Below, in pieces: positions 1 through 64,000 of a DNA stretch of 64,000 nt. The DNA is taken from positions 1,175,684-1,239,683 of the forward strand of contig NZ_KQ758903.1 in assembly GCF_001466665.1 (NCBI RefSeq), given 5' to 3'. The notes under the pieces were generated by a model. That model saw only the letters and a program-made list of their open reading frames with translations. It made no database searches and had not been told where the DNA came from. Source of the DNA: Dehalogenimonas alkenigignens. GTDB taxonomy: Bacteria > Chloroflexota > Dehalococcoidia > Dehalococcoidales > Dehalococcoidaceae. A program made the translations under genes and the position numbers. Each line of letters starts with the position of its first letter. Positions within the stretch are counted from its first letter, which is position 1.

Positions 1-429
1 CACTTCCTTGATGCGGCGTGTCGGCCGGTCCATCTTGGTGATGACCACGATGGGTTTTAATTTCTTGTCCAGCGCCTGCTTCAGCACGAAACGCGTCTGG
101 GGCATCGGCCCGTCGACCGAATCGATAAGCAGAAGGCAGCCCTCGGCCATATTCAAAACGCGCTCCACTTCGCCGGAAAAATCGGCATGGCCGGGAGTGT
201 CGATGATGTTGATCTTGTGGCCGCGGTATTCCACCGCGGTATTCTTGGCCAGGATGGTGATGCCTTTTTCACGCTCCAGGGCGTTGCGGTCCAGGATAAG
301 TTCGCCGACCTCCTGGTTCTCGCGGAAAACGTGGCTCTGTTTCAGCAACACGTCGACCAGGCTGGTTTTACCATGGTCGACGTGGGCGATGATGGCTATA
401 TTACGGATATCGTCGCGGTACTTGGGCAC
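1..429 (-). CDS. typA: TypA/BipA ribosome-associated GTPase, N-terminal part
   Basis: Translational GTPase of the TypA/BipA family, which binds ribosomes and acts in stress adaptation and ribosome assembly. The window holds only the first 143 codons; the gene runs off the left edge. The start is GTG at 429, 7 nt after the Shine-Dalgarno sequence AAGGAG. The visible G domain has the P-loop [12 protein letters not shown], switch I with [15 protein letters not shown], the G3 motif DTPGHADF, and VITKMD for G4. The stretch ILAKNTA after GITI and the [13 protein letters not shown] segment fit TypA better than LepA or EF-G. A promoter and a leader hairpin lie upstream. Identification is firm; only the C-terminal domains are unseen. 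Confidence 0.93.
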
Positions 430-472
430 AAAATCTCCTTATAAAACGGCACGGCAGAATACTCGGTGGACG

Positions 473-499
473 CAAAAAACGACGCCTGTCAAAAGCGTC
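473..499 (-). terminator. terminator-like hairpin in the typA leader
   Basis: On the minus strand GACGC and GCGTC form a 5-bp stem with a 9-nt loop, followed by GTTTTTT. It sits between the typA promoter and the start codon, so it could act as an attenuator. The stem is short and the call is tentative. Confidence 0.35.
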
Positions 500-561
500 T
501 AGAGTCGGAAGCGGCGGCGCCGCAGCGAGGCAACAGACCGAAGCAGGTACATCTAATCTAT

Positions 562-590
562 ATTTTAACGTTTATTAGGCAGGATGACAA
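562..590 (-). promoter_or_regulatory. sigma-70-type promoter for typA
   Basis: Reading the minus strand, TTGTCA (590-585) and TAAAAT (567-562) are separated by exactly 17 nt. The predicted transcript starts near 555 and has a leader of about 125 nt before typA. The rest of the 430-678 gap shows no gene. Confidence 0.6.
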
Positions 591-678
591 CCTATCTAAG
601 TTGACTGCTCTGGTTGCAGTATTAACCGAACCGGTTGTTCGGGATATGTATTTGGCCTCCAGCTTGCGTGTAAATCGA

Positions 679-1314
679 TTATTCCGGTGCGCCGCCGCTG
701 CCTTTCCCATATAATTGATCAAAATATTCCGGATAGAGTTTTTTGGCACAGCTAGGGCAGATGCCATGGGTGAAGTCGGCGCCTGAATGTTCGGATATGT
801 AATTCTCCACAGATTGCCAGAAACCCTTGTCATTGCGGATTTGCTTACAGCTGGCGCAAATTGGTATCAGACCCGAAAGCACTTTAACCTTATCCAAAGC
901 CTCCTGAAGCTTACGGATAAGCTCCTGCCTCTCCGCTTCAGCTCCGGCTTTATATAAAGCCATTTCCACTGAAGCCCTCAGGTCAGCTTCGTTGAAGGGC
1001 TTGGTCAGGAATCCCAGAGGCTCGGCGAGTTTTGCTTGAGCGAGGGTTGCCGGGTCGGCATACGCGGTCAAATAGACCGCCGGAACCGAGAACCGGCGGC
1101 GCAGCTCCCCAGCCGTGGCTATGCCGGAATGCCCGCCTTTAAGAACGATATCCATAAGTACCAGATCAGGTTTAAGTTTTTCGGCAATCCGCAGCGCCTC
1201 TTCGCCGGTGGCGGCCACCGCGACCACATCGTACCCCATGCCTTCAAGGCTGCTCCTGATATCCTCCGCGGTGATGGCCTCATCCTCAACCACCATTAAC
1301 CTGGCTTTAGCCAT
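679..1314 (-). CDS. response regulator with C-terminal cysteine-rich module
   Basis: Single-receiver response regulator of 211 residues. The receiver domain (about 1-120) has the acidic pair in VVEDEA, the phosphoacceptor in LVLMDIV and the conserved Lys in LTKPF. After a short helix, the last 60 residues carry IPICASCKQIRND and HGICPSCAKKLYPE, two CxxC pairs that look like a zinc site; there is no DNA-binding HTH. The ATG at 1314 follows GGAGG by 7 nt and overlaps the kinase stop codon by 8 nt, so the two are translationally coupled and almost surely a cognate pair. The output of the cysteine module is unknown; it may mediate protein contacts. Confidence 0.88.
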   Translation of the reverse strand: MAKARLMVVEDEAITAEDIRSSLEGMGYDVVAVAATGEEALRIAEKLKPDLVLMDIVLKGGHSGIATAGELRRRFSVPAVYLTAYADPATLAQAKLAEPLGFLTKPFNEADLRASVEMALYKAGAEAERQELIRKLQEALDKVKVLSGLIPICASCKQIRNDKGFWQSVENYISEHSGADFTHGICPSCAKKLYPEYFDQLYGKGSGGAPE

Positions 1315-4300
1315 TATTGGGTCCTCCCTGCTCAAACACGAAACTGAATTCGGTGCCTGCGTCCCTCTTAACGGTCATTTTGCCGCCTAGCGGATGCTCG
1401 GCCAGCGCCGTAACCAGTCTCAAGCCTAACGAGCGGCCGCCGCGGGCGTCGAAGCCTTCCGGCAGACCGATCCCGTTATCCTTGACTGAAAGCGAATAGC
1501 GGCCGTTTTCAAGTTTCAGCGATACTATAATTTCCCCCCGGCGGCCGTCCGGGAAGGCGTATTTTAAGGAATTTGTAACCAGTTCATTGATGATCAATCC
1601 AATCGGCACGGCGGTATCAAGGTCGAAAGCCGCTTCGGTAATCTCCGTGGATATCCTGACTATGCCTGGCGACATAGCGTATGCGTGGCTTAGATTGTGG
1701 ACAAGTTCCTGAGCATAGTCCCGGATGTTGATGTGCGCCAGGTCGGCGGATTCATATAGCTTGTTATAGACGAGGGACATGCTCTTGATCCGCTCTTCAC
1801 TCTCGCGCAGCATCTGGCGTGTTGGTTCGTCGGAGACGAAACGGCTTTGCATCTTAAGCAGACTGGAGATCACCTGCATATTGTTCTTGACGCGGTGGTG
1901 GATTTCCTTGAGCAGCAGTTCTTTTTCTTCCAAAGCCCTTTTGATTCTTGCGGCCGCTTTCTTGCTTTCGGTGATGTCGCGGGCGATTGAGGAGAATCCG
2001 ATGACTTTACCGGCAGTGTCGTTGACCGGGGAGATGGTGACGGCAACATCAATGACGGTTCCATCCTTGTGGTTTCTCAAGGTTTCAAATGAAACGCTCT
2101 GGCCTGACCGCCGGATTTGCTCCAGCACGTTATCAATCGAAGTAATATCGCCATACGGCAGCAACAGCTCGCTGGTATGGCCGAGCATTTCCTCCTCCGA
2201 GTATCCAAAAATCCTCTCCGCGGCTTTGTTCCAGCTGGTTATCCGGCCTGCCAAATCTCGGCCAATCATGGCATCGGCGGAGAACTCAACAATGGTTGCC
2301 AGCCTTGATTTCGCCTCCCAGGCTCTTTGCCGTTCCGTCGCGTCGGTAAAAATGGTCGCGAAACCCTGTTGACCCCACGGAGCGATGGAAATATCAAAAT
2401 AGCGGTCGAGCGGCGGAAAGTACGTCTCCAAACGTGCCGGTTGCCCTGACAGAGCCACCCCGGCATATTCGGAAAGGTAAGGCGCTTCTTGAACCCCGTA
2501 GGCTTCAGTTGCTGTTTTACCCAATATTGCCTCGCGGTCTATACCCAGGATCCGCTCAAACTGGAGATTGGCATCGATGATCCGGTAGTTTACCGGATGC
2601 CCGGAATCGTCAAATATCAGGTGGTGAAGCGCGACGCCCTCAGCCATATTGTTATACAGCGACCGCAGGCGCGATTCGCTTTCCTGCAGGGCAGTTTCGA
2701 TTTTTTTACGTTCGGTGATATATTTGATGATATGGACTGAACCGATACTGTTTCCGCCACTTCCCAGGAGCGGCGATGTTGAAATCTCGACGTGGCGGCC
2801 GAGCGCTGGTTCGGGAAATTCAGCCGTGGCCTGGCGGCACTCCGTCAAAGTGCACATGTGCGGGCATCCGGGTAGCGGCTTATCAGTGCCATGGATAATC
2901 TCATAGCAATGCCGGCCAACTAAAGAGTCGCCGGACACTCCGGATATTGCGGCGAGGGACCGGTTCGCCCTGACGATCCGATGGTCGGCGTCGATGATAG
3001 CGATAGCGTCGGTAATTGAATCAAATGTCGTTTCCCAATCGGAGGCGGCTTTTTTCAATTGCGTTTCGAACCGTTTCCGCTCGGTAACCACATCAAAAAC
3101 GGCAACGAAATATCCGGTTTCCGGACTATACACTGAGATATCAAACCACATGTCGAGACCCGGCAGATATGTTTCAAAAACTTCCGGAATGCCTGTGGCG
3201 GCGACTCTACCGTAAATCTCAAGTAATTCCGGGTTAGTTTGATGTATTCCCGGAATTACCTCGGTAACCCGTTTTCCTATGACATTCTTAAGCCCGGTCA
3301 GTTCAGTAAAAGTTCGGTTAACGTTAAGGTAGACAAAATCAACCGGTAAATCATCTTCGAGAATAATGCGGCAGTGAGAAAAGCCGTTCAACATATTTTC
3401 GAACAGCGAGCGATACAGCTCTTCACTCCTGGTCAGGGCTTGCTCCGCTGCCTTGCGTTCGGTGATATCTTTAAGAAAGATCACGCGATTTCCGTTGGAG
3501 CCATTTTCGCCACCCAGGTCTGTAATCCCGGCTTCCAAATGACGGCCGGTGGGCGTCTTGAGGCACAGTCCGGCTGGAGTTGAAATATTTTCGGTGACGG
3601 CAGCAAACCAGGACGCTTCACTCGTCAGAGACTCCAGCCGCTGGCCGAGGGAGATCGGCTGGCTTGTCTCAATCATCATCACGGCTGCCCTATTAAAATC
3701 AACAATCCGGTTATGTTTGTCGATTATCAGCATGCCGTCAGGGATCGCGTCCAGGACAACGTTGTAGGCAACCGGCATGATATCCAGCAGGCGCCACCGT
3801 AAAATCGCAAAGAGAAACAGCAGGCCGGAAAATGAGAAGGCGACTCTGGTCAGATCGAAGGCAGGCAGAGGATTAATGTCGAAAACGTAAAGAAACCCCA
3901 TTACCCAAGGCACTATCGCGCCAATAACCACCAGCGCGGTACGCGGTTGGAAATCCTTGTTTGCGTTAAACGCGAAACGGACGACGAGCAGGCTTCCAGC
4001 GAGAACGCACAGGCTCGTGTAGCCAATATTGGAGAACCAAAACCAGGGTCCATGAATATAATAAATCAAATTTGAGCCTGCCGGCCCCGGCTCGAAGGAC
4101 GTCCAGATCAGGCTGTGGGCTTCATTGGAGGCGGTCAATATAAGAGTTAAGACGGGTATGATAAATGCCAGGCTGACATTTCGTCTGGTGATCCAGCGCT
4201 GCTGCCCGGTGTAAGCCAGCGCAAATATGACGAAAAACACCGGCACGCTCAAACCGCCGATGTACTCGAATTTGGAAAGGAGAACCTTCACATCGGTGGC

Positions 4301-4492
4301 TGTTGCCGACACTTCCAGCATGCCGAAAAAACACCATAAGGAAGCGGCAGCCATTAACCATGAAAGCCAGTAACCGGCGTCTGTTTTGCGCCGTCGCCAG
4401 GCCGCCGTACCGGCGATGGCGCAAATGACAAAGGATAGGAAGTATACAACGGTATAAGGAGTGAGGATGAACGCAGCTGAAACAGGCGGCAT
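1307..4492 (-). CDS. membrane sensor histidine kinase, 7TM plus five PAS domains, HisKA_2 type
   Basis: Sensor kinase of 1061 residues. The first ~230 residues form about seven hydrophobic segments like the 7TM sensor region of histidine kinases. Five PAS-like domains follow (about 235-345, 355-470, 480-590, 600-710, 720-840). The third includes GCPHMCTLTEC, a cysteine-rich insertion. The catalytic part has the phosphoacceptor motif EIHHRVKNNMQVISSLL (near 865), typical of the HisKA_2/HWE class, and a HATPase_c domain with INELVTNSLKYAF and DNGIGLPEG. ATG at 4492 is preferred because AAGG lies 8 nt upstream; a TTG at 4498 is the alternative. It overlaps the response regulator gene downstream. 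The ligand is unknown. Confidence 0.92.
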   Translation of the reverse strand: MPPVSAAFILTPYTVVYFLSFVICAIAGTAAWRRRKTDAGYWLSWLMAAASLWCFFGMLEVSATATDVKVLLSKFEYIGGLSVPVFFVIFALAYTGQQRWITRRNVSLAFIIPVLTLILTASNEAHSLIWTSFEPGPAGSNLIYYIHGPWFWFSNIGYTSLCVLAGSLLVVRFAFNANKDFQPRTALVVIGAIVPWVMGFLYVFDINPLPAFDLTRVAFSFSGLLFLFAILRWRLLDIMPVAYNVVLDAIPDGMLIIDKHNRIVDFNRAAVMMIETSQPISLGQRLESLTSEASWFAAVTENISTPAGLCLKTPTGRHLEAGITDLGGENGSNGNRVIFLKDITERKAAEQALTRSEELYRSLFENMLNGFSHCRIILEDDLPVDFVYLNVNRTFTELTGLKNVIGKRVTEVIPGIHQTNPELLEIYGRVAATGIPEVFETYLPGLDMWFDISVYSPETGYFVAVFDVVTERKRFETQLKKAASDWETTFDSITDAIAIIDADHRIVRANRSLAAISGVSGDSLVGRHCYEIIHGTDKPLPGCPHMCTLTECRQATAEFPEPALGRHVEISTSPLLGSGGNSIGSVHIIKYITERKKIETALQESESRLRSLYNNMAEGVALHHLIFDDSGHPVNYRIIDANLQFERILGIDREAILGKTATEAYGVQEAPYLSEYAGVALSGQPARLETYFPPLDRYFDISIAPWGQQGFATIFTDATERQRAWEAKSRLATIVEFSADAMIGRDLAGRITSWNKAAERIFGYSEEEMLGHTSELLLPYGDITSIDNVLEQIRRSGQSVSFETLRNHKDGTVIDVAVTISPVNDTAGKVIGFSSIARDITESKKAAARIKRALEEKELLLKEIHHRVKNNMQVISSLLKMQSRFVSDEPTRQMLRESEERIKSMSLVYNKLYESADLAHINIRDYAQELVHNLSHAYAMSPGIVRISTEITEAAFDLDTAVPIGLIINELVTNSLKYAFPDGRRGEIIVSLKLENGRYSLSVKDNGIGLPEGFDARGGRSLGLRLVTALAEHPLGGKMTVKRDAGTEFSFVFEQGGPNNG

Positions 4493-4608
4493 GTTCAAAC
4501 CTTCATGCCGGTGGCGGCTGTGTGATATCAGGTTGATAATTCATTAATCTGCCTAATATTATCATAGCCCGCCAAACTGTCAATATGCCGGCCAAGCATG
4601 AAAATTGA

Positions 4609-6960
4609 TTATTTCAGACGCAGCATTGTAGCCCCGTCGCCGCCCTGATCACGCGGGGCGGCGGAGAGTGAGGCCACCAGTGGATGCCTGGCTGCCAGTT
4701 CACGGACAATGCTTCGCAAAACCCCGGTGCCGTGCCCGTGAATCACACGAACTTCCTGGAGACTGGCGGAGGCGGCATCGTCTAAGAATTCGTCGAGCAT
4801 GGGTGACACGTGTTCGGCCCTTCTGCCTCGGAGGTCAAGTTCCAGCCTGGCGTTTCTGCCTGAAGAAAGGACCTGGACCGCCGGCCTGGGATCCTTTGAT
4901 TTTCCGGTCAACCTGGTAACGCCTTCCCTGCCCAACTTAAACCGCAACGGGCCGGAAGACACTTCCACCTGGCCGGTTCTCTCATTTTGTGAAAGTACCA
5001 CCGCTTCGACCTCGGCTTCTTTCAACCAGACGCGGTCGCCTGCTGTGAGTTGGCCTTCGTCTGTATCCGGTTTAGCGGAGTCCGGCGCCTGCCAGATCCC
5101 CTTCTTCAACCGTTCCCTGACGTCTTCTGACACATTCCGCGCCATTAAAAGAGCCGCTTCAGATTTCTGGCGCTCCAATGCGTTCCGGGCCTGCTTCAGA
5201 TCTTTTTGAAGCGCCGCCACTTCTTCGATGACATTATCTCGGGCTTGCTGGATGATGGCCTGTTTTTCTTCTCTATGTGTTTTCAGTTCCAACGCTAATG
5301 CCTGGTTCTGCTTCTGAAGAAGTTCCTTTTCACGTTCCAGGGTTTTTTCAATATCGGTTAGGCGCTTTTTTTCAACCTGCAGTTCAGCCAGAAGTTGTTC
5401 CAGCTGGCGGGTACCTTCAGTCAGCATCGCCTCGGCCTGCCCGATGACCTCGGCTGGAATTCCGAATCTGGCGGCGGTTGCGATGGCGTTGGAGCCGCCG
5501 GGCATTCCGAGGGTCAAATGGTAAGTTGGAGCCAGCGTTTGAGGATTGAAATCAAACGAGGCGTTTTGCATACCTGGAGTCACGTGGGCGAATACTTTTA
5601 GGTCGGTAAAATGAGACGTCGCCCCGCCGATCACTCCTTTAGCCAGAAGATGCAGCAAGACCGCTCGGGCGATCGCCGAACCTTCCTGGGGATCGGTGCT
5701 GGCGCCGAGCTCATCGAGCAGTACCAGGCTTTTTTCCTTCAGGTTGTTGAGGATCCGGGCGATATTGCTCATGTGGCCGGAGAAGGTAGATAACGCCGCC
5801 TGAACGCTTTGTTCATCGCCAATATCGGCGAAGATACCCCTGAAAACCGGCAGCCTGGTTTTCTCTCCGGCCGGTACAGGCAGCCCTGCCTGGGTCATGA
5901 GGCACAGCAGGCCAATCACCTTCAGCGCCACCGTTTTGCCGCCGGTGTTGGGGCCGGTGATGACTAAAATAGAAAAATCTTTGCCTAACTCGATTGACAA
6001 TGGAACCGCCCCGGCTCCCAGCAGCGGGTGACGGGCGGTGTCAAGCCGAATCATAGCCGGGTCGGTCGCTGAAGGCTCATAAACCTCGACCTCTCGGGCT
6101 CCGGCGCGCTTGGCGTATCCGGCTTTGGCCAACGCGAAATCGATTTTGGCCGCGGCGCCGAGGCCGTTTTCAATGGCGGGCGCCAGTGCCCCCACCTGAG
6201 CCGAGAGCTCGGTCAGGATGCGCTCAATCTCCCGCATCTCCTCGATTTCAAGTTCTTTGAATTCATTGCCGAGATCAAGCGTGGCGAAAGGTTCGACGAA
6301 GACTGTTGCGCCTGAATTGGAAACATCATGGACGATGCCCTTGATTTCACCTTTATGCTCCGCCTTGACCGGGATGGCGAACCGGCCTTCGCGTTCAGTG
6401 ATAATGGGTTCCTGGATAAAACGGCGGGTATTATCCGACTGGATGAAATCCTGGAGGCGTTCCATGACCTCAGATCGTTTCGTCCGCAATCGGAGCCGGA
6501 TAAGGCTCAATTTTTCGGAGGCGTGCGGTAACAGGCTGCCCTCCGGCGAAATGGCTTTGTCCAGGTTCTTTTCCAGATGGGCAAAATCACCGATGTCCAA
6601 GGCGGCCTGGTTCAACAGCGGAGTTGAGACTGCGGTCTCATCCAGTTTGCTTTTCAACCGGCGCAGAAGACCGAGGGATTTTCGGATTTCTGCCAGGATT
6701 TTCGGCTCCAACACCCGTCCCAGCGCGGCATAGCGCGCTGGTTCTGCTATGTCGGACAATCCGTAAACGGAGAATCCAGGCTCCAGTTCCAGGAGACGCC
6801 GCGCTTCCGCGGATTCGGCCAGGCGGCGTTTGATTTGGTCAAGCTCCGACGACGGCAGTAGTTCAAGCGCCTGGGCGCGGGACATCGTGAAAGAACAATA
6901 GCCGGAGACGATTTCCCTGATACGGGGGAATTCGAGGAGGGTCAGATCTTTCTCATGCAC
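4609..6960 (-). CDS. mutS2: MutS2 family ATPase/endonuclease
   Basis: MutS2 of 783 residues, the usual length for the family. Its members suppress recombination and, in Firmicutes, also rescue collided ribosomes (RqcU). The N-terminal core is followed by the ATPase with Walker A ITGPNTGGKTVALK, Walker B LVLLDELGASTDP, a long coiled coil rich in E/K/Q (about 505-620), a KOW-like segment (GDRVWLKEAEVEAVV) and a C-terminal Smr domain with LDLRGRRAE and the HGHGTGVLR motif. The GTG start at 6960 lies 6 nt after a -10-like box and has no Shine-Dalgarno sequence, so the mRNA is predicted to be leaderless. The gene appears monocistronic. Confidence 0.95.
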   Translation of the reverse strand: MHEKDLTLLEFPRIREIVSGYCSFTMSRAQALELLPSSELDQIKRRLAESAEARRLLELEPGFSVYGLSDIAEPARYAALGRVLEPKILAEIRKSLGLLRRLKSKLDETAVSTPLLNQAALDIGDFAHLEKNLDKAISPEGSLLPHASEKLSLIRLRLRTKRSEVMERLQDFIQSDNTRRFIQEPIITEREGRFAIPVKAEHKGEIKGIVHDVSNSGATVFVEPFATLDLGNEFKELEIEEMREIERILTELSAQVGALAPAIENGLGAAAKIDFALAKAGYAKRAGAREVEVYEPSATDPAMIRLDTARHPLLGAGAVPLSIELGKDFSILVITGPNTGGKTVALKVIGLLCLMTQAGLPVPAGEKTRLPVFRGIFADIGDEQSVQAALSTFSGHMSNIARILNNLKEKSLVLLDELGASTDPQEGSAIARAVLLHLLAKGVIGGATSHFTDLKVFAHVTPGMQNASFDFNPQTLAPTYHLTLGMPGGSNAIATAARFGIPAEVIGQAEAMLTEGTRQLEQLLAELQVEKKRLTDIEKTLEREKELLQKQNQALALELKTHREEKQAIIQQARDNVIEEVAALQKDLKQARNALERQKSEAALLMARNVSEDVRERLKKGIWQAPDSAKPDTDEGQLTAGDRVWLKEAEVEAVVLSQNERTGQVEVSSGPLRFKLGREGVTRLTGKSKDPRPAVQVLSSGRNARLELDLRGRRAEHVSPMLDEFLDDAASASLQEVRVIHGHGTGVLRSIVRELAARHPLVASLSAAPRDQGGDGATMLRLK

Positions 6961-6966
6961 GGCCGT

Positions 6967-6994
6967 ATTGTATCACCATAGATAACCCTGTCGA
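6967..6994 (-). promoter_or_regulatory. predicted leaderless promoter of mutS2
   Basis: Minus strand: TCGACA (6994-6989), 16 nt, TACAAT (6972-6967), then 6 nt (ACGGCC) to the GTG start. The expected transcription start coincides with the start codon. Confidence 0.5.
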
Positions 6995-7116
6995 AACGGC
7001 GGGGTCAATTGGGCAATTATCATAGTACTAAATACTGGCCAACATGCGGCGCAAACGGTACCAAATGGTGATTATCAAGCGCCCGCCGCTGCGTTAAACT
7101 CCTATCTGACTATATC

Positions 7117-7145
7117 CGAAGCGTGTCAAACCGGTTAACGCTTCG
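7117..7145 (+). other. 8-bp inverted repeat in the protease leader
   Basis: CGAAGCGT (7117-7124) and ACGCTTCG (7138-7145) are perfectly complementary across a 13-nt loop, 21 nt before the protease start codon. It may be an operator or a leader hairpin; it has no U-tract. Confidence 0.4.
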
Positions 7146-7166
7146 CATCCTGCCAGGAGGAATAAG

Positions 7167-8816
7167 ATGAAAATTCTCAAATTGGCCATCATGGCGGCTT
7201 TGGCCTTGATCCTCTCAACGCCCGTCGCCGCACTTGCCGCGGCACAGCAATACGATGGTGAAGACCTTGTTGGGCAGGACACAATCCTGGTAGCTTTCCG
7301 CCCCGGCGCCGCGGCCTCCGACATCGCCGCGCTCCACCGCCAGTCCGAAGCTCATGTCTCCGACACCATCCCCGGCATCGGTGTCCAGGTCCTGACCTTC
7401 AGCCCCGGCAAGGCCGCTGGCATGCTCAAGGTCTACCAGAACAATCCAAACGTCCTCTACGCCGAATATGATTACACCGCCGCTGCAGAAGATGTTCCCA
7501 ACGATCCTTCGTTTCCCAGCCAGTGGGGTCTGGCTAAGGTCAACGCTTCCCAAGCCTGGTCGGTGACCACCGGATCGGGCGCAGTGGTTATCGCCATCCT
7601 GGATACTGGCATTGACATGAACCACCCGGATCTGGCTGGCAAGATCAAAGGCAGCATCAACTTCTCCACCAGCGCTACTGAATCAGATGTCAAGGGACAC
7701 GGCACCCATGTCGCCGGCATCGCCGCCGCCATCACCAACAACAGCCTGGGTGTTGCCGGATTGGGCTACAATGCCTCGCTCCTTAACGTCAAAGTACTGG
7801 GCGATGACGGCTACGGCTCTTATTCCGGCATGGCCAAGGGTATCATCTGGGCGGCGGACAACGGCGCCTGTGTCATTAACATGAGCCTGTCCGGCACCTC
7901 CGCCTCCTCTACCCTGGAATCCGCCGTCAATTACGCCTGGAACAAAGGCGTGATGGTGGTCTGCGCCGCCGGAAACAATGGCAATTCGACGCCGGTTTAC
8001 CCCGGCTATTATGCAAACGCTGTCGCCGTGGCCGCCACGGATTCGGCGGATAGACTGGCTTCCTATTCGGATTACGGCAGCTGGGTTGACCTGGCCGCGC
8101 CGGGTTCAAACATCTATTCCACCTTAATGAACGGCGCTTACGGCTATAAGAGCGGCACCTCGATGGCGACGCCTTTTGTTGCCGGTTTGGCCGCTCTGGT
8201 TATGTCGGGGGTTGCCGATACCAACGGCAACGGTCGGCTCAACGACGAAGCCCGTGACCTGATCGAGGCAACCTGCGATAATATCGGCGTCAGCGGCATC
8301 GGCGGCGGCCGGATCAACGCTGCCCAGGCTGTCGCCGGTTTGAGCCAACCGACAAATGCGGCACCGCCACCCGCCACCGAACCTGAACCCGGGACGTCAC
8401 CAGCGCCAGGCACTGAACCCATCGAAGAAGGACCTGTCAGCGAACCTGAACCGGCGCCCACACCCGCGCCAGTCCCTGAGCAACCTGTGGTGAAGCCCAT
8501 GTGGGTGGACGCAGTAACCTTCACCGTCAGTGGGAAGAATCTGGTCATCAAAGCCAAGGTTATTAGTGAAGCCGGTACTGTTGCCGGGGCAAGTGTTTCG
8601 GTGACAATTACCACTGGAAGCCAGTCGTGGCAGCTCAAAGGCACAACTGATAGTGCCGGATTGGTGACTTTCACCTTGTCCAAAGCCGTCGCCGGGACAT
8701 ATTTAGCCAGCGTAACCATGGTCTCCACGGATGGATATGAATGGGATACGGATAACGGCATCAATCTGGCGTCCTATATTCTCACGTCACCAACTAACGG
8801 AAAAAGCAATAAGTAG
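7167..8816 (+). CDS. secreted subtilisin-like serine protease (S8)
   Basis: Exported protease of 549 residues. A signal peptide (about 1-27, KILKLAIMAALALILSTP) is followed by an inhibitor-like propeptide (about 35-105) and the S8 catalytic domain with the full triad: Asp146 in ILDTGID, His178 in GHGTHVAG and Ser332 in GTSMATPF, plus oxyanion Asn in AAGNNGN. A Pro/Glu-rich linker (about 393-440) leads to a C-terminal Ig-like domain of about 100 residues, which may anchor or target the enzyme outside the cell. The ATG follows AGGAGG by 7 nt. It converges on another secreted protein and shares its terminator. The substrate is unknown. Confidence 0.93.
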   Translation: MKILKLAIMAALALILSTPVAALAAAQQYDGEDLVGQDTILVAFRPGAAASDIAALHRQSEAHVSDTIPGIGVQVLTFSPGKAAGMLKVYQNNPNVLYAEYDYTAAAEDVPNDPSFPSQWGLAKVNASQAWSVTTGSGAVVIAILDTGIDMNHPDLAGKIKGSINFSTSATESDVKGHGTHVAGIAAAITNNSLGVAGLGYNASLLNVKVLGDDGYGSYSGMAKGIIWAADNGACVINMSLSGTSASSTLESAVNYAWNKGVMVVCAAGNNGNSTPVYPGYYANAVAVAATDSADRLASYSDYGSWVDLAAPGSNIYSTLMNGAYGYKSGTSMATPFVAGLAALVMSGVADTNGNGRLNDEARDLIEATCDNIGVSGIGGGRINAAQAVAGLSQPTNAAPPPATEPEPGTSPAPGTEPIEEGPVSEPEPAPTPAPVPEQPVVKPMWVDAVTFTVSGKNLVIKAKVISEAGTVAGASVSVTITTGSQSWQLKGTTDSAGLVTFTLSKAVAGTYLASVTMVSTDGYEWDTDNGINLASYILTSPTNGKSNK

Positions 8817-8837
8817 CTAACAGCTGAGATACCAAAG

Positions 8838-8874
8838 AAGAAGCAGGGAGGCCGAACGGCCTCCCTGCTTCTTT
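8838..8874. terminator. bidirectional intrinsic terminator
   Basis: Perfect 16-bp stem (8838-8853 with 8858-8873) with the 4-nt loop GAAC, bordered by T- and A-rich sequence on each side. It lies between two convergent genes and can serve both. Confidence 0.88.
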
Positions 8875-8899
8875 AGTCTGAATCGTGGATTTTTACCTG

Positions 8900-10369
8900 T
8901 TAGGGCTTTTTACCTTTGCCGGGATTGTCTTTCTCATAGCCGGGGGTAGGATCAGCCGGTCCTGGATCCTCAACCTCGCCGCCCTGGTTGTTGGCGTCAT
9001 CGAGGTCGGACTGGAGATCTCCCGTATCGCCGCTGACGAGGGCGCTGTTGACTTCGTCGATGATGTCCTGTTCACTCATGCCGTAGTCTTCGCCAAAATA
9101 AGCGGCGTTCAAAAGGGCTGCTACCGCCTGCCGCAGCAGGGTCTTGGCCCTGCCATACTCACCGGAGCCCCCGAAATTCAAAGCTTCGAGCAGGGTGCTG
9201 TCGCCGAGGTTGCCGAAGTCGCCGAGATCGAAAATACCGCCTAAGGCATCGCCGGTGGAATAACCGGTCCAGGCATCAGGATGGGTCTTCCAGAATCCGG
9301 GGCTGAGACCCTGACCGTCACCGGGTTCCTCGTCATCACCGCCGCCGCCGCCTACGACAGTCACAGTGGCGTCATCTGACTGCTCGGTTTCAACAATTGT
9401 AGCTGTATTCGGATAGGTTCCTTCTTCATAGAAGGTCCTCTGGTAGGTGACGAAACCACTAGCGCTGAAAGCTCCCAAATTGCCGGCGTAGCTATCGGTT
9501 ACGTGGATCGTATCGTTGATTATAGTGGTGGGAGCGCCGAAAATCACGCCCGCGGTGGCTGACCCGCCTCCGACCGTACCGGTGGTCGTCACGGTCGCGG
9601 TGTTGACACGGGAGGCCGCATCCGGCAGAGCGGTGCTATACGTACCTTCAAGAGTGGCGCCTGATGCCAGAGCGTACGGGAAGGTGACCCCGAAATCGAC
9701 CGTCACATTGCCGAAGCCGCTGATTACATCGGTGGCGCTGGTAATAGTGGCGGTGAACGGGGTGTTATTAGCGATGGTCACGGTGCCACTGACAGCCCAA
9801 TCGCTGTCTACGGGTTCGCTCTTAGTGAGCGTGACGGTGTAAGTGGAAGTGGCGGTCTGGCCGACCTCAAGTGTGTCGAGGTCCCAATTATCCTCGTCTA
9901 CAGTCTTGACAATTTCCCAGGTGAAGGTCCGGGTGAATGAAGTCACTGCGGTTTTGGTTACGGTCACTTCATAGTCGAAGCAGAATTCTATATGGCTTAG
10001 ATTTGCCCACTTGCCGCTGGGAACCACCGGAGCATGGAGACCGGTATCACCAAAGGATTCCGGATCGTAATAATATACGTTGGCATCCGGGCCACCCTTG
10101 ACGATAACCGCATCCATACCAAGAGTTGAAGTCCAATCGAATGCCTGTCCGTCCGGAGTGTCGTAAACCGTGATGGTTACGGTATTGAAGCCATCAATGT
10201 TGTATGTCCCGGAGTTTGGCGGGTCAACCTTAAACCCGAAATCACATCCGAGACTAACCGCAGTCGGGTTGCCCTCCGTAAATGTCGGGTTTGCCAGTGC
10301 CGGCACAGCCACAGCAACGGCCAGTATAGCGGCAATGCCGGGGATCAAGAACTTCTTTAGAGCTTTCAT
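8900..10369 (-). CDS. secreted Ser/Thr/Gly-rich protein with GFWKTH motif
   Basis: Exported protein of 489 residues, function unknown. The signal peptide is clear (KALKKFLIPGIAAILAVAVA, cleavage near PALA-NP). The middle (about 30-330) is rich in Thr, Val and Ala and is predicted to be beta-strand repeats of the adhesin or Ig-like type (for example TYTVTLTKSE, VSGTVTIANNTPF). After a Gly/Asp/Glu linker comes GLSPGFWKTHPDAW, a motif found in many bacterial extracellular proteins of unknown role, then an acidic helical tail ending in Lys/Pro-rich sequence. The start ATG at 10369 has GGAGG 6 nt upstream. A structured leader precedes it. I infer a surface or matrix component. Confidence 0.75.
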   Translation of the reverse strand: MKALKKFLIPGIAAILAVAVAVPALANPTFTEGNPTAVSLGCDFGFKVDPPNSGTYNIDGFNTVTITVYDTPDGQAFDWTSTLGMDAVIVKGGPDANVYYYDPESFGDTGLHAPVVPSGKWANLSHIEFCFDYEVTVTKTAVTSFTRTFTWEIVKTVDEDNWDLDTLEVGQTATSTYTVTLTKSEPVDSDWAVSGTVTIANNTPFTATITSATDVISGFGNVTVDFGVTFPYALASGATLEGTYSTALPDAASRVNTATVTTTGTVGGGSATAGVIFGAPTTIINDTIHVTDSYAGNLGAFSASGFVTYQRTFYEEGTYPNTATIVETEQSDDATVTVVGGGGGDDEEPGDGQGLSPGFWKTHPDAWTGYSTGDALGGIFDLGDFGNLGDSTLLEALNFGGSGEYGRAKTLLRQAVAALLNAAYFGEDYGMSEQDIIDEVNSALVSGDTGDLQSDLDDANNQGGEVEDPGPADPTPGYEKDNPGKGKKP

Positions 10370-10500
10370 AAAACTCCTCCTTTTTATGAAAATAAAAACC
10401 GGCCATATTTCCACAAGCCGGTTTCACTACTTGCTCCCCGCCGTCCAAGTGATCCAAATACAGACGGCGGTTCAACGCTTCCTGATCATCAGAATTAATC
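10370..10500 (-). promoter_or_regulatory. structured 5' leader of the GFWKTH protein gene
   Basis: The minus-strand leader has two clear hairpins. The first pairs 10463-10470 with 10438-10445 (CCGCCGTC/GACGGCGG). The second pairs 10417-10423 with 10397-10403 (AACCGGC/GCCGGTT) and is followed by TTTATTTT, so it resembles a terminator placed just before the Shine-Dalgarno site. This is the architecture of a transcriptional riboswitch or attenuator, but it matches no class I can name. Confidence 0.45.
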
Positions 10501-10763
10501 TAAGACTTTATACTCGGTTGTTCGTACCTCCGTTTTGACCCTGCGATGCTCACATCCCCTGAAGGTCCTGTCCATACGTAAAAATACGTAATTTCCATTC
10601 AACACAGGGGTGCGCATTTCCTCTTCATCAATGTAAGGCCAAATATGGGTTGAGTCAAGATAACCTAAACTTACTAAACCTTACCAGAAGTAGGTATACA
10701 AGTAGACATAAAAAATTAAGTGGAAACTTGGAAGATATTTGCTGATCAAAGACCTGAAAAGAA
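10501..10763. other. non-coding intergenic stretch
   Basis: No convincing gene. The only pattern I see is TACGTA-AAAA-TACGTA at 10576-10591, two copies of a self-complementary hexamer, which could be a dyad operator. The remainder is AT-rich spacer between the secreted-protein leader and tRNA-Asp. Confidence 0.4.
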
Positions 10764-10840
10764 TGGCGACCCCGATGGGATTCGAACCCACGATCTCCAC
10801 CGTGACAGGGTGGCATGTTAGACCGCTACACCACGGGGCC
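10764..10840 (-). tRNA. tRNA-Asp (anticodon GTC), CCA encoded
   Basis: A 77-nt cloverleaf on the minus strand from GGCCCCG to CGGGGTCG-CCA. The acceptor arms pair, the D loop contains AGCGGTCTA, the T arm has GGTTCGAATCC, and the anticodon GTC is at 10806-10804. The 3' CCA is present in the DNA, unlike tRNA-Gly in this window. Confidence 0.97.
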
Positions 10841-10852
10841 GCGCGAAAAAAG

Positions 10853-10882
10853 AGTGTACCAATTCACGCCTCCAGGTGTCAA
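10853..10882 (-). promoter_or_regulatory. promoter for tRNA-Asp
   Basis: Minus strand: TTGACA (10882-10877), 18-nt spacer, TACACT (10858-10853), 12 nt before the mature tRNA 5' end. Confidence 0.6.
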
Positions 10883-10927
10883 CAAGTTGGAGGCTGTCTT
10901 CCTTCCAATGAATCGGTATCCGGGTTG

Positions 10928-10956
10928 TTGTTTGCCCATATACCTTGTGCTATAAT
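10928..10956 (+). promoter_or_regulatory. promoter for rpsF-ssb-rpsR
   Basis: TTGTTT (10928-10933), 17-nt spacer and a perfect TATAAT (10951-10956) with the extended-10 TG. The predicted mRNA starts near 10963, 40 nt before the rpsF start. Confidence 0.65.
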
Positions 10957-11002
10957 ACCCAAGTTCTTGCGATTACAAGCAAAAATTGGGAGGAACAATA
11001 CT

Positions 11003-11353
11003 ATCGCTGTTAAAGAAAAGAAGGTCCAGCCGGTTACAGAGCTTTTACGCTCCAGGACTGAGCCGGTCCGCAATTACGAATTGGTAGTCATTTACCGCCC
11101 TGAATTGGTGAAAGAGAAGCTCGACGCCGGGCTGGATCACATCGCCAAGCTGGTGGCCGAAAAAGGCGGCTCTATCGCTTCGACAGAGCCGTGGGGCAAA
11201 CGGAAACTGGCCTATCCCATCAAACACCAGACCGAGGGCATCTATTTTCTGGTGAAGTTCAGTGCCGTATCTTCTCTAACGAAGAAGATCAACAATGACC
11301 TTCGTCTTTCAGAAGACGTGCTGCGCCATTTGATTATTTGCCCTGGTAAATAG
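11003..11353 (+). CDS. rpsF: 30S ribosomal protein S6, apparent AUC start
   Basis: Ribosomal protein S6, a 16S rRNA binder in the platform of the small subunit, here about 116 residues. The conserved core starts at RNYELVVIYRPEL and includes WGKRKLAYPIKHQTEGIYF. There is no ATG, GTG or TTG at a suitable place. A strong Shine-Dalgarno GGGAGGA (10988-10994) is followed 8 nt later by ATC at 11003, and reading it as Met gives M-A-V-K-E-K-K, a natural-looking N-terminus. A TTG 12 codons further upstream lies before the Shine-Dalgarno site. I therefore place the start at ATC, with moderate confidence; a sequencing error is the alternative. First gene of rpsF-ssb-rpsR. Confidence 0.88.
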   Translation: MAVKEKKVQPVTELLRSRTEPVRNYELVVIYRPELVKEKLDAGLDHIAKLVAEKGGSIASTEPWGKRKLAYPIKHQTEGIYFLVKFSAVSSLTKKINNDLRLSEDVLRHLIICPGK

Positions 11354-11386
11354 GTGTACTCGTCGCGCAGCTGAGGAGACGTATTC

Positions 11387-11788
11387 ATGGTCAGTCTAAA
11401 CAAGGTCATGATTATCGGCAACGTTGGCGGAGATCCGGAGATGCGGTTTACGCCCAGCGGACATCCGGTGACTTCGTTTCGTGTGGCTGCCACCAGAAGA
11501 TGGGACTCTCCCGATGGGGAGCGCAAAGAAGAAACCGAATGGTTCAGCGTGGTCGCCTGGAACAAGCTGGCTGAGCAGTGCAACCAGCTACTGGCAAAAG
11601 GCCGTTTGGTTTATGTTGAAGGCCGATTGCAGACCCGAACCTGGGACGGCCAGGACGGTCAGAAGCATTATAAGACCGAGGTAATCGCCAGCACCGTCAA
11701 CCTCTTGGATAAAAAGCCCGCCGCTGCCGATGAAACCAGCAGCGCCGAACCCGCCGGTGATATTACGCCGGAAGATATTCCCTTTTAA
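11387..11788 (+). CDS. ssb: single-stranded DNA-binding protein
   Basis: SSB of 133 residues with one OB fold (about 1-105): NKVMIIGNVGGDPEMRFTPSG at the N-terminus, then TEWFSVVAWNKLAEQC and the loop strand KGRLVYVEGRLQTRTW. The short tail ends ITPEDIPF, a good match to the acidic C-terminal tip (DDIPF) through which SSB recruits repair and replication enzymes. It lies between the genes for S6 and S18, a conserved bacterial arrangement. Confidence 0.96.
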   Translation: MVSLNKVMIIGNVGGDPEMRFTPSGHPVTSFRVAATRRWDSPDGERKEETEWFSVVAWNKLAEQCNQLLAKGRLVYVEGRLQTRTWDGQDGQKHYKTEVIASTVNLLDKKPAAADETSSAEPAGDITPEDIPF

Positions 11789-11823
11789 TAAGTAAATTAC
11801 AGATCGGATATAGGAGTAAATAA

Positions 11824-12240
11824 TTGGTAACTTCACGTGATTCAGGCGCTCGGCCTCAGGGACGTCCGGGCGGACGTTTTGGCGGGCGCGGCCGTTTCCA
11901 GCAGCGGCGTAAAGTGTGCGCTTTTTGCGCCGATAAAAACATCATCATTGATTACAAAGATACCGCCAGGCTTTCGCGGTATATCTCCGAGCGTGCCAAG
12001 ATTGATCCGCGCCGGCGCAGCGGCACCTGTGCCAGGCACCAGCGGGCGTTGTCGGAAGCCATCAAGCAAGCTCGGATCATAGCCTTGCTGCCGTTCGTTC
12101 CGGAGCATATCAGAAAATCCGGCACCTCCTGGATGATGAGCCCATCGGCTCCGAAAGTTGCCGAAGCCGCTCCAGAAGCTAAGACAGAAAACGTCGCGCC
12201 GGCGGTGACTGCGACAACCGAAAACCCGGCAACGGCGTAA
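11824..12240 (+). CDS. rpsR: 30S ribosomal protein S18 with extended tails
   Basis: Ribosomal protein S18, partner of S6 on the 30S platform. The TTG start follows AGGAG by 8 nt. The conserved core (about 25-95) has [23 protein letters not shown] and the CARHQR segment, so the zinc-type cysteines are present. The protein is 138 residues, much longer than the usual 75-100, because of a Gly/Arg-rich N-terminal extension and a 35-residue Ala/Glu/Thr-rich C-terminal tail. The tail looks unstructured. The gene runs into rpmH after 31 nt. Confidence 0.94.
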
Positions 12241-12271
12241 ACCACTCCTGAACATCAAGTGAGGATATAAA

Positions 12272-12412
12272 GTGCCCAAAAGGACTTACCAACCGAAAAA
12301 GATTCCCCGCAAGCGGGAACATGGTTTTCTTGCCCGAATGTCCAGCCGGGGCGGCCGCGATGTCCTGAAATCGCGCCGGGCTAAAGGCCGCAAAAGGTTA
12401 ATTGTCGTCTAG
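12272..12412 (+). CDS. rpmH: 50S ribosomal protein L34
   Basis: L34 of 46 residues, starting at GTG 12272 after GAGG. The sequence [20 protein letters not shown] followed by the Arg/Lys-rich remainder to GRKRLIVV is diagnostic. It stands directly before rnpA, as in most bacteria, but dnaA is not its neighbour here; instead the block is joined to rpsF-ssb-rpsR. Confidence 0.95.
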
Positions 12413-12449
12413 CTTCCACCTTTCTCCGGTAATAGCTGGCGGAGGGTGC

Positions 12450-12782
12450 ATGATTCGTGAAACACGTCTTAGAAGACGGGAAGATTTTCAGAGGGTGCTG
12501 TCCGCCGGGCGATCCAAATCCGACTCATTGCTGATACTAAAAACAGCGCCGGGCAGCACGGAGTCAAGCCGCATCGGTATTGTGACCAGTAAAAAACTCG
12601 GTTGCGCCGTGGTCCGGAATCGGGTTCGCCGGCGGCTTCGGGAGATATTGCGGAAGGCTGAGATTAAAAACAGCATCGACGCAGTATTTATCGCGAGATC
12701 ATCTGCCGCTTCTGTGCCTTTTGCCGAGCTGGAGGCCAGTGCCTGTAATCTGATGAAGCGGGTTGGGCTGGTTAGCAGTTGA
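12450..12782 (+). CDS. rnpA: ribonuclease P protein component
   Basis: Protein subunit of RNase P, which processes the 5' ends of tRNA precursors; 110 residues. ATG 12450 is chosen because GGAGG lies 6 nt upstream and the product begins with the family-typical RETRLRRREDF. The RNR motif is seen as VVRNRVRRRLREI, together with GIVTSKKLGCAV. It follows rpmH and precedes yidD with a gap of 2 nt. Confidence 0.95.
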   Translation: MIRETRLRRREDFQRVLSAGRSKSDSLLILKTAPGSTESSRIGIVTSKKLGCAVVRNRVRRRLREILRKAEIKNSIDAVFIARSSAASVPFAELEASACNLMKRVGLVSS

Positions 12783-12784
12783 CG

Positions 12785-13003
12785 ATGAAAAGAGTGGCCC
12801 TGGGATTGATCAGGCTATATCAAAACAGCCTTTCAAAGGTATTGCCTCCGTCTTGCCGTTTTCAACCAACCTGCTCCCAATATACCTTTGAAGCTATTGA
12901 ACGTTTTGGTCTTTTCAAAGGCGTTTGGTTGGGCCTGAAACGGTTGGGGCGCTGCCATCCTTTTAACAAAGGCGGTTACGATCCGGTGCCGGATCGCGCT
13001 TGA
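12785..13003 (+). CDS. yidD: membrane protein insertion efficiency factor YidD
   Basis: Small membrane-associated protein of 72 residues that assists YidC-dependent insertion. It shows the family core PPSCRFQPTCSQYTFEAIE, with its cysteines, and KRLGRCHPF near the end, preceded by an amphipathic N-terminal helix (LGLIRLYQNSLSK). It is tightly packed between rnpA and the PQQ-repeat lipoprotein in the yidC cluster. Confidence 0.95.
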   Translation: MKRVALGLIRLYQNSLSKVLPPSCRFQPTCSQYTFEAIERFGLFKGVWLGLKRLGRCHPFNKGGYDPVPDRA

Positions 13004-13014
13004 AGGAGACTAGG

Positions 13015-14094
13015 TTGCGGAATATTTGGAAAATCGGTTTGATTATTGCCCTGATCGCCGCGCTGGCCGTCGGCGGCAGCGGGTGCACCGGAGGGCAGAG
13101 AGCTCTGGGTTGGAGCGGGGTGACTCTGGCCGGCAGCGAATTATATTGTGGCACCACTGACGGCCGGTTGATCTCGCTTAATTCCAGCACCGGGACGGTT
13201 CGCTGGCAGGTGAATCTGGAAAAGGCTACCGGTATCTACGGTTCTCCGCTCGTCGTCGGTGATACTGTTTATGTGACTTCATACGGAGGCAGGGTATTTG
13301 CTGTCAACGCCGCCAGCGGAGCTCTAAAATGGTCGTCGCCGACGCCTGAAGAAGTAAAATTACCGGACGCGGTTATCAGCGGGCTGGCTGAAAACAACGG
13401 GCGGCTTTTCTACGGCAGCACCGACGGATCGGTATATGCCATCAGCGCGGCCGACGGCAAGATTGTCTGGAGTTTCAAGAACGGCGATAAAATTTGGGGT
13501 ACGCCCGTGGTCGACAGGGGTGTGGTATATATCGGTTCGTTTGATAAAAAAGTCTACGCCATCTCAGAGGCCGACGGGCGGGAGTTATGGGTTTTTGAGG
13601 CTGGAGGCGTCTTTACTTCAGCCCCGGTTATTTTTAACGATACGGTGATTATCGGCTCACTCGACCGTAATCTTTATTGTCTGGACAGCGCTACCGGCGC
13701 CGAGTTATGGCGCTTCACCGCCGGCAAGTGGTTCTGGGGCAGCCCGGCAGTCATTGGAGATCAAATCTACGCGCCAAACACCGACGGGAGCGTTTATGTC
13801 CTCGGAGGCGAGACGGGGCAGTTGATCAAAGAACACGATTTCGGAAGCTCGTTTGCTGCTTCGCCATCCATTGTGAACGGCCAGTTAGTCGTGGCGGCCG
13901 CGGAGGATGGTAAAGTCGTTGTTATCGACGATGATTCGCAGCAAACCCGCGAACTTGCTTTACTGGATACTACGGTCAGAGCGCCCCTGGCATCATCCGG
14001 CGAGATCGTCTTTATTCACAGCCAGACGAACGAAACAATTTTTGCTGTTAACGCATTGACCGGCGCCCGTGTATGGGAATACCGGGTGTCCTAA
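13015..14094 (+). CDS. PQQ-repeat beta-propeller lipoprotein (BamB-like)
   Basis: Exported beta-propeller of 359 residues. A TTG at 13015, 7 nt after GGAG, gives a hydrophobic signal with the lipobox-like GGSGC at about 21-25, so it is probably a lipoprotein. At least six repeats of the PQQ type follow, each with a G-x-x-Y/V-A-x-x-A/G-x-(T/D)-G-x-x-x-W pattern (for example VYAISAADGKIVWSF, LYCLDSATGAELWRF). PQQ-binding residues are not evident; the repeats are probably structural. It sits between yidD and yidC, which suggests a role in envelope protein handling, but the host may be monoderm, so BamB function is not implied. Confidence 0.85.
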   Translation: MRNIWKIGLIIALIAALAVGGSGCTGGQRALGWSGVTLAGSELYCGTTDGRLISLNSSTGTVRWQVNLEKATGIYGSPLVVGDTVYVTSYGGRVFAVNAASGALKWSSPTPEEVKLPDAVISGLAENNGRLFYGSTDGSVYAISAADGKIVWSFKNGDKIWGTPVVDRGVVYIGSFDKKVYAISEADGRELWVFEAGGVFTSAPVIFNDTVIIGSLDRNLYCLDSATGAELWRFTAGKWFWGSPAVIGDQIYAPNTDGSVYVLGGETGQLIKEHDFGSSFAASPSIVNGQLVVAAAEDGKVVVIDDDSQQTRELALLDTTVRAPLASSGEIVFIHSQTNETIFAVNALTGARVWEYRVS

Positions 14095-14106
14095 AGAGGT
14101 AATTGA

Positions 14107-15060
14107 GTGAGTATTGGAGATATCTGGGATCTAACTATTCTTGACCCGTTGATCAACGGGATGATCTGGCTTTCCAGTATCCTTTTCAACAATTTCGGGT
14201 TGACGGTTATCGTTTTGACCGCCGTTATTTTCGCGGTGATGTATCCGTTGACGATGAAGCAAATGCGCGCGGCCAAGGCGATGCAGGAATTGCAGCCGAA
14301 ACTCCAGGCTCTTCAGAAGAAATACGCCAAAGACAGGCAAAAGCTAGCCCAGGAACAGATGCAGCTGATGCGGGAGTCCGGCGCCAGCGCCACCGGCTGC
14401 CTTGTCCCGATGGTAATACAGATGCCGATCTGGATCGCTTTGTATCAGGCCATTATCAGGGTGTTAGCGGTAACGCCAGAAGATTTCCTGAGCCTTTCCA
14501 GGCATTTATACGACTGGTCCGTGGTCTATGAGACCCTCCCGCTGAACAGTACCTTTCTTTGGATAGACCTCTCCACTCCGGATTACATTCTGGCGCTTCT
14601 TGTGGGCGCGGTGATGCTATTACAGCAGAAAATGACCACGCCGCAGTCTGCGGACCCAAAGGTTGCGGCGCAGGGCAAAATGATGCTCTTCATGATGCCG
14701 GCGATGTTTGTCTTCATTTCGATCACTTTCCCGGCCGGCCTGGCGCTGTACTGGCTGACATCAAGTATATTGAGGGTTGTGGTCCAGTTCTTCGCCACCG
14801 GTCCCGGCGAGTTGAAGCCCTGGTTTCAGGGTTTAATGAGCAGGTTGGAGCGGGATCGGGGATACAAAGACCGTGTTTTGAAAAATGAAAAATCACCTGA
14901 ACCAGCCACGCCTAAAGTGGTGGTTGAACAGGCTGAGGAGATTGTGAATGAAGGAAATCGAGGTAAGGGGGCGGACGGTGGAAGAGGCGGTAGCCCGCGG
15001 CCTGGAACGACTAAAAATCAGCCGGGAAGAGGCGGAGATCGACGTCGTAAACGAAGGTAG
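14107..15060 (+). CDS. yidC: membrane protein insertase YidC/Oxa1
   Basis: Insertase of 317 residues in the Sec-dependent and independent pathways. It has the compact YidC layout: N-terminal segment (WLSSILFNNFGLTVIVLT), a cytoplasmic coiled region (KAMQELQPKLQALQKKYAKD) and four further hydrophobic segments, with CLVPMVIQMPIWIALYQAI. No large periplasmic P1 domain is present, as in Gram-positive and Chloroflexota forms. The tail from about 270 is hydrophilic and ends in a very basic RGGDRRRKRR. The last 113 nt overlap jag in another frame. The start GTG 14107 has GAGG upstream. Confidence 0.94.
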   Translation: MSIGDIWDLTILDPLINGMIWLSSILFNNFGLTVIVLTAVIFAVMYPLTMKQMRAAKAMQELQPKLQALQKKYAKDRQKLAQEQMQLMRESGASATGCLVPMVIQMPIWIALYQAIIRVLAVTPEDFLSLSRHLYDWSVVYETLPLNSTFLWIDLSTPDYILALLVGAVMLLQQKMTTPQSADPKVAAQGKMMLFMMPAMFVFISITFPAGLALYWLTSSILRVVVQFFATGPGELKPWFQGLMSRLERDRGYKDRVLKNEKSPEPATPKVVVEQAEEIVNEGNRGKGADGGRGGSPRPGTTKNQPGRGGDRRRKRR

Positions 15061-15637
15061 CCACGGACTTTTCGGTATCCGAACTGAAGAGGCCATTGTC
15101 GTGGTCAGGACCAGACAACCCGCGGCGCCCGTATCGGCTACCCGTGCCGCCGATGCCGTAGCCGTTACCACCCGGATCATTCAAGATCTGATAGACCGCA
15201 TGGACCTCGATGCCGGCGTTGAATACTTGCCTGACGCGATGGTCACCGAAGAAACGGGAAATGAATCGGGAATGGTTTTCGATATCCTCGGCGAAGACCT
15301 GGGTCTGCTGATAGGCCGCCACGGTCAGACCCTGGCAAATTTCCAGTATCTGGTAAGAATCCTGGTGGCTCAACGTATTGGAGACTATTTGCCTATCGTG
15401 GTGGACGTTAACGGCTACCGGCAAAGGCGTTTTAAGTCCCTTGAAGTTTTAGCTCGGCGGACGGCGGAGCAGGTGCGCCAGCGTCGGATGCCGTACTCGC
15501 TGGACCCAATGCCGCCTTTTGAGAGGCGCATTATTCACATGGTGCTGGCCGGTGATCCCGAAGTGACCACTCAGAGCGTCGGTTTCGGGGAAGAGCGAAA
15601 GGTCGTTGTTGTCCCCCGGGAAGACTCTTTGAAATAG
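14948..15637 (+). CDS. jag: Jag/KhpB RNA-binding protein
   Basis: RNA-binding protein of 229 residues. The Jag_N domain (1-50: MKEIEVRGRTVEEAVARGLE and SHGLFGI) is followed by a KH domain (about 75-150, GLLIGRHGQTLANFQYLV) and an R3H domain (about 160-215, PFERRIIHMVLAGDP). Family members bind mRNA and affect cell elongation and division; jag is classically next to yidC. Its first 113 nt lie inside the 3' end of yidC, in the -1 phase relative to it. As Jag_N is well conserved, the overlap is real and not a start-site error. Confidence 0.95.
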   Translation: MKEIEVRGRTVEEAVARGLERLKISREEAEIDVVNEGSHGLFGIRTEEAIVVVRTRQPAAPVSATRAADAVAVTTRIIQDLIDRMDLDAGVEYLPDAMVTEETGNESGMVFDILGEDLGLLIGRHGQTLANFQYLVRILVAQRIGDYLPIVVDVNGYRQRRFKSLEVLARRTAEQVRQRRMPYSLDPMPPFERRIIHMVLAGDPEVTTQSVGFGEERKVVVVPREDSLK

Positions 15638-15663
15638 CAGTTGTTATCCATTTGGCTTGTTTC

Positions 15664-15692
15664 TTGAACGCAGGTTTATCCTGTGATATGCT
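15664..15692 (+). promoter_or_regulatory. promoter of the ileS T-box leader
   Basis: TTGAAC (15664-15669), 17-nt spacer, TATGCT (15687-15692). The predicted start lies just before the T-box stem I. Confidence 0.55.
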
Positions 15693-15699
15693 TCCTGTT

Positions 15700-15958
15700 A
15701 ACAGCTTTGACGGAGAAGAGTAAGCCCGGCGCTTTCCATCAGCGAGCCTGATACGGTGCGAGCAGGCTGGAAATAGGGCGGAAAATCCCTCCCGAGCTTC
15801 CAGGCGAAAATCCGGTGTGTCTGGGTGATTAGTTTTGGGCGGGTGCCAGCCGTTATCCTGGCATGGCATGGTTGTGCCAGAATGAGCGCCCCGATTCATC
15901 GGGGAACAAGGGTGGTACCGCGGTTAATCCCGTCCCTTATGGGCGGGATTTGTTTTTT
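15700..15958 (+). promoter_or_regulatory. T-box riboswitch upstream of ileS
   Basis: Transcriptional T-box that senses uncharged tRNA. The diagnostic box AAGGGTGGTACCGCG is at 15908-15922, and the terminator is the stem 15926-15950 (AATCCCGTCCC/GGGCGGGATT) followed by TGTTTTTT. Stem I can be closed by CCCGG (about 15726) with CTGGG (15821-15825). The codon ATC at 15810-15812, within GCGAAAATC, is the likely isoleucine specifier, but another ATC at 15785 cannot be excluded without folding. Confidence 0.93.
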
Positions 15959-15971
15959 ATAAGGAGGCGCA

Positions 15972-18900
15972 ATGTTTTTACCAGTGAGCAGCCGGGTCAG
16001 CTTTCCAGAAATCGAAGAAAAGATCCTAAAGCTTTGGACGGCTCGGGATATTTTTAAACGCTCGGTTGAAAACCGGAGCGGGCGGAAACGCTTTACCCTG
16101 TACGAGGGTCCGCCTACGGCTAACGGCAGACCCGGCATTCATCATGTCCTGTCGCGTGTTTTCAAAGACGTCATGCCGCGCTATAAAACCATGAAAGGGT
16201 ATTATGCACCCCGCATCGGCGGATGGGATACCCATGGACTGCCGGTGGAACTCGAGGTTGAGAAAGCTCTCGGTTTTAAGAGTAAGACTGACATCGAGCG
16301 TTTCGGTATCGCTGAATTCAACAAGAAGTGCCGGGAAAGCGTCTTCAAGTATGTCGAAGACTGGAACCGATTGACCGAGCGCGTCGGCTACTGGGTCGAT
16401 CTGGAACATGCCTACATAACCATGAACAATGAGTATATCGAAACCGGGTGGTGGGTGGTAAAACAGTTGTGGGATAAGGGACTCGTTTATCAGGGGCATA
16501 AAGTTACCCCTCATTGTCCCCGCTGCGGTACATCGCTATCCTCGCACGAAGTTGCCCTCGGGTATGAGGAGAACACCGAGGACCCGTCTGTATATGTGAA
16601 ATTCAAAATCGAACCAGCCGGGATGGCTGGCCCTCTCGCCGCGTTCACCGACAAGCCTTTCTCGCTGCTCGCTTGGACAACGACGCCCTGGACGCTGCCG
16701 GCTAACACCGCGCTGGCCGTCTGCGGTACCGCGGAGTACGCAGTCCTGGATATGGGGGAAGAATACCTGGTTTTAGCAACGGAAAGACTTGAAGCAAACG
16801 GTCTTCATAATGCCCACCAGGCTGGGCGGGTATCAGGCTGCCATCTGGTGGGGCTGCAATATCAACCACTATTCGACCCTTTTGACAGTGGGGTGCCTGT
16901 CTACCGATTGTCCCCGACGGGCATGACGGCAGCAGAGCCGGGTGAGATATTTTATCCGGTTATCGCCACCGATTACGTGTCGATGGAGGACGGTACCGGA
17001 ATTGTTCATACCGCTCCGGCATACGGCGAAGTGGACTATGAGTCAGGTGTCAAGCACGGGCTCTATTTTATTCATCATGTCGATCTTCAGGGCAAGATAA
17101 CCGGCTCTTATCCGGGCGCCGGCAAATTCGTGAAAGCGGCAGATCCGCTAATAACACGCGCCCTGAAAGACCGCCACCTGATTCAAAAGGATGAAAAAAT
17201 CCACCATACTTACCCGTTCTGCTGGCGCTGCGCCACGCCCCTTCTGTACTTTGCCAAACAAAGCTGGTATATCCGCACCACCGCGCGCAAGGCGGACCTG
17301 ATTGAAAACAACGAGAGGATCAACTGGTACCCTGAGCATATCAAACGGGGCCGCTTTGGCGACTGGCTGCAGAACAACGTCGACTGGGCTTTTTCGAGAG
17401 AACGTTACTGGGGCACCCCTGTACCGGTATGGCGCTGTGACACATGCCAGGCTTCTGACTGTATCGGCGGGGTTGACGAACTCAGATCTAAACCGGGATT
17501 CACCGGCTTTCCTGAGCCCCTGGACCTGCACCGCCCGTTTGTTGACGAGATAGCTTACGATTGTCAAAAATGCGGCGGCCGGATGCGTCGGGTGACGGAT
17601 GTCATCGACTGCTGGTTTGACTCCGGCGCCATGCCGGTAGCCCAGCAGCATTACCCATTTGATCCCGACAGCCGCTCCATTTTTGAGGACGGGCGATTTC
17701 CGGCCGACTTCATCTGCGAAGGTATTGACCAGACCCGCGGCTGGTTTTACAGCCTGCATGCCCTTTCGACCTTACTTTTTGGCCAGCCATGTTTTAAGAA
17801 CGTTATTTCCCTCGGGCTCATACTTGACGAAAAAGGGGAGAAAATGAGCAAGACCCGGGGAAACGTCGTCCTTCCGGAGACGGTGATCAATAAACACGGC
17901 GCCGATGCGGTGCGGTGGTATTTATTGACGGCTTCGCCGGCCGGAAATACCCGGCGTTTTTCGGAAAAACTGGTCGGTGAAGTTACCCGGTCGTTTATGT
18001 CCACCTTGTGGAACACATACTCCTTTTTTGTCCTTTATGCCAACATCGATAACTTCCGCCCAGGTACACAAAAACACGATCTCGCTTCTGAATTGGACAG
18101 GTGGATACTATCTGAACTGAACCAATTAATCGCTGAAGTGACCGCTGACCTGGATGCCTATGACCCGGTTGCCGCCGGCCGCGCTATTGAGGCTTTTGTT
18201 GACTATCTGTCAAACTGGTATGTCCGGCGTTCAAGGCGGCGTTTCTGGAAGAGCGAGAGCGATGCCGACAAACTGTCGGCTTACAACACCTTGTATGAGT
18301 GCCTGGTTAAGCTTTCAAAGCTGATAGCTCCCTTCATGCCGTTTCTCGCCGAAGAGATCTACCAGAACCTGGTTGCGGGCAACGGGACCGAAAAAGATGA
18401 CAGCGTTCATCTATGCGATTATCCCGAGGCCGAAATGACTAGTATAGATAATGTCTTGTCCGGATCGATGCGCCTGGCGATGAAGGCTTCCAGTGTCGGG
18501 CGCGCCGCCAGGGCCCAGGCCGCCATTAAAGTGCGTCAACCCCTGGCCGACGCGGTAATTGCCGGTTTGTCCCAAACTGAGCGTTCCGGACTCGAAAAAC
18601 TGGCCGACGCGATCGCCGAGGAACTCAACGTCAAGTGCTTAAAGTTCACCAGCGATGCCGATTCATTGAGTGCCGATGAATATTCCACGGTTTCCGACGG
18701 GCCGGTTACGGTGGGTATCAACAAGCGGCTGACGCCGGAACTCGTCGACGAGGGATTAGTCCGGGAAATCACCCACCGCATTCAGGGTTTGCGCAAGACT
18801 GCCGGTTTCGATATCGCTGACACTATTTCGACCTTTTTCGAAACCGACAGCGTAACCGAGCGGGTGATGGAGGCCTGGGGAGAGTACGTCGCCAAAGAGA

Positions 18901-19010
18901 CGCTTTCCCGGGATCTTGTCAATGGCGTTCCGGATGATCCCGGAATAACGGCCGAAACGTTCAAACTTGAAGGGCATGCCATAAAGCTGGGAGTGAAAAA
19001 GACAACTTAA
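15972..19010 (+). CDS. ileS: isoleucyl-tRNA synthetase
   Basis: Class I synthetase of 1012 residues charging tRNA-Ile. The HIGH motif appears as GRPGIHHVLSR in the first 70 residues, followed by GWDTHGLPVE; the editing domain contains WTTTPWTLPANTALAV and DYVSMEDGTGIVH, and the signature KMSKTRGN is near 625. The anticodon-binding region and a long C-terminal extension follow, as in the longer eukaryote-like type often found in anaerobes and archaea. The ATG follows AAGGAGG by 6 nt, directly after the T-box terminator. Confidence 0.95.
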   Translation: MFLPVSSRVSFPEIEEKILKLWTARDIFKRSVENRSGRKRFTLYEGPPTANGRPGIHHVLSRVFKDVMPRYKTMKGYYAPRIGGWDTHGLPVELEVEKALGFKSKTDIERFGIAEFNKKCRESVFKYVEDWNRLTERVGYWVDLEHAYITMNNEYIETGWWVVKQLWDKGLVYQGHKVTPHCPRCGTSLSSHEVALGYEENTEDPSVYVKFKIEPAGMAGPLAAFTDKPFSLLAWTTTPWTLPANTALAVCGTAEYAVLDMGEEYLVLATERLEANGLHNAHQAGRVSGCHLVGLQYQPLFDPFDSGVPVYRLSPTGMTAAEPGEIFYPVIATDYVSMEDGTGIVHTAPAYGEVDYESGVKHGLYFIHHVDLQGKITGSYPGAGKFVKAADPLITRALKDRHLIQKDEKIHHTYPFCWRCATPLLYFAKQSWYIRTTARKADLIENNERINWYPEHIKRGRFGDWLQNNVDWAFSRERYWGTPVPVWRCDTCQASDCIGGVDELRSKPGFTGFPEPLDLHRPFVDEIAYDCQKCGGRMRRVTDVIDCWFDSGAMPVAQQHYPFDPDSRSIFEDGRFPADFICEGIDQTRGWFYSLHALSTLLFGQPCFKNVISLGLILDEKGEKMSKTRGNVVLPETVINKHGADAVRWYLLTASPAGNTRRFSEKLVGEVTRSFMSTLWNTYSFFVLYANIDNFRPGTQKHDLASELDRWILSELNQLIAEVTADLDAYDPVAAGRAIEAFVDYLSNWYVRRSRRRFWKSESDADKLSAYNTLYECLVKLSKLIAPFMPFLAEEIYQNLVAGNGTEKDDSVHLCDYPEAEMTSIDNVLSGSMRLAMKASSVGRAARAQAAIKVRQPLADAVIAGLSQTERSGLEKLADAIAEELNVKCLKFTSDADSLSADEYSTVSDGPVTVGINKRLTPELVDEGLVREITHRIQGLRKTAGFDIADTISTFFETDSVTERVMEAWGEYVAKETLSRDLVNGVPDDPGITAETFKLEGHAIKLGVKKTT

Positions 19011-19013
19011 ATT

Positions 19014-19048
19014 GAAGGCGGGAGCCGGTCAAGACTCCCGCCTTCTTT
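19014..19048 (+). terminator. intrinsic terminator after ileS
   Basis: Stem GAAGGCGGGAG (19014-19024) with CTCCCGCCTTC (19035-19045), 10-nt loop, then TTTA. It may also serve the convergent trpB2 gene, whose 3' side is A-rich in the other direction. Confidence 0.8.
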
Positions 19049-19061
19049 AGTACCGGATGAA

Positions 19062-20426
19062 TTACCCCACGATACAGCGGGGGAGGTCTTTCAAGGCTTC
19101 TCTGACCAGAGATTCCGGGTATTCGTAGTCAGTGAGTTTGCCGGAAAGATAAGCATCGTAGGCGGCCATGTCGAAGTGGCCGTGGCCGGAATGGTTGAAC
19201 AGGATAACCTTCTTTTCGCCCGTTTCGCGGCATTTTAACGCTTCATCGATCGCGGCACGAATGGCGTGGTTGGTCTCCGGAGCGGAGATGAAACCCTCGG
19301 TTCGAGCGAATTGAAGACCGGCTTCGAAGGTGGGCAGTTGGTTGACAGCCTTGGCTTCGATCAGTCCAAGCTTGTAAAGGTGGCTGACGATAGGCGCCAT
19401 GCCGTGGTAGCGCAAGCCGCCGGCATGAACCGGGGGCGGCATAAATTTATGACCCAGAGTATACATCTTGGCGATCGGTGCGATGCCGGCAACATCGCCG
19501 TAGTCAAACTCGTAAAGCCCTTTTGTCAGGCTGGGGCAGGAAGACGGCTCCACCGCCACGATACGGGTCTTTTTGCCGGCGGTAAGGTTCTGGTGAACGA
19601 AGGGCAGGGCCATGCCGCCAAAGTTGGAGCCGCCGCCAACGCAGCCGATCACCACATCCGGATACTCTCCGGCGTGCTCCATTTGCTTGATGGCTTCCAA
19701 CCCGATAACCGTCTGGTGCATCAACACGTGATTTAGCACGCTGCCCAGGGAATAATGGGTATCAGGCTTGGGCGCGGCATCTTCGACGGCTTCGGAAATG
19801 GCCAGTCCGAGGCTGCCCGGGTTGTTGGGGTCCGCCTCCAGGGCGGCGCGGCCCGAATTGGTATCCATGCTGGGACTGGGTACGCATTTTGCCCCCCAGG
19901 TCTCCATCATCATGCGCCGGTAGGGTTTTTGCTGATAGCTGACCTTGACCATGTAGACTTTAAGATCCAGGCCAAACTGGCTGCAGGCAAAGGCTAATGA
20001 AGACCCCCATTGGCCGGCGCCAGTCTCGGTGGTCAGGCGCTTGATGCCCTCTTTTTTATTGTAAAAAGCCTGGGGCACCGCGGTGTTCGGCTTATGCGAG
20101 CCAGCCGGCGAAGATCCTTCATATTTATAGAAGATCTTAGCCGGTGTCTGCAGCGCTTTTTCCAGGCGGCGGGCCCTGAACAGGGTAGTCGGCCGCCACG
20201 AGCGGTAGATATCAATCACCTCTCCGGGCACGTCGATATAACGCTCCCTGGAGACTTCCTGCATGATCAATTCCATAGGGAATAAGGGCGCCAGGTCAGG
20301 GGGGGTCAACGGCTGTTTGGTGCCCGGGTGGAGCACCGGCGGCAGCGGTACCGGAAGGTCGGCCTGGATATTGTACCAGGCGGTAGGCATCTCTTTTTCA
20401 GCGAGCAGATATTTGACCCGATCCAT
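19062..20426 (-). CDS. trpB: tryptophan synthase beta-like protein TrpB2
   Basis: PLP enzyme of 454 residues in the TrpB2 branch, which converts indole and serine to tryptophan, often without a TrpA partner. The PLP Lys is Lys112 in AGSHKPNTA, and the phosphate loop is [11 protein letters not shown]. The long N-terminal section ([17 protein letters not shown]), [15 protein letters not shown] and the 450-residue length separate TrpB2 from the usual 400-residue TrpB1. No trpA is nearby. The T-box upstream carries a TGG specifier, so expression should rise when tRNA-Trp is uncharged, supporting a tryptophan-supply role. Confidence 0.94.
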
Positions 20427-20511
20427 CGTTATTAACTCCTTTCAAATATATCCCGGGGGATTACTAAGATTTGCGCTTTCCCTCAAAACATGGCGGCACC
20501 TCGTCAGTGAA

Positions 20512-20760
20512 AATAAAAAACCCTCTGCCTTATTCAAGGGGCAGAGGGCTCTGCGGTGCCACCCTTATTAATCTGAAGTCACCAAGACTTAAGATCATCT
20601 CGTTGGGGGGTACGTCCCGGAACTCGGGATGATACCCTGGGATGATAACGCTTCCCAAGCGGCCGCGCCTACTCGTCATAAACTTTAGGGCGGCGGCTCC
20701 CGGGCCCATTCAAGCCCCGCTCAGGCACCGGTTTTCAGCTTTCCCGGCTCTCTGTGGTCT
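20512..20760 (-). promoter_or_regulatory. T-box riboswitch upstream of trpB2, Trp-specific
   Basis: Minus-strand leader. The T-box sequence AAGGGTGGCACCGCAG spans about 20567-20552. The terminator is GGCAGAGGG/CCCTCTGCC type pairing of 20521-20529 with 20540-20548, followed by TTTTTTATTTT. Stem I includes AGAGAGCCGGGAAAGCTG, and the segment GAATGGGCCC places TGG at 20708-20706 in the usual specifier position, matching tryptophan. Confidence 0.92.
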
Positions 20761-20813
20761 GGCAGGAGGATTTACTATTCCCGTTCACGGCCTTTGGCTA
20801 TTCGATTGACCGA

Positions 20814-20842
20814 ACTATATTCCAAATACCCCGTCTTGTCAA
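20814..20842 (-). promoter_or_regulatory. promoter of the trpB2 T-box leader
   Basis: Minus strand: consensus TTGACA (20842-20837), 17-nt spacer, TATAGT (20819-20814). The transcript would begin near 20807, about 45 nt upstream of stem I. Confidence 0.7.
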
Positions 20843-20872
20843 GACAACCGGTATTAATACTTTGGTCTTAAG

Positions 20873-20901
20873 TTGGCAGGCGGGTGGGTTTTTGATAGAC
20901 T
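20873..20901 (+). promoter_or_regulatory. possible promoter for the ligase-like gene
   Basis: TTGGCA (20873-20878), 17-nt spacer, TAGACT (20896-20901), 29 nt before the start codon. It is divergent from the trpB2 promoter. Confidence 0.4.
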
Positions 20902-20930
20902 TCAATGCGAATCCATCATCGAGGAACTGC

Positions 20931-22439
20931 ATGAACTTAGTCGATTTCATCGCCGAGGCCGCCCGGCGTCACGGCCAGCGCACCGCTTTTAAGCTGGGCG
21001 ACCGGCAGCTTTCATTTGAAAATCTGGACAAATTATCCAACGGTCTGGCCAGGAATCTGGTCAACTTGGGGATTAAGCCCGGTGACCGAGTCGCCTTGCT
21101 GCTTGAGAACAGCCCGGATTTTCCCATCTGCTACTTCGGCATCGCCAAAGCCGGGGCTATCGCCATCCCGCTGGATACAAAATACAAGATACTGGAGATT
21201 AAGGCAGTCTTCGATCATTGCCGGCCCGCGGCCCTTATCGCCGAGACGGCCATTTTGAAGACGCTTGGCGGCGAGTTTGCCCGCTTTGACTGCCTGAAAA
21301 GTATCATCGGTATGGGCTGTACCGAGGGGCTGGTTTGCATACCATACTCTTCGCTTAGCGAAAGCTCAGATGCGCCTCCGGAAGTCGCCATGTATTCTGA
21401 ACTGGCTCACATCGCCTATACCTCCGGCCCGACGCTGAGGCCGCACGGCGCCGAGATCACCCAGGAGCACCTGATCGAAGCAGCCGCCGGGTCAGCAGCC
21501 GGATTCGCTCAGACGGAGGCTGACACCGTCATCCTGTTCGCCCTGCCGCTGCACCATACCATCGGTATCGCCGTGATCATGATGACCTCTCTTTGGGCCG
21601 GCAGCCGGGTGGTGATTGTCAACGGCGTATCTATGGACGCGGCGCTGTGCGCTATCGAAAAAGAAAGGGCGACCATGTTCCACGGCGTCCCTTTCATCCA
21701 CGCTATGATGGTCAATCACCTGAAAACCAACGGGTTAAAGTTCAATCTTTCGACGCTGCGATTTTGCGGCAGCGCCGGCGCGCCGATACCGGTCAACGTC
21801 ATCACTGATTTCGAAGAGCTGACCGGCAAGAACCTTGTGCAATACTACGGCCTGACCGAGTCTACCAGCCACGTTACCTGCCAGGAGGTTACCGGCTCCG
21901 GGCGTAGCGGCGGTGTCGGCAGAGCCATACCTGGTTTTTCCATCCGGGTTGTCAGGGATGACGGCAGCGACGCTGGCATCGGCGAACCAGGCGAGGTCAT
22001 CATCAAAGGTCCGATAATGAAGGCTTACCACCAGCTGCCGGAATTGACCGGCGGCTATATCCGTTCCGGCTGGCTTTATACCGACGACATCGGTGTCATT
22101 GACAGGAACGGCGAGCTTTTTATCAAGGGCATCAAAAAGCCGATGCTTATCACCAAGGGGCAGAACATATACTTCTCCGATATTTCTGACCTGCTTGTCA
22201 CCCATCCCTCAATCGCCGAAGCCGCCGCGGTCGGCATTCCCGATCCTGACGGAATGCGCGGCGAAGTTGTACTGGCTGTGGTGAAGCTAAAAGACGGTGC
22301 CGATATGACCGAGCAGGAAGTCAAGAAGTACTGCCTGGAAAAACTGGCCAACTATAAGTGTCCCAAAAAAGTGCTGTTCGTCGCTGAGATTCCACGGAAG
22401 CCGGGTGGTGATTTGGACGCTTTTGGGCTGCTCGACTAG
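20931..22439 (+). CDS. acyl-CoA synthetase-like protein with degenerate motifs
   Basis: Member of the ANL adenylate-forming superfamily, 502 residues, starting at ATG 20931 with GAGGA 5 nt upstream. The fold is complete: N-terminal AMP-binding domain with YGLTESTSH and the C-terminal domain beginning at YTDDIGVIDRNGELFIKG. Two key motifs are abnormal. The phosphate loop, normally TSGTTGxPKG, reads TSGPTLRPHGAEIT, and the C-terminal catalytic Lys region, normally PxTxxGK, reads IPRKPGGDLDAFGLLD, with no Lys after the Gly. It may have lost adenylation or be a specialised acyl-binding relative. The neighbour downstream is a P-loop kinase with its own promoter. Confidence 0.8.
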   Translation: MNLVDFIAEAARRHGQRTAFKLGDRQLSFENLDKLSNGLARNLVNLGIKPGDRVALLLENSPDFPICYFGIAKAGAIAIPLDTKYKILEIKAVFDHCRPAALIAETAILKTLGGEFARFDCLKSIIGMGCTEGLVCIPYSSLSESSDAPPEVAMYSELAHIAYTSGPTLRPHGAEITQEHLIEAAAGSAAGFAQTEADTVILFALPLHHTIGIAVIMMTSLWAGSRVVIVNGVSMDAALCAIEKERATMFHGVPFIHAMMVNHLKTNGLKFNLSTLRFCGSAGAPIPVNVITDFEELTGKNLVQYYGLTESTSHVTCQEVTGSGRSGGVGRAIPGFSIRVVRDDGSDAGIGEPGEVIIKGPIMKAYHQLPELTGGYIRSGWLYTDDIGVIDRNGELFIKGIKKPMLITKGQNIYFSDISDLLVTHPSIAEAAAVGIPDPDGMRGEVVLAVVKLKDGADMTEQEVKKYCLEKLANYKCPKKVLFVAEIPRKPGGDLDAFGLLD

Positions 22440-22520
22440 ACTTTAAGATACGAGAAACATACACCAGACAGTCTCCAGCGCAATAGCCAAATCGCATCCT
22501 TTGGTTGTGGCTTCGTGGGG

Positions 22521-22526
22521 TATAAT
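22521..22526 (+). promoter_or_regulatory. -10 box of a predicted leaderless gene
   Basis: A perfect TATAAT lies 6 nt before the GTG at 22533, with no Shine-Dalgarno site between. A -35 element is not obvious. Confidence 0.5.
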
Positions 22527-22532
22527 AGCCTG

Positions 22533-23126
22533 GTGAAAGCCGACGAGTTACTGGCCTGCGACGTGTCACGGCTGCGGCAGGCGGTTTTCAAACAGCTGCC
22601 GCAGAACGTAGAACGACCAGCCTTCATCATGCTGGTTGGATTGCCCGGCTCGGGCAAGAGCTTCTTTGCATGTAAACTTACCGAGCGCATCCCTGCGGTC
22701 GTCCTTGAAAGTGATTTCCTGCGCAAGTTGTTGGTACGGCGGCCGGTTTACTCCAAATCAGAAAGTTACCGCCTGTTCCGCGCCATCCACGTAATAGCGC
22801 GTGAACTGCTTCTGGGAAAATATAATGTTGTTCTCGATGCCACCAGTCTGTCCGAGGACTCGCGTCAGCCGCTATACTCCATCGCCGCGGCTACCGGGGC
22901 AGAGGCCATCGTCGTTTATCTGAGCACGCCTCGGGAGACCGCCAAAACCAGGTTGATTGATAGAATATCACGGCGCGACGGCTACTCCGATGCCGACTGG
23001 GCGGTGTACCAGAGGCTTGAAGCCGGTTATGAGCCGATCAGAGAACCTCATTATGAAGTCAATAACGCTATGGACATTTCCGCTGTTATTGATAGAATAA
23101 TGGCGCAAACGAGAGGGAATAGTTGA
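22533..23126 (+). CDS. small P-loop kinase (AAA_33/zeta-like fold)
   Basis: Predicted nucleotide-binding kinase of 197 residues. Walker A is MLVGLPGSGKSFFA near residue 38, followed by VVLESDFLRKLL and VVLDATSLSEDSRQPL, then a lid-like ISRRDGYSDADW and a final helix. This is the layout of polynucleotide-kinase-like or gluconate-kinase-like P-loop proteins (AAA_33), also shared by zeta toxins; there is no antitoxin gene beside it, so a toxin role is not supported. GTG 22533 is taken as start because of the TATAAT spacing; GTG 22515 is an upstream alternative that would precede the promoter box. It is followed by pepA 9 nt later. Confidence 0.75.
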   Translation: MKADELLACDVSRLRQAVFKQLPQNVERPAFIMLVGLPGSGKSFFACKLTERIPAVVLESDFLRKLLVRRPVYSKSESYRLFRAIHVIARELLLGKYNVVLDATSLSEDSRQPLYSIAAATGAEAIVVYLSTPRETAKTRLIDRISRRDGYSDADWAVYQRLEAGYEPIREPHYEVNNAMDISAVIDRIMAQTRGNS

Positions 23127-23135
23127 AGGAGTCTA

Positions 23136-24635
23136 ATGGACATCAAACTTATCACCGGAGACATAAACAAAATCAAGGCTGACGCCGTAATTGTCAGCAT
23201 ATTCGAAGATGCCGAAGGCAGCGAACTCGAAAAAGACCTGGACAAAGCCCTCGCCGGGGCAGTGGCCGAGTTACGGAAAAAGAAAGAGATCAGGGGCAAG
23301 GCCTCGGAACTCACTGTCATCCATTCGCTGGGCAAGATCAACGCGGCCAAAGCCGCGATCCTCGGTCTGGGTAAGAAAAAAGAACTGGACGCCGCCCGGC
23401 TGCGGTCGGCGGTCGCCGACGCCTGCCGGGGGCTGCAGCGCAAGAATAATGTCGAGTTAGCTTTGGCGCTGCCAGAGACCAGCCTCAGCGTTAGCGACAT
23501 CGGCCGGGTGACGGCTGAAGCGGCTTACCTTGGCAGCTACAGCTACCGCCGGCACCTGACCAAAGAAGCTGAATACGGCGATATCAAGTCTCTCGTTGTC
23601 CTTTTCGAGACGAAACTCGACAAAGATGAATTCGACAGGGGCGCTCGTAAAGGCGAGATTACCGCCCAGGCCATCAGGCTGGCCCGGGACATGGCTAACG
23701 AACCTTCAAATCACATGGCGCCGGAGGATATGGCGGACATCGCCGAGAAAGTCGGCCGGGAATCCGGCGTCAAGGTAGAGGTTCTTGACAGGAAGGACAT
23801 GGAGAAACTGGGCATGGGCGGTTTGCTTGGGGTATCCCAGGCATCGTTCGAGAAGCATCCCCCCAAACTCATCATCATGCGGTATAAAGGCGGCGACGGC
23901 GAGAGTTGGGATTTAGCCCTGGTCGGCAAAGGGCTCACCTTCGATACCGGCGGCATCTCCATCAAGCCGGCTGATAAAATGGAAGACATGAAGTTTGACA
24001 TGAGCGGCGGAGCGGCTGCCATCGCCGCCATGAGCGCTATCGGCAAGCTGAAACTGAAGATCAACGTCATAGCCGCGGTACCGGCTACGGAGAACATGCC
24101 CGGCGGCGGCGCTTATAAACCGGGCGATGTCCTCAAGATGTTTACCGGCAAAACAGTGGAGGTAATCAGCACCGACGCTGAGGGGCGTCTCATCCTGGCT
24201 GACGCCCTGGGCTACCTCGTCAAGGAAGCCAAACCCAGGGCTATCATCGATATGGCGACGCTCACCGGCGCCTGCGTCATCGCCCTGGGCGGCATCACCA
24301 CCGCGGCCATCACTAACAACCAGCCCTTATGCGACAAGGTGATCAGGGCGGGCTCGGTTGCGGGCGAACGGATCTGGCAACTGCCGGCCTACGACGAGTA
24401 CAAAGAACAATATAAGAGCGACTACGCGGACATCAAAAACGTCGGCGGCCGACCGGCTGGCACAATCACCGCCGGCCTGTTCCTCGGGGAATTTGTCGGC
24501 GAAACGCCCTGGGTGCATCTGGACATTGCCGGCACGGCTTATGGCGAGAGAGAGAAAGGACACCTGACCAAGGGCGGCAGCGGGGTGCCGGTGGCGACGC
24601 TTGTCAGCCTGGCGGAGATGCTGGCGGGAGAGTAG
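23136..24635 (+). CDS. pepA: leucyl aminopeptidase (M17)
   Basis: Cytosolic two-metal aminopeptidase of 499 residues that removes N-terminal residues, mainly Leu. The M17 signature NTDAEGRL is present as STDAEGRLILADAL, and the metal and substrate ligands lie in GKGLTFDTGGISIKPADKM and MKFDMSGGAA. The N-terminal macro-like domain (1-165) is typical of the family. The ATG follows GAAGGAG by 6 nt. It ends the short unit with the P-loop kinase. Confidence 0.96.
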   Translation: MDIKLITGDINKIKADAVIVSIFEDAEGSELEKDLDKALAGAVAELRKKKEIRGKASELTVIHSLGKINAAKAAILGLGKKKELDAARLRSAVADACRGLQRKNNVELALALPETSLSVSDIGRVTAEAAYLGSYSYRRHLTKEAEYGDIKSLVVLFETKLDKDEFDRGARKGEITAQAIRLARDMANEPSNHMAPEDMADIAEKVGRESGVKVEVLDRKDMEKLGMGGLLGVSQASFEKHPPKLIIMRYKGGDGESWDLALVGKGLTFDTGGISIKPADKMEDMKFDMSGGAAAIAAMSAIGKLKLKINVIAAVPATENMPGGGAYKPGDVLKMFTGKTVEVISTDAEGRLILADALGYLVKEAKPRAIIDMATLTGACVIALGGITTAAITNNQPLCDKVIRAGSVAGERIWQLPAYDEYKEQYKSDYADIKNVGGRPAGTITAGLFLGEFVGETPWVHLDIAGTAYGEREKGHLTKGGSGVPVATLVSLAEMLAGE

Positions 24636-24663
24636 AAGTCCTAGTCCTAAAGTCCGACTCGCC

Positions 24664-24691
24664 TTGACATGGTTTTAATCGTTATGATAAT
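24664..24691 (+). promoter_or_regulatory. promoter of the liv/acyl-CoA ligase operon
   Basis: Consensus TTGACA (24664-24669), 16-nt spacer and GATAAT (24686-24691). It drives a leader of about 125 nt. Confidence 0.6.
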
Positions 24692-24697
24692 CTAACC

Positions 24698-24836
24698 CAT
24701 CATGTTCCAAGGCAGGTTCGGCCATACATTCTCCTTTACCCGGCGCACTAGGGTGCGCTTGGGTAGGTCGAATACAAACTAGAAACTTAGAAGGCGAAAA
24801 TTAAGACCACCTCCCAAGCGGGGGTGGTTCTTATTT
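24698..24836 (+). promoter_or_regulatory. structured leader with terminator before the liv operon
   Basis: Two hairpins lie between promoter and first gene. One pairs TACCC-GCGCAC (24737-24748) with GTGCGC-GGGTA (24753-24765). The second, ACCACC (24806-24811) with GGTGGT (24823-24828) plus an inner CCC/GGG, is followed by TCTTATTT and resembles an intrinsic terminator. The GTG start of the ligase (24824) is inside its 3' arm, so folding could affect both termination and initiation. I recognise no known riboswitch class. Confidence 0.5.
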
Positions 24837-26746
24837 ATGGGGGTTTTCCGTATTTGGAGCCGCAGACCATACCGGGCCTCATAAAACGCAATGCGGAACA
24901 ATGGCCGGATAAGGCGGCCATGTGCTACAAGAACCTTGGCGTGTGGCACCGATATACCTGGTCGGACTACTTCAACAAGGTCAAGCATTTTTCGTTAGGT
25001 TTAATAAAGTTAGGTCTTAAACCCGGCGACATCGTTGCCATCATCGGCGATAACGAGCCTGAGTGGTTCTGGGGGGAATTCGCGGTCCAGGCTGCCGGGG
25101 CAATCCCAACCGGCATTTTTGTCGATGCGGTTCCCGATGAAGTGAAGTTCGTGGTGAACCATTCAGGAGCGCGGTTTGCCCTTGCCAACGACCAGGAGCA
25201 GGCTGATAAGTTCTTAGAGATTCGGGACGCCGCGCCGCAGCTGAAAAAAGTCATCTACTGGGATCCCAAGGGCTTGAAGAACTATGACGACCCGCTGCTC
25301 ACCGGATTCCGTGAAGTCGTCGAAATGGGTATGGAGTTTGAAAAAGAACACCCGGGCTTGTTCGAGGAAAACCTGGGAAAAATAAAACCCGCCGACACCG
25401 CCTTCATCTACTATACCTCCGGCACCACCGGTACCCAAAAAGCCGCCATACTGACTCACAAAGCTCTTATCGCCACCGCCTCCGGCTTTGTCACCCGCTA
25501 CCCGCTCGATCAAAAAAGCGACCTGATATCCAACTTCCCGGCTGCCTGGGTCGGCGACAGTTTTTTCGCCACTGTTCCGCATATCCTCTCCGGCGCTCGT
25601 CTAAATTTCCCGGAGGAGCCGGAAACCATCGCTTCGGATACTCGGGAGATAGGGCCGCACTTTGCTATTTATGGACCGCGGCAGTGGGAAGGGATTGTCT
25701 CCGATATCCAGGTCAAGATGATGGACGCCCACCCGTTCAAACGATTGGCTTACAAAGCATTGCTGCCGGTAGGCTACAGAATGGCTGAGGCCAGGTTGTC
25801 CGGCGTAGAGCCTTCTGCGTTCTGGAAAGCGCTCGGGAAAGCGTCTGACGGCGTGATGTTCCGGCCGCTGAAGGATAGATTAGGTCTCTCGCGCGTCCGC
25901 TGGGCGGTCACCGGTTCATCCGTGCTGGCGCTTGATACTTTCAAGCTAATTCACGCCATCGGCATTGAACTGAGGCAGAACTATGCGTCTACCGAGGCAG
26001 GCTTTATCTCCTCCCACGGTCAGGGTGACATCGCCTTCGAGAGCGTCGGCCGGCCGGCCCTTAATACCGAAGTGCGGCTGACCGGTGAAGGTGAACTATA
26101 CGTCCGGTCTGACTGCATGTTCTCCGGGTATTACAAAGACGAGGCCAAAACCAAAGAAAGTTTCGCCCCGGGCGGCTGGTTCCGCACCGGAGATGCGGTT
26201 AATATCAACGAGGCCGGTCACATCGTTTTCCTGGATCGATTGAAGGACATGGGAGAACTGAGGAGCGGGGTGAAATTTGCCCCGCAATATATCGAAGGCC
26301 GCTTGAGGTTTTCGCCGTATATTAAAGACGCCATGGTCCTGGGTGACAAAGAAAAAGATTTTGCCGCGGCCATCATCAACATCGATTTCGCTATGGTTTC
26401 CAAATGGGCGCAAAATCACCATCTGAACTTCACGACCTATGTCGACCTATCGCAGAGGAAAGAAATCGCGGATCTCGTGAATAAGGACATAGCCAGGGTC
26501 AACAGTTTTCTGCCGGAACACTCACGGGTAAGGAAGTTCGTAATACTGCACAAAGAATTCGACCCCGATGAAGCGGAGCTTACCCGCACCCGGAAACTCA
26601 GACGCGGAGCCATGTACCAGCGCTACGCCGACCTTATCGAGGCGATGTACGCCGAGAACAAAGAGGTCAAGGTGGAGGCGCCGGTGACCTACCGTGATGG
26701 GCGTAAGGGCGTAGTGACTACTTCGATAAAGGTGAGGTCACTCTAA
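24824..26746 (+). CDS. long-chain-type acyl-CoA synthetase (AMP-forming)
   Basis: ANL ligase of 640 residues that activates a carboxylic acid to its acyl-CoA via acyl-AMP. The P-loop FIYYTSGTTGTQKAAIL is intact except for the usual Pro, the second motif is NYASTEAGF, and WFRTGDAVNINEAGHIVFLDR marks the hinge. The C-terminal RTRKLRR segment carries basic residues where the catalytic Lys is expected. GTG 24824 is chosen since homologous-looking sequence (PYLEPQTIPGLI) precedes the next possible start, a TTG at 24854. The gene overlaps livH by 1 nt and so is part of the transporter operon. The acid substrate is unknown; aromatic or branched acids are plausible. Confidence 0.87.
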   Translation: MVLIYGGFPYLEPQTIPGLIKRNAEQWPDKAAMCYKNLGVWHRYTWSDYFNKVKHFSLGLIKLGLKPGDIVAIIGDNEPEWFWGEFAVQAAGAIPTGIFVDAVPDEVKFVVNHSGARFALANDQEQADKFLEIRDAAPQLKKVIYWDPKGLKNYDDPLLTGFREVVEMGMEFEKEHPGLFEENLGKIKPADTAFIYYTSGTTGTQKAAILTHKALIATASGFVTRYPLDQKSDLISNFPAAWVGDSFFATVPHILSGARLNFPEEPETIASDTREIGPHFAIYGPRQWEGIVSDIQVKMMDAHPFKRLAYKALLPVGYRMAEARLSGVEPSAFWKALGKASDGVMFRPLKDRLGLSRVRWAVTGSSVLALDTFKLIHAIGIELRQNYASTEAGFISSHGQGDIAFESVGRPALNTEVRLTGEGELYVRSDCMFSGYYKDEAKTKESFAPGGWFRTGDAVNINEAGHIVFLDRLKDMGELRSGVKFAPQYIEGRLRFSPYIKDAMVLGDKEKDFAAAIINIDFAMVSKWAQNHHLNFTTYVDLSQRKEIADLVNKDIARVNSFLPEHSRVRKFVILHKEFDPDEAELTRTRKLRRGAMYQRYADLIEAMYAENKEVKVEAPVTYRDGRKGVVTTSIKVRSL

Positions 26747-27630
26747 TGGCTGACCTGATGCAGTTTGTCCTTACCGGCATCACGGTGGGCCTGGTGTACT
26801 CGCTGATTGCCCTGGGCTTCACCTTCATCTGGAAATCCTCGTCTGTGGCCAACCTCGCCCTCGGGCAGATGGTGTTGCTCTTTTCCTGGATCGCCTATGG
26901 CACTATGGAGCAGGCTGGACTGCCGTTCTGGGCCGGACTGCCGGTGACCATCGCCGCCGCGGCCGGATTGGGCTGGGTACTCGAGCGCGTCGTGCTGCGA
27001 CCGTTAATCGGTCAACCCATACTCTCACTCATCACCGTTACTCTTGGAGTAGCCTTCCTGTTTGAAGGCCTGGTCGCCATGTTCTGGCCTATTTCCACCG
27101 CCGCAATGCCGGACTTCATCCCGGACGAGCCGGTACAGATACTTGGAGCGGTTGTCTCCCAGGAATACCTCTGGGCGGCCGGCATCGCCCTGGTACTTTT
27201 CATACTGGTCAGCATCTTCTTCCGCTATCACAAGATGGGCGTGGCTATGCGCGCCACCGCCGACGACCAGATGGCGGTCTGGGCTTGCGGCATTCCGGTG
27301 ACCAAAATATTCTCCGTTTCCTGGATGTTCGCCGGAGCGCTGGCGGCTATCGGCGGCGTACTGATGAGTTCCATCGGCGGCATTACTCACGGCCTCGTCG
27401 AAACCGGGCTTAAGTCGTTTTCGGTGGTCATCCTCGGAGGGCTGGACTCTTTCCTCGGGGCTATCGTCGCCGGTCCAATAATCGGACTGGCGGAAAACCT
27501 GGGCGGCGGCTATTTGACCGAATTGACCTGGTCAGGCGTTAAAGATGTCATCCCGTTTATCATTATCGTCATCGTACTCTTCATCAAGCCTTATGGTTTG
27601 TTCGGTCAGGAACGCATCGAGAGGATATGA
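26746..27630 (+). CDS. livH: branched-chain amino acid-type ABC transporter permease LivH
   Basis: Integral membrane permease of 294 residues in the LivH family with about eight hydrophobic segments. Family features include VGLVYSLIALGFTFIWKSS near the start, GQMVLLFSWIAY, and the loop GVAMRATADDQMAVWACGIP followed by GGVLMSSIGGITHG. The ATG overlaps the ligase stop by 1 nt (TAATG). With LivM it would form the channel of a HAAT-type importer for amino acids, amides, urea or short carboxylates. Confidence 0.93.
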   Translation: MADLMQFVLTGITVGLVYSLIALGFTFIWKSSSVANLALGQMVLLFSWIAYGTMEQAGLPFWAGLPVTIAAAAGLGWVLERVVLRPLIGQPILSLITVTLGVAFLFEGLVAMFWPISTAAMPDFIPDEPVQILGAVVSQEYLWAAGIALVLFILVSIFFRYHKMGVAMRATADDQMAVWACGIPVTKIFSVSWMFAGALAAIGGVLMSSIGGITHGLVETGLKSFSVVILGGLDSFLGAIVAGPIIGLAENLGGGYLTELTWSGVKDVIPFIIIVIVLFIKPYGLFGQERIERI

Positions 27631-27666
27631 GGTTTTGTCAATCGTTTTGAAACGGCGGGATGTAAT

Positions 27667-28719
27667 ATGAGCGGCGGGCTGCCCTGCGGGACTCGGAACT
27701 TCAGCTATGCCGCCGATATGGCCATTTTCCGGACCAAGACCCATTGGGCCCTGCTGATTATCGGCCTCATAGTGCTGTTTACCGCGCCGTTGTACCTGTC
27801 AGTCTATTGGCTGGGCGTGGTCAATCTCATCGGCATCACCATCATCGCCGCCACCGGCCTCAACCTCCTCACCGGTTATTGCGGCCAGCTCTCGGTCGGT
27901 CACGCCGGCTTCATCGCCGTGGGCGCCTTCACCTCAGCGGTGCTGACCTCCCGCCTGGAACTGCCTTTTCTGGTCGCCCTGCCTGCCGCGGGGCTGCTGG
28001 CAGGCGGCATCGGTATAATTTTCGGCGTCGCTTCTCTGAGGGTCAAGGGTTTTTATCTGGCGATTTCGACCATCGCCGCCCAGATCATCATCATCTGGGT
28101 GATAAATCACCTAAGTATCACCGGCGGTTTCCTGGGCATGAGTGTGCCGCGTGCTGAAATCTTCGGAATCACTTTCCGGTCGCCGCAAAGCCTGTTTTTC
28201 CTGATCATGATTGCTGTTGTTATAGTAATCTTTTTCGCCAAGAACCTGGCGAGGACGCGCATTGGCCGGGCTTTCGTGGCAGTGCGGGACAATGATCTGG
28301 CCGCTGAAGTCATGGGTATCAACCTCTTCCGCTATAAACTTATCGCCTTTTTCATAGGCTGCTTTTTGGCCGGTATCGCCGGCTCGCTGACCGCTCACTG
28401 GATTGGATTTGTGTCAACTGAGCATTTCTCAATCACCGACTCCATTTTGTATGTAGGCATGATTATTATCGGCGGGGCCGGGACAACACTCGGCCCGATA
28501 CTGGGTGCCGTTGCCATTCGCTTGCTTCAGCAGGGCGTTACTTATATTTCCACGCCTTTAGCCGGAATCGACTGGTTGCCGCCCGGCTTCACTGCAGGTT
28601 TGGCGCCTTTTACCTTCGGCCTGGTTATCGTGCTTTTCCTGGTACTTGAACCGCGGGGATTGGCCCATCGCTGGAATCTCTTCAAAGCCTCCTACCGGCT
28701 GTGGCCTTTTTCATACTGA
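27667..28719 (+). CDS. livM: branched-chain amino acid-type ABC transporter permease LivM
   Basis: Second permease, 350 residues, LivM family. Hydrophobic segments alternate with the conserved TGLNLLTGYCGQLSVGHAGF region and the EAA-like loop GRAFVAVRDNDLAAEVMGIN. It follows livH by 36 nt. An alternative start is the internal ATG at 27718 (MAIFRTKTHW), since the first 17 residues are hydrophilic and not family-typical. Confidence 0.93.
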   Translation: MSGGLPCGTRNFSYAADMAIFRTKTHWALLIIGLIVLFTAPLYLSVYWLGVVNLIGITIIAATGLNLLTGYCGQLSVGHAGFIAVGAFTSAVLTSRLELPFLVALPAAGLLAGGIGIIFGVASLRVKGFYLAISTIAAQIIIIWVINHLSITGGFLGMSVPRAEIFGITFRSPQSLFFLIMIAVVIVIFFAKNLARTRIGRAFVAVRDNDLAAEVMGINLFRYKLIAFFIGCFLAGIAGSLTAHWIGFVSTEHFSITDSILYVGMIIIGGAGTTLGPILGAVAIRLLQQGVTYISTPLAGIDWLPPGFTAGLAPFTFGLVIVLFLVLEPRGLAHRWNLFKASYRLWPFSY

Positions 28720-28788
28720 CGGTAGGGGAGGATAGGTATATGTGAGGCGTAAAAAGCGGTATTCGGGGAAAATATACGGAGGGATGAG

Positions 28789-30066
28789 ATGAAAGGAAAC
28801 AGTTTAGCGCGTAAACTCTCGGTCATTTTACTTACGGTTATTGTAGCCGGCCTGCCGGTACTGACGGCCGGTTGCGACGACAACGGCGGCGGTCAAACAA
28901 CCGCGCCTACCAGTACTGTCAAACAGCCGCTGAAGATCGGCATCATGTACCCCCAAACGGGCGTAGCGGCGGCCAAAGGGCAGCCCATGGCCGCCGGCGT
29001 TCTGGATGCCATCAAATATATCAACGAGGAAAAGGGCGGGGTTCTCGGGCACCAGATTGAAGTCATCTCCCGCGATAACGGTTATGACGCGGCTAAGGCA
29101 ACCACCATAATCAACGAATTCATTTCCAGCAAGGCCTTGCTGTTCACCACCCAGGCCTCGGCAATGATGTCGGTGGTGATGGGCATTGCCAACGAAGCGA
29201 GTCTGCCCGGTTTCACTGTCTTCTCAGCCCCGTCGATCACGCAACCGGCCAAACACATTTACGCCCAGATGCCGGACTACGGGGACGGCTGGGCGATCTT
29301 TGCGGACTACTACATGAAGAACGTTTGGAAGGGCACCGGAAAGCCCAAAATGGCGCTGATGCTCCTTAATAATTCTACCGGGTATGGCGCCAAAGACGCC
29401 GCCGATAAACTGGCGGCCACCATGGGTATCGAAATAGTAGCCGTCGAGGAGCATACTTCGACCACAGCCAACGAAATTGAGGCCCTCACCCGCATCGCCG
29501 CCAAGAACCCGGATGTGATCTTCATCTCCAGCACGCCGCAGCCCACTTCTATAATTGTCAAAGGTATCCGCGACATCCAGGCGACCGGAAAATTTGCCGG
29601 ATTAACCATCGGCTGCGGCCACGCTTCCTATACCAGTCAGCTCGTCGACCTGGCCGGCGCGGCCAAAGTCGAGGGCGTCTACGGCGTCTTCCCCACCGTG
29701 AGCTGGGGCGAGAACGTTGCCGGCATGGCCAAGATGACAGAGTATGTCAACAAATATCATCCGGACTTCAAAAACAACATGGACTATATTACCGCCTGGG
29801 CTGAGGGGCTTTTGATCGCCAAAATCCTGGAAACGGCCATTCAGAATACCCCCGGCGGGGCGGCCAACCTGACTCCGGCCAATGTGGAGAAGTACGGTTT
29901 CCAGATGCTAAACTACGACGTTGAGGGGTTGCACGGCCCGGTTAAATACACTCCCGGCGACAACCGCCTCTCCAAAGGCATGCGTGTTTTCCAGGTCAAG
30001 AGCGGCGTCATCACCGCTATCTCCAACTGGATTAATGCCGCCTACATCGACTACGGGTTAAAGTAA
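28789..30066 (+). CDS. livJ: ABC transporter substrate-binding lipoprotein (LivJ/K family)
   Basis: Extracellular solute-binding protein of 425 residues, type I periplasmic-binding fold. The signal ends in the lipobox LTAGC (Cys near 29), so it is membrane-anchored. The mature part starts with KIGIMYPQTGVAAAKGQPM, as in LivJ-like receptors, and has GFTVFSAPSITQPAKHIYAQ in the hinge region. The ATG follows GGAGGGATG. The ligand cannot be read from sequence; the two co-transcribed CoA ligases make a carboxylic acid more likely than an amino acid. A strong hairpin follows the gene. Confidence 0.92.
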   Translation: MKGNSLARKLSVILLTVIVAGLPVLTAGCDDNGGGQTTAPTSTVKQPLKIGIMYPQTGVAAAKGQPMAAGVLDAIKYINEEKGGVLGHQIEVISRDNGYDAAKATTIINEFISSKALLFTTQASAMMSVVMGIANEASLPGFTVFSAPSITQPAKHIYAQMPDYGDGWAIFADYYMKNVWKGTGKPKMALMLLNNSTGYGAKDAADKLAATMGIEIVAVEEHTSTTANEIEALTRIAAKNPDVIFISSTPQPTSIIVKGIRDIQATGKFAGLTIGCGHASYTSQLVDLAGAAKVEGVYGVFPTVSWGENVAGMAKMTEYVNKYHPDFKNNMDYITAWAEGLLIAKILETAIQNTPGGAANLTPANVEKYGFQMLNYDVEGLHGPVKYTPGDNRLSKGMRVFQVKSGVITAISNWINAAYIDYGLK

Positions 30067-30074
30067 GATTTACA

Positions 30075-30106
30075 TCGGCGGTGGGGGCGAAAGTCCCCAC
30101 CGCCGA
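30075..30106 (+). other. intercistronic 12-bp hairpin between livJ and livF
   Basis: TCGGCGGTGGGG (30075-30086) pairs perfectly with CCCCACCGCCGA (30095-30106), 8-nt loop GCGAAAGT, with no U-tract. Such hairpins after binding-protein genes usually stabilise the upstream mRNA and lower expression of the downstream part. Confidence 0.7.
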
Positions 30107-30115
30107 AAGGCAGCA

Positions 30116-30907
30116 ATGCTCAAGCTCAACAATATCGAGGTCGCTTACCTCAACGTCATCCGTGTGCTGCACGGGGTGTCACTCTCGGTGCCTGACGGGC
30201 AAATCGTCACTTTGCTCGGCGCCAACGGCGCCGGTAAGACGACGACCCTGAAGGCTATCTCCGGCTTGCTGCACGTGGAAGAAGGCGATGTCACCGACGG
30301 CAACATTGAATGGAACGGCGAGCGCATTGACAGGAAAAACGCCGAATATATCGGGCGGCTGGGCATCGTCCAGGCGCTGGAAGGCCGCCGTGTTTTTGAG
30401 CACCTTACCGCTGAGGAGAATTTGCTTGTGGGCGCCTTCCACCGCAAGGACCGCAAAGAAGTTAAAAACGATCTGGAGATGGTCTACAATTACTTCTCGC
30501 GTCTCCGCAACCTGCGCAACAACACCGCCGGCTACCTCTCAGGCGGCGAGCAGCAGATGGTGGTTATCGGCCGGGCGATGATGGCGCGCCCCAAGCTCAT
30601 GATGCTGGACGAACCTTCTTTGGGCCTGGCGCCTCTAATGGTGGACGAGATATATTCCATCATCCGCCGGTTCAATGAAGAACAGCAGACATCGGTGCTC
30701 CTTGTCGAGCAGAACGTCCGCATCGCCCTGTCCATCGCCCATTACGGGTATGTCATGGAAAACGGGCGGGTGGTGCTGGACGGCACTGCGGACTTTCTTA
30801 AAAACAACGAGGATGTTAAAGAGTTCTATATGGGCCTGTCGGCGGTGGGCAAGCGTAAGAGCTACCGCGACGTCAAACACTATAAGCGGCGCAAGCGCTG
30901 GCTGTAA
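30116..30907 (+). CDS. livF: ABC transporter ATPase LivF
   Basis: ATPase subunit of 263 residues. Walker A GANGAGKTTT, Q-loop in GIVQALEGRRVFEHLTAEENL, signature YLSGGEQQM, Walker B KLMMLDEPSLGLAP and the H-loop region LLVEQNVRIAL are all intact. The basic C-terminal tail (KRKSYRDVKHYKRRKRW) is longer than in E. coli LivF. In most genomes livF and livG are adjacent; here paaK separates them. Confidence 0.94.
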   Translation: MLKLNNIEVAYLNVIRVLHGVSLSVPDGQIVTLLGANGAGKTTTLKAISGLLHVEEGDVTDGNIEWNGERIDRKNAEYIGRLGIVQALEGRRVFEHLTAEENLLVGAFHRKDRKEVKNDLEMVYNYFSRLRNLRNNTAGYLSGGEQQMVVIGRAMMARPKLMMLDEPSLGLAPLMVDEIYSIIRRFNEEQQTSVLLVEQNVRIALSIAHYGYVMENGRVVLDGTADFLKNNEDVKEFYMGLSAVGKRKSYRDVKHYKRRKRWL

Positions 30908-30922
30908 ATTAGAAAAACAAGA

Positions 30923-32206
30923 ATGACAGTAACAAAAACAGACCTGCATTACGATAAATTAGAATCAATGACCGCGTCCGAAAGGCAGGCGTATCTCGAT
31001 GCCCGGCTGGTCAAGGCCGTGGCTCGCGCCTACCGGGGGGCGCCCGGAGCTCGGGAGATGTTGAACCAGGCCGGGGTTAAGCCGTCGCAAATCAAAACCG
31101 CGGCTGACCTGGAAAAACTGCCGATCACCCGCAAGACCGATCTCATTGAAAAACAAAAACAAAATCCGCCGTACGGCGGCTACTACATCGGTCAGCTCGA
31201 AGAGATCGAGCGCGTCTTTATCTCACCGGGTCCCGTTTACGAACCGCTTCATTCCTCGCGTATCAAGTGGTTCGCCAGGAGCTTTTGGGCGGCTGGCTTT
31301 CGCCGGGGCGACGTGGCTATCAATACCTTCACCTACCACCTGTCACCCGCGGGTACCCTTTTCGGCGAGGCACTGCGGCACTGCGGCGCCACCGTAGTCG
31401 TAGCCGGCGCCGGCAATACCGAGATCCACTTGAGGACGATGAAAGACCTCGGCGTGACCGGATTCGTCGGCACCCCCAGCTACTTGATGGGCTTGATCAA
31501 TAAAATCGAAGAAACCGGCGGAAATTTCAGGAAGGACTTCAAAGTCAATAAAGCCTGGTTTACCGGCGAGATGCTGTCGCCTTCAGTGCGCCGAATTCTG
31601 GAACAAGACTATTGCGTGGATACTCGCCAGGCTTACGCCGTAACCGAACCCGGAGGGGCGCTGGCATATGAATGCTCTCAGAAATCAGGGCTGCACTTAA
31701 TGGACGACTATCTGATCGAGATAGTCGATCCGGCCACCGGTAAACAAATGCTCCCGGGTGATGTGGGCGAAGTGGTGGTGACACCTTTACATAATCCGCA
31801 CTGGGGCCTCCTGCGTTTTGGTACAGGAGATCTGTCGCGACTGGTCACGGATAAATGCGCCTGCGGGCGTACGGCGCCCAAACTGGCCGGTTTGCTGGGG
31901 CGCACCGGCGAGGCGGTCAAGGTACGCGGCATGTTCATCGTGCCCAAGCAGGTAGAAGCTGCTTTGGCGGCCGTCGACCACGCCGGGAAATTCCAGATTA
32001 TCGTCCGGCGCGAAAGCAATCGAGATCTAATGACCCTCAGGTTAGAACTTAAACCTGGCACCATCGATTCCAACGAACTGCGCCAGCGCATCGGGCAGGC
32101 TTTCCAAAACGCCTGCGTTGTGAAGCTGGATCATTTGGAATTGGCCCCAGCAGGGTCCATTCCAACGGACGCTAAAACCGTTGTGGATGAACGGAAGTGG
32201 GATTAG
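30923..32206 (+). CDS. paaK: phenylacetate-CoA ligase-like enzyme
   Basis: AMP-forming ligase of 427 residues in the PaaK branch of the ANL superfamily, which makes aryl-CoA thioesters. The family core is seen in YEPLHSSRIKWFARSFWAAG, VGTPSYLMGLINK, YAVTEPGGALAYEC and the C-terminal GMFIVPKQVEAAL. Motifs are partly divergent: the phosphate loop, usually SSGTTG, is replaced by SPGPVYEPLHSS, so activity should be tested. It lies between livF and livG with short gaps, which ties it to the transporter. Substrate is likely an aromatic or other hydrophobic acid, by inference. Confidence 0.82.
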   Translation: MTVTKTDLHYDKLESMTASERQAYLDARLVKAVARAYRGAPGAREMLNQAGVKPSQIKTAADLEKLPITRKTDLIEKQKQNPPYGGYYIGQLEEIERVFISPGPVYEPLHSSRIKWFARSFWAAGFRRGDVAINTFTYHLSPAGTLFGEALRHCGATVVVAGAGNTEIHLRTMKDLGVTGFVGTPSYLMGLINKIEETGGNFRKDFKVNKAWFTGEMLSPSVRRILEQDYCVDTRQAYAVTEPGGALAYECSQKSGLHLMDDYLIEIVDPATGKQMLPGDVGEVVVTPLHNPHWGLLRFGTGDLSRLVTDKCACGRTAPKLAGLLGRTGEAVKVRGMFIVPKQVEAALAAVDHAGKFQIIVRRESNRDLMTLRLELKPGTIDSNELRQRIGQAFQNACVVKLDHLELAPAGSIPTDAKTVVDERKWD

Positions 32207-32207
32207 A

Positions 32208-33071
32208 ATGACCGGACCTGCCGAACAGACTGCAGTGGAAACTGAAAAAGCGATTGAAAAACCGGTTATAGTAAGCCTGAAAAACCTGACACTGTCCTTC
32301 GGCGGCATCACCGCGTTGAAGGACGTTTCGGTAGACATCCGGGCTAATGAAATACTGGCCATTATCGGCCCTAACGGCGCCGGCAAGACCTGTCTCCTGA
32401 ACTGTCTCAACGGCTTTTACAAGCCCCAAAAGGGGCAGATACTATTCGAAGGCAAGAACATCACCCGCATCCGGCCGGACAGGGCGGCGCAGATGGGGTT
32501 GGCCCGAACTTTTCAGAACATCGAACTGTTCTCCGGGCTGACCACGCTGGAAAACGCCATGGCCGCCCGCCACGTCTTCATGAAGCAGAATTTACTGACC
32601 GGGGGGATATACTTCGGCCCGGCTCACGTTGAAGAGATCCGCCACCGGCGCATTGTCGAGGATATCATTGATTTCCTGGAAATCGAGGCCGTCCGCCATC
32701 ATGTGGTAGCCACACTGCCGTACGGCATGAGGAAGCGCATCGAACTCGCCCGCGCCCTGGCCTTGGAACCAAAGGTGTTGCTGCTGGACGAACCTATGGC
32801 TGGCATGAATACCGAAGAAAAAGAGGACATCGCCCGTTTTATTGTCGACATCTTCGAGGGGCAGGGCGAGACTTATCCCGACACCCCGGTCCTCCGCGAC
32901 GGCGTGCGCGCCATCGTCCTGATCGAGCACGACATGGGCGTGGTCATGGATTTGGCTGACCGCATCGTGGTGCTGGATTTTGGGCGCAAGATCGCTGAGG
33001 GAACGCCTGAAGAAATCCGGAACAATCCGCAGGTGATCTCGGCTTATCTGGGTGAGAGCGCTACAAGATAG
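32208..33071 (+). CDS. livG: ABC transporter ATPase LivG
   Basis: ATPase subunit of 287 residues. After a 25-residue hydrophilic leader, NLTLSFGGITALKDVSVDI begins the nucleotide-binding domain: Walker A IGPNGAGKTCLLN, the LivG-type ARTFQNIELFSGLTTLENAM, and Walker B VLLLDEPMAGMN. The signature motif, normally LSxGxQ, reads LPYGMRKRIELARAL, which is within LivG variation. ATG 32208 is used because it directly follows the paaK stop; it closes the operon. Confidence 0.93.
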   Translation: MTGPAEQTAVETEKAIEKPVIVSLKNLTLSFGGITALKDVSVDIRANEILAIIGPNGAGKTCLLNCLNGFYKPQKGQILFEGKNITRIRPDRAAQMGLARTFQNIELFSGLTTLENAMAARHVFMKQNLLTGGIYFGPAHVEEIRHRRIVEDIIDFLEIEAVRHHVVATLPYGMRKRIELARALALEPKVLLLDEPMAGMNTEEKEDIARFIVDIFEGQGETYPDTPVLRDGVRAIVLIEHDMGVVMDLADRIVVLDFGRKIAEGTPEEIRNNPQVISAYLGESATR

Positions 33072-33085
33072 ATTCCTGCCGTGAC

Positions 33086-33346
33086 CTAGGATTTGGGCAG
33101 TTCTTCAGCCATTATTTTATCGCGGTAATCGGTTACCTGCCGGCAGAGCGGGCCGCCGCATTCGGGCATGATGCCTGTTTTCCTGGTTCTTTTCTTGGTC
33201 CCGGCCTGTGTCCCGGCGTCGGCGCTGAATCTGGGGTAGCTGGCACAGCGGGCTGAGCCGTCCGGGTAGACCATTATGGTGATCTCTTCTCCCACGGCGT
33301 CGCATTTAACAGTGGTGGCAGTTACCTGCCAGTCTGGCTGGGGCAT
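33086..33346 (-). CDS. small hypothetical protein with cysteines
   Basis: Unrecognised protein of 86 residues. It has Cys near 14 (VKCDAVGEE), a second in ARCASYP, and a pair in MPECGGPLCRQV, so metal binding is possible. The central part is Lys/Arg/Thr-rich. I place the start at ATG 33346, which is 7 nt after a TATAAT box and has no Shine-Dalgarno site; an ATG at 33355 overlaps that box and would not be transcribed. Convergent with livG. Confidence 0.6.
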   Translation of the reverse strand: MPQPDWQVTATTVKCDAVGEEITIMVYPDGSARCASYPRFSADAGTQAGTKKRTRKTGIMPECGGPLCRQVTDYRDKIMAEELPKS

Positions 33347-33352
33347 GGCACG

Positions 33353-33358
33353 CATTAT
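33353..33358 (-). promoter_or_regulatory. -10 box of a predicted leaderless gene
   Basis: Minus-strand TATAAT preceded by TGA (extended -10), 7 nt before ATG 33346. Confidence 0.45.
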
Positions 33359-33451
33359 ATCACACCGACGTTTGCCGTAGGAATTGTGCTGCGAGCTAAC
33401 GTTTGCCGGGCAGAAGCGTTATAGATATTGAAAACATTTTCATAACTGGCT

Positions 33452-33697
33452 ATGGAAAACGCTGTGAAACGTACCGGATCAAACTCTCAACAGGCAATCG
33501 CTGCGCCGGTGGCGGACTTTGAAAACAGCGTGTCAGCAATGATCGGCGGGCTGCTGGCGTTCGGTCTGGCGCTCGGCGGTTACACCCTGGGATATGCCTC
33601 CCCGGCGGTACAATGGATCTGTACCGGCGTCCTTGGATTGCTCGGTTCAGTTCTATTGGGGTCGGGGCTGCGGGGGATCCTTAAGAGCAGGCGCTAA
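33452..33697 (+). CDS. small predicted membrane protein
   Basis: Hypothetical protein of 81 residues with a hydrophilic N-terminus and two hydrophobic segments (about 29-50, AMIGGLLAFGLALGGYTLGY, and 56-73, ICTGVLGLLGSVLLGSGL), then a basic end. No Shine-Dalgarno site is visible. No family recognised. Confidence 0.55.
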   Translation: MENAVKRTGSNSQQAIAAPVADFENSVSAMIGGLLAFGLALGGYTLGYASPAVQWICTGVLGLLGSVLLGSGLRGILKSRR

Positions 33698-33702
33698 GTC
33701 CG

Positions 33703-34113
33703 CTATTTGTCTTCAACCATCGGAATTCCGGTACCCGTCGCCCGGGCGATGATCTTTCCAGCCGAGGTGGCAACCCGGATTTCAGCCATCACGGCGCGCC
33801 TGCCGGCTTTGATTACCTGGCACTCTGCCTCAAGTTCGTCGCCTGGTTCGGACGGATTCAGGAAGTGGGTATTGAACTGAGCGGCGACGGTCGGATATTT
33901 TACGGAATTAACCGCGTAGCCGAAAGCGGAATCAGCCAGCGTCATGATGATTCCGCCGTGTATCGTGCCGACAAAATTACAGAATTCGGGCTTGACACGC
34001 AGCCGCACCCGGGCGAATCCCTCGGCAATTTCAACGAGCTCGATTCCCAGCACCCGCCGGGCCGGTTCCGCCGCGGCCGCCTGAAGCATCCGCTGGATGT
34101 TTTCCTGGCTCAC
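33703..34113 (-). CDS. hotdog-fold thioesterase (PaaI type)
   Basis: Thioesterase of 136 residues that probably hydrolyses acyl-CoA. The hotdog core shows FCNFVGTIHGGIIMTLADSA, with the active-site HGG motif and Asp on the following helix, then AAQFNTHFLNP and GRRAVMAEIRV. Its ATG overlaps the cobQ stop by 4 nt (ATGA), so it is expressed with cobQ, although its function relates better to the CoA ligases encoded nearby. Confidence 0.88.
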   Translation of the reverse strand: MSQENIQRMLQAAAAEPARRVLGIELVEIAEGFARVRLRVKPEFCNFVGTIHGGIIMTLADSAFGYAVNSVKYPTVAAQFNTHFLNPSEPGDELEAECQVIKAGRRAVMAEIRVATSAGKIIARATGTGIPMVEDK

Positions 34114-35645
34114 GAACCAGCGCCTTGTTCCAAGATCCGGTACACAGCCTTCATGTCCAGCGAATTCCGAACCAGATCGGCCAGAGCGTCATAGTGTTTC
34201 TCTTTATCCAGCGGTGCGTCGTAGGTACGCTCTGGAATTCCTTTGCGCCGCCGCAGATTGTTTAGCAGCCCCCGGCGGAAACCATGACTCTGGAAAATGC
34301 CGTGAATATAACTGCCCATAACCGTGCCGCTTTCGTTGATACTCCCGTCCGCATAGTCGGCCGCGCCGTCCTGGGTCAGAGTGATTTGAAACGGCTGGTG
34401 ACGGCTCTCGGTCCGGCCCATATGGATCTCGTACCCGTATATTGCCTCTCCCTTGAGGCCGGCCAGCAATCCGCGATCCTCGGTGATGACACCTTTGACC
34501 TGGGTGGTAGCCTTTTCACGGGCAAAGGTTGTCTCGGCTTCAATCAGTCCCAGGCCTTCAACCGTGTCCCGGTCGGATTCAACGTGGTCCGGATCATGAA
34601 TCAGGCGCCCCAGCATCTGGTAGCCGCCGCAAGCGCCGAAGACCGGCGTACCAGCCCTGGCTTTCCGGACAACAGCGCCGGCGACGCCGGACTGAGTAAT
34701 CGCCAGCAGATCGGGCACCGTGGTTTTTGAACCCGGGATAATAATCAGATCGGGATCGCCTAACTCCTCCGGGCGGCTTACATAACGCAAATTGGCGCCG
34801 TCTTCTTCGAGCGGATCGAAGTCGTCGTAATTGGAAATCCGGGGACTGCGTATCACCGCGATTTCCAGGTCGGCGCTGGATTGGCGGTTGCGCCGCTCAT
34901 CGAGATATACAGAGTCCTCCTGTGCCAGTAAAATGTCACGGTAATAAGGCACCACTCCCAGGACCGGTAGGCCGGTACGCTTCTCAAGGAAATCATTGGC
35001 GTCTTTAATCAGGCTGACATCGCCGCGGAATTTATTGATGATGAAGCCCTTGACCAGTTTGCGTTCATCTTCATCGAGAAGTTCCAGCGTACCGACCAGA
35101 AAGGCATAGACGCCGCCGCGGTCGATGTCGCCGCACAGCAGCACCGGGGCCTCAGCCAGCTTGGCGATGCGCATGTTGGCTATCTCGCGAGGTTTGAGGT
35201 TGATTTCCGCCGGGGAGCCGGCTCCTTCGATAACCACGATATCGTATTTTTGTCTCAGGTAATTCAGGGATTCCTCGACTTTTTCCAGCAGGAAAGAAGT
35301 GTGCTGGTAATAATCCTTGGCTGAGGTAGTTTGATAGACCTTGCCGTGGAGCACGATCTGTGACCTTGAGTTTGCCTCAGGTTTAAGGAGCACCGGATTC
35401 ATATGTATGCTGGGGGCGATGCCGGAAGCCTCGGCCTGCATCGCCTGGGCGCGGCCGATCTCGCCGCCCTCCGGGGTCACAAAAGCGTTCAGCGCCATAT
35501 TTTGCGACTTGAATGGAGCCACTCGGTAGCCGTCCTGTTTGAAGATCCGGCACAGCGCGGCGACCAGGACGCTTTTACCGACATTGGACGAGGTACCCTG
35601 TACCATGATGACTTTGGCGAGGTTGACCGATGCGTTCGTTTCCAT
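34110..35645 (-). CDS. cobQ: cobyric acid synthase
   Basis: Glutamine-dependent amidase of 511 residues that adds amide groups to adenosylcobyrinate diamide in cobalamin synthesis or salvage. The N-terminal P-loop domain has VQGTSSNVGKSVLVAALCR and GDIDRGGVYAFLVGT, and the GATase domain carries the nucleophile Cys in FGACGGYQMLGRLI and the His in SYIHGIF. The ATG at 35645 is preceded by TATAAT with a 7-nt gap and no Shine-Dalgarno site. No other cobalamin gene is in the window; the link to the thioesterase gene may be only positional. Confidence 0.95.
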   Translation of the reverse strand: METNASVNLAKVIMVQGTSSNVGKSVLVAALCRIFKQDGYRVAPFKSQNMALNAFVTPEGGEIGRAQAMQAEASGIAPSIHMNPVLLKPEANSRSQIVLHGKVYQTTSAKDYYQHTSFLLEKVEESLNYLRQKYDIVVIEGAGSPAEINLKPREIANMRIAKLAEAPVLLCGDIDRGGVYAFLVGTLELLDEDERKLVKGFIINKFRGDVSLIKDANDFLEKRTGLPVLGVVPYYRDILLAQEDSVYLDERRNRQSSADLEIAVIRSPRISNYDDFDPLEEDGANLRYVSRPEELGDPDLIIIPGSKTTVPDLLAITQSGVAGAVVRKARAGTPVFGACGGYQMLGRLIHDPDHVESDRDTVEGLGLIEAETTFAREKATTQVKGVITEDRGLLAGLKGEAIYGYEIHMGRTESRHQPFQITLTQDGAADYADGSINESGTVMGSYIHGIFQSHGFRRGLLNNLRRRKGIPERTYDAPLDKEKHYDALADLVRNSLDMKAVYRILEQGAGS

Positions 35646-35652
35646 GTCAGCT

Positions 35653-35658
35653 ATTATA
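35653..35658 (-). promoter_or_regulatory. -10 box of cobQ, predicted leaderless
   Basis: Minus-strand TGTTATAAT (extended -10), then 7 nt (AGCTGAC) to the cobQ ATG. Confidence 0.5.
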
Positions 35659-35707
35659 ACAACTGGATTGTTTCAGGGCTATCTGCATAACCCGTCTTCG
35701 GGTTTGC

Positions 35708-35736
35708 TTTACAAAGCGGCACCCCGAAGCTAAAAT
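35708..35736 (+). promoter_or_regulatory. promoter for tRNA-Gly
   Basis: TTTACA (35708-35713), 17-nt spacer, TAAAAT (35731-35736), 12 nt before the tRNA. Confidence 0.6.
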
Positions 35737-35748
35737 ATCCTCGTTCAT

Positions 35749-35821
35749 GCGGGTGTAACTCAGTTGGTAGAGTGCCTGCCTTCCAAGTAGGTTGTCGCGG
35801 GTTCGAGTCCCGTCACCCGCT
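35749..35821 (+). tRNA. tRNA-Gly (anticodon TCC), CCA not encoded
   Basis: Cloverleaf from GCGGGTG to CACCCGC plus discriminator T. D loop AGTTGGTAG, T arm GGTTCGAGTCC, anticodon TCC at 35782-35784. The bases after it are TAG, so CCA must be added post-transcriptionally. Confidence 0.97.
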
Positions 35822-35943
35822 TAGTACATTGTATTGTGACCAGTAAAACATTGCCGCTGCCAGCTGGCGTTTTTCGTCTTCCCCGGTTCCCCATTTTTTC
35901 AGGGGCGTCCGTGGCGTGTCTATTAAATACAGGCGTGGCTTGA

Positions 35944-37842
35944 TTGGATAATTACGCTCTTTTCCTTCTTGACGAGACTGGCTTTATAGAGTGCAACCAG
36001 AAAGCCGAAGAACTCTTTGGGGCAGTCCGGGAAGAGCTTATCGGCCGCACCCCCAGCGATTATTCTCCTCAGAGGCAGCCTGACGGGCGTATATCCCGGG
36101 ACAAAGCCCGGGAGAAAATACGCGCCGCCATGGACGGCGCTCCCCAGTTGTTTGAATGGAAACATCTTAAAGCCGACGGCACGTGCATTGACACCGAAAT
36201 CAGCCTGAACCGCATCGGGGACGGCGACCGGCGGATAGTCATGGCGATCGTCCGGGATATCAGTGACTTGAAAAAAGCCGAAGAGTCACGTCTTGAATCG
36301 GAGCAGATGTTCCGTTCCATCGTTGAGAACTCCCATTCCGGCATTTTTACCGTCGATGAAGCCTTTACCATCACTTACGCCAATGATATGGTCAGTTTAT
36401 TGCTCGGACTTCCTAATGACCGGATAGTCGGGCGTGATTTCCGGGAGTTTCTTGATGAAGAAAGCGCAAATCTCGTGGTTGACAACTACCTGCGCCGTCA
36501 GCGGGGCGAAAGCTTGCCCGCAAGATATGAGTTCAATATCGTCACCGCCTCCGGTGACAGGCGCCGGGTCGAAATAAGTTCAAATATGATCCGGGATACC
36601 GCCGGCCGCCTGAAGACCGTGGGCCAGGTCCTGGATGTGACCGACCGGCATCGCGCCGAGGATGCCCTCAGGCGGGCGCAGGAAGACCTTGAATCAAGAG
36701 TTATCATACGTACCCGCGAGCTCCAGCACGCTAATGTCCGTCTTGAGGCCGAGATTTCCCGGCGGGAGCAGATCGAGCAGGCTCTGCGACGGAAAGAACT
36801 TAAATACCGGCACCTGGTGGACAGCGGGAATGCTATTATCCTGGAACTGGATACTGCGGGCCGGATCATTTTTTTCAACCATTTCGCCGAACGTTTTTTT
36901 GGGTACACCGAATCCGAAGTCATCGGCAAGAGCGTCGTCGGCACGATCGTACCGGCCAGGGATTCAGCCGACGCCGATCTTGAAGCCATGATCCGTGACA
37001 TCATCCATCGGCCTGAAGACTACCGGCTCAATGAAAACGAAAACATGAAAAAGAATGGCGACCGGGTTTGGGTGGTTTGGACCAACCAGCCTGTTTATGA
37101 TGAAGCCGGGAATCTAAAGGAAATACTTTGCCTGGGCATTGACAGGACTGAACAAAAAAAGATTGAAGATACTCTGGCCGTTCAAACGCGGCTGCAAGCC
37201 GCCATGGAGGAGCGGGCCAGACTGGCGCGCGACCTGCATGATGCCGTCAGCCAGACCCTTTTTTCGGCCAGTATCATCGCCGAGGTGTTGCCCCGAATCT
37301 GGGACCGGAGCCCGGACGAAGGTTTTCGCCGGCTCGAAGAGGTGCGGCAGCTGACCCGGGGCGCCCTGGCTGAGATGAGGACGCTGCTCTTCGAACTTCG
37401 GCCGGCGGCTTTAGCCGAAGCAGAATTGCCCCAGCTTCTAACCCAACTCGGCGAATCGGTGACCGGCAGGGCGAGACTGCCGGTTAACGTCTCCATCACG
37501 GGCGGCTGCGAGCTGCCGGCTGAGGTGAAAATCGCCCTCTACCGCATCGCCCAGGAAGCCCTCAATAACGTCGTCAAACATTCCGGGGCGACGCTGGCTG
37601 AAGTCTCGTTGTGCTGCCAGGGCAGCGGCATCGCCCTGTCCGTAGCTGACAACGGAAATGGTTTTGACGCCGCAGCCGAACCCCAGGGACGTTTAGGTTT
37701 GAGCATCATGAAAGAACGCGCCGCGAGTGTCAACGCCGGGATTACCATTGATAGTTCTCCTGGGAAAGGCACCGAGGTTACGGTAAACTGGCCGATGAAC
37801 AACCCGGATGACCCGTTCGGTGACCCTCGCAAAAACAACTGA
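35944..37842 (+). CDS. PAS-domain histidine kinase (HisKA_3), apparently 5'-truncated
   Basis: Soluble sensor kinase of 632 residues with no membrane segment. Three PAS domains (about 1-115, 118-235, 285-405), a short coiled coil, then HisKA_3 with the phosphoacceptor His in ARLARDLHDAVSQTLFSA and a HATPase with RIAQEALNNVVKHS and DNGNGFD. This is the NarX/DesK class that partners LuxR-type regulators. The reading frame opens directly after a TGA, at TTG 35944, with no convincing Shine-Dalgarno site, and the first PAS begins at NYALFLLDETGF, lacking the helix normally before it. The 5' end may be missing or shifted; tRNA-Gly ends only 122 nt upstream. Confidence 0.82.
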   Translation: MDNYALFLLDETGFIECNQKAEELFGAVREELIGRTPSDYSPQRQPDGRISRDKAREKIRAAMDGAPQLFEWKHLKADGTCIDTEISLNRIGDGDRRIVMAIVRDISDLKKAEESRLESEQMFRSIVENSHSGIFTVDEAFTITYANDMVSLLLGLPNDRIVGRDFREFLDEESANLVVDNYLRRQRGESLPARYEFNIVTASGDRRRVEISSNMIRDTAGRLKTVGQVLDVTDRHRAEDALRRAQEDLESRVIIRTRELQHANVRLEAEISRREQIEQALRRKELKYRHLVDSGNAIILELDTAGRIIFFNHFAERFFGYTESEVIGKSVVGTIVPARDSADADLEAMIRDIIHRPEDYRLNENENMKKNGDRVWVVWTNQPVYDEAGNLKEILCLGIDRTEQKKIEDTLAVQTRLQAAMEERARLARDLHDAVSQTLFSASIIAEVLPRIWDRSPDEGFRRLEEVRQLTRGALAEMRTLLFELRPAALAEAELPQLLTQLGESVTGRARLPVNVSITGGCELPAEVKIALYRIAQEALNNVVKHSGATLAEVSLCCQGSGIALSVADNGNGFDAAAEPQGRLGLSIMKERAASVNAGITIDSSPGKGTEVTVNWPMNNPDDPFGDPRKNN

Positions 37843-37948
37843 AAACTATCCTTTCGGCTAGGGTAAATCCCCCCATTAGCCCGATACCGCCCGGCCGGTT
37901 TTCGAGTATCATAATTGCAAGGCCTACTGTTACCTGAAAGGCAGCTGC

Positions 37949-38308
37949 ATGCATTTTGTGATCGCTGACCGGCAGCATAGCACCAGGTCCGCATTGAAAC
38001 TTTTTCTCGGACAATACCCCTCGCTGGAATTTGCCGGCGAATCGGGAGACCTTGAAACGACTATCAAACTCTCCGCCCAGCCAGGTGTCGGTTTGGTCCT
38101 GATCGAATGGGAAATACTGGGCCCCAACCAGAAGGACAGCATCGCTAAAATTAAGGTTACCGGGAATCCGGCGGTGTTGGTTCTTGGCTGTTGCCTGCAG
38201 CGCAGCCTGCCGATCGATGCCGGCGCCGATTTCTATATTTCCAAGACGGATAAGCCGGACCGGCTGGCCTCCATCATCCACCAGATTCAATCACAAGCCA
38301 GGCAATAG
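37949..38308 (+). CDS. receiver-like protein with Asp-to-Glu substitution
   Basis: Stand-alone protein of 119 residues with a CheY-like pattern. The acidic pocket, usually DD, reads IADRQ; the phosphoacceptor position reads LVLIEWEIL where LVLLDWEL is normal, so Asp is replaced by Glu; the conserved Lys survives in FYISKTDKPD. The switch Thr/Ser is not evident (VLVLGCC). There is no HTH. Such a Glu can mimic phosphorylation, so the protein may be locked in one state. It follows the HisKA_3 kinase by about 105 nt and starts at ATG with AAAGG upstream. Confidence 0.72.
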   Translation: MHFVIADRQHSTRSALKLFLGQYPSLEFAGESGDLETTIKLSAQPGVGLVLIEWEILGPNQKDSIAKIKVTGNPAVLVLGCCLQRSLPIDAGADFYISKTDKPDRLASIIHQIQSQARQ

Positions 38309-38403
38309 TATTGAACCGGTCCGGCGCCTCTCATTTGCCATCTGCCCAGCCCTTGCATATTTATCAGGCGTCGCGTACTATCCGCCATAGGGATGATGAC
38401 GGC

Positions 38404-39408
38404 ATGATGACCAAGCGTGATCGTATCAAAGCTTCTATCGAGGGCAAGGCAGCAGACCGCAGCCCGGTAGGCTTCTGGAGGCATTGGCCGGGTGATGACC
38501 AGTCACCCGGTTCCCTCGCAGGTGTCGCACTTGCGTTTCAACGCCGCTATGACCTGGATTTCATAAAGCTCCCGGTGTCATCTGTTTACTGCGTAGAGGA
38601 CTATGGCATCACCCATGCCTACAAAGGCAGCATCATGGGCGACCGTGAATACCTGACGCGTGTTGTCGTTAATGCCGGTGACTGGCTGAAGCTGGAGCCT
38701 CTGGACATTAACCGCGGCACGTATGGATGGCATCTTGAAGCGTTAAAGTCTTTGATCCAAGATAAGGATGAACACACTCCGGTGATCGTGACCATGTTCC
38801 ATCCCCTGGCCATGGCCGCCTACCTTTCAGGCGATGATACACTGATCGCCCACCTGCGGCAGCACCCCTCAGCTGTTCAGGCTGCTTTAAACGCGCTCGC
38901 GGAAACCTCAGCCCGTTTCGCCCGGGCCTGTATCGAATTGGGAGCCGACGGGATTTTCCTTTCGGCCCGGTTCGCCAGTCACGAATTGTTGAACGCCGCA
39001 GAATACCGGCGTTTCGGGCGTCCTGCCGATCTTAAAGTATTGAATGCCGCTTCAAAAGGTTGGTTCAACGTTCTGCATCTGCACGGTCCGCATCCGATGG
39101 TGCACGAATTAGCAGACTATCCGGTTCAGGCGCTGAACTGGCACGACCGCACTTCAGACATCAATTTGAAGCAAGCCGCCGGTTGTTTCGCCGGCGCTCT
39201 GATGGGCGGCATTGAGCAGACCTTGATGGCGCAGGGAACGCCGGATCAGATCGCTGCCCAGGCCCGCGAAGCCATCGCCGCCATGAACGGACGCCGGCTG
39301 ATATTGACGCCGGGATGCACTTATTCGCTGGCCGTACCGGAAGCTAACCTGATGGCGGTGCGCCGTGCGGTTGAAGAGCTGCCGGAATCATCAGCCGGAT
39401 CAGCATAA
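38404..39408 (+). CDS. uroporphyrinogen decarboxylase family protein
   Basis: TIM-barrel protein of 334 residues in the URO-D superfamily, which includes HemE and corrinoid-dependent methyltransferases such as MtaA and CmuA. Visible segments: MTKRDRIKASIEGKAADRSPVGFWRHW (cut at the usual N-terminal P-V-x-x-W), ADGIFLSARFAS, LHLHGPH and ALNWHDRTSDINL, then GGIEQTLMAQGTP. HemE-specific Arg residues at the N-terminus are not obvious, so methyl or corrinoid chemistry is more likely than heme synthesis. ATG 38404 is adjacent to a second ATG. It overlaps rsmG at the 3' ends by 9 nt. Confidence 0.83.
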   Translation: MMTKRDRIKASIEGKAADRSPVGFWRHWPGDDQSPGSLAGVALAFQRRYDLDFIKLPVSSVYCVEDYGITHAYKGSIMGDREYLTRVVVNAGDWLKLEPLDINRGTYGWHLEALKSLIQDKDEHTPVIVTMFHPLAMAAYLSGDDTLIAHLRQHPSAVQAALNALAETSARFARACIELGADGIFLSARFASHELLNAAEYRRFGRPADLKVLNAASKGWFNVLHLHGPHPMVHELADYPVQALNWHDRTSDINLKQAAGCFAGALMGGIEQTLMAQGTPDQIAAQAREAIAAMNGRRLILTPGCTYSLAVPEANLMAVRRAVEELPESSAGSA

Positions 39409-40116
39409 GGGTTTCTTCGCCGGCAAACCGCTGCGGCGGGGATATTCAGGAGGCGTGAGCGAGGATTTTGCCGCGACAATGAGTTTGCGTTCTCCGCCCA
39501 GAATTTGCGCGTCGATTTCGACAATCTGGCGCAAATCACCCCCTAATATACGGAGAGCAAGGCCGGCGGCATCGGTTTCTGCGGTGATATCCCCCTTCTT
39601 CCAGGCTACAAAGCGGCCGTTCAGGGCGCAGAAGGGCAGGCATAATTCGCATAGAACATTCAGCGGAGCCAGCGCTCTGGCGACTACCAGGTCATAGCGC
39701 TCACGGTGTTCGGGCTGACAGGCCGCGTCTTCAGCCCGGGCGTTTATTATCGCCACGTTCTTGAGTTGAAGCTGCGCCGCGGTCTCGGTCAGGAAAGCGG
39801 CTTTCTTCCCGGTCGCTTCGAGCAGGGTTAGCTCAATCTCTGGGAAAGCAATCTTCAAAGGAACGCCCGGGAAGCCTGCTCCCGTGCCGACATCGATGAC
39901 CCGCCGGCCGTTGAGGCTGATGCCTGCAGCCGCAATCGAAAGGGAATCCAAGAAATGGATGGATTGGACGGCTTCATATTCGATCACGCTGGTAAGGTTG
40001 ATCCGGCTGTTCCATTCCGCCAGCAGTTGAAAATATCTTTCGAATTGTTCCAGTTGGCCTTCACTCAGCTCGATGCCAAGCCTGGAAGCGCCCTGTTTAA
40101 GAATGGACAGATTCAT
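39400..40116 (-). CDS. rsmG: 16S rRNA (guanine527-N7)-methyltransferase RsmG
   Basis: SAM-dependent methyltransferase of 238 residues that modifies G527 of 16S rRNA. Motif I is VIDVGTGAGFPGVPLKI, preceded by the family's RINLTSV and HFLDSL; RYDLVVARALAPL and the late FVAWKKG also fit. ATG 40116 is chosen because TATAAT lies exactly 6 nt upstream and the product starts with family-like NLSILKQG; the upstream in-frame codons overlap the promoter box. Divergent from the TPP riboswitch and thiC. Confidence 0.94.
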   Translation of the reverse strand: MNLSILKQGASRLGIELSEGQLEQFERYFQLLAEWNSRINLTSVIEYEAVQSIHFLDSLSIAAAGISLNGRRVIDVGTGAGFPGVPLKIAFPEIELTLLEATGKKAAFLTETAAQLQLKNVAIINARAEDAACQPEHRERYDLVVARALAPLNVLCELCLPFCALNGRFVAWKKGDITAETDAAGLALRILGGDLRQIVEIDAQILGGERKLIVAAKSSLTPPEYPRRSGLPAKKPLC

Positions 40117-40122
40117 CGGCGG

Positions 40123-40128
40123 ATTATA
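40123..40128 (-). promoter_or_regulatory. -10 box of rsmG, predicted leaderless
   Basis: Minus-strand TGCTATAAT (extended -10), then CCGCCG and ATG. A weak TTCAAA lies about 16 nt upstream. Confidence 0.55.
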
Positions 40129-40180
40129 GCATTTTTTGGCCACTTTGAAGCCGTTGTGTTATGCTAATGACACCAGACCG

Positions 40181-40262
40181 CTAGGGGTGCGCAAAGCTGA
40201 GAGTCCTTCAGCTGAAGGACAACCCTGGCACCTGAACTCGATAATCCGAGCGTAGGGAAGGC
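40181..40262 (+). promoter_or_regulatory. TPP riboswitch (THI element)
   Basis: The leader has the two conserved halves: GGGGTGCGCAAAGCTGAGAG at 40184-40203 and ACCCTGGCACCTGAACTCGATAATCC-type sequence across about 40223-40250, ending in GCGTAGGGAAGGCGG. Between them GTCCTTCAGCTGAAGGAC is a perfect variable hairpin. The Shine-Dalgarno-like GGGAAGGCGG is part of the 3' strand, so control is probably translational; thiC starts 8 nt on. Confidence 0.95.
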
Positions 40263-40270
40263 GGTATAAT

Positions 40271-41572
40271 ATGACAACACAACTATCGTGCGCCCGGGAC
40301 GGCGTTATTACCCCTCAAATGGCGGCAGTCGCCGTCGCGGAAAATGTTACTGCTGAGCATATCAGGGAAAGCATCGCCTCCGGCGTTACGGTCATCCCGG
40401 CTAACAACGGGCATGCCAACCTGCAGCCGCGCGGGATCGGCCGGGGTCTGCGAACCAAAGTCAACGCCAACATCGGCACTTCCCCTGATTGCGCCGACGT
40501 TCAAATAGAGCTGGACAAGCTGGCCGCGGCGCTTCAGGCCGGCGCCGACGCTGTTATGGATCTTTCGACCGGCGGCGATTTGACCGCCATCCGCCGTGCC
40601 ATTCTTAACCGCTGCCCGGTTCCGCTGGGCACCGTGCCGATTTATGAAGCCGGTGTCCGAGCCCGGGCGGAGCACGGTTCAATCATCGAGTTGACCCCTG
40701 AGGGCCTGTTCGATGTCATCCGCGGCCATGCTGCGGAAGGCGTGGACTTCATTACCGTACACTGCGGCGTCACTTCAGGGGTGATTCAGAGGTTAAAATC
40801 CCAGGGCAGGGTGACCGATATCGTTTCGCGGGGCGGCGCATTGATGGCCGGTTGGATGGTCTATCATAACCGAGAAAACCCGCTGTATGAGCAATTCGAT
40901 CGTTTGCTTGAAATCGCTCTGGAGCATGACGTCACCATTTCTTTGGGCGACGGGCTGAGGCCTGGCTGCCTGGCCGACGCCACCGACCGCGCTCAGATTG
41001 AAGAACTGCTTGTTCTTGGTGAACTGGTCGATCGTGCCAGGCAGGCCGGCGTCCAGGTTATGGTTGAAGGTCCCGGTCACGTCCCGCTGAACCGCATTCA
41101 GGCTAATATGGAGCTGCAGAAGTCAGTGTGCCGCGGCGCCCCGTTTTATGTCCTCGGGCCGCTGGTGACCGACATCGCGCCGGGATATGATCACATTACC
41201 TCAGCCATCGGCGGCGCGCTGGCTGCGATGTATGGGGCCGACTTTTTATGCTATGTCACTCCGGCTGAGCACCTCTCGCTGCCGGAACCGGAAGACGTGC
41301 GACAGGGGGTTATCGCCTCTCGTATCGCCGCCCATGCCGCCGACATCGCTCGGGGTCTCCCCGGCGCCGCAGACTGGGATCTTAAGATGGCCCGGGCGCG
41401 CAAGAACCTCGACTGGGAATCCCAGGCTAATCTTTCGATTGATCCCGAGTTATCGCGCCGGCGGCACGCGGCTCGACAAACCTCCGGAGCCGCCTGCACC
41501 ATGTGCGGTGAATTTTGCGCCATGGAAATGGCGGAAAAATACCTCGGCATTCAGACCGCCCGATGCGAATAG
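40271..41572 (+). CDS. thiC: phosphomethylpyrimidine synthase ThiC
   Basis: Radical SAM enzyme of 433 residues that converts aminoimidazole ribotide to the HMP-P moiety of thiamine. The C-terminal cluster motif [10 protein letters not shown] supplies the three Cys of the 4Fe-4S cluster. Other family segments are [41 protein letters not shown] and [20 protein letters not shown]. It has the short bacterial form without the N-terminal extension of proteobacterial ThiC. Controlled by the TPP riboswitch. Confidence 0.97.
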
Positions 41573-41592
41573 ACCGAGCTTAAGGCAAATAT

Positions 41593-42690
41593 TTGGATTC
41601 AGCTTTCAAAATTGGCAGATTCCTCGATATTGATTTTCGTATCCATTTCAGCTGGTTTCTCATTTTCATACTGATGGCTGTCTTCCTGGCCCGGGATGTG
41701 TTTCCAGGCGCTGTTCGCGGCGAGAGCACCCTCTCTTACTGGCTTATGGGAACCGGCACCGCTTTCCTGTTTTTCATGTCTGTTCTGGGTCACGAGTTAG
41801 GACATACTCTGGCCGCCAGGTCAGCCGGAATTCCCATCGGCGGCATAACCCTGTTTTTGTTCGGTGGAGCGGCCCAGATGAATCGAGAGCCGGCCTCGGC
41901 GGGCGCCGAACTGAAAATGGCCCTGTCCGGCCCCGGCGTCAGTCTGCTGCTGGCAGCTTTATTCTGGGCGGCTTATCAAATATGCCTTGGTTCCCTGAAT
42001 ACCCTTGCCGCCATGTCCCTGTGGCTTTCACAGATAAATTTGATCGTCGCCGGGTTCAACCTTCTGCCCGGATTTCCCCTTGACGGCGGACGGGTGCTTC
42101 GCGCCTTATGGTGGCGCTTAACCGGCGACCACCTCCGGGCAACCAGGGTATCTGTAGCCTGCGGTCGTATCACCGGCCTGGCGATAGCCGCTGCTGGTAT
42201 CTTCGTCCTCGTTCAAAACCGGGACTGGCTGGCTGGGGTCTGGCTTATCCTGATAGGCGCTTACCTTGAATACTCCGCCCGTCTCAGCCTGCGGCAGTTT
42301 AATCTCCAGCAGTGGATGAAGGGGCGGAAAGTCTCGGAAGTCATGGAAACCCGCTGCCGGGAAATACCGCCGGAGACTACGGTGAGTGAATTACTCGTTG
42401 ATCCCGGTATTGAACGCTGCCTGTTGGTTAAGCTCGGTGACCGGCAGGGTGTGGTGTTCGCGCCAACCCTTTCAGCTCATTCAGGCACAGCCGGCCTGGG
42501 CCGCATCGCCCTGCCGGTTGACGGCGCCCTTCAGATCTCACCCGGTGATGACCTCCTGGTGCTGGCGCAGCAAATGAACGAAACCGGGCGTGATTACGCA
42601 GTGGTTAAACAGGACGGCCAGACGGTCGGCTTCGTCTTTCTGGACGCACTGATCGACTTGGTAAACAGCTCAAGAGGCGGAAACACCTGA
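41593..42690 (+). CDS. site-2 protease family M50, degenerate CBS tail
   Basis: Membrane metalloprotease of 365 residues. The zinc site is His67-Glu-x-x-His71 in VLGHELGHTLAARS, with the third ligand in GFPLDGGRVLRALWW; about six hydrophobic segments surround it (1-220). The C-terminal ~120 residues (VSEVMETRCREIPPETTVSEL onward, cut here) have the spacing of a CBS pair but poor CBS sequence. The TTG start at 41593 follows thiC by 20 nt. It is a paralogue of the protease at 43627; the two flank a GreA-like gene. Confidence 0.9.
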   Translation: MDSAFKIGRFLDIDFRIHFSWFLIFILMAVFLARDVFPGAVRGESTLSYWLMGTGTAFLFFMSVLGHELGHTLAARSAGIPIGGITLFLFGGAAQMNREPASAGAELKMALSGPGVSLLLAALFWAAYQICLGSLNTLAAMSLWLSQINLIVAGFNLLPGFPLDGGRVLRALWWRLTGDHLRATRVSVACGRITGLAIAAAGIFVLVQNRDWLAGVWLILIGAYLEYSARLSLRQFNLQQWMKGRKVSEVMETRCREIPPETTVSELLVDPGIERCLLVKLGDRQGVVFAPTLSAHSGTAGLGRIALPVDGALQISPGDDLLVLAQQMNETGRDYAVVKQDGQTVGFVFLDALIDLVNSSRGGNT

Positions 42691-42741
42691 GCAACACTCT
42701 TTGCTCCATGCGCAGTGGCGGTATATACTTGGATTTGGCCA

Positions 42742-42771
42742 TTGAGCAAAGCATACTTTGCTTTCTAAAAT
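42742..42771 (+). promoter_or_regulatory. promoter with palindromic operator before the GreA-like gene
   Basis: TTGAGC (42742-42747), 18-nt spacer, TAAAAT (42766-42771). A perfect dyad AGCAAAG-CATA-CTTTGCT (42745-42762) overlaps the -35 box and spacer, where a repressor would block polymerase. Confidence 0.5.
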
Positions 42772-42793
42772 AACCAGCGCTCGAGAGGAACGA

Positions 42794-43600
42794 ATGACAG
42801 AAATCCAAAATGATCGTCCGGCTGATCTGACGGACGCCGCGGTTGCCTACCTCGGCTCCTTGTCTTCCGGAAAACGTGAGGCAGTGACGCCGGCGGTGAT
42901 GAACTTCGTCAGATGGTATGGGGCTCACCAGAGTATTGACAAAATTGCCCCGCCGAAGCTCGGCGAATACGCGGAAAGCCAGCCCTCAGGTGAAGACGGC
43001 GCCGCCAAGATTAAGGCTGTACGAGAAATGCTGGCTTATGCTGCCCGTCAAAATTGGATTTCATCGGAAATGTCCGGTCACCTGAAAGTCAGAAAAGTTG
43101 TCGCCAGGGTCAGGTCGGCCAATTCTCGCCCGGCTGTTGAGAAGCTGGTTCTTACAACTGAAAAACAGGCAGAGATGACGGCGGAGTTGACCGGGTTAAA
43201 AGAGCGCCGGGTACATGTCATTGATGATATTAAACGCGCCGCAGCGGACAAGGATCTGAAAGAGAACGCGCCCTACCACGCCGCCCGGGAAGAGAAAGCC
43301 CGCCTGGACGGCAAGATCAAAGAACTGGAAACTCTCCTTAAGCATGCCGTGATAGGTGAGCAGGAGTGTGCTGCCGGAACTGTGGCTGACCTTGGCCGTA
43401 AGGTCACTCTGAAGGAAACCGCGTCCGGTGCTCAAAGAACCTATCTACTGGTAACACCTCGTGAAGTAAACCCCAAGACCGGCCGGATCTCTCCGGTATC
43501 ACCCATCGGTAAAGCCATCATGGGGCGGTCGGCGGGTGAAATCGTCGAGGTTGTCGCACCGGCATGTACCGTGAAATATCTGATAGAGTGCATTGAATAA
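42794..43600 (+). CDS. GreA/GreB-type factor with extra N-terminal domain
   Basis: Protein of 268 residues. The C-terminal two-thirds is Gre-like: a coiled-coil hairpin (about 117-188, with DKDLKENAPYHAAREEK, matching the acidic tip and Asn-Ala-x-Tyr-x-x-A core of GreA) and a FKBP-like domain (about 190-266, with VTLKETASGAQRTYLLV and SPIGKAIMGRSAGEIVEV). Canonical GreA is about 158 residues. The extra ~105 N-terminal residues resemble the helical core-binding domain of tyrosine recombinases (AVAYLGSLSSGKREAVTPAV, cut; MLAYAARQNWISSEMSG). It should bind RNA polymerase and relieve backtracking; the added domain may bind DNA. ATG follows GAGAGGA. Confidence 0.83.
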   Translation: MTEIQNDRPADLTDAAVAYLGSLSSGKREAVTPAVMNFVRWYGAHQSIDKIAPPKLGEYAESQPSGEDGAAKIKAVREMLAYAARQNWISSEMSGHLKVRKVVARVRSANSRPAVEKLVLTTEKQAEMTAELTGLKERRVHVIDDIKRAAADKDLKENAPYHAAREEKARLDGKIKELETLLKHAVIGEQECAAGTVADLGRKVTLKETASGAQRTYLLVTPREVNPKTGRISPVSPIGKAIMGRSAGEIVEVVAPACTVKYLIECIE

Positions 43601-43626
43601 AGCAATTAGTCTCGATCGGAGGCGGC

Positions 43627-44739
43627 ATGAGGTCATCATTCAAGATCGGGCGCATTCTGGGTATCGAGATAGGTATTCATGTCTCGTGGCTCCTGATATT
43701 CGCCTTTTTGACCTGGTCGCTTGCCGCCAGCTACTTTCCTTCCATTCTCCCCGAAGAAAGCCCCGCGACTTACTGGTTGCTCGGGGCTGCCTCCAGCCTT
43801 TCGCTATTTGCCTCGGTCCTGGCTCACGAGTTGGGTCACTCGGTAGTCGCCCGGCGTAACGGCATACCGGTAAAAGATATCACCCTGTTTATTTTCGGCG
43901 GCGCGTCCAATATCAGCAAGGAAGCCGATACTCCCGGCGCCGAGTTCCGCATGGCGGTGACGGGGCCTCTGATCAGTTTCGCTTTGGCGGCCATATTCTA
44001 CTTTGCCTATTCCGCCGGCGGGCCGGTCGAGACCGCCTTGAGCGCTGTCACCCTTTATCTCGCCCAGATAAATTTGATTTTAGGCATTTTCAATTTACTT
44101 CCCGGATTTCCTCTCGACGGCGGCCGGGTATTCCGGTCGCTGGTCTGGAAGATAACCGGCAACGTCACCAAGGCGACTCGAATTGCGGCCTCAACCGGTC
44201 AGGTAATCGCTTATTTGTTTATCTTCGGCGGCATCGCCTTAGCCTTCAATGTCGGGATCAGCGGCTTGTGGCTGGCTTTAATCGGCTGGTTCTTAGCCTC
44301 CGCGGCTTCGGCAAGCTACCAGCAGTCTCTGCTCTCCGAGGTCCTTAAAGGGATTAAAGTGAGCCAGGTCGCCAGGCTGGATTTACACACCATTGCTCCG
44401 ACATTGACGGTTGAGTCCGCTTTGAATGAGATGCTGGAGAAGCGGCAGCGCGCCTTTCCGGTAGTTGAAGGCAGCCGCATGATCGGGCTTTTAAGTATGA
44501 CCGATATTAAACGCTCTCCGAGACACACCTGGTCGTCTGAGACTGTCAGCAGTATCCTTACGCCGATGAATGAAGTTAAGACCGTTTCCCCTGATGACGA
44601 CCTGGCGGCGGCTCTTGAGCTTATGCAAGGCGGAGGATTCAACCAGTTACCGGTTCTGGAGGGCGGCGCGCTGCGCGGGATGCTCTCCCGCGCTGACCTG
44701 CTGAACTATATTCAGATTAAGCAGGAACTCGGCCGTTAG
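43627..44739 (+). CDS. site-2 protease family M50 with CBS pair
   Basis: Membrane metalloprotease of 370 residues, closely related to the protein at 41593: both start SFKIGR and have the zinc motif at the same position (His67, Glu68, His71 in VLAHELGHSVVARRN). The third ligand is in GFPLDGGRVFRSLVW. Here the CBS pair is well formed (about 240-365, VSQVARLDLHTIAPTLTVES, cut; GGFNQLPVLEGGALRGMLSR), so adenosine-nucleotide sensing is likely. Rip3/SpoIVFB-type enzymes release membrane-bound regulators by cutting in the bilayer. The start ATG follows GGAGG. Confidence 0.93.
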   Translation: MRSSFKIGRILGIEIGIHVSWLLIFAFLTWSLAASYFPSILPEESPATYWLLGAASSLSLFASVLAHELGHSVVARRNGIPVKDITLFIFGGASNISKEADTPGAEFRMAVTGPLISFALAAIFYFAYSAGGPVETALSAVTLYLAQINLILGIFNLLPGFPLDGGRVFRSLVWKITGNVTKATRIAASTGQVIAYLFIFGGIALAFNVGISGLWLALIGWFLASAASASYQQSLLSEVLKGIKVSQVARLDLHTIAPTLTVESALNEMLEKRQRAFPVVEGSRMIGLLSMTDIKRSPRHTWSSETVSSILTPMNEVKTVSPDDDLAAALELMQGGGFNQLPVLEGGALRGMLSRADLLNYIQIKQELGR

Positions 44740-44745
44740 GGGAAA

Positions 44746-44774
44746 TTGACACCCCGGTGCTTCTGTAATAACCT
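44746..44774 (+). promoter_or_regulatory. possible promoter for the DUF4870-like gene
   Basis: Consensus TTGACA (44746-44751), 17-nt spacer, TAACCT (44769-44774); the -10 is weak. Confidence 0.4.
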
Positions 44775-44804
44775 TATCGGCATATTGAATCAAGGAGGAT
44801 TCCT

Positions 44805-45140
44805 GTGGACAAGACCTCTACCGGCCTTCAAGAAAACGTCGCCGGGTTGCTGTGCTATCTTGGAACCTGGATAACTGGCATAATTTTCCTGATTATCGAG
44901 CCAAAAAACAGATTTGTGAGATTTCACGCTTTTCAATCAATAGTCGTCTTCGGATTTATTCAAATCCTTGGGTTGATACTGAGTGGACCGTTTGCGCTGT
45001 TTAATTTACTTTTTGCCTGGCTTATATGGGTTGCCGGAATAATACTCTGGATTGTTCTCATGGTGAAAGCCTATCAAGGGCAGCGCTACAAACTGCCGGT
45101 GGCCGGGGATATCGCCGAAAGCCTGCTTGGCAAAGGTTAG
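44805..45140 (+). CDS. DUF4870/Tic20-like small membrane protein
   Basis: Membrane protein of 111 residues with three hydrophobic segments (about 12-32, 44-62, 64-88). The pattern LLCYLGTWITGIIFLIIEP, RFVRFHAFQSIVVFG and VKAYQGQRYKLPVAG matches the DUF4870 family, whose role is unknown. GTG start with AAGGAGG 7 nt upstream. Confidence 0.85.
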   Translation: MDKTSTGLQENVAGLLCYLGTWITGIIFLIIEPKNRFVRFHAFQSIVVFGFIQILGLILSGPFALFNLLFAWLIWVAGIILWIVLMVKAYQGQRYKLPVAGDIAESLLGKG

Positions 45141-45218
45141 GCTTAAACTAACTGGCCTCCGCGCCCATTTCAGGAGACGGTCCGTCGGTTTGGAGAAGTG
45201 TCTCGGACAGAACGAGAG

Positions 45219-45782
45219 TTATTTCCCCACGTAGATGATGTGGTCCTTGTTCACCGCCACGAAATCAGCGTGTTCAAGCCCGCCTTGAAGCGCCGGGTTG
45301 AAAATCACGTCGGTCACCGGGATAAACTGGTCGCTCCGGTTGAGAGCGTCCTGAAGTTCTTCCCACATTTCACTGTGCATATTGCCAGTCAGTGTTGTCT
45401 GGGCGAGGCTGATGGCCGCCTGGACAGGTTTTTTGCGCCGGATCGGGTAGGCAGCGCTTGGCGCCGCCGCGGACTCGCTTTGTCCTTCGCCAACGAACAA
45501 GATGTTACTTTTGCGGATGAACGCGATATCCATGCGCCGGGGTTCACCAAGAGAAGACACCACTTCGGCTTCAACGAGGGTCAAGAAATCTGAAGTGGGC
45601 TGCAGCTTGCCGCTGAATCCGCCTTTGTTCAAGGCGTCCAGAAGCCGCTGCTGCTGCTGGCACAGGGTATAGCCGGAAAATAATCCGTTGGTTGTTTGGA
45701 TAAAGATCTTAAGCTTGCGGAACCGCCCGGAATCCAACCCTGAAACCGGCATTCCTGATGACTGTTTTTGTTCTTCCATCAT
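45219..45782 (-). CDS. hypothetical protein, likely two-part beta-rich
   Basis: Protein of 187 residues that I do not recognise. It has no signal or membrane segment. The first half includes RFRKLKIFIQTTNGLFSGYT and a strand NILFVGEGQ; the second, after a Pro/Ala linker, has TLTGNMHSEMWEELQDALNR, FIPVTDVIFNPAL and HADFVAVNKDHIIYVG. The paired FIRKSNILFVGE and FVAVNKDHIIYVG endings suggest an internal duplication with DNA-independent regulatory character, but this is speculative. ATG with GAGAGAG upstream. Confidence 0.6.
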   Translation of the reverse strand: MMEEQKQSSGMPVSGLDSGRFRKLKIFIQTTNGLFSGYTLCQQQQRLLDALNKGGFSGKLQPTSDFLTLVEAEVVSSLGEPRRMDIAFIRKSNILFVGEGQSESAAAPSAAYPIRRKKPVQAAISLAQTTLTGNMHSEMWEELQDALNRSDQFIPVTDVIFNPALQGGLEHADFVAVNKDHIIYVGK

Positions 45783-45795
45783 CTCTCTCTAATAG

Positions 45796-46083
45796 TTAGC
45801 TGATACCTCTGTTCACGCCTATCGCCACCGCGGATATTATCGCGACCAGACCGCCAGTGACCAGCCCGGCGATTCCGGCGGCATACTGGCGCCGCCTGAC
45901 CGCTGCTGTCAGACCGAAATACACCCCGCAAAAAGCCAGAATAAGAGCCAGCCAGAGATAAAAAGTCCCTCCGGCCAGCAAACCCGCCAGCAGCCCGATA
46001 AAGCTGGTAATAGCAGATGCCAGACTGGCTATTCCCATCAGACTTTCCCGGATGACGAATTCCGCCGCCCGGCGCCCCGGCAC
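45796..46083 (-). CDS. small predicted membrane protein
   Basis: Protein of up to 95 residues with two or three hydrophobic stretches (ASAITSFIGLLAGLLAGGTF, LWLALILAFCGVYFGL, GIAGLVTGGLVAIISAVAIG). GTG 46083 or ATG 46038 could be the start; GGGAAAG 5 nt before the second favours it slightly. It follows the response regulator gene by 18 nt and may share its transcript. No family recognised. Confidence 0.6.
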   Translation of the reverse strand: MPGRRAAEFVIRESLMGIASLASAITSFIGLLAGLLAGGTFYLWLALILAFCGVYFGLTAAVRRRQYAAGIAGLVTGGLVAIISAVAIGVNRGIS

Positions 46084-46101
46084 CTTTTCATGGATGAACC
46101 T

Positions 46102-46788
46102 TTACTCCTGTGGCGTCGCCAGCATGTAGCCGACGCCGTGTTTGTTCAGAATAATCTTGGGATTGTCTACATCGGCCTCAATTTTCTGCCGGAGCTGCCG
46201 GATGTAGACGCGCAGCGCCGCCACGCAGTCAGGATAAAAATCGTTCCACAGCGCCTCAGCCAGGGCGGCGTAGGTCACCACCGCGCCCGGGTGTTGTATC
46301 AGCTTGCTCATGATAATTTCTTCGGTCCTGGTCAGCGGGATCTCCCGGTTATGGTAATGGAGGATTCCGGTTGATGGAGACAGCCGCAATTCGCCCGCGG
46401 CCAGAGTCGAGTCCGGCGCCGGCGTGGCCGATCTCCTGAGCAGCGCCTTGATTCTGGATAAAAGTTCCATCTGCCGGAACGGCTTTACCAGGTAGTCGTC
46501 GGCCCCGGCTTCAAGCGCTTTAACGATGTCGAATTCGTCCTTTCGGGCGGTCAGGATGATGATGGGGTAATTGGCAAACTGCCTGATGCCTTTGAGGACC
46601 TCAAAGCCTGAAATATCGGGCAGCCCCAAATCCAGAATGACTAAATCCGGCTTCAAGTCCCTGGCCTGGGACACCGCCTGGGTTCCTGAGTCGGTGGACA
46701 AAAACTCCACGTCCGGCCAGCGCATGCGGAACGCCCAGGCCACTGAATCGACAATCTGGGCGTCATCCTCAACCATGAGTACTTTCAT
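46102..46788 (-). CDS. OmpR/KdpE-family response regulator
   Basis: DNA-binding response regulator of 228 residues. The receiver has MVEDDAQIV, the phosphoacceptor in LVILDLGLPDISG, and Lys in YLVKPF; the C-terminal winged helix (about 130-225) has ITLTRTEE-like PLTRTEEIIMSKLIQHPG and VYIRQLRQKIEADVDNP. Both the KIEADVDNPKIILNKHGVGYML ending (cut) and the pairing with an adjacent kinase resemble KdpE, but no kdp genes are present. Its ATG overlaps the kinase stop by 4 nt. Confidence 0.94.
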   Translation of the reverse strand: MKVLMVEDDAQIVDSVAWAFRMRWPDVEFLSTDSGTQAVSQARDLKPDLVILDLGLPDISGFEVLKGIRQFANYPIIILTARKDEFDIVKALEAGADDYLVKPFRQMELLSRIKALLRRSATPAPDSTLAAGELRLSPSTGILHYHNREIPLTRTEEIIMSKLIQHPGAVVTYAALAEALWNDFYPDCVAALRVYIRQLRQKIEADVDNPKIILNKHGVGYMLATPQE

Positions 46789-47834
46789 ACACTTCCTCTA
46801 TCTGCGGCCGCCGGCAGCGCCAGGCCGAAGGTCGCGCCATGTCCCGGTTCGCTCTCAACCCAAACGCGGCCGCCGTGAAGTTCGATGATCATCTTTGACA
46901 GCGCCAGTCCCAGGCCGAGCCCGGAGAGCTTTTCGCCGCCGCTTTGGGGCACCCGGTAGTACGGCTCAAAAAGTCTCTTCTGCGCTTCGCTGCTGATGCC
47001 CGGTCCGGAATCTTTGACCTCAACCCGCAGTTCGCCCGGAACGGCGTATGCCTTGAGTGTGATCTCGCCGCCTTTTGGCGTATATTTTACTGCGTTGGTG
47101 AGGTAATTATAAAGCACCTGACGCAGCCGGTCCTCATCGAGCCTCACCTTAGGCAAGTCGGCCGCCACGTCAACGATCAGTGATTGGTGTTTGCGGGCCG
47201 CCGCCGCTTTGAGGTTGTCGGCCATCCCGATTAAAAGCGGCCTGGCGTCGCCCGGCGACGGCGCGACGGTGAGCATGCCCACCTCGCCCTTGGCTACATC
47301 CAGAAGCTCATCGGTGCGCCGGTCAAGGTTCTGGGCGGCGCGATGGATATTTTTAGCCAATTCCTGGCGCGGATCCCCTGCCAGATCATCAACGAACAAT
47401 TCGGCCGAAGCCAGCATCGCGGTGAGAGGTGTTTTGAGCTCGTGCACCAGGGCGCGGTTGAAATCGGCGCGGCGGTGGATCTCGCGGTCGAGTTCTTCAT
47501 TCAACAGTTTAAGTTCAGCGGTACGCAGCGCCACCTCGTTCTCCAGCAGGGCTTTCTGGCGCGCCACCGCCCGCAGCCGCAGGTAGTAAACACCATAGGC
47601 GATCAGAACGCCGATGGCGGCGGCAACAAAATTGACCCACCAGTTGGCAGGCAGCGGCGGCAGTTCGATGCCGGGGTCGTCTGAAGGCTGCGACGATACC
47701 GCCCCGGCAGCGGCGGAGGGCAAACCGGTTGTTGCTGCCGTTGGAACCGCCGGGCCTGCTGAAAATAACAGCAGGCAGCCGGCAACGATTAAAATAAGGG
47801 AACATAAGCGGAGGAGCCTGCTGCGGGTCGGCAT
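46785..47834 (-). CDS. sensor histidine kinase (HisKA)
   Basis: Membrane kinase of 349 residues. A signal-anchor (about 7-30), a short Pro/Ser-rich extracytoplasmic segment and a second membrane span (about 65-83) precede a coiled coil. The HisKA motif is FNRALVHELKTPLTAMLAS, and the HATPase_c domain has YNYLTNAVKYTPKGG, KDSGPGIS and GLGLGLALSKMI. The extracytoplasmic part is only about 35 residues, so sensing may be in the membrane. Forms an overlapping pair with the OmpR-type regulator. Confidence 0.93.
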   Translation of the reverse strand: MPTRSRLLRLCSLILIVAGCLLLFSAGPAVPTAATTGLPSAAAGAVSSQPSDDPGIELPPLPANWWVNFVAAAIGVLIAYGVYYLRLRAVARQKALLENEVALRTAELKLLNEELDREIHRRADFNRALVHELKTPLTAMLASAELFVDDLAGDPRQELAKNIHRAAQNLDRRTDELLDVAKGEVGMLTVAPSPGDARPLLIGMADNLKAAAARKHQSLIVDVAADLPKVRLDEDRLRQVLYNYLTNAVKYTPKGGEITLKAYAVPGELRVEVKDSGPGISSEAQKRLFEPYYRVPQSGGEKLSGLGLGLALSKMIIELHGGRVWVESEPGHGATFGLALPAAADRGSV

Positions 47835-47870
47835 AAGGCATTTTAGTATATTGAGAATCTAACGGCAATT

Positions 47871-47902
47871 AAAAAGCGGCTCCGATTTTCCCGGAGCCGC
47901 TT
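47871..47902 (-). terminator. intrinsic terminator after gap
   Basis: Minus strand: AAGCGGCTCCG, 7-nt loop, CGGAGCCGCTT, then TTT. An 11-bp stem (47874-47884 with 47892-47902) lies 22 nt downstream of the gap stop codon. Confidence 0.85.
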
Positions 47903-47923
47903 CCTTTGGAGATGATTTATTTT

Positions 47924-48940
47924 CTATCCCAGGCCGATACGGCCCATGAAGGCGGCCAGGTCGCCGAGCCGGGTGGAGTAGCCCCACTCGTTATCGTACC
48001 AGCCCAGCACCTTGACCATATTGCCGGCCATGACCATGGTGCACGGCGCGTCGATGATGCAGGATGCCGGGTCTCCCTTGAAGTCGGAGCTGACCAGTTC
48101 TTCTTTGCAGAAGGTCAGGACGCCTTTGAGCCCGCCGCCGGCGGCTTCTTCCAGCGCCGCGTTGACCTCCTCGGCGGTGACGTTCCGCTTTACAATCGCT
48201 GTCAGGTCGGCGATGGAAACGCTGCCCACCGGGACCCGCAGCGAGATGCCGTGGATCAACCCCTTCAATTCCGGGATAACCTGGGCGACCGCCTTGGCGG
48301 CGCCGGTGGTGGTGGGGATAATGTTCAGCGCCGCGGCGCGGGCGCGGCGCAGATCCTTGTGGTAAATGTCCAGCAGGCTCTGATCGTTGGTGTAAGCATG
48401 AACCGTGTTGATCAGCGCTTTCTCGATGCCGAACTTGTCGTTAATGACCTTGACCATCGGGGTCACACAGTTGGTGGTGCAGGAGGCGTTGGAGATGACC
48501 GCGTGATCAGCCGGCTTGTAGGCCTTCTCGTTAACGCCCATGACCACGGTCAGGTCGGCGTTGGCCGAGGTGGTGGAGATGATGACTTTTTTGGCGCCGC
48601 CTTCCAGGTGCAGCGCCGCCTTGGCCCGGTCGGAGAATCGGCCGGTGGACTCGATGACGATATCGACGCCGTAGTCGCTCCAGGGGATCCTGTTGGGTTC
48701 CTTTTCGGAGAAGGCACGCACCGTCTTGCCGTCGACGGTAATGATTCCTTCCCCCGCCTCGACAGTGCCGGGATAGGCGCCGTAGCTGGTATCATGTTTC
48801 AACAGGTGGGCGTTGGTGGCGGTGTCGGCCAGGTCGTTGATGGCCACCACCTCGAGTTCATTGGCGTGATACTTCTTCATGGCGCGGAAAGTCAGCCGGC
48901 CGATGCGCCCGAAACCGTTGATGCCGATGCGGGTTACCAT
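47924..48940 (-). CDS. gap: glyceraldehyde-3-phosphate dehydrogenase, type I
   Basis: Glycolytic/gluconeogenic NAD(P)-dependent dehydrogenase of 338 residues. The Rossmann start is RIGINGFGRIGRLTFRA, the nucleophile is Cys154 in SNASCTTNCVTPM, and the catalytic domain has HAYTNDQSLLD, SLRVPVGSVS and WYDNEWGYS. AGGAGG precedes the ATG by 7 nt. It is followed by its own terminator. With eno nearby it serves central carbon flow, probably in the gluconeogenic direction in this kind of organism (inference). Confidence 0.97.
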   Translation of the reverse strand: MVTRIGINGFGRIGRLTFRAMKKYHANELEVVAINDLADTATNAHLLKHDTSYGAYPGTVEAGEGIITVDGKTVRAFSEKEPNRIPWSDYGVDIVIESTGRFSDRAKAALHLEGGAKKVIISTTSANADLTVVMGVNEKAYKPADHAVISNASCTTNCVTPMVKVINDKFGIEKALINTVHAYTNDQSLLDIYHKDLRRARAAALNIIPTTTGAAKAVAQVIPELKGLIHGISLRVPVGSVSIADLTAIVKRNVTAEEVNAALEEAAGGGLKGVLTFCKEELVSSDFKGDPASCIIDAPCTMVMAGNMVKVLGWYDNEWGYSTRLGDLAAFMGRIGLG

Positions 48941-48995
48941 GAGGGATCCTCCTTATTTTTCACTTTCAATACTGGGTGGGAACCTGAATCAGAAA

Positions 48996-49991
48996 TCATC
49001 CGGATTTTTTGAATCTGAGCATATCCATAAAAGCTTCAAGTCTTGTCTTAAGATGTTGGGAAAGACCGAAATCGGCGTTGCCCTCGACGGTTAAAATCGG
49101 GATATCCAGTTTCGACCGCAGTATTATATCACCGATGGCGCGGTGGCAAAACGATTGCACGTAATGAATAATCCCGTCCAGCCGCCGCTCCTTCACCGCC
49201 TTGCCGATGTCGGCAATCCGGTGTTCCGTGGCGTAAGGGTAGGTGTAGCGGCGGTATTGTTCGGTCAGGCTTTTAACCTGGTACGGCATCGAAAACTGCC
49301 GCTGGATCTCGTTGAAAACCACCCGGCCGCCGCATTTTTCCAGAAACGGGTACAACTCGGCGGCGTAGACCGGCGGCACGCCGGCGAAACCCAGGCGGAT
49401 CTCGTCTGAAGGAAAGGCCGGGCGGTTCCGGGCCAATTCCACGGACGTTCTCAGATCAATGAAATAACGCTCCGTATCCTGATTGAAATCTGATGCTGAA
49501 ACCAGCCAGTAATGGTTCTCGCTCCCGGAGACTGTATTCTCCTGCCAGGTCAGCCGGTCGATTTCGGAGGCTAGCTTCCTCACCGGCACCAAGCCCATTC
49601 TGACAGCCTCGGCTTCAGCGGCTGTTGTTCCCAGTTCCGCGGCCAACTCCCTGATAGCCCGGGACATCCGGCCAGTTTCCGGCGCCGCCGGGTAGGCGAA
49701 GGGGATAGTCTTAATGCCCTGGTGCCGAAGCACCTCCATCAGCATCAGCGTATTGGAGCAGTCGCCGCCGGTGACGCAGATGACCTCTTCGATACCACAG
49801 CGGATAGCCGCGCCGTAAATACCCTTGATCCAGGCGCAGGTATTGAGCGGAAATCCGGCTTTCTCGGCCACGGCGATGAGTGACGGCGGGTCGGCATCGC
49901 TGACGAAGAGGTTGTTGAGATCCGCGGGGACGGCGCCAGCCGCCAGAATGACCTCGACAGGTACGGTGGTGGTGATGCCGATGCGTTTCAC
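48996..49991 (-). CDS. 2-hydroxyacyl-CoA dehydratase subunit-like protein
   Basis: Protein of 331 residues related to the HgdB/BcrC/FldC family, whose members hold a 4Fe-4S cluster in dehydratases and benzoyl-CoA reductases. It begins RIGITTTVPVEVILAAGAVP, as those subunits do, and has Cys in LNTCAWIKG, VTGGDCSNTL and QSFCHRAIGD, the positions expected for cluster ligation. No second subunit or activating ATPase is adjacent. GTG 49991 is chosen as start; it is 8 nt after a TATAAT box, whereas TTG 50000 overlaps the box. The reaction is unknown. Confidence 0.8.
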   Translation of the reverse strand: MKRIGITTTVPVEVILAAGAVPADLNNLFVSDADPPSLIAVAEKAGFPLNTCAWIKGIYGAAIRCGIEEVICVTGGDCSNTLMLMEVLRHQGIKTIPFAYPAAPETGRMSRAIRELAAELGTTAAEAEAVRMGLVPVRKLASEIDRLTWQENTVSGSENHYWLVSASDFNQDTERYFIDLRTSVELARNRPAFPSDEIRLGFAGVPPVYAAELYPFLEKCGGRVVFNEIQRQFSMPYQVKSLTEQYRRYTYPYATEHRIADIGKAVKERRLDGIIHYVQSFCHRAIGDIILRSKLDIPILTVEGNADFGLSQHLKTRLEAFMDMLRFKKSG

Positions 49992-49999
49992 AGCGGGCA

Positions 50000-50005
50000 A
50001 TTATA
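50000..50005 (-). promoter_or_regulatory. -10 box of the HgdB-like gene, predicted leaderless
   Basis: Minus-strand TATAAT with AAGACA 17 nt upstream; 8 nt separate it from GTG 49991 and no Shine-Dalgarno site is seen. Confidence 0.5.
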
Positions 50006-50066
50006 CCTAATTCCACCGGTCGTGTCTTTCCGGCCGGACGATGTTTGGGCCTTTAGACCCATCCCA

Positions 50067-50097
50067 TTGATATTTAGCCGTTACACCGTTGTATAAT
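50067..50097 (+). promoter_or_regulatory. promoter for the nitroreductase gene
   Basis: TTGATA (50067-50072) and TATAAT (50092-50097), spacer 19 nt. A leader with GAGGTAAGAG follows. Confidence 0.5.
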
Positions 50098-50161
50098 CTC
50101 TTTTGTCGAGCCAGAATCTGTTCGCCGGCAAGAGTCGGAAAAATTTCCGAGAGGTAAGAGA

Positions 50162-50677
50162 ATGGAGTTCGCCGAGGTTATTTCCAGCCGTTACAGCGTC
50201 AGGTCATACCGCCCGGACCCTGTGCCCGATGACCAGCTGCGAAAAGTACTTGAAGCCGCCCGGCTGGCGCCGACCGCCGCCAACCGGCAGCCATTTAAAG
50301 TTCTGATTATCCATACTGAAGGCCGGGCAGCTGAACTCCAGGGCATTTACCCCAGCGAATGGTTCACTCAGGCGCCGGTTCTCCTGTGCGTCTGCGCGCT
50401 GCCTGAGCGGGGTTGGGAACGCCACGACGGCAAGAATTATGCCGAGGTCGATGCTGCCATCGTCATGGACCACATTATCCTGGCGGCCACCAGTCTCGGC
50501 CTGGGCACCTGTTGGGTGGCGGCCTTTGATGTACCCACTGCCCGAAAAGTCTTGCGCATACCTGATGAATGGCAGCCCATCGCCTTCACGCCGCTGGGGT
50601 ATGCCCACAGCCAGCTGCGGCCTAAAACCCGCCGCCCCCTGTCCGAACTGGTCGTCTACGACCGCCCGCCGCGGTAA
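50162..50677 (+). CDS. nitroreductase-family flavoprotein
   Basis: FMN-dependent oxidoreductase of 171 residues. The start EFAEVISSRYSVRSYRPDPV carries the SRxSxRxY FMN-phosphate contact, then APTAANRQPFKVLII, and AATSLGLGTCWVAAFD near 120. This compact form (about 170 residues) is common in anaerobes and acts on quinones, nitro compounds or unknown substrates. Shine-Dalgarno GAGG is 8 nt before the ATG. Confidence 0.92.
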   Translation: MEFAEVISSRYSVRSYRPDPVPDDQLRKVLEAARLAPTAANRQPFKVLIIHTEGRAAELQGIYPSEWFTQAPVLLCVCALPERGWERHDGKNYAEVDAAIVMDHIILAATSLGLGTCWVAAFDVPTARKVLRIPDEWQPIAFTPLGYAHSQLRPKTRRPLSELVVYDRPPR

Positions 50678-50747
50678 TCGGTTCTTCAGAGTGAGGATAC
50701 TGTATTTTGCTCGCGATTGACGTTTTTGATAGCCGGAAGCGATTTCG

Positions 50748-51188
50748 ATGAAGAAAAATGCCGCTATTCTTGCCGCCGGGCTAGTGCTCATCATTTTTCT
50801 TGTTTCGGCTTCGGCGTGCGCTGACCGCTATCCCCCCGGAGCTGAAGTGCCCCTGAAGGGCACCATCTGGGTGCTGGAGGAATTCGGCGATCCCGGGAAA
50901 TTAAACTCGCCGATTAGCGGGACCAGGATTACCATCAGGTTCGATCCCGATGGTAAACAAGTCGGGGGCTCGAGCGGCTGCAACACTTACGGCGGCGGCT
51001 ATGTACTTTCGGGGCAACATGGTCTGGATGTGAAGGACATTATCCAGACGGAGATCGCTTGCGGCGGCGGCATCAACGCCCAGGAGGCCGCGTATTTCAA
51101 CATTCTGATCGCGGTGACCTCGTTCGACCTGGAACACCGCCGATTGACACTCTCGGGTCCCCGGGGAATCCTCGTCTTTGAGCCTTAA
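50748..51188 (+). CDS. META-domain lipoprotein (HslJ-like)
   Basis: Exported protein of 146 residues. The signal ends in VSASAC (Cys near 23), a plausible lipobox. The META domain covers about 35-145: LKGTIWVLEEFGDPG, the Cys-containing GGSSGCNTYGGGYVL, and TEIACGGGINAQEAAYF, the usual order in HslJ-type proteins linked to heat-shock or novobiocin resistance, with no proven biochemical role. The start ATG has GGAAG 8 nt upstream. Convergent with eno. Confidence 0.88.
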   Translation: MKKNAAILAAGLVLIIFLVSASACADRYPPGAEVPLKGTIWVLEEFGDPGKLNSPISGTRITIRFDPDGKQVGGSSGCNTYGGGYVLSGQHGLDVKDIIQTEIACGGGINAQEAAYFNILIAVTSFDLEHRRLTLSGPRGILVFEP

Positions 51189-51192
51189 TGGG

Positions 51193-53053
<1,861 letters not shown>

Positions 53054-53270
53054 GCCGGCGGATTATAACACCCGCTCCCCACTTTGAAAAAGGGAGAATT
53101 AGGAGACTATTGCCTGTGACTGATCCATGTCTTCACTCTGCCGGTTTTTTCCACTGCGATGTGCGGCTAAGCCATCCCGTGTTCAGGAGTGAGCGATTCT
53201 CTGAATGCTCTCAGCCCTCAATCCTGCCAGTATCGGTGCCATCCTTCGAAATGGCTTTTTAAGCTGAATT

Positions 53271-53303
53271 GGTGGGAAAGTGGGATTGTCCCACTTTCCC
53301 ACC
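53271..53303. other. perfect 15-bp inverted repeat
   Basis: GGTGGGAAAGTGGGA (53271-53285) and its exact complement TCCCACTTTCCCACC (53289-53303) with a 3-nt TTG loop. No U-tract follows on either side, so a terminator is unlikely. Confidence 0.75.
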
Positions 53304-53381
53304 GGAACGCTGCCTCGTGAGGCGGCTACTTTATCCGGAACATCGAGCTAAAAATATTCGGTGAAAAACGACAGGAGTCGC

Positions 53382-53412
53382 TTGACAAACATAAGAACGT
53401 AGGTGCTATAAT
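53382..53412 (+). promoter_or_regulatory. strong promoter upstream of ligA
   Basis: Consensus TTGACA (53382-53387) and extended -10 TGCTATAAT ending at 53412; spacer 19 nt, a little long. It lies 279 nt before ligA. Confidence 0.6.
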
Positions 53413-53684
53413 ACCGTCATCATCTCACTTACGCCAGTCTGTTCCTCAGGAGTTCAACTCTCTTCGCTTAGAAATTCCCGGCTGGGTGTTGGTCCCGGTC
53501 GCGGCCGGGCTCGCTTCCATTCGCGGTTAATGTTTGGTTTGAAAGTAAAATGACAGATGTTTTTAACAAATCAGCGCGTTCGGCCAACCGGCGAATTGCC
53601 GGGAAAGTCGTTTCAATCGTTTTTACTGCACAACCTCATTATCACAATGAGCTGACAGCTTTTTATGAGTGTGATATAAAGTAG

Positions 53685-56350
<2,666 letters not shown>

Positions 56351-56390
56351 ACTACTGGATTTCCATCACCCCATAAAAAAGAGGATTATT

Positions 56391-57692
56391 ATGGCCGATA
56401 TTCGTCCTTTCCAAGCCATCCGCTATAACACCGCCACCGAAGACATGGCGGCGGTCATCTGCCCGCCTTACGATGTCATCAGCCCGAAACAAGAACTTGA
56501 GTTGCTGGCAGCCAGTCCGAACAATTACATCCGCATCGAGTACTCCAAGACCTTGGCTAGCGACGATGACAACTGCAACCGCTACACCCGGGCCCACGCC
56601 TGCCTGCTTGAATGGCTGCGCGCCGATATCCTGATTCAAGATGGCAAGACGGCGTATTACCTGCATGAGCACAGTTTCACTCACGGCGGCGACACCTTCG
56701 TCCGCCGCGGCCTGTTCGCCAGGGTCCGCCTCGAAGAGTGGGATAAGATGATCGTCCGGCCGCACGAGCGGACTCTGTCCGGACCGAAGCGCGACCGCAT
56801 CAAGCTGATCGCTACCCTTGAGGCCAACACCAGCCCGGTCTTCGGCCTGTACCAGGACCCGGGACGTTACATTGGCTCGTTGCTGGACCAGGTCGCCGGT
56901 TGGCCGGCGGCGCTGGACTTTAGCGGCGAGCCCGGCGAGTCCCACCGGCTGTGGGTCATCGACGACTCCGAGGCTGTCGCCGCCTTGGAGCGAGCCTTCG
57001 CCGAAATGCCCGTCTATATCGCCGACGGTCACCACCGCTACGAGAGCGCCCTGACCTACCGCAACGAGCGTTACGCCCTGGATCCCAACATCCCCCGCGA
57101 TGCGGCGCTCAACTTCGTCATGATGTCCCTGACCGACATGGCCGATCCCGGCCTGCTAATTCTGCCGACACACCGCCTGATCAAAGGGCTGCGCAAGCAC
57201 CAATTGTTCATTCTGCCTGAACGGCTCGGGGAGTTTTTTAATGTCGAGCATTTGTCGCTTTCAGGAGACGCCTGTCGGCAGATCGAAACACTGATGGCCG
57301 AGGACAGCTCAAGGTTTTTCATCTACGGTTTGAACGGGGAGGGGTTGTTGAGCCTGACGGTAAAAGACAAGGCGAAGATCGAAGGCTTGATGCCTTCCGG
57401 CCATACGGCCACTTACCGCGGCATGGATGTCAGCGTCGTCGACCACGTGGTGCTGGAAGATATCTTGGGTATGAACGCTATGGACGAGGATCGCATCGCC
57501 TACGACCACGACCGAGACTCCACAACATCCCGTGTTGATTCCGGCGAGTTCCAGTTCGCCTTTATCCTGAAGCCGGTGCGCCCGGAGACGATCCAGGCAA
57601 TCTCGGACGCCCGCGACCGCATGCCCCGCAAGAGCACCTACTTCTATCCCAAGATACCGTCCGGCATCGTCATGTACCGCCTGCGTGATTAG
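56391..57692 (+). CDS. DUF1015 family protein
   Basis: Protein of 433 residues in the conserved DUF1015 family, which has no proven function. The N-terminal signature is DIRPFQAIRYN, AAVICPPYDVISP, and later GLFARVRLEEW, RPHERTLSGPK and the YIADGHHRYESALTYRNER motif with paired His residues that may bind metal. ATG 56391, after AGAGGA, begins the conserved sequence. In other anaerobes the gene often lies near serA; here serA is about 1.2 kb away on the other strand. Confidence 0.9.
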   Translation: MADIRPFQAIRYNTATEDMAAVICPPYDVISPKQELELLAASPNNYIRIEYSKTLASDDDNCNRYTRAHACLLEWLRADILIQDGKTAYYLHEHSFTHGGDTFVRRGLFARVRLEEWDKMIVRPHERTLSGPKRDRIKLIATLEANTSPVFGLYQDPGRYIGSLLDQVAGWPAALDFSGEPGESHRLWVIDDSEAVAALERAFAEMPVYIADGHHRYESALTYRNERYALDPNIPRDAALNFVMMSLTDMADPGLLILPTHRLIKGLRKHQLFILPERLGEFFNVEHLSLSGDACRQIETLMAEDSSRFFIYGLNGEGLLSLTVKDKAKIEGLMPSGHTATYRGMDVSVVDHVVLEDILGMNAMDEDRIAYDHDRDSTTSRVDSGEFQFAFILKPVRPETIQAISDARDRMPRKSTYFYPKIPSGIVMYRLRD

Positions 57693-57779
57693 CCGGTAGG
57701 GTCGGTTTCCAACCCAACCGTCCGGTGGTGTTCTAACAAGGTAGTGCAGTAGGGTGGATGGAGCGAAGCGCCCCCCCAA

Positions 57780-58388
57780 TTACCCGGTTTGTTGATGCGT
57801 GCCCAGGTATTCTTCCGCCATCCGGAGAAAATAGCGGTGGAAACGGTCGTCCATCGATAATTCCGGGTGGAAACTGGTGGCCAGTAGGTTGTCCTGCCGC
57901 ACCGCTACGATGGTACCGTTGCCTAGGCGGGACAGCACCTTGGCCGGAGGCAAGGCGCTCTCGATGATGGGAGCGCGGATGAAGACGGCCGGGAAGGGTT
58001 CGCCACCCAACTCATCCACCGGCAGCTTGACCTCGAAGCTGTCCACCTGCCGCCCGAAGGCATTGCGCCTGATCGATATGCACATCAAGCCCAAGCCGAC
58101 CGGCATATTTGGTCCGGCGTTGGTCACTTCATAGGCCAGGAGTATCGCCCCGGCGCAGGTGCCCCAGATCGGGAGCCCTTTTTTGTCGTGGCTTTTAATG
58201 GCCTCATTTAATCTATAGATGTCGGTCAGTTTAAGCATTGTTGTGCTCTCCCCACCGGGGATGATAAGGCCGGCCAGGCCATCGAGTTGCTCCGCCCGGC
58301 GGACTTCGACCGCCTCGGCGCCGATTTTCTTGAGCATGGCGACATGCTCGGCGAAAGCCCCCTGCATAGCCAGGACGCCGATCTTCAT
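57780..58388 (-). CDS. pdxT: PLP synthase glutaminase subunit PdxT
   Basis: Class I glutamine amidotransferase of 202 residues that feeds ammonia to PdxS in vitamin B6 synthesis. The start KIGVLAMQGAFAEHVAML, the nucleophile Cys78 in IWGTCAGAILLA, GGESTTM and the His-Glu pair in SFHPELSMDDR are diagnostic. Its usual partner pdxS is not adjacent; pdxT closes the ribF-tyrS-serA operon. Its ATG overlaps the GNAT stop by 4 nt. PLP is the cofactor of the aminotransferase in the same operon. Confidence 0.95.
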   Translation of the reverse strand: MKIGVLAMQGAFAEHVAMLKKIGAEAVEVRRAEQLDGLAGLIIPGGESTTMLKLTDIYRLNEAIKSHDKKGLPIWGTCAGAILLAYEVTNAGPNMPVGLGLMCISIRRNAFGRQVDSFEVKLPVDELGGEPFPAVFIRAPIIESALPPAKVLSRLGNGTIVAVRQDNLLATSFHPELSMDDRFHRYFLRMAEEYLGTHQQTG

Positions 58389-58888
58389 TTCACATCTAAC
58401 TCCATACCCAGCACCACCGATGTCTCGATCTGCCGCGGCGAGATACGCCAGTACCTTGCCAGCAGTTCGGTCCTATCCGGAAGGAGTTTGAAGCCGTACT
58501 TCTGGTAGAAATCTATGGCCCAATAAGCCGCCGCCCAGGTGCCCACCAGCAGGCTCCGGGTCCGCGTCAACGATTTCAGGTATTCCATTAGTTTCGACCC
58601 GATGCCCTGGCGCTGGTTTGCCGGAAGGATGTAGGCATGGCGGATGAGGGTGACACCAGCCACTGGCTGGAAGCCGGCCACACCAACCACCTTGCCATCT
58701 TGGAGGTAGCCGTAGAAGGTCATCGACGTCATTTCACACGCCAGTACGTCACCGGACATGTAAGGTTCGTGGTAGCAATCAGGCTGGATGATGCCGCCGT
58801 AGCGTTTTGCCGCGGCGTTGATGATATCCAAGATCACCAGTGCCTCTGTTTCGGCCAGCGCTATTATCGACGATGAATCGACGGCCAT
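58385..58888 (-). CDS. GNAT-family N-acetyltransferase
   Basis: Acetyl-CoA-dependent transferase of 167 residues. The GNAT core is YGYLQDGKVVGVAGF, then VTLIRHAYILPANQRQGIGSKLMEYL with the acetyl-CoA-binding Q-x-x-G-I-G loop, and AAYWAIDFYQKYGFKLLP. Acceptor unknown. It starts 11 nt after serA and overlaps pdxT by 4 nt, so it belongs to the operon. Confidence 0.9.
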   Translation of the reverse strand: MAVDSSSIIALAETEALVILDIINAAAKRYGGIIQPDCYHEPYMSGDVLACEMTSMTFYGYLQDGKVVGVAGFQPVAGVTLIRHAYILPANQRQGIGSKLMEYLKSLTRTRSLLVGTWAAAYWAIDFYQKYGFKLLPDRTELLARYWRISPRQIETSVVLGMELDVK

Positions 58889-58899
58889 CGAACATTAGC

Positions 58900-60483
58900 C
58901 TATAACTTTACCAGTTTGGCCGTTTGCACGCCTTCCAACGCCCGGACCTGTTTCAACCCAGACTCCGGTAATGCCTCGTCCAGGGCCAGGATCATCAGCG
59001 CCTGGCCCCGCGGCTTGAGCCGGGACAGGTGCATATAGCTGACGTTAACGTCTGATTGCCCGGTAATGCTGCCCACTGCGCCGATGAGGCCCGGGCGGTC
59101 GCGGTGGTCGGCAAACAGGAAATAGCCGCCGGTAGGTACAATGTCGATCCAGTACTGGTCGATGCGCACGATATGTGTCTCGCCACGCATTATGGTACCG
59201 GCTACGGTGGTATTGCCTCCGCTGGTCACCGCTTCAACGGTGATCATACTGGCATAGTTGTCGCAAGCAGCCTCTTTCTGTTCGGTGATGTTCATACCGC
59301 GCCTGGCAGCCACGATATCGGCATTGACCATGTTTACCCGCTCTTCGGAGATCTGCTCCAGGATGCCGCCCAGCACCAGAGCCTTAAGCGCCCGGGTGTC
59401 GTAGCCGGCGATCTCGCCGGAGTATCTGATGTTGATAGCTGTCATCTGGCCTTCGGCGAGTTGCGAAAGCAAGCGGCCGACAGTATTGGCGACCTTGATA
59501 AAGGGGTTGATCACCGGCAGACTTTCAATGGCGATGAAAGGAGCGTTTACCGCGTAGCGGGCAGGTGCGCCGCTGAAGATATCAATGACCTGGTCGACGA
59601 CGTCGGAAGTCGCCAGGTCTTGGGCTTCGGCGGTAGAAGCCCCCAGGTGCGGTGTGACCACAATATTCTCAACTGCGAAGCAGACGTTATCGGTGCACGG
59701 TTCCTTGATGAAGACGTCAATGGCTGCACCGGCCAATTTCCTAGCGTTGACGGCTGCTACCAGTGCCTCCTCGTCAATGAGTCCACCGCGGGCGGCGTTG
59801 ATGATGCGGGCGGTGGGTTTCATCATCGCCAGTTCTTTAGCGCCGACCATGTTCTTTGTCTGGGCGGTGAGCGGAACATGGAGCGTGATGAAATCGGCTT
59901 CCTTGTAGATGCGCTCCAGTGTCGCCAACTCGATTTGCATATTCTTGGCGCGCTCTGCCGAGACGAAGGGATCGAAACCGATGACCTTCATCTCAAAGGC
60001 GCGGGCTCGCTTGGCCACTTCGGAGCCGATGTTGCCCAGACCGATGACGCCCAGCGTCTTGCCCCTGAGTTCGGTGCCCAGGAATTTGTTGCGCTCCCAA
60101 GCGCCGCCTTTAAGGCAGGCGTTGGCCCTGGGAATATGACGGGCTAAGGCCAGCATCAAAGCCATAGTGTGTTCGGCGGCTGAGATGGTGTTACCTGTGG
60201 GGGCGTTGACGACAATGATGCCGGCTTCGGTGGCCGCTTTCATGTCGATGTTGTCGACGCCGACGCCAGCCCGTCCGATGATCTGCAGGTTCTTGCCTGC
60301 CTTGATCACATCGGCGGTCACCTGGGTCTGTGAACGTACCAGCAGGGCATCATAGTCACCGATTGCGGCGATGAGTTCATCTGGCTTGAGACCGGTCTTG
60401 ACGTCGACTTCGGCTACCGCCTTGAGGCGCTCGATGCCGGCGGGCGACAGCGCGTCGGCGACCAGGACTTTCTTCATTGACAC
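58900..60483 (-). CDS. serA: D-3-phosphoglycerate dehydrogenase
   Basis: First enzyme of serine synthesis, 527 residues, of the long type. Substrate-binding and Rossmann domains (about 1-310) have GRAGVGVDNIDMKAATE, GKTLGVIGLGNIGSEVAKRA and the catalytic His region VVTPHLGASTAEA; then the intervening domain (about 320-445) and a C-terminal ACT domain (HRDRPGLIGAVGSITGQSDV) that may bind serine. GTG 60483 has AAAGGAG 8 nt upstream; ATG 60477 is the alternative start. It follows a class V aminotransferase by 13 nt. Confidence 0.95.
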   Translation of the reverse strand: MSMKKVLVADALSPAGIERLKAVAEVDVKTGLKPDELIAAIGDYDALLVRSQTQVTADVIKAGKNLQIIGRAGVGVDNIDMKAATEAGIIVVNAPTGNTISAAEHTMALMLALARHIPRANACLKGGAWERNKFLGTELRGKTLGVIGLGNIGSEVAKRARAFEMKVIGFDPFVSAERAKNMQIELATLERIYKEADFITLHVPLTAQTKNMVGAKELAMMKPTARIINAARGGLIDEEALVAAVNARKLAGAAIDVFIKEPCTDNVCFAVENIVVTPHLGASTAEAQDLATSDVVDQVIDIFSGAPARYAVNAPFIAIESLPVINPFIKVANTVGRLLSQLAEGQMTAINIRYSGEIAGYDTRALKALVLGGILEQISEERVNMVNADIVAARRGMNITEQKEAACDNYASMITVEAVTSGGNTTVAGTIMRGETHIVRIDQYWIDIVPTGGYFLFADHRDRPGLIGAVGSITGQSDVNVSYMHLSRLKPRGQALMILALDEALPESGLKQVRALEGVQTAKLVKL

Positions 60484-60496
60484 AGGAAATTCTCCT

Positions 60497-61588
60497 TTAT
60501 CCAACGAACCCGGCCTTGGGCAGGGCGACCTTCAGGGCGTCGAAAACCACCTGGATATCTTTCTCGTTAACCATACCAAGATGGCCTACTCGGAAAATCT
60601 TGCCTTCCAGCGGCCCCTGGCCGCCAGCCAGGACAATATTGAACTCGTCTTTCATGATCTTGTTGAGTTTCTTTGCATCAAGGCCTCGGTCGGCAACCAC
60701 TGAAGTGACGGTATTGGAAGCGTGCTTTTCGTCGGCCAGAAGGGTCAGGCCTAGTGCTTTAATCCCTTCTCTGGTGAACCTGCCGATGCGCTGGTGGCGG
60801 GCGAAGATGGTGTCGATTCCTTCCTTGAGCATCATATCCAAAGCCACCTGGAAGGCGAACACGACGGACACATTGGGCGTCCATGGCGTCTGGCCTTTTT
60901 CCAAACCAGCCTTGGCCTTGGCTAGGTCCCAGTAGAAGCGTGGCATCTTGGCTTGGGCGTATGCCTGCCAACCGGCCTCGGAGACGGCAACCATGGCCAT
61001 GCCGGGCGGCACCATCCAGCCTTTCTGCGAGCCGGAGATGGCCACGTCGATGCCCCACTCGTCGACCGGGACATTGACCGAGCCGAGCGAGGAAATGCAG
61101 TCCACCAAAAGGAGTTTGCCGGCGCTCTTGACCACCTTGGAAATGATTGCCAGGTCATTGGTAACGCCGGTTGAGGTCTCGTTGTGAGTGACCAGGACGG
61201 CCTTGATCTGCGGGTTCTCATCCAACGCTTTCTTAATCAATGCCGGATCGGCAGCCTTGCCATGTTGGAAATTCAGAGGGATGACCGTTGCGCCAAAGGT
61301 CTGGGCAATCTTGGCAAAACGCTCGCCGAAGACGCCAATAGCCACCCCCAGCACCGTGTCGCCGGGTGACAGCATGTTGACAACCGCCGCTTCCAGACCG
61401 GCGGTGCCGGAACCGGTAAGGAGCATCAGGTCGTTCTTTGTCTGAAAAACCTGCTTCATTTTGGCAGTGACGTCCTTGATGATCTCAGCGAACTCGCCGC
61501 CGCGGTGGTTGATCATCTGGCGGCCCATGGCAGCCAGAACTTCGGGAGGGCAGGGGGTAGGACCGGGAATGCGTAAATTCTGAACCAT
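60497..61588 (-). CDS. class V aminotransferase (alanine-glyoxylate/serine type)
   Basis: PLP enzyme of 363 residues. The PLP Lys is Lys189 in SGSQKGWMVPPG. The family start NLRIPGPTPCPPEVLAAM, MLLTGSGTAGLEAAV and THNETSTGV match the alanine-glyoxylate/serine-pyruvate group rather than SerC. Being next to serA, it probably transaminates 3-phosphohydroxypyruvate, as proposed for similar pairs in other anaerobes, and so replaces SerC. SD AAGGAG precedes the ATG. Confidence 0.92.
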   Translation of the reverse strand: MVQNLRIPGPTPCPPEVLAAMGRQMINHRGGEFAEIIKDVTAKMKQVFQTKNDLMLLTGSGTAGLEAAVVNMLSPGDTVLGVAIGVFGERFAKIAQTFGATVIPLNFQHGKAADPALIKKALDENPQIKAVLVTHNETSTGVTNDLAIISKVVKSAGKLLLVDCISSLGSVNVPVDEWGIDVAISGSQKGWMVPPGMAMVAVSEAGWQAYAQAKMPRFYWDLAKAKAGLEKGQTPWTPNVSVVFAFQVALDMMLKEGIDTIFARHQRIGRFTREGIKALGLTLLADEKHASNTVTSVVADRGLDAKKLNKIMKDEFNIVLAGGQGPLEGKIFRVGHLGMVNEKDIQVVFDALKVALPKAGFVG

Positions 61589-61613
61589 ATGTCTCCTTTA
61601 ATATTAAACGCAC

Positions 61614-62837
61614 TTAAGAGGCGCCGAGGATGTCGGTATCGACGACGCGGGTGAACTTGCGCTTGCCGGCCTTAATAACGCAACCGCTCCTGAGGGTCAC
61701 TTTTTCCCCGGTCACTTTCTCACCTTCGACAGACACGCCGCCTTGTTCGATGAGCCGTTTGGCCTCACTTTTACTGCCCGCCAGACCGGCGACTACCAAA
61801 AGGCAGGGGAGATCGATTTGGGTGCAGTCCCCGGCTCTCATCGATCTGAAAGATACTTGGCATTCCGGCACCTCAGCCGGCAGTTCCCGCCGTTGGTGGA
61901 CACGTTCGAAGGCAAGCTCCGCCCCTCCGGCGTCTGAAGCTGAATAAAGCTGGCTGACAATTTCAAGGGCTATCCGCTTCTTAAGCAGCATCGGGTTGGT
62001 CCGGCCGGAGAGCATGTCGCGCTCAAAATGTCTTAGTTCCTCTTCGGTGACATCAGTTAACAAATCGAAGTACTGGATAATGAGGTCATCGCCGATGGAC
62101 ATGACTTTGCCGAAAATGTCTGCCGGGGTTTCAGCCACGCCGATGTAATTCCCGAGGCTCTTGGACATCTTCTTGGTCCCGTCGGTGCCGGTGAGGATGG
62201 GCGTCAGGAAAACCTGCTGCGGAGCCTGACCGATCATGGCTTGCAGTTCACGACCTACAAGCAAATTGAATTTCTGGTCGTTGCCGCCGAACTCTACGTC
62301 CGATCTTACCATGACCGAATCGTAAGCTTGAAGCAGGGGGTAAAGGAATTCTGTAATGGTGATCGGCCGGTTGGACTCAAAGCGTTTCTTAAAATCCTCC
62401 CGTGCCAGCATTTGGGCGATGGTAAAGCGGCTGGCAAGTTTAATCACGTCCGCCAGGGTGAAGTTCCCGAACCATTCGCTCTGCCAGCGGACTTCGGTCT
62501 TGGATTTGTCGACGATTTTAAAGAACTGTTGCATGTAAGTCTCGGCATTGGCTTTGACCTGTTCGGCGGTGAGCATCGGACGGGTTACTGAGGCGCCGGT
62601 GGGGTCGCCGATCCGGGCGGTCCAGTCTCCGACGATGAGCACCACTTGGTGCCCTAGGTCTTGAAATTGACGCAATTTCCGCAGGCCGACCATGTGGCCT
62701 AGATGGATGTCGGTAGAACTGGGATCGAAACCTTCTTTTAGGCGCAGCTTCTGGCCGGAAGCCAGCAGCTTCTGCAGTTCGTCCTCGGAGATGATCTCAC
62801 TTACAGCGCGTTTCAGGATGAAATTCATGTCAGGCAT
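61614..62837 (-). CDS. tyrS: tyrosyl-tRNA synthetase
   Basis: Class I synthetase of 407 residues charging tRNA-Tyr. The HIGH motif is DPSSTDIHLGHMVGLRK, the KMSKS motif is GTKKMSKSLGN near 228, and the C-terminal S4 domain (about 340-405) has LPCLLVVAGLAGSKSEAKRL and VSVEGEKVTGEKV. This is the TyrZ-like form with HxGH. The ATG at 62837 overlaps the ribF stop by 1 nt (TGATG); an upstream ATG at 62846 is possible. No T-box is found. Confidence 0.95.
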   Translation of the reverse strand: MPDMNFILKRAVSEIISEDELQKLLASGQKLRLKEGFDPSSTDIHLGHMVGLRKLRQFQDLGHQVVLIVGDWTARIGDPTGASVTRPMLTAEQVKANAETYMQQFFKIVDKSKTEVRWQSEWFGNFTLADVIKLASRFTIAQMLAREDFKKRFESNRPITITEFLYPLLQAYDSVMVRSDVEFGGNDQKFNLLVGRELQAMIGQAPQQVFLTPILTGTDGTKKMSKSLGNYIGVAETPADIFGKVMSIGDDLIIQYFDLLTDVTEEELRHFERDMLSGRTNPMLLKKRIALEIVSQLYSASDAGGAELAFERVHQRRELPAEVPECQVSFRSMRAGDCTQIDLPCLLVVAGLAGSKSEAKRLIEQGGVSVEGEKVTGEKVTLRSGCVIKAGKRKFTRVVDTDILGAS

Positions 62838-63772
62838 CAGACGCATTCCGTTTTCTTTAAGACCTGCCGGGCTTTGGCAACGTCTTCTTTGATCTGCTTG
62901 AGCAGTTTATCAGGCGAGGCGAATTTTTCTTCCGGACGGATCTGCTCTATTATAGCAATTTCCAGCCTGTGGCCGTAAAGCTGACCGCTAAAGTCCAACA
63001 GGTGGGTTTCAACCGTCCGGTTCCCGGCGCCGAAGGTGGGCCGGGTACCGATGTTGGTGATGGAGGGTATTCTTTGCCCGTTGATGGACGCGATGGTGGC
63101 GTAAACGCCGTCTGCAGGCAGCGCCTGGTCCGCGGCGATCTCCAGATTAGCAGTTGGAAAGCCCAGTTTCGCGCCCCGGCCTTCCCCTCTTATCACATTG
63201 CCTTCCAGGCTGAAACAGCGTCCCAGAAGGTCGTGGACCTTTTTCATGTTGCTTTCGGCCATGGCTTTACGCACCAGCGTTGAGGACACTTTATGGCCGG
63301 CCTTGAGCTGCGGTGGTACCACGATAAGGTTAAAGCCATACAATTCGCCCATCGCTCTAAGGGAAGCTATATCCCCTTCCCGCCCCTTACCCAGAGCGAA
63401 ATCCGGCCCAACCACCAAGCCGGTCAACGACAGGTATTTCTTTAGAAGCCGGATGAATTCCAAAGCCGGCAAAGACGCCAGTTCTTCGGTGAAGACCAGC
63501 GTGATGACCAAGTCGACACCAGTGGATTTCAACAGCGTGATGCGCCGGTCGAGAGAGGTCAGGTGTGGTAATTCTTTGTGCATGCCAAGTACCTGACGGG
63601 GGTGGCCAGCGAAGGTAACGACTCCTGATAGAGCCCCGATTCTCTTTGCCTGACTAATAGTCTCGGCGATGAGTGCTTGATGTCCCAGGTGTACGCCATC
63701 GAAAACGCCGATGGTCAACACCATCGGCCGGGGTGGGTGGACTTTTGAGAGTTCAGACTCGATCTGCGTCAC
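62837..63772 (-). CDS. ribF: bifunctional riboflavin kinase/FAD synthetase
   Basis: Enzyme of 311 residues making FMN and FAD. The FAD synthetase domain (1-185) has LTIGVFDGVHLGHQALI, VVGPDFALGKGREGD and STLVRKAMAES; the kinase domain (186-305) has RGEGRGAKLGFPTANLE and GVYATIASI, then TIGTRPTFG-like NIGTRPTFGAGNRTVETHLLDF (cut). The start is GTG 63772. It leads the operon that continues with tyrS, the aminotransferase, serA, GNAT and pdxT. Confidence 0.95.
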   Translation of the reverse strand: MTQIESELSKVHPPRPMVLTIGVFDGVHLGHQALIAETISQAKRIGALSGVVTFAGHPRQVLGMHKELPHLTSLDRRITLLKSTGVDLVITLVFTEELASLPALEFIRLLKKYLSLTGLVVGPDFALGKGREGDIASLRAMGELYGFNLIVVPPQLKAGHKVSSTLVRKAMAESNMKKVHDLLGRCFSLEGNVIRGEGRGAKLGFPTANLEIAADQALPADGVYATIASINGQRIPSITNIGTRPTFGAGNRTVETHLLDFSGQLYGHRLEIAIIEQIRPEEKFASPDKLLKQIKEDVAKARQVLKKTECV

Positions 63773-63787
63773 GGTCTTAAAATTCGA

Positions 63788-63809
63788 AGAGGGGATCGAT
63801 GTCCCCTCT
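63788..63809 (-). other. hairpin in the ribF leader
   Basis: AGAGGGGA (63788-63795) and TCCCCTCT (63802-63809) pair perfectly with a 6-nt loop; on the minus strand TCGAATTTT follows 1 nt on. It could be a weak attenuator. It is too small for an FMN riboswitch. Confidence 0.5.
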
Positions 63810-63833
63810 AAAAAATACGTTCAAGTTGGCGCT

Positions 63834-63862
63834 ATATTAACATCACTTAGGGGGAGTGTCAA
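63834..63862 (-). promoter_or_regulatory. consensus promoter of the ribF operon
   Basis: Minus strand: TTGACA (63862-63857), 17-nt spacer, TAATAT (63839-63834). The transcript would start near 63827. Confidence 0.75.
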
Positions 63863-63945
63863 TCGCGGTAGCATTGGGAAAATATATTAAGGTACAATTA
63901 AAATCCTAAAATATTAATCTGGTCTCATCGACTTGAAGGCATTGA

Positions 63946-64000
63946 ATGATCTGGATCCAGTTGGCAATTTGTTTCGCGATATTAATCTACGCTGGTGCCC
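63946..64000 (+). CDS. N-terminus of a membrane protein, cut by the window edge
   Basis: ATG 63946, 6 nt after GAAGG, opens a frame of 18 hydrophobic residues, MIWIQLAICFAILIYAGA, up to the end. This looks like the first membrane segment of a transporter; sodium/calcium antiporters often begin this way, but 18 residues cannot prove it. The 63863-63945 gap is AT-rich and probably contains its promoter. Confidence 0.4.
   Translation, partial: MIWIQLAICFAILIYAGA

Follow-up and report, generated by a model that had tools for sequence, protein, structure and literature searches.

The window analysed here, a stretch of 64,000 nucleotides of Dehalogenimonas alkenigignens (GCF_001466665.1, NZ_KQ758903.1, positions 1,175,684-1,239,683, forward strand), belongs to a genome assembled as a single contig of 1.85 Mb. 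The three open reading frames described by the initial annotation are all present: two M50 site-2 proteases and, between them, a gene for a GreA-like protein with an N-terminal domain of the recombinase core-binding (CB) type, hereafter named CB-GreA (Table 1).

Table 1. Features of the CB-GreA locus (positions within the window)
Feature	Position	Strand	Basis
TPP riboswitch upstream of thiC	40173..40276	+	Rfam RF00059, 57.7 bits
thiC	40271-41572		directly 3' of the TPP riboswitch
First M50 protease with degenerate CBS, 365 aa, TTG start	41593..42690	+	ORF, Pfam, motifs
Promoter-like site TTGAGC-18-TAAAAT, in the 103-base gap before CB-GreA	42742..42771	+	consensus scan only
CB-GreA fusion gene	42794..43600	+	ORF, 268 aa from ATG; both GreA domains above Pfam cut-off
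Recombinase core-binding (SAM-like) helical domain, residues 10-92	42821..43069	+	Pfam/PDB profile, AlphaFold, Foldseek
Basic linker, residues 93-118	43070..43147	+	matches recombinase interdomain linker
Gre coiled coil, residues 119-188	43148..43357	+	PF03449, E 5.7e-17
Acidic cleavage tip, D154 and E157	43253..43264	+	invariant in 71/71 orthologues
Gre C-terminal FKBP-like domain, residues 197-267	43382..43594	+	PF01272, E 1.7e-18
Second M50 site-2 protease with CBS pair, 370 aa	43627..44739	+	Pfam, motifs

Regarding the GreA half, the Gre coiled coil and FKBP-like domain initially recognized in this protein are both confirmed by Pfam, with PF03449 at 62.1 bits (cut-off 24.5; residues 119-187) and PF01272 at 66.8 bits (cut-off 26.9; residues 197-267). 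In the AlphaFold model the coiled-coil helices occupy residues 122-150 and 159-183, and the best Foldseek matches for the C-terminal part are GreA and Thermus Gfh1. The DxxEN tip (D154, E157 and N158) is kept in 71/71 orthologues and, because of this invariance, the Gre half is predicted to be probably competent for transcript cleavage. An acidic tip alone is not proof of cleavage, since Gfh1, although Gre-like and equipped with acidic residues at its tip, can be without cleavage activity (PMC4598747). CB-GreA resembles GreA/GreB (PF03449 and PF01272; TIGR01462) in its complete coiled coil, FKBP-like domain and DxxEN tip, and differs from them by an N-terminal recombinase-type domain of about 105 residues with its linker and by scores under every NCBIfam GreA cut-off (124.3 bits against 139 for TIGR01462 and 122.9 against 145 for NF001263, for the window protein). 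As judged from its sequence, it is a divergent Gre subfamily and not a standard GreA.

The initial annotation had proposed that the first 105 or so residues resemble the SAM-like core-binding domain of tyrosine recombinases. Residues 1-105 of the window protein alone gave no credible Pfam match. From 80 retrieved loci, 71 fusions were extracted and their N-domains aligned for profile work: PF02899 (Phage_int_SAM_1) is matched by 17 of these 71 N-domains (best E 1.3e-5) and PF13495 likewise by 17 of 71, and in the PDB the N-domain profile finds its best sequence match in the integrase N-domain 3nrw (E 0.0033). AlphaFold, run on shallow input alignments (8 and 3 rows), returned for full CB-GreA a pLDDT of 78.9 and a pTM of 0.37, the relative placement of the domains being unpredicted because of their order and the flexibility of the linker, and for the isolated N-domain a pLDDT of 78.8 (mostly 80-93 across the domain) and a pTM of 0.71; in both models the N-domain has four helices. 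In Foldseek searches, the N-terminal part of the full model matches integrases, and the top 19 matches of the isolated N-domain are all tyrosine recombinases, integrases or XerD, with modest E-values (0.03 and up) and probabilities up to 1.00; TM-scores between the isolated domain and 3nrw are 0.71/0.73. Conversely, a profile built from the fusions only and searched against whole genomes retrieves more than the fusions: in Chloroflexota, Actinomycetota and Bacillota it also recovers intact tyrosine recombinases carrying HxLRH motifs. Among 198 Actinomycetota plus 199 Bacillota genomes, seven proteins score at E <= 1e-6: six carry the recombinase motif, one is a 259-residue frame lacking it, and the Gre motif occurs in none of them. 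The proposed resemblance is thus backed by real recombinases as well as by the HMM and structure predictions suggested for residues 1-110, with Pfam, PDB and Foldseek all recovering the recombinase CB fold.

The alignment between fusions and recombinases continues through the linker, which reads NLAxHLRxxK in the former and NPAxxIRxPK in the latter. With profiles, AlphaFold/Foldseek and reciprocal matches in agreement, the N-domain of CB-GreA is recognized as homologous to the CB domain and linker of tyrosine recombinases. It shares with the Xer-type enzymes (Phage_int_SAM) its fold, its helix order, the basic position of the A-L-R motif and the linker motif, and differs by the absence of the PF00589 catalytic domain and its R-H-R-Y active site, GreA coming after the linker instead. 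By its domain content CB-GreA is not a recombinase, and the simplest reading of the sequence is that a recombinase N-terminus with its linker was joined to GreA, which would replace the catalytic domain. Separate intact recombinases are still present in the D. alkenigignens genome. Besides several longer recombinases, this genome contains many short or split matches to the Phage_integrase family at whole-genome coordinates outside the window (G000:C1 116-454, 2845-3468, 166091-166717, 627615-628241 and 1748578-1749189), which have the look of a collection of small integrases or of a family of repeated elements.

Several features bear on what this domain could bind. N-domains are net positive in 71/71 orthologues (mean +4.8) and the linker segment (residues 93-118) has a mean net charge of +4.9 over the same 71 sequences, that of the coiled coil being -1.9; within the linker, pLDDT is low from residue 100. 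Residue 77, which lines up with the K/R of the recombinase A-L-R motif (12/12), is K/R in 71/71 orthologues, and residues 72, 84, 85, 98, 100 and 101 are K/R in 73-97% of them. In XerH, the corresponding domain puts helices into the DNA major groove (PMC5241119). The T-x-x-x-Y segment of the second recombinase helix is absent from the fusions, which have the consensus sQQEvnkF there; nucleic-acid binding by the N-domain would therefore be non-specific or altered rather than Xer-site recognition, and sequence-specific binding may have been lost. In GreA structures, the N-terminus of the coiled coil is located at its base, outside the channel, and an extra N-terminal domain would for this reason be positioned at the surface of the polymerase, attached by a flexible linker. 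From sequence and analogy, DNA tethering by the N-domain is hence plausible.

Recombinase CB domains also mediate protein contacts, and the N-domain could have ceased to bind DNA and become a protein-protein module, serving in partner recruitment, in dimerization or on a lineage-specific polymerase surface, in an otherwise ordinary GreA. The replacement of the T-x-x-x-Y segment would suit such a role, as would the strongly conserved W41, F38, G43 and H96, which could be structural or interface residues. Against it stand the uniform positive charge and the K/R residues that all 71 orthologues keep in the fourth helix and the linker, and we regard it as less likely than nucleic-acid binding.

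In a protein search of 148 Dehalococcoidia genomes, where a match starting before residue 45 was counted as a fusion, full-length fusions were found in at least 123. Profile searches show fusions in other Chloroflexota classes as well and found none in the approximately 400 Actinomycetota and Bacillota genomes, and full-length relatives in public records are from Dehalococcoidales and other Chloroflexota. A phage origin was considered and rejected: among the matches listed, phage records match the Gre part only, and their coverage of the query never reaches 80%. A tree of 43 fusion and 79 canonical Gre domains unites the fusions in one clade (97/92; recovered in 96% of bootstrap trees), outside which lies the canonical Gre from a genome that also bears a fusion (G019, locus L164); a single origin of the fusion followed by long retention is hence favoured. 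Deeply diverged CB-GreA of other Chloroflexota families (L222, L223, L231 and L241; N-domain E 1e-9 to 1e-17) take basal positions in the fusion clade. A Dehalococcoidales MAG (Tb.RUG.381, L003:7010-7483) encodes a GreA of canonical length without CB domain, preceded by the FAD-reductase-like gene that also lies upstream of the fusion in other Dehalococcoidales; this GreA groups weakly beside the fusion clade and is possibly a case of secondary loss of the N-domain.

Many fusion genomes retain a second Gre match. CB-GreA is the sole PF01272 gene of the D. alkenigignens genome, and each sampled Dehalococcoidaceae genome has one such gene, except G113 with two; CB-GreA is thus usually the only Gre factor in this family. 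Its single copy there and its neighbourhood of housekeeping genes would be expected of a housekeeping GreA bearing a neutral, decorative extra domain among chance neighbours. We consider this improbable, because since its single origin the extra domain has been kept full-length, with near-invariant positions, not only in at least 123 Dehalococcoidia genomes but also in other classes, which implies that it is under selection. Acetylation of D. mccartyi GreA at "K17" has been published (PMC7918482); the acetylated residue is not placeable in the CB-GreA domain, since residue 17 is not lysine in three sister-genus sequences (L088-L090) and numbering or start site differs from that report.

The two proteases that flank the gene both carry HELGH and N-L-L-P-G-F-P-L-D-G-G motifs and score over the PF02163 cut-off. 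CBS-containing site-2 proteases (M50) include the archaeal mjS2P type. Both window proteins resemble this group by their HExxH and xPxxPLDGG motifs, and the second also by a C-terminal CBS pair; the degenerate CBS of the first sets it apart, and otherwise nothing in them is unusual. The earlier observation of a good CBS pair in the second protease only is correct: its two CBS stretches give a Pfam E-value of 3.4e-21, against a single sub-threshold match in the first (E 0.0048; 17.7 bits for a cut-off of 24). The same annotation had interpreted the two proteases as a duplication. That they are homologues with common motifs stands, while a recent tandem duplication is not supported by a tree of 56 sequences, which places the second protease among proteases of other families and leaves the first outside that group (100/99), with the caveat that the first lies on a long branch.

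In 11/11 Dehalococcoidaceae genomes CB-GreA is followed by the adjacent CBS protease, at a spacing of 21-30 bases in the 8 loci measured, and in 9 of these 11 both proteases are near it. The first protease adjoins CB-GreA in 6/8 genomes of the window's genus, is missing near it in two others (G364 and G377) and lies about 2-3 kb away in three sister-genus genomes. The survey beyond the family covered 63 fusion loci, 34 of them flanked on each side by 5 kb or more; 33 of these 34 have no protease within 5 kb, the exception being G082, where one is next to Gre, and in many fusion genomes the proteases are on other contigs than the fusion. The neighbours elsewhere (GidB, citrate synthase, OTCase, arginase, AdoMet decarboxylase, FAD oxidoreductase, phosphoesterase) are unrelated metabolic genes, all local to sub-lineages, and another class-wide conserved partner was accordingly rejected. 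A defence system was also discarded, PADLOC giving no match. In the window, the first protease starts 20 bases after thiC, itself led by the TPP riboswitch; it is probably part of the thiC transcription unit rather than of the Gre unit, and may be under thiamine control. With an adjacency restricted to one family, the linkage to thiC, the changing neighbours and the protease tree, the proteases are best read as neighbours of CB-GreA in one family and probably not as part of the same system. The three genes, whose staying together across Dehalococcoidia was a check proposed by the initial annotation, do so at the family level only. The membrane-to-polymerase stress circuit which it built on them, with proteases releasing or regulating Gre and CBS domains sensing nucleotides, is very improbable despite the tight Gre-CBS protease pair of the family and the G082 locus, as the fusion is class-wide and the trio is not, the first protease probably belongs with thiC, and CB-GreA, with two soluble domains and no long hydrophobic segment in sequence or model, is no obvious protease substrate.

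We favour, with moderate confidence, the view that CB-GreA is a transcript-cleavage factor which a catalytically dead Xer-type recombinase domain keeps near DNA, and that this factor originated once, early in Chloroflexota, and does not need the proteases. In this mechanism, the Gre half would dock at the secondary channel of RNA polymerase, where the DxxEN tip would trigger cleavage of backtracked RNA, and the CB domain and linker would bind nucleic acid, with duplex DNA close to the polymerase as the likeliest target. Joined through the flexible basic linker, this N-terminal part would keep CB-GreA close to transcribed or stalled complexes. The fusion would have arisen as a paralogue beside ordinary GreA and have become the sole Gre factor in Dehalococcoidaceae, the adjacent site-2 proteases being dispensable. 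More tentatively, CB-GreA could represent an undescribed class of secondary-channel factors, in which Gre holds the polymerase and the dead recombinase domain holds chromosomal DNA, targeting cleavage or rescue to particular DNA regions or structures (e.g., in front of stalled polymerases or at Xer-like sites), and which would be the only Gre factor in organohalide-respiring Dehalococcoidaceae.

Gre modules joined to other domains have precedents. NCBIfam PRK06330 and PRK14720 combine GreA with unrelated N-terminal parts, with other partner domains and lengths, and CB-GreA scores far below their cut-offs. The EAD10-TPR-GreA/B-C-PIN conflict proteins (PMC8195603) likewise have other partner domains and lengths, and are further distinguished by the lack of a PADLOC match for CB-GreA. 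No published fusion of GreA to a recombinase domain was found in the open-access literature searched, within which CB-GreA is a previously undescribed form of Gre factor. Gre factors have been studied as two-domain proteins reaching the polymerase only. Fused once and deeply conserved, a recombinase domain that binds DNA would provide them with a second anchor and offer a straightforward way to test the targeting of transcript cleavage. CB-GreA would also be a case of an Xer-type domain re-used in transcription, and bacteria employed in the clean-up of chlorinated solvents usually have no other Gre factor.
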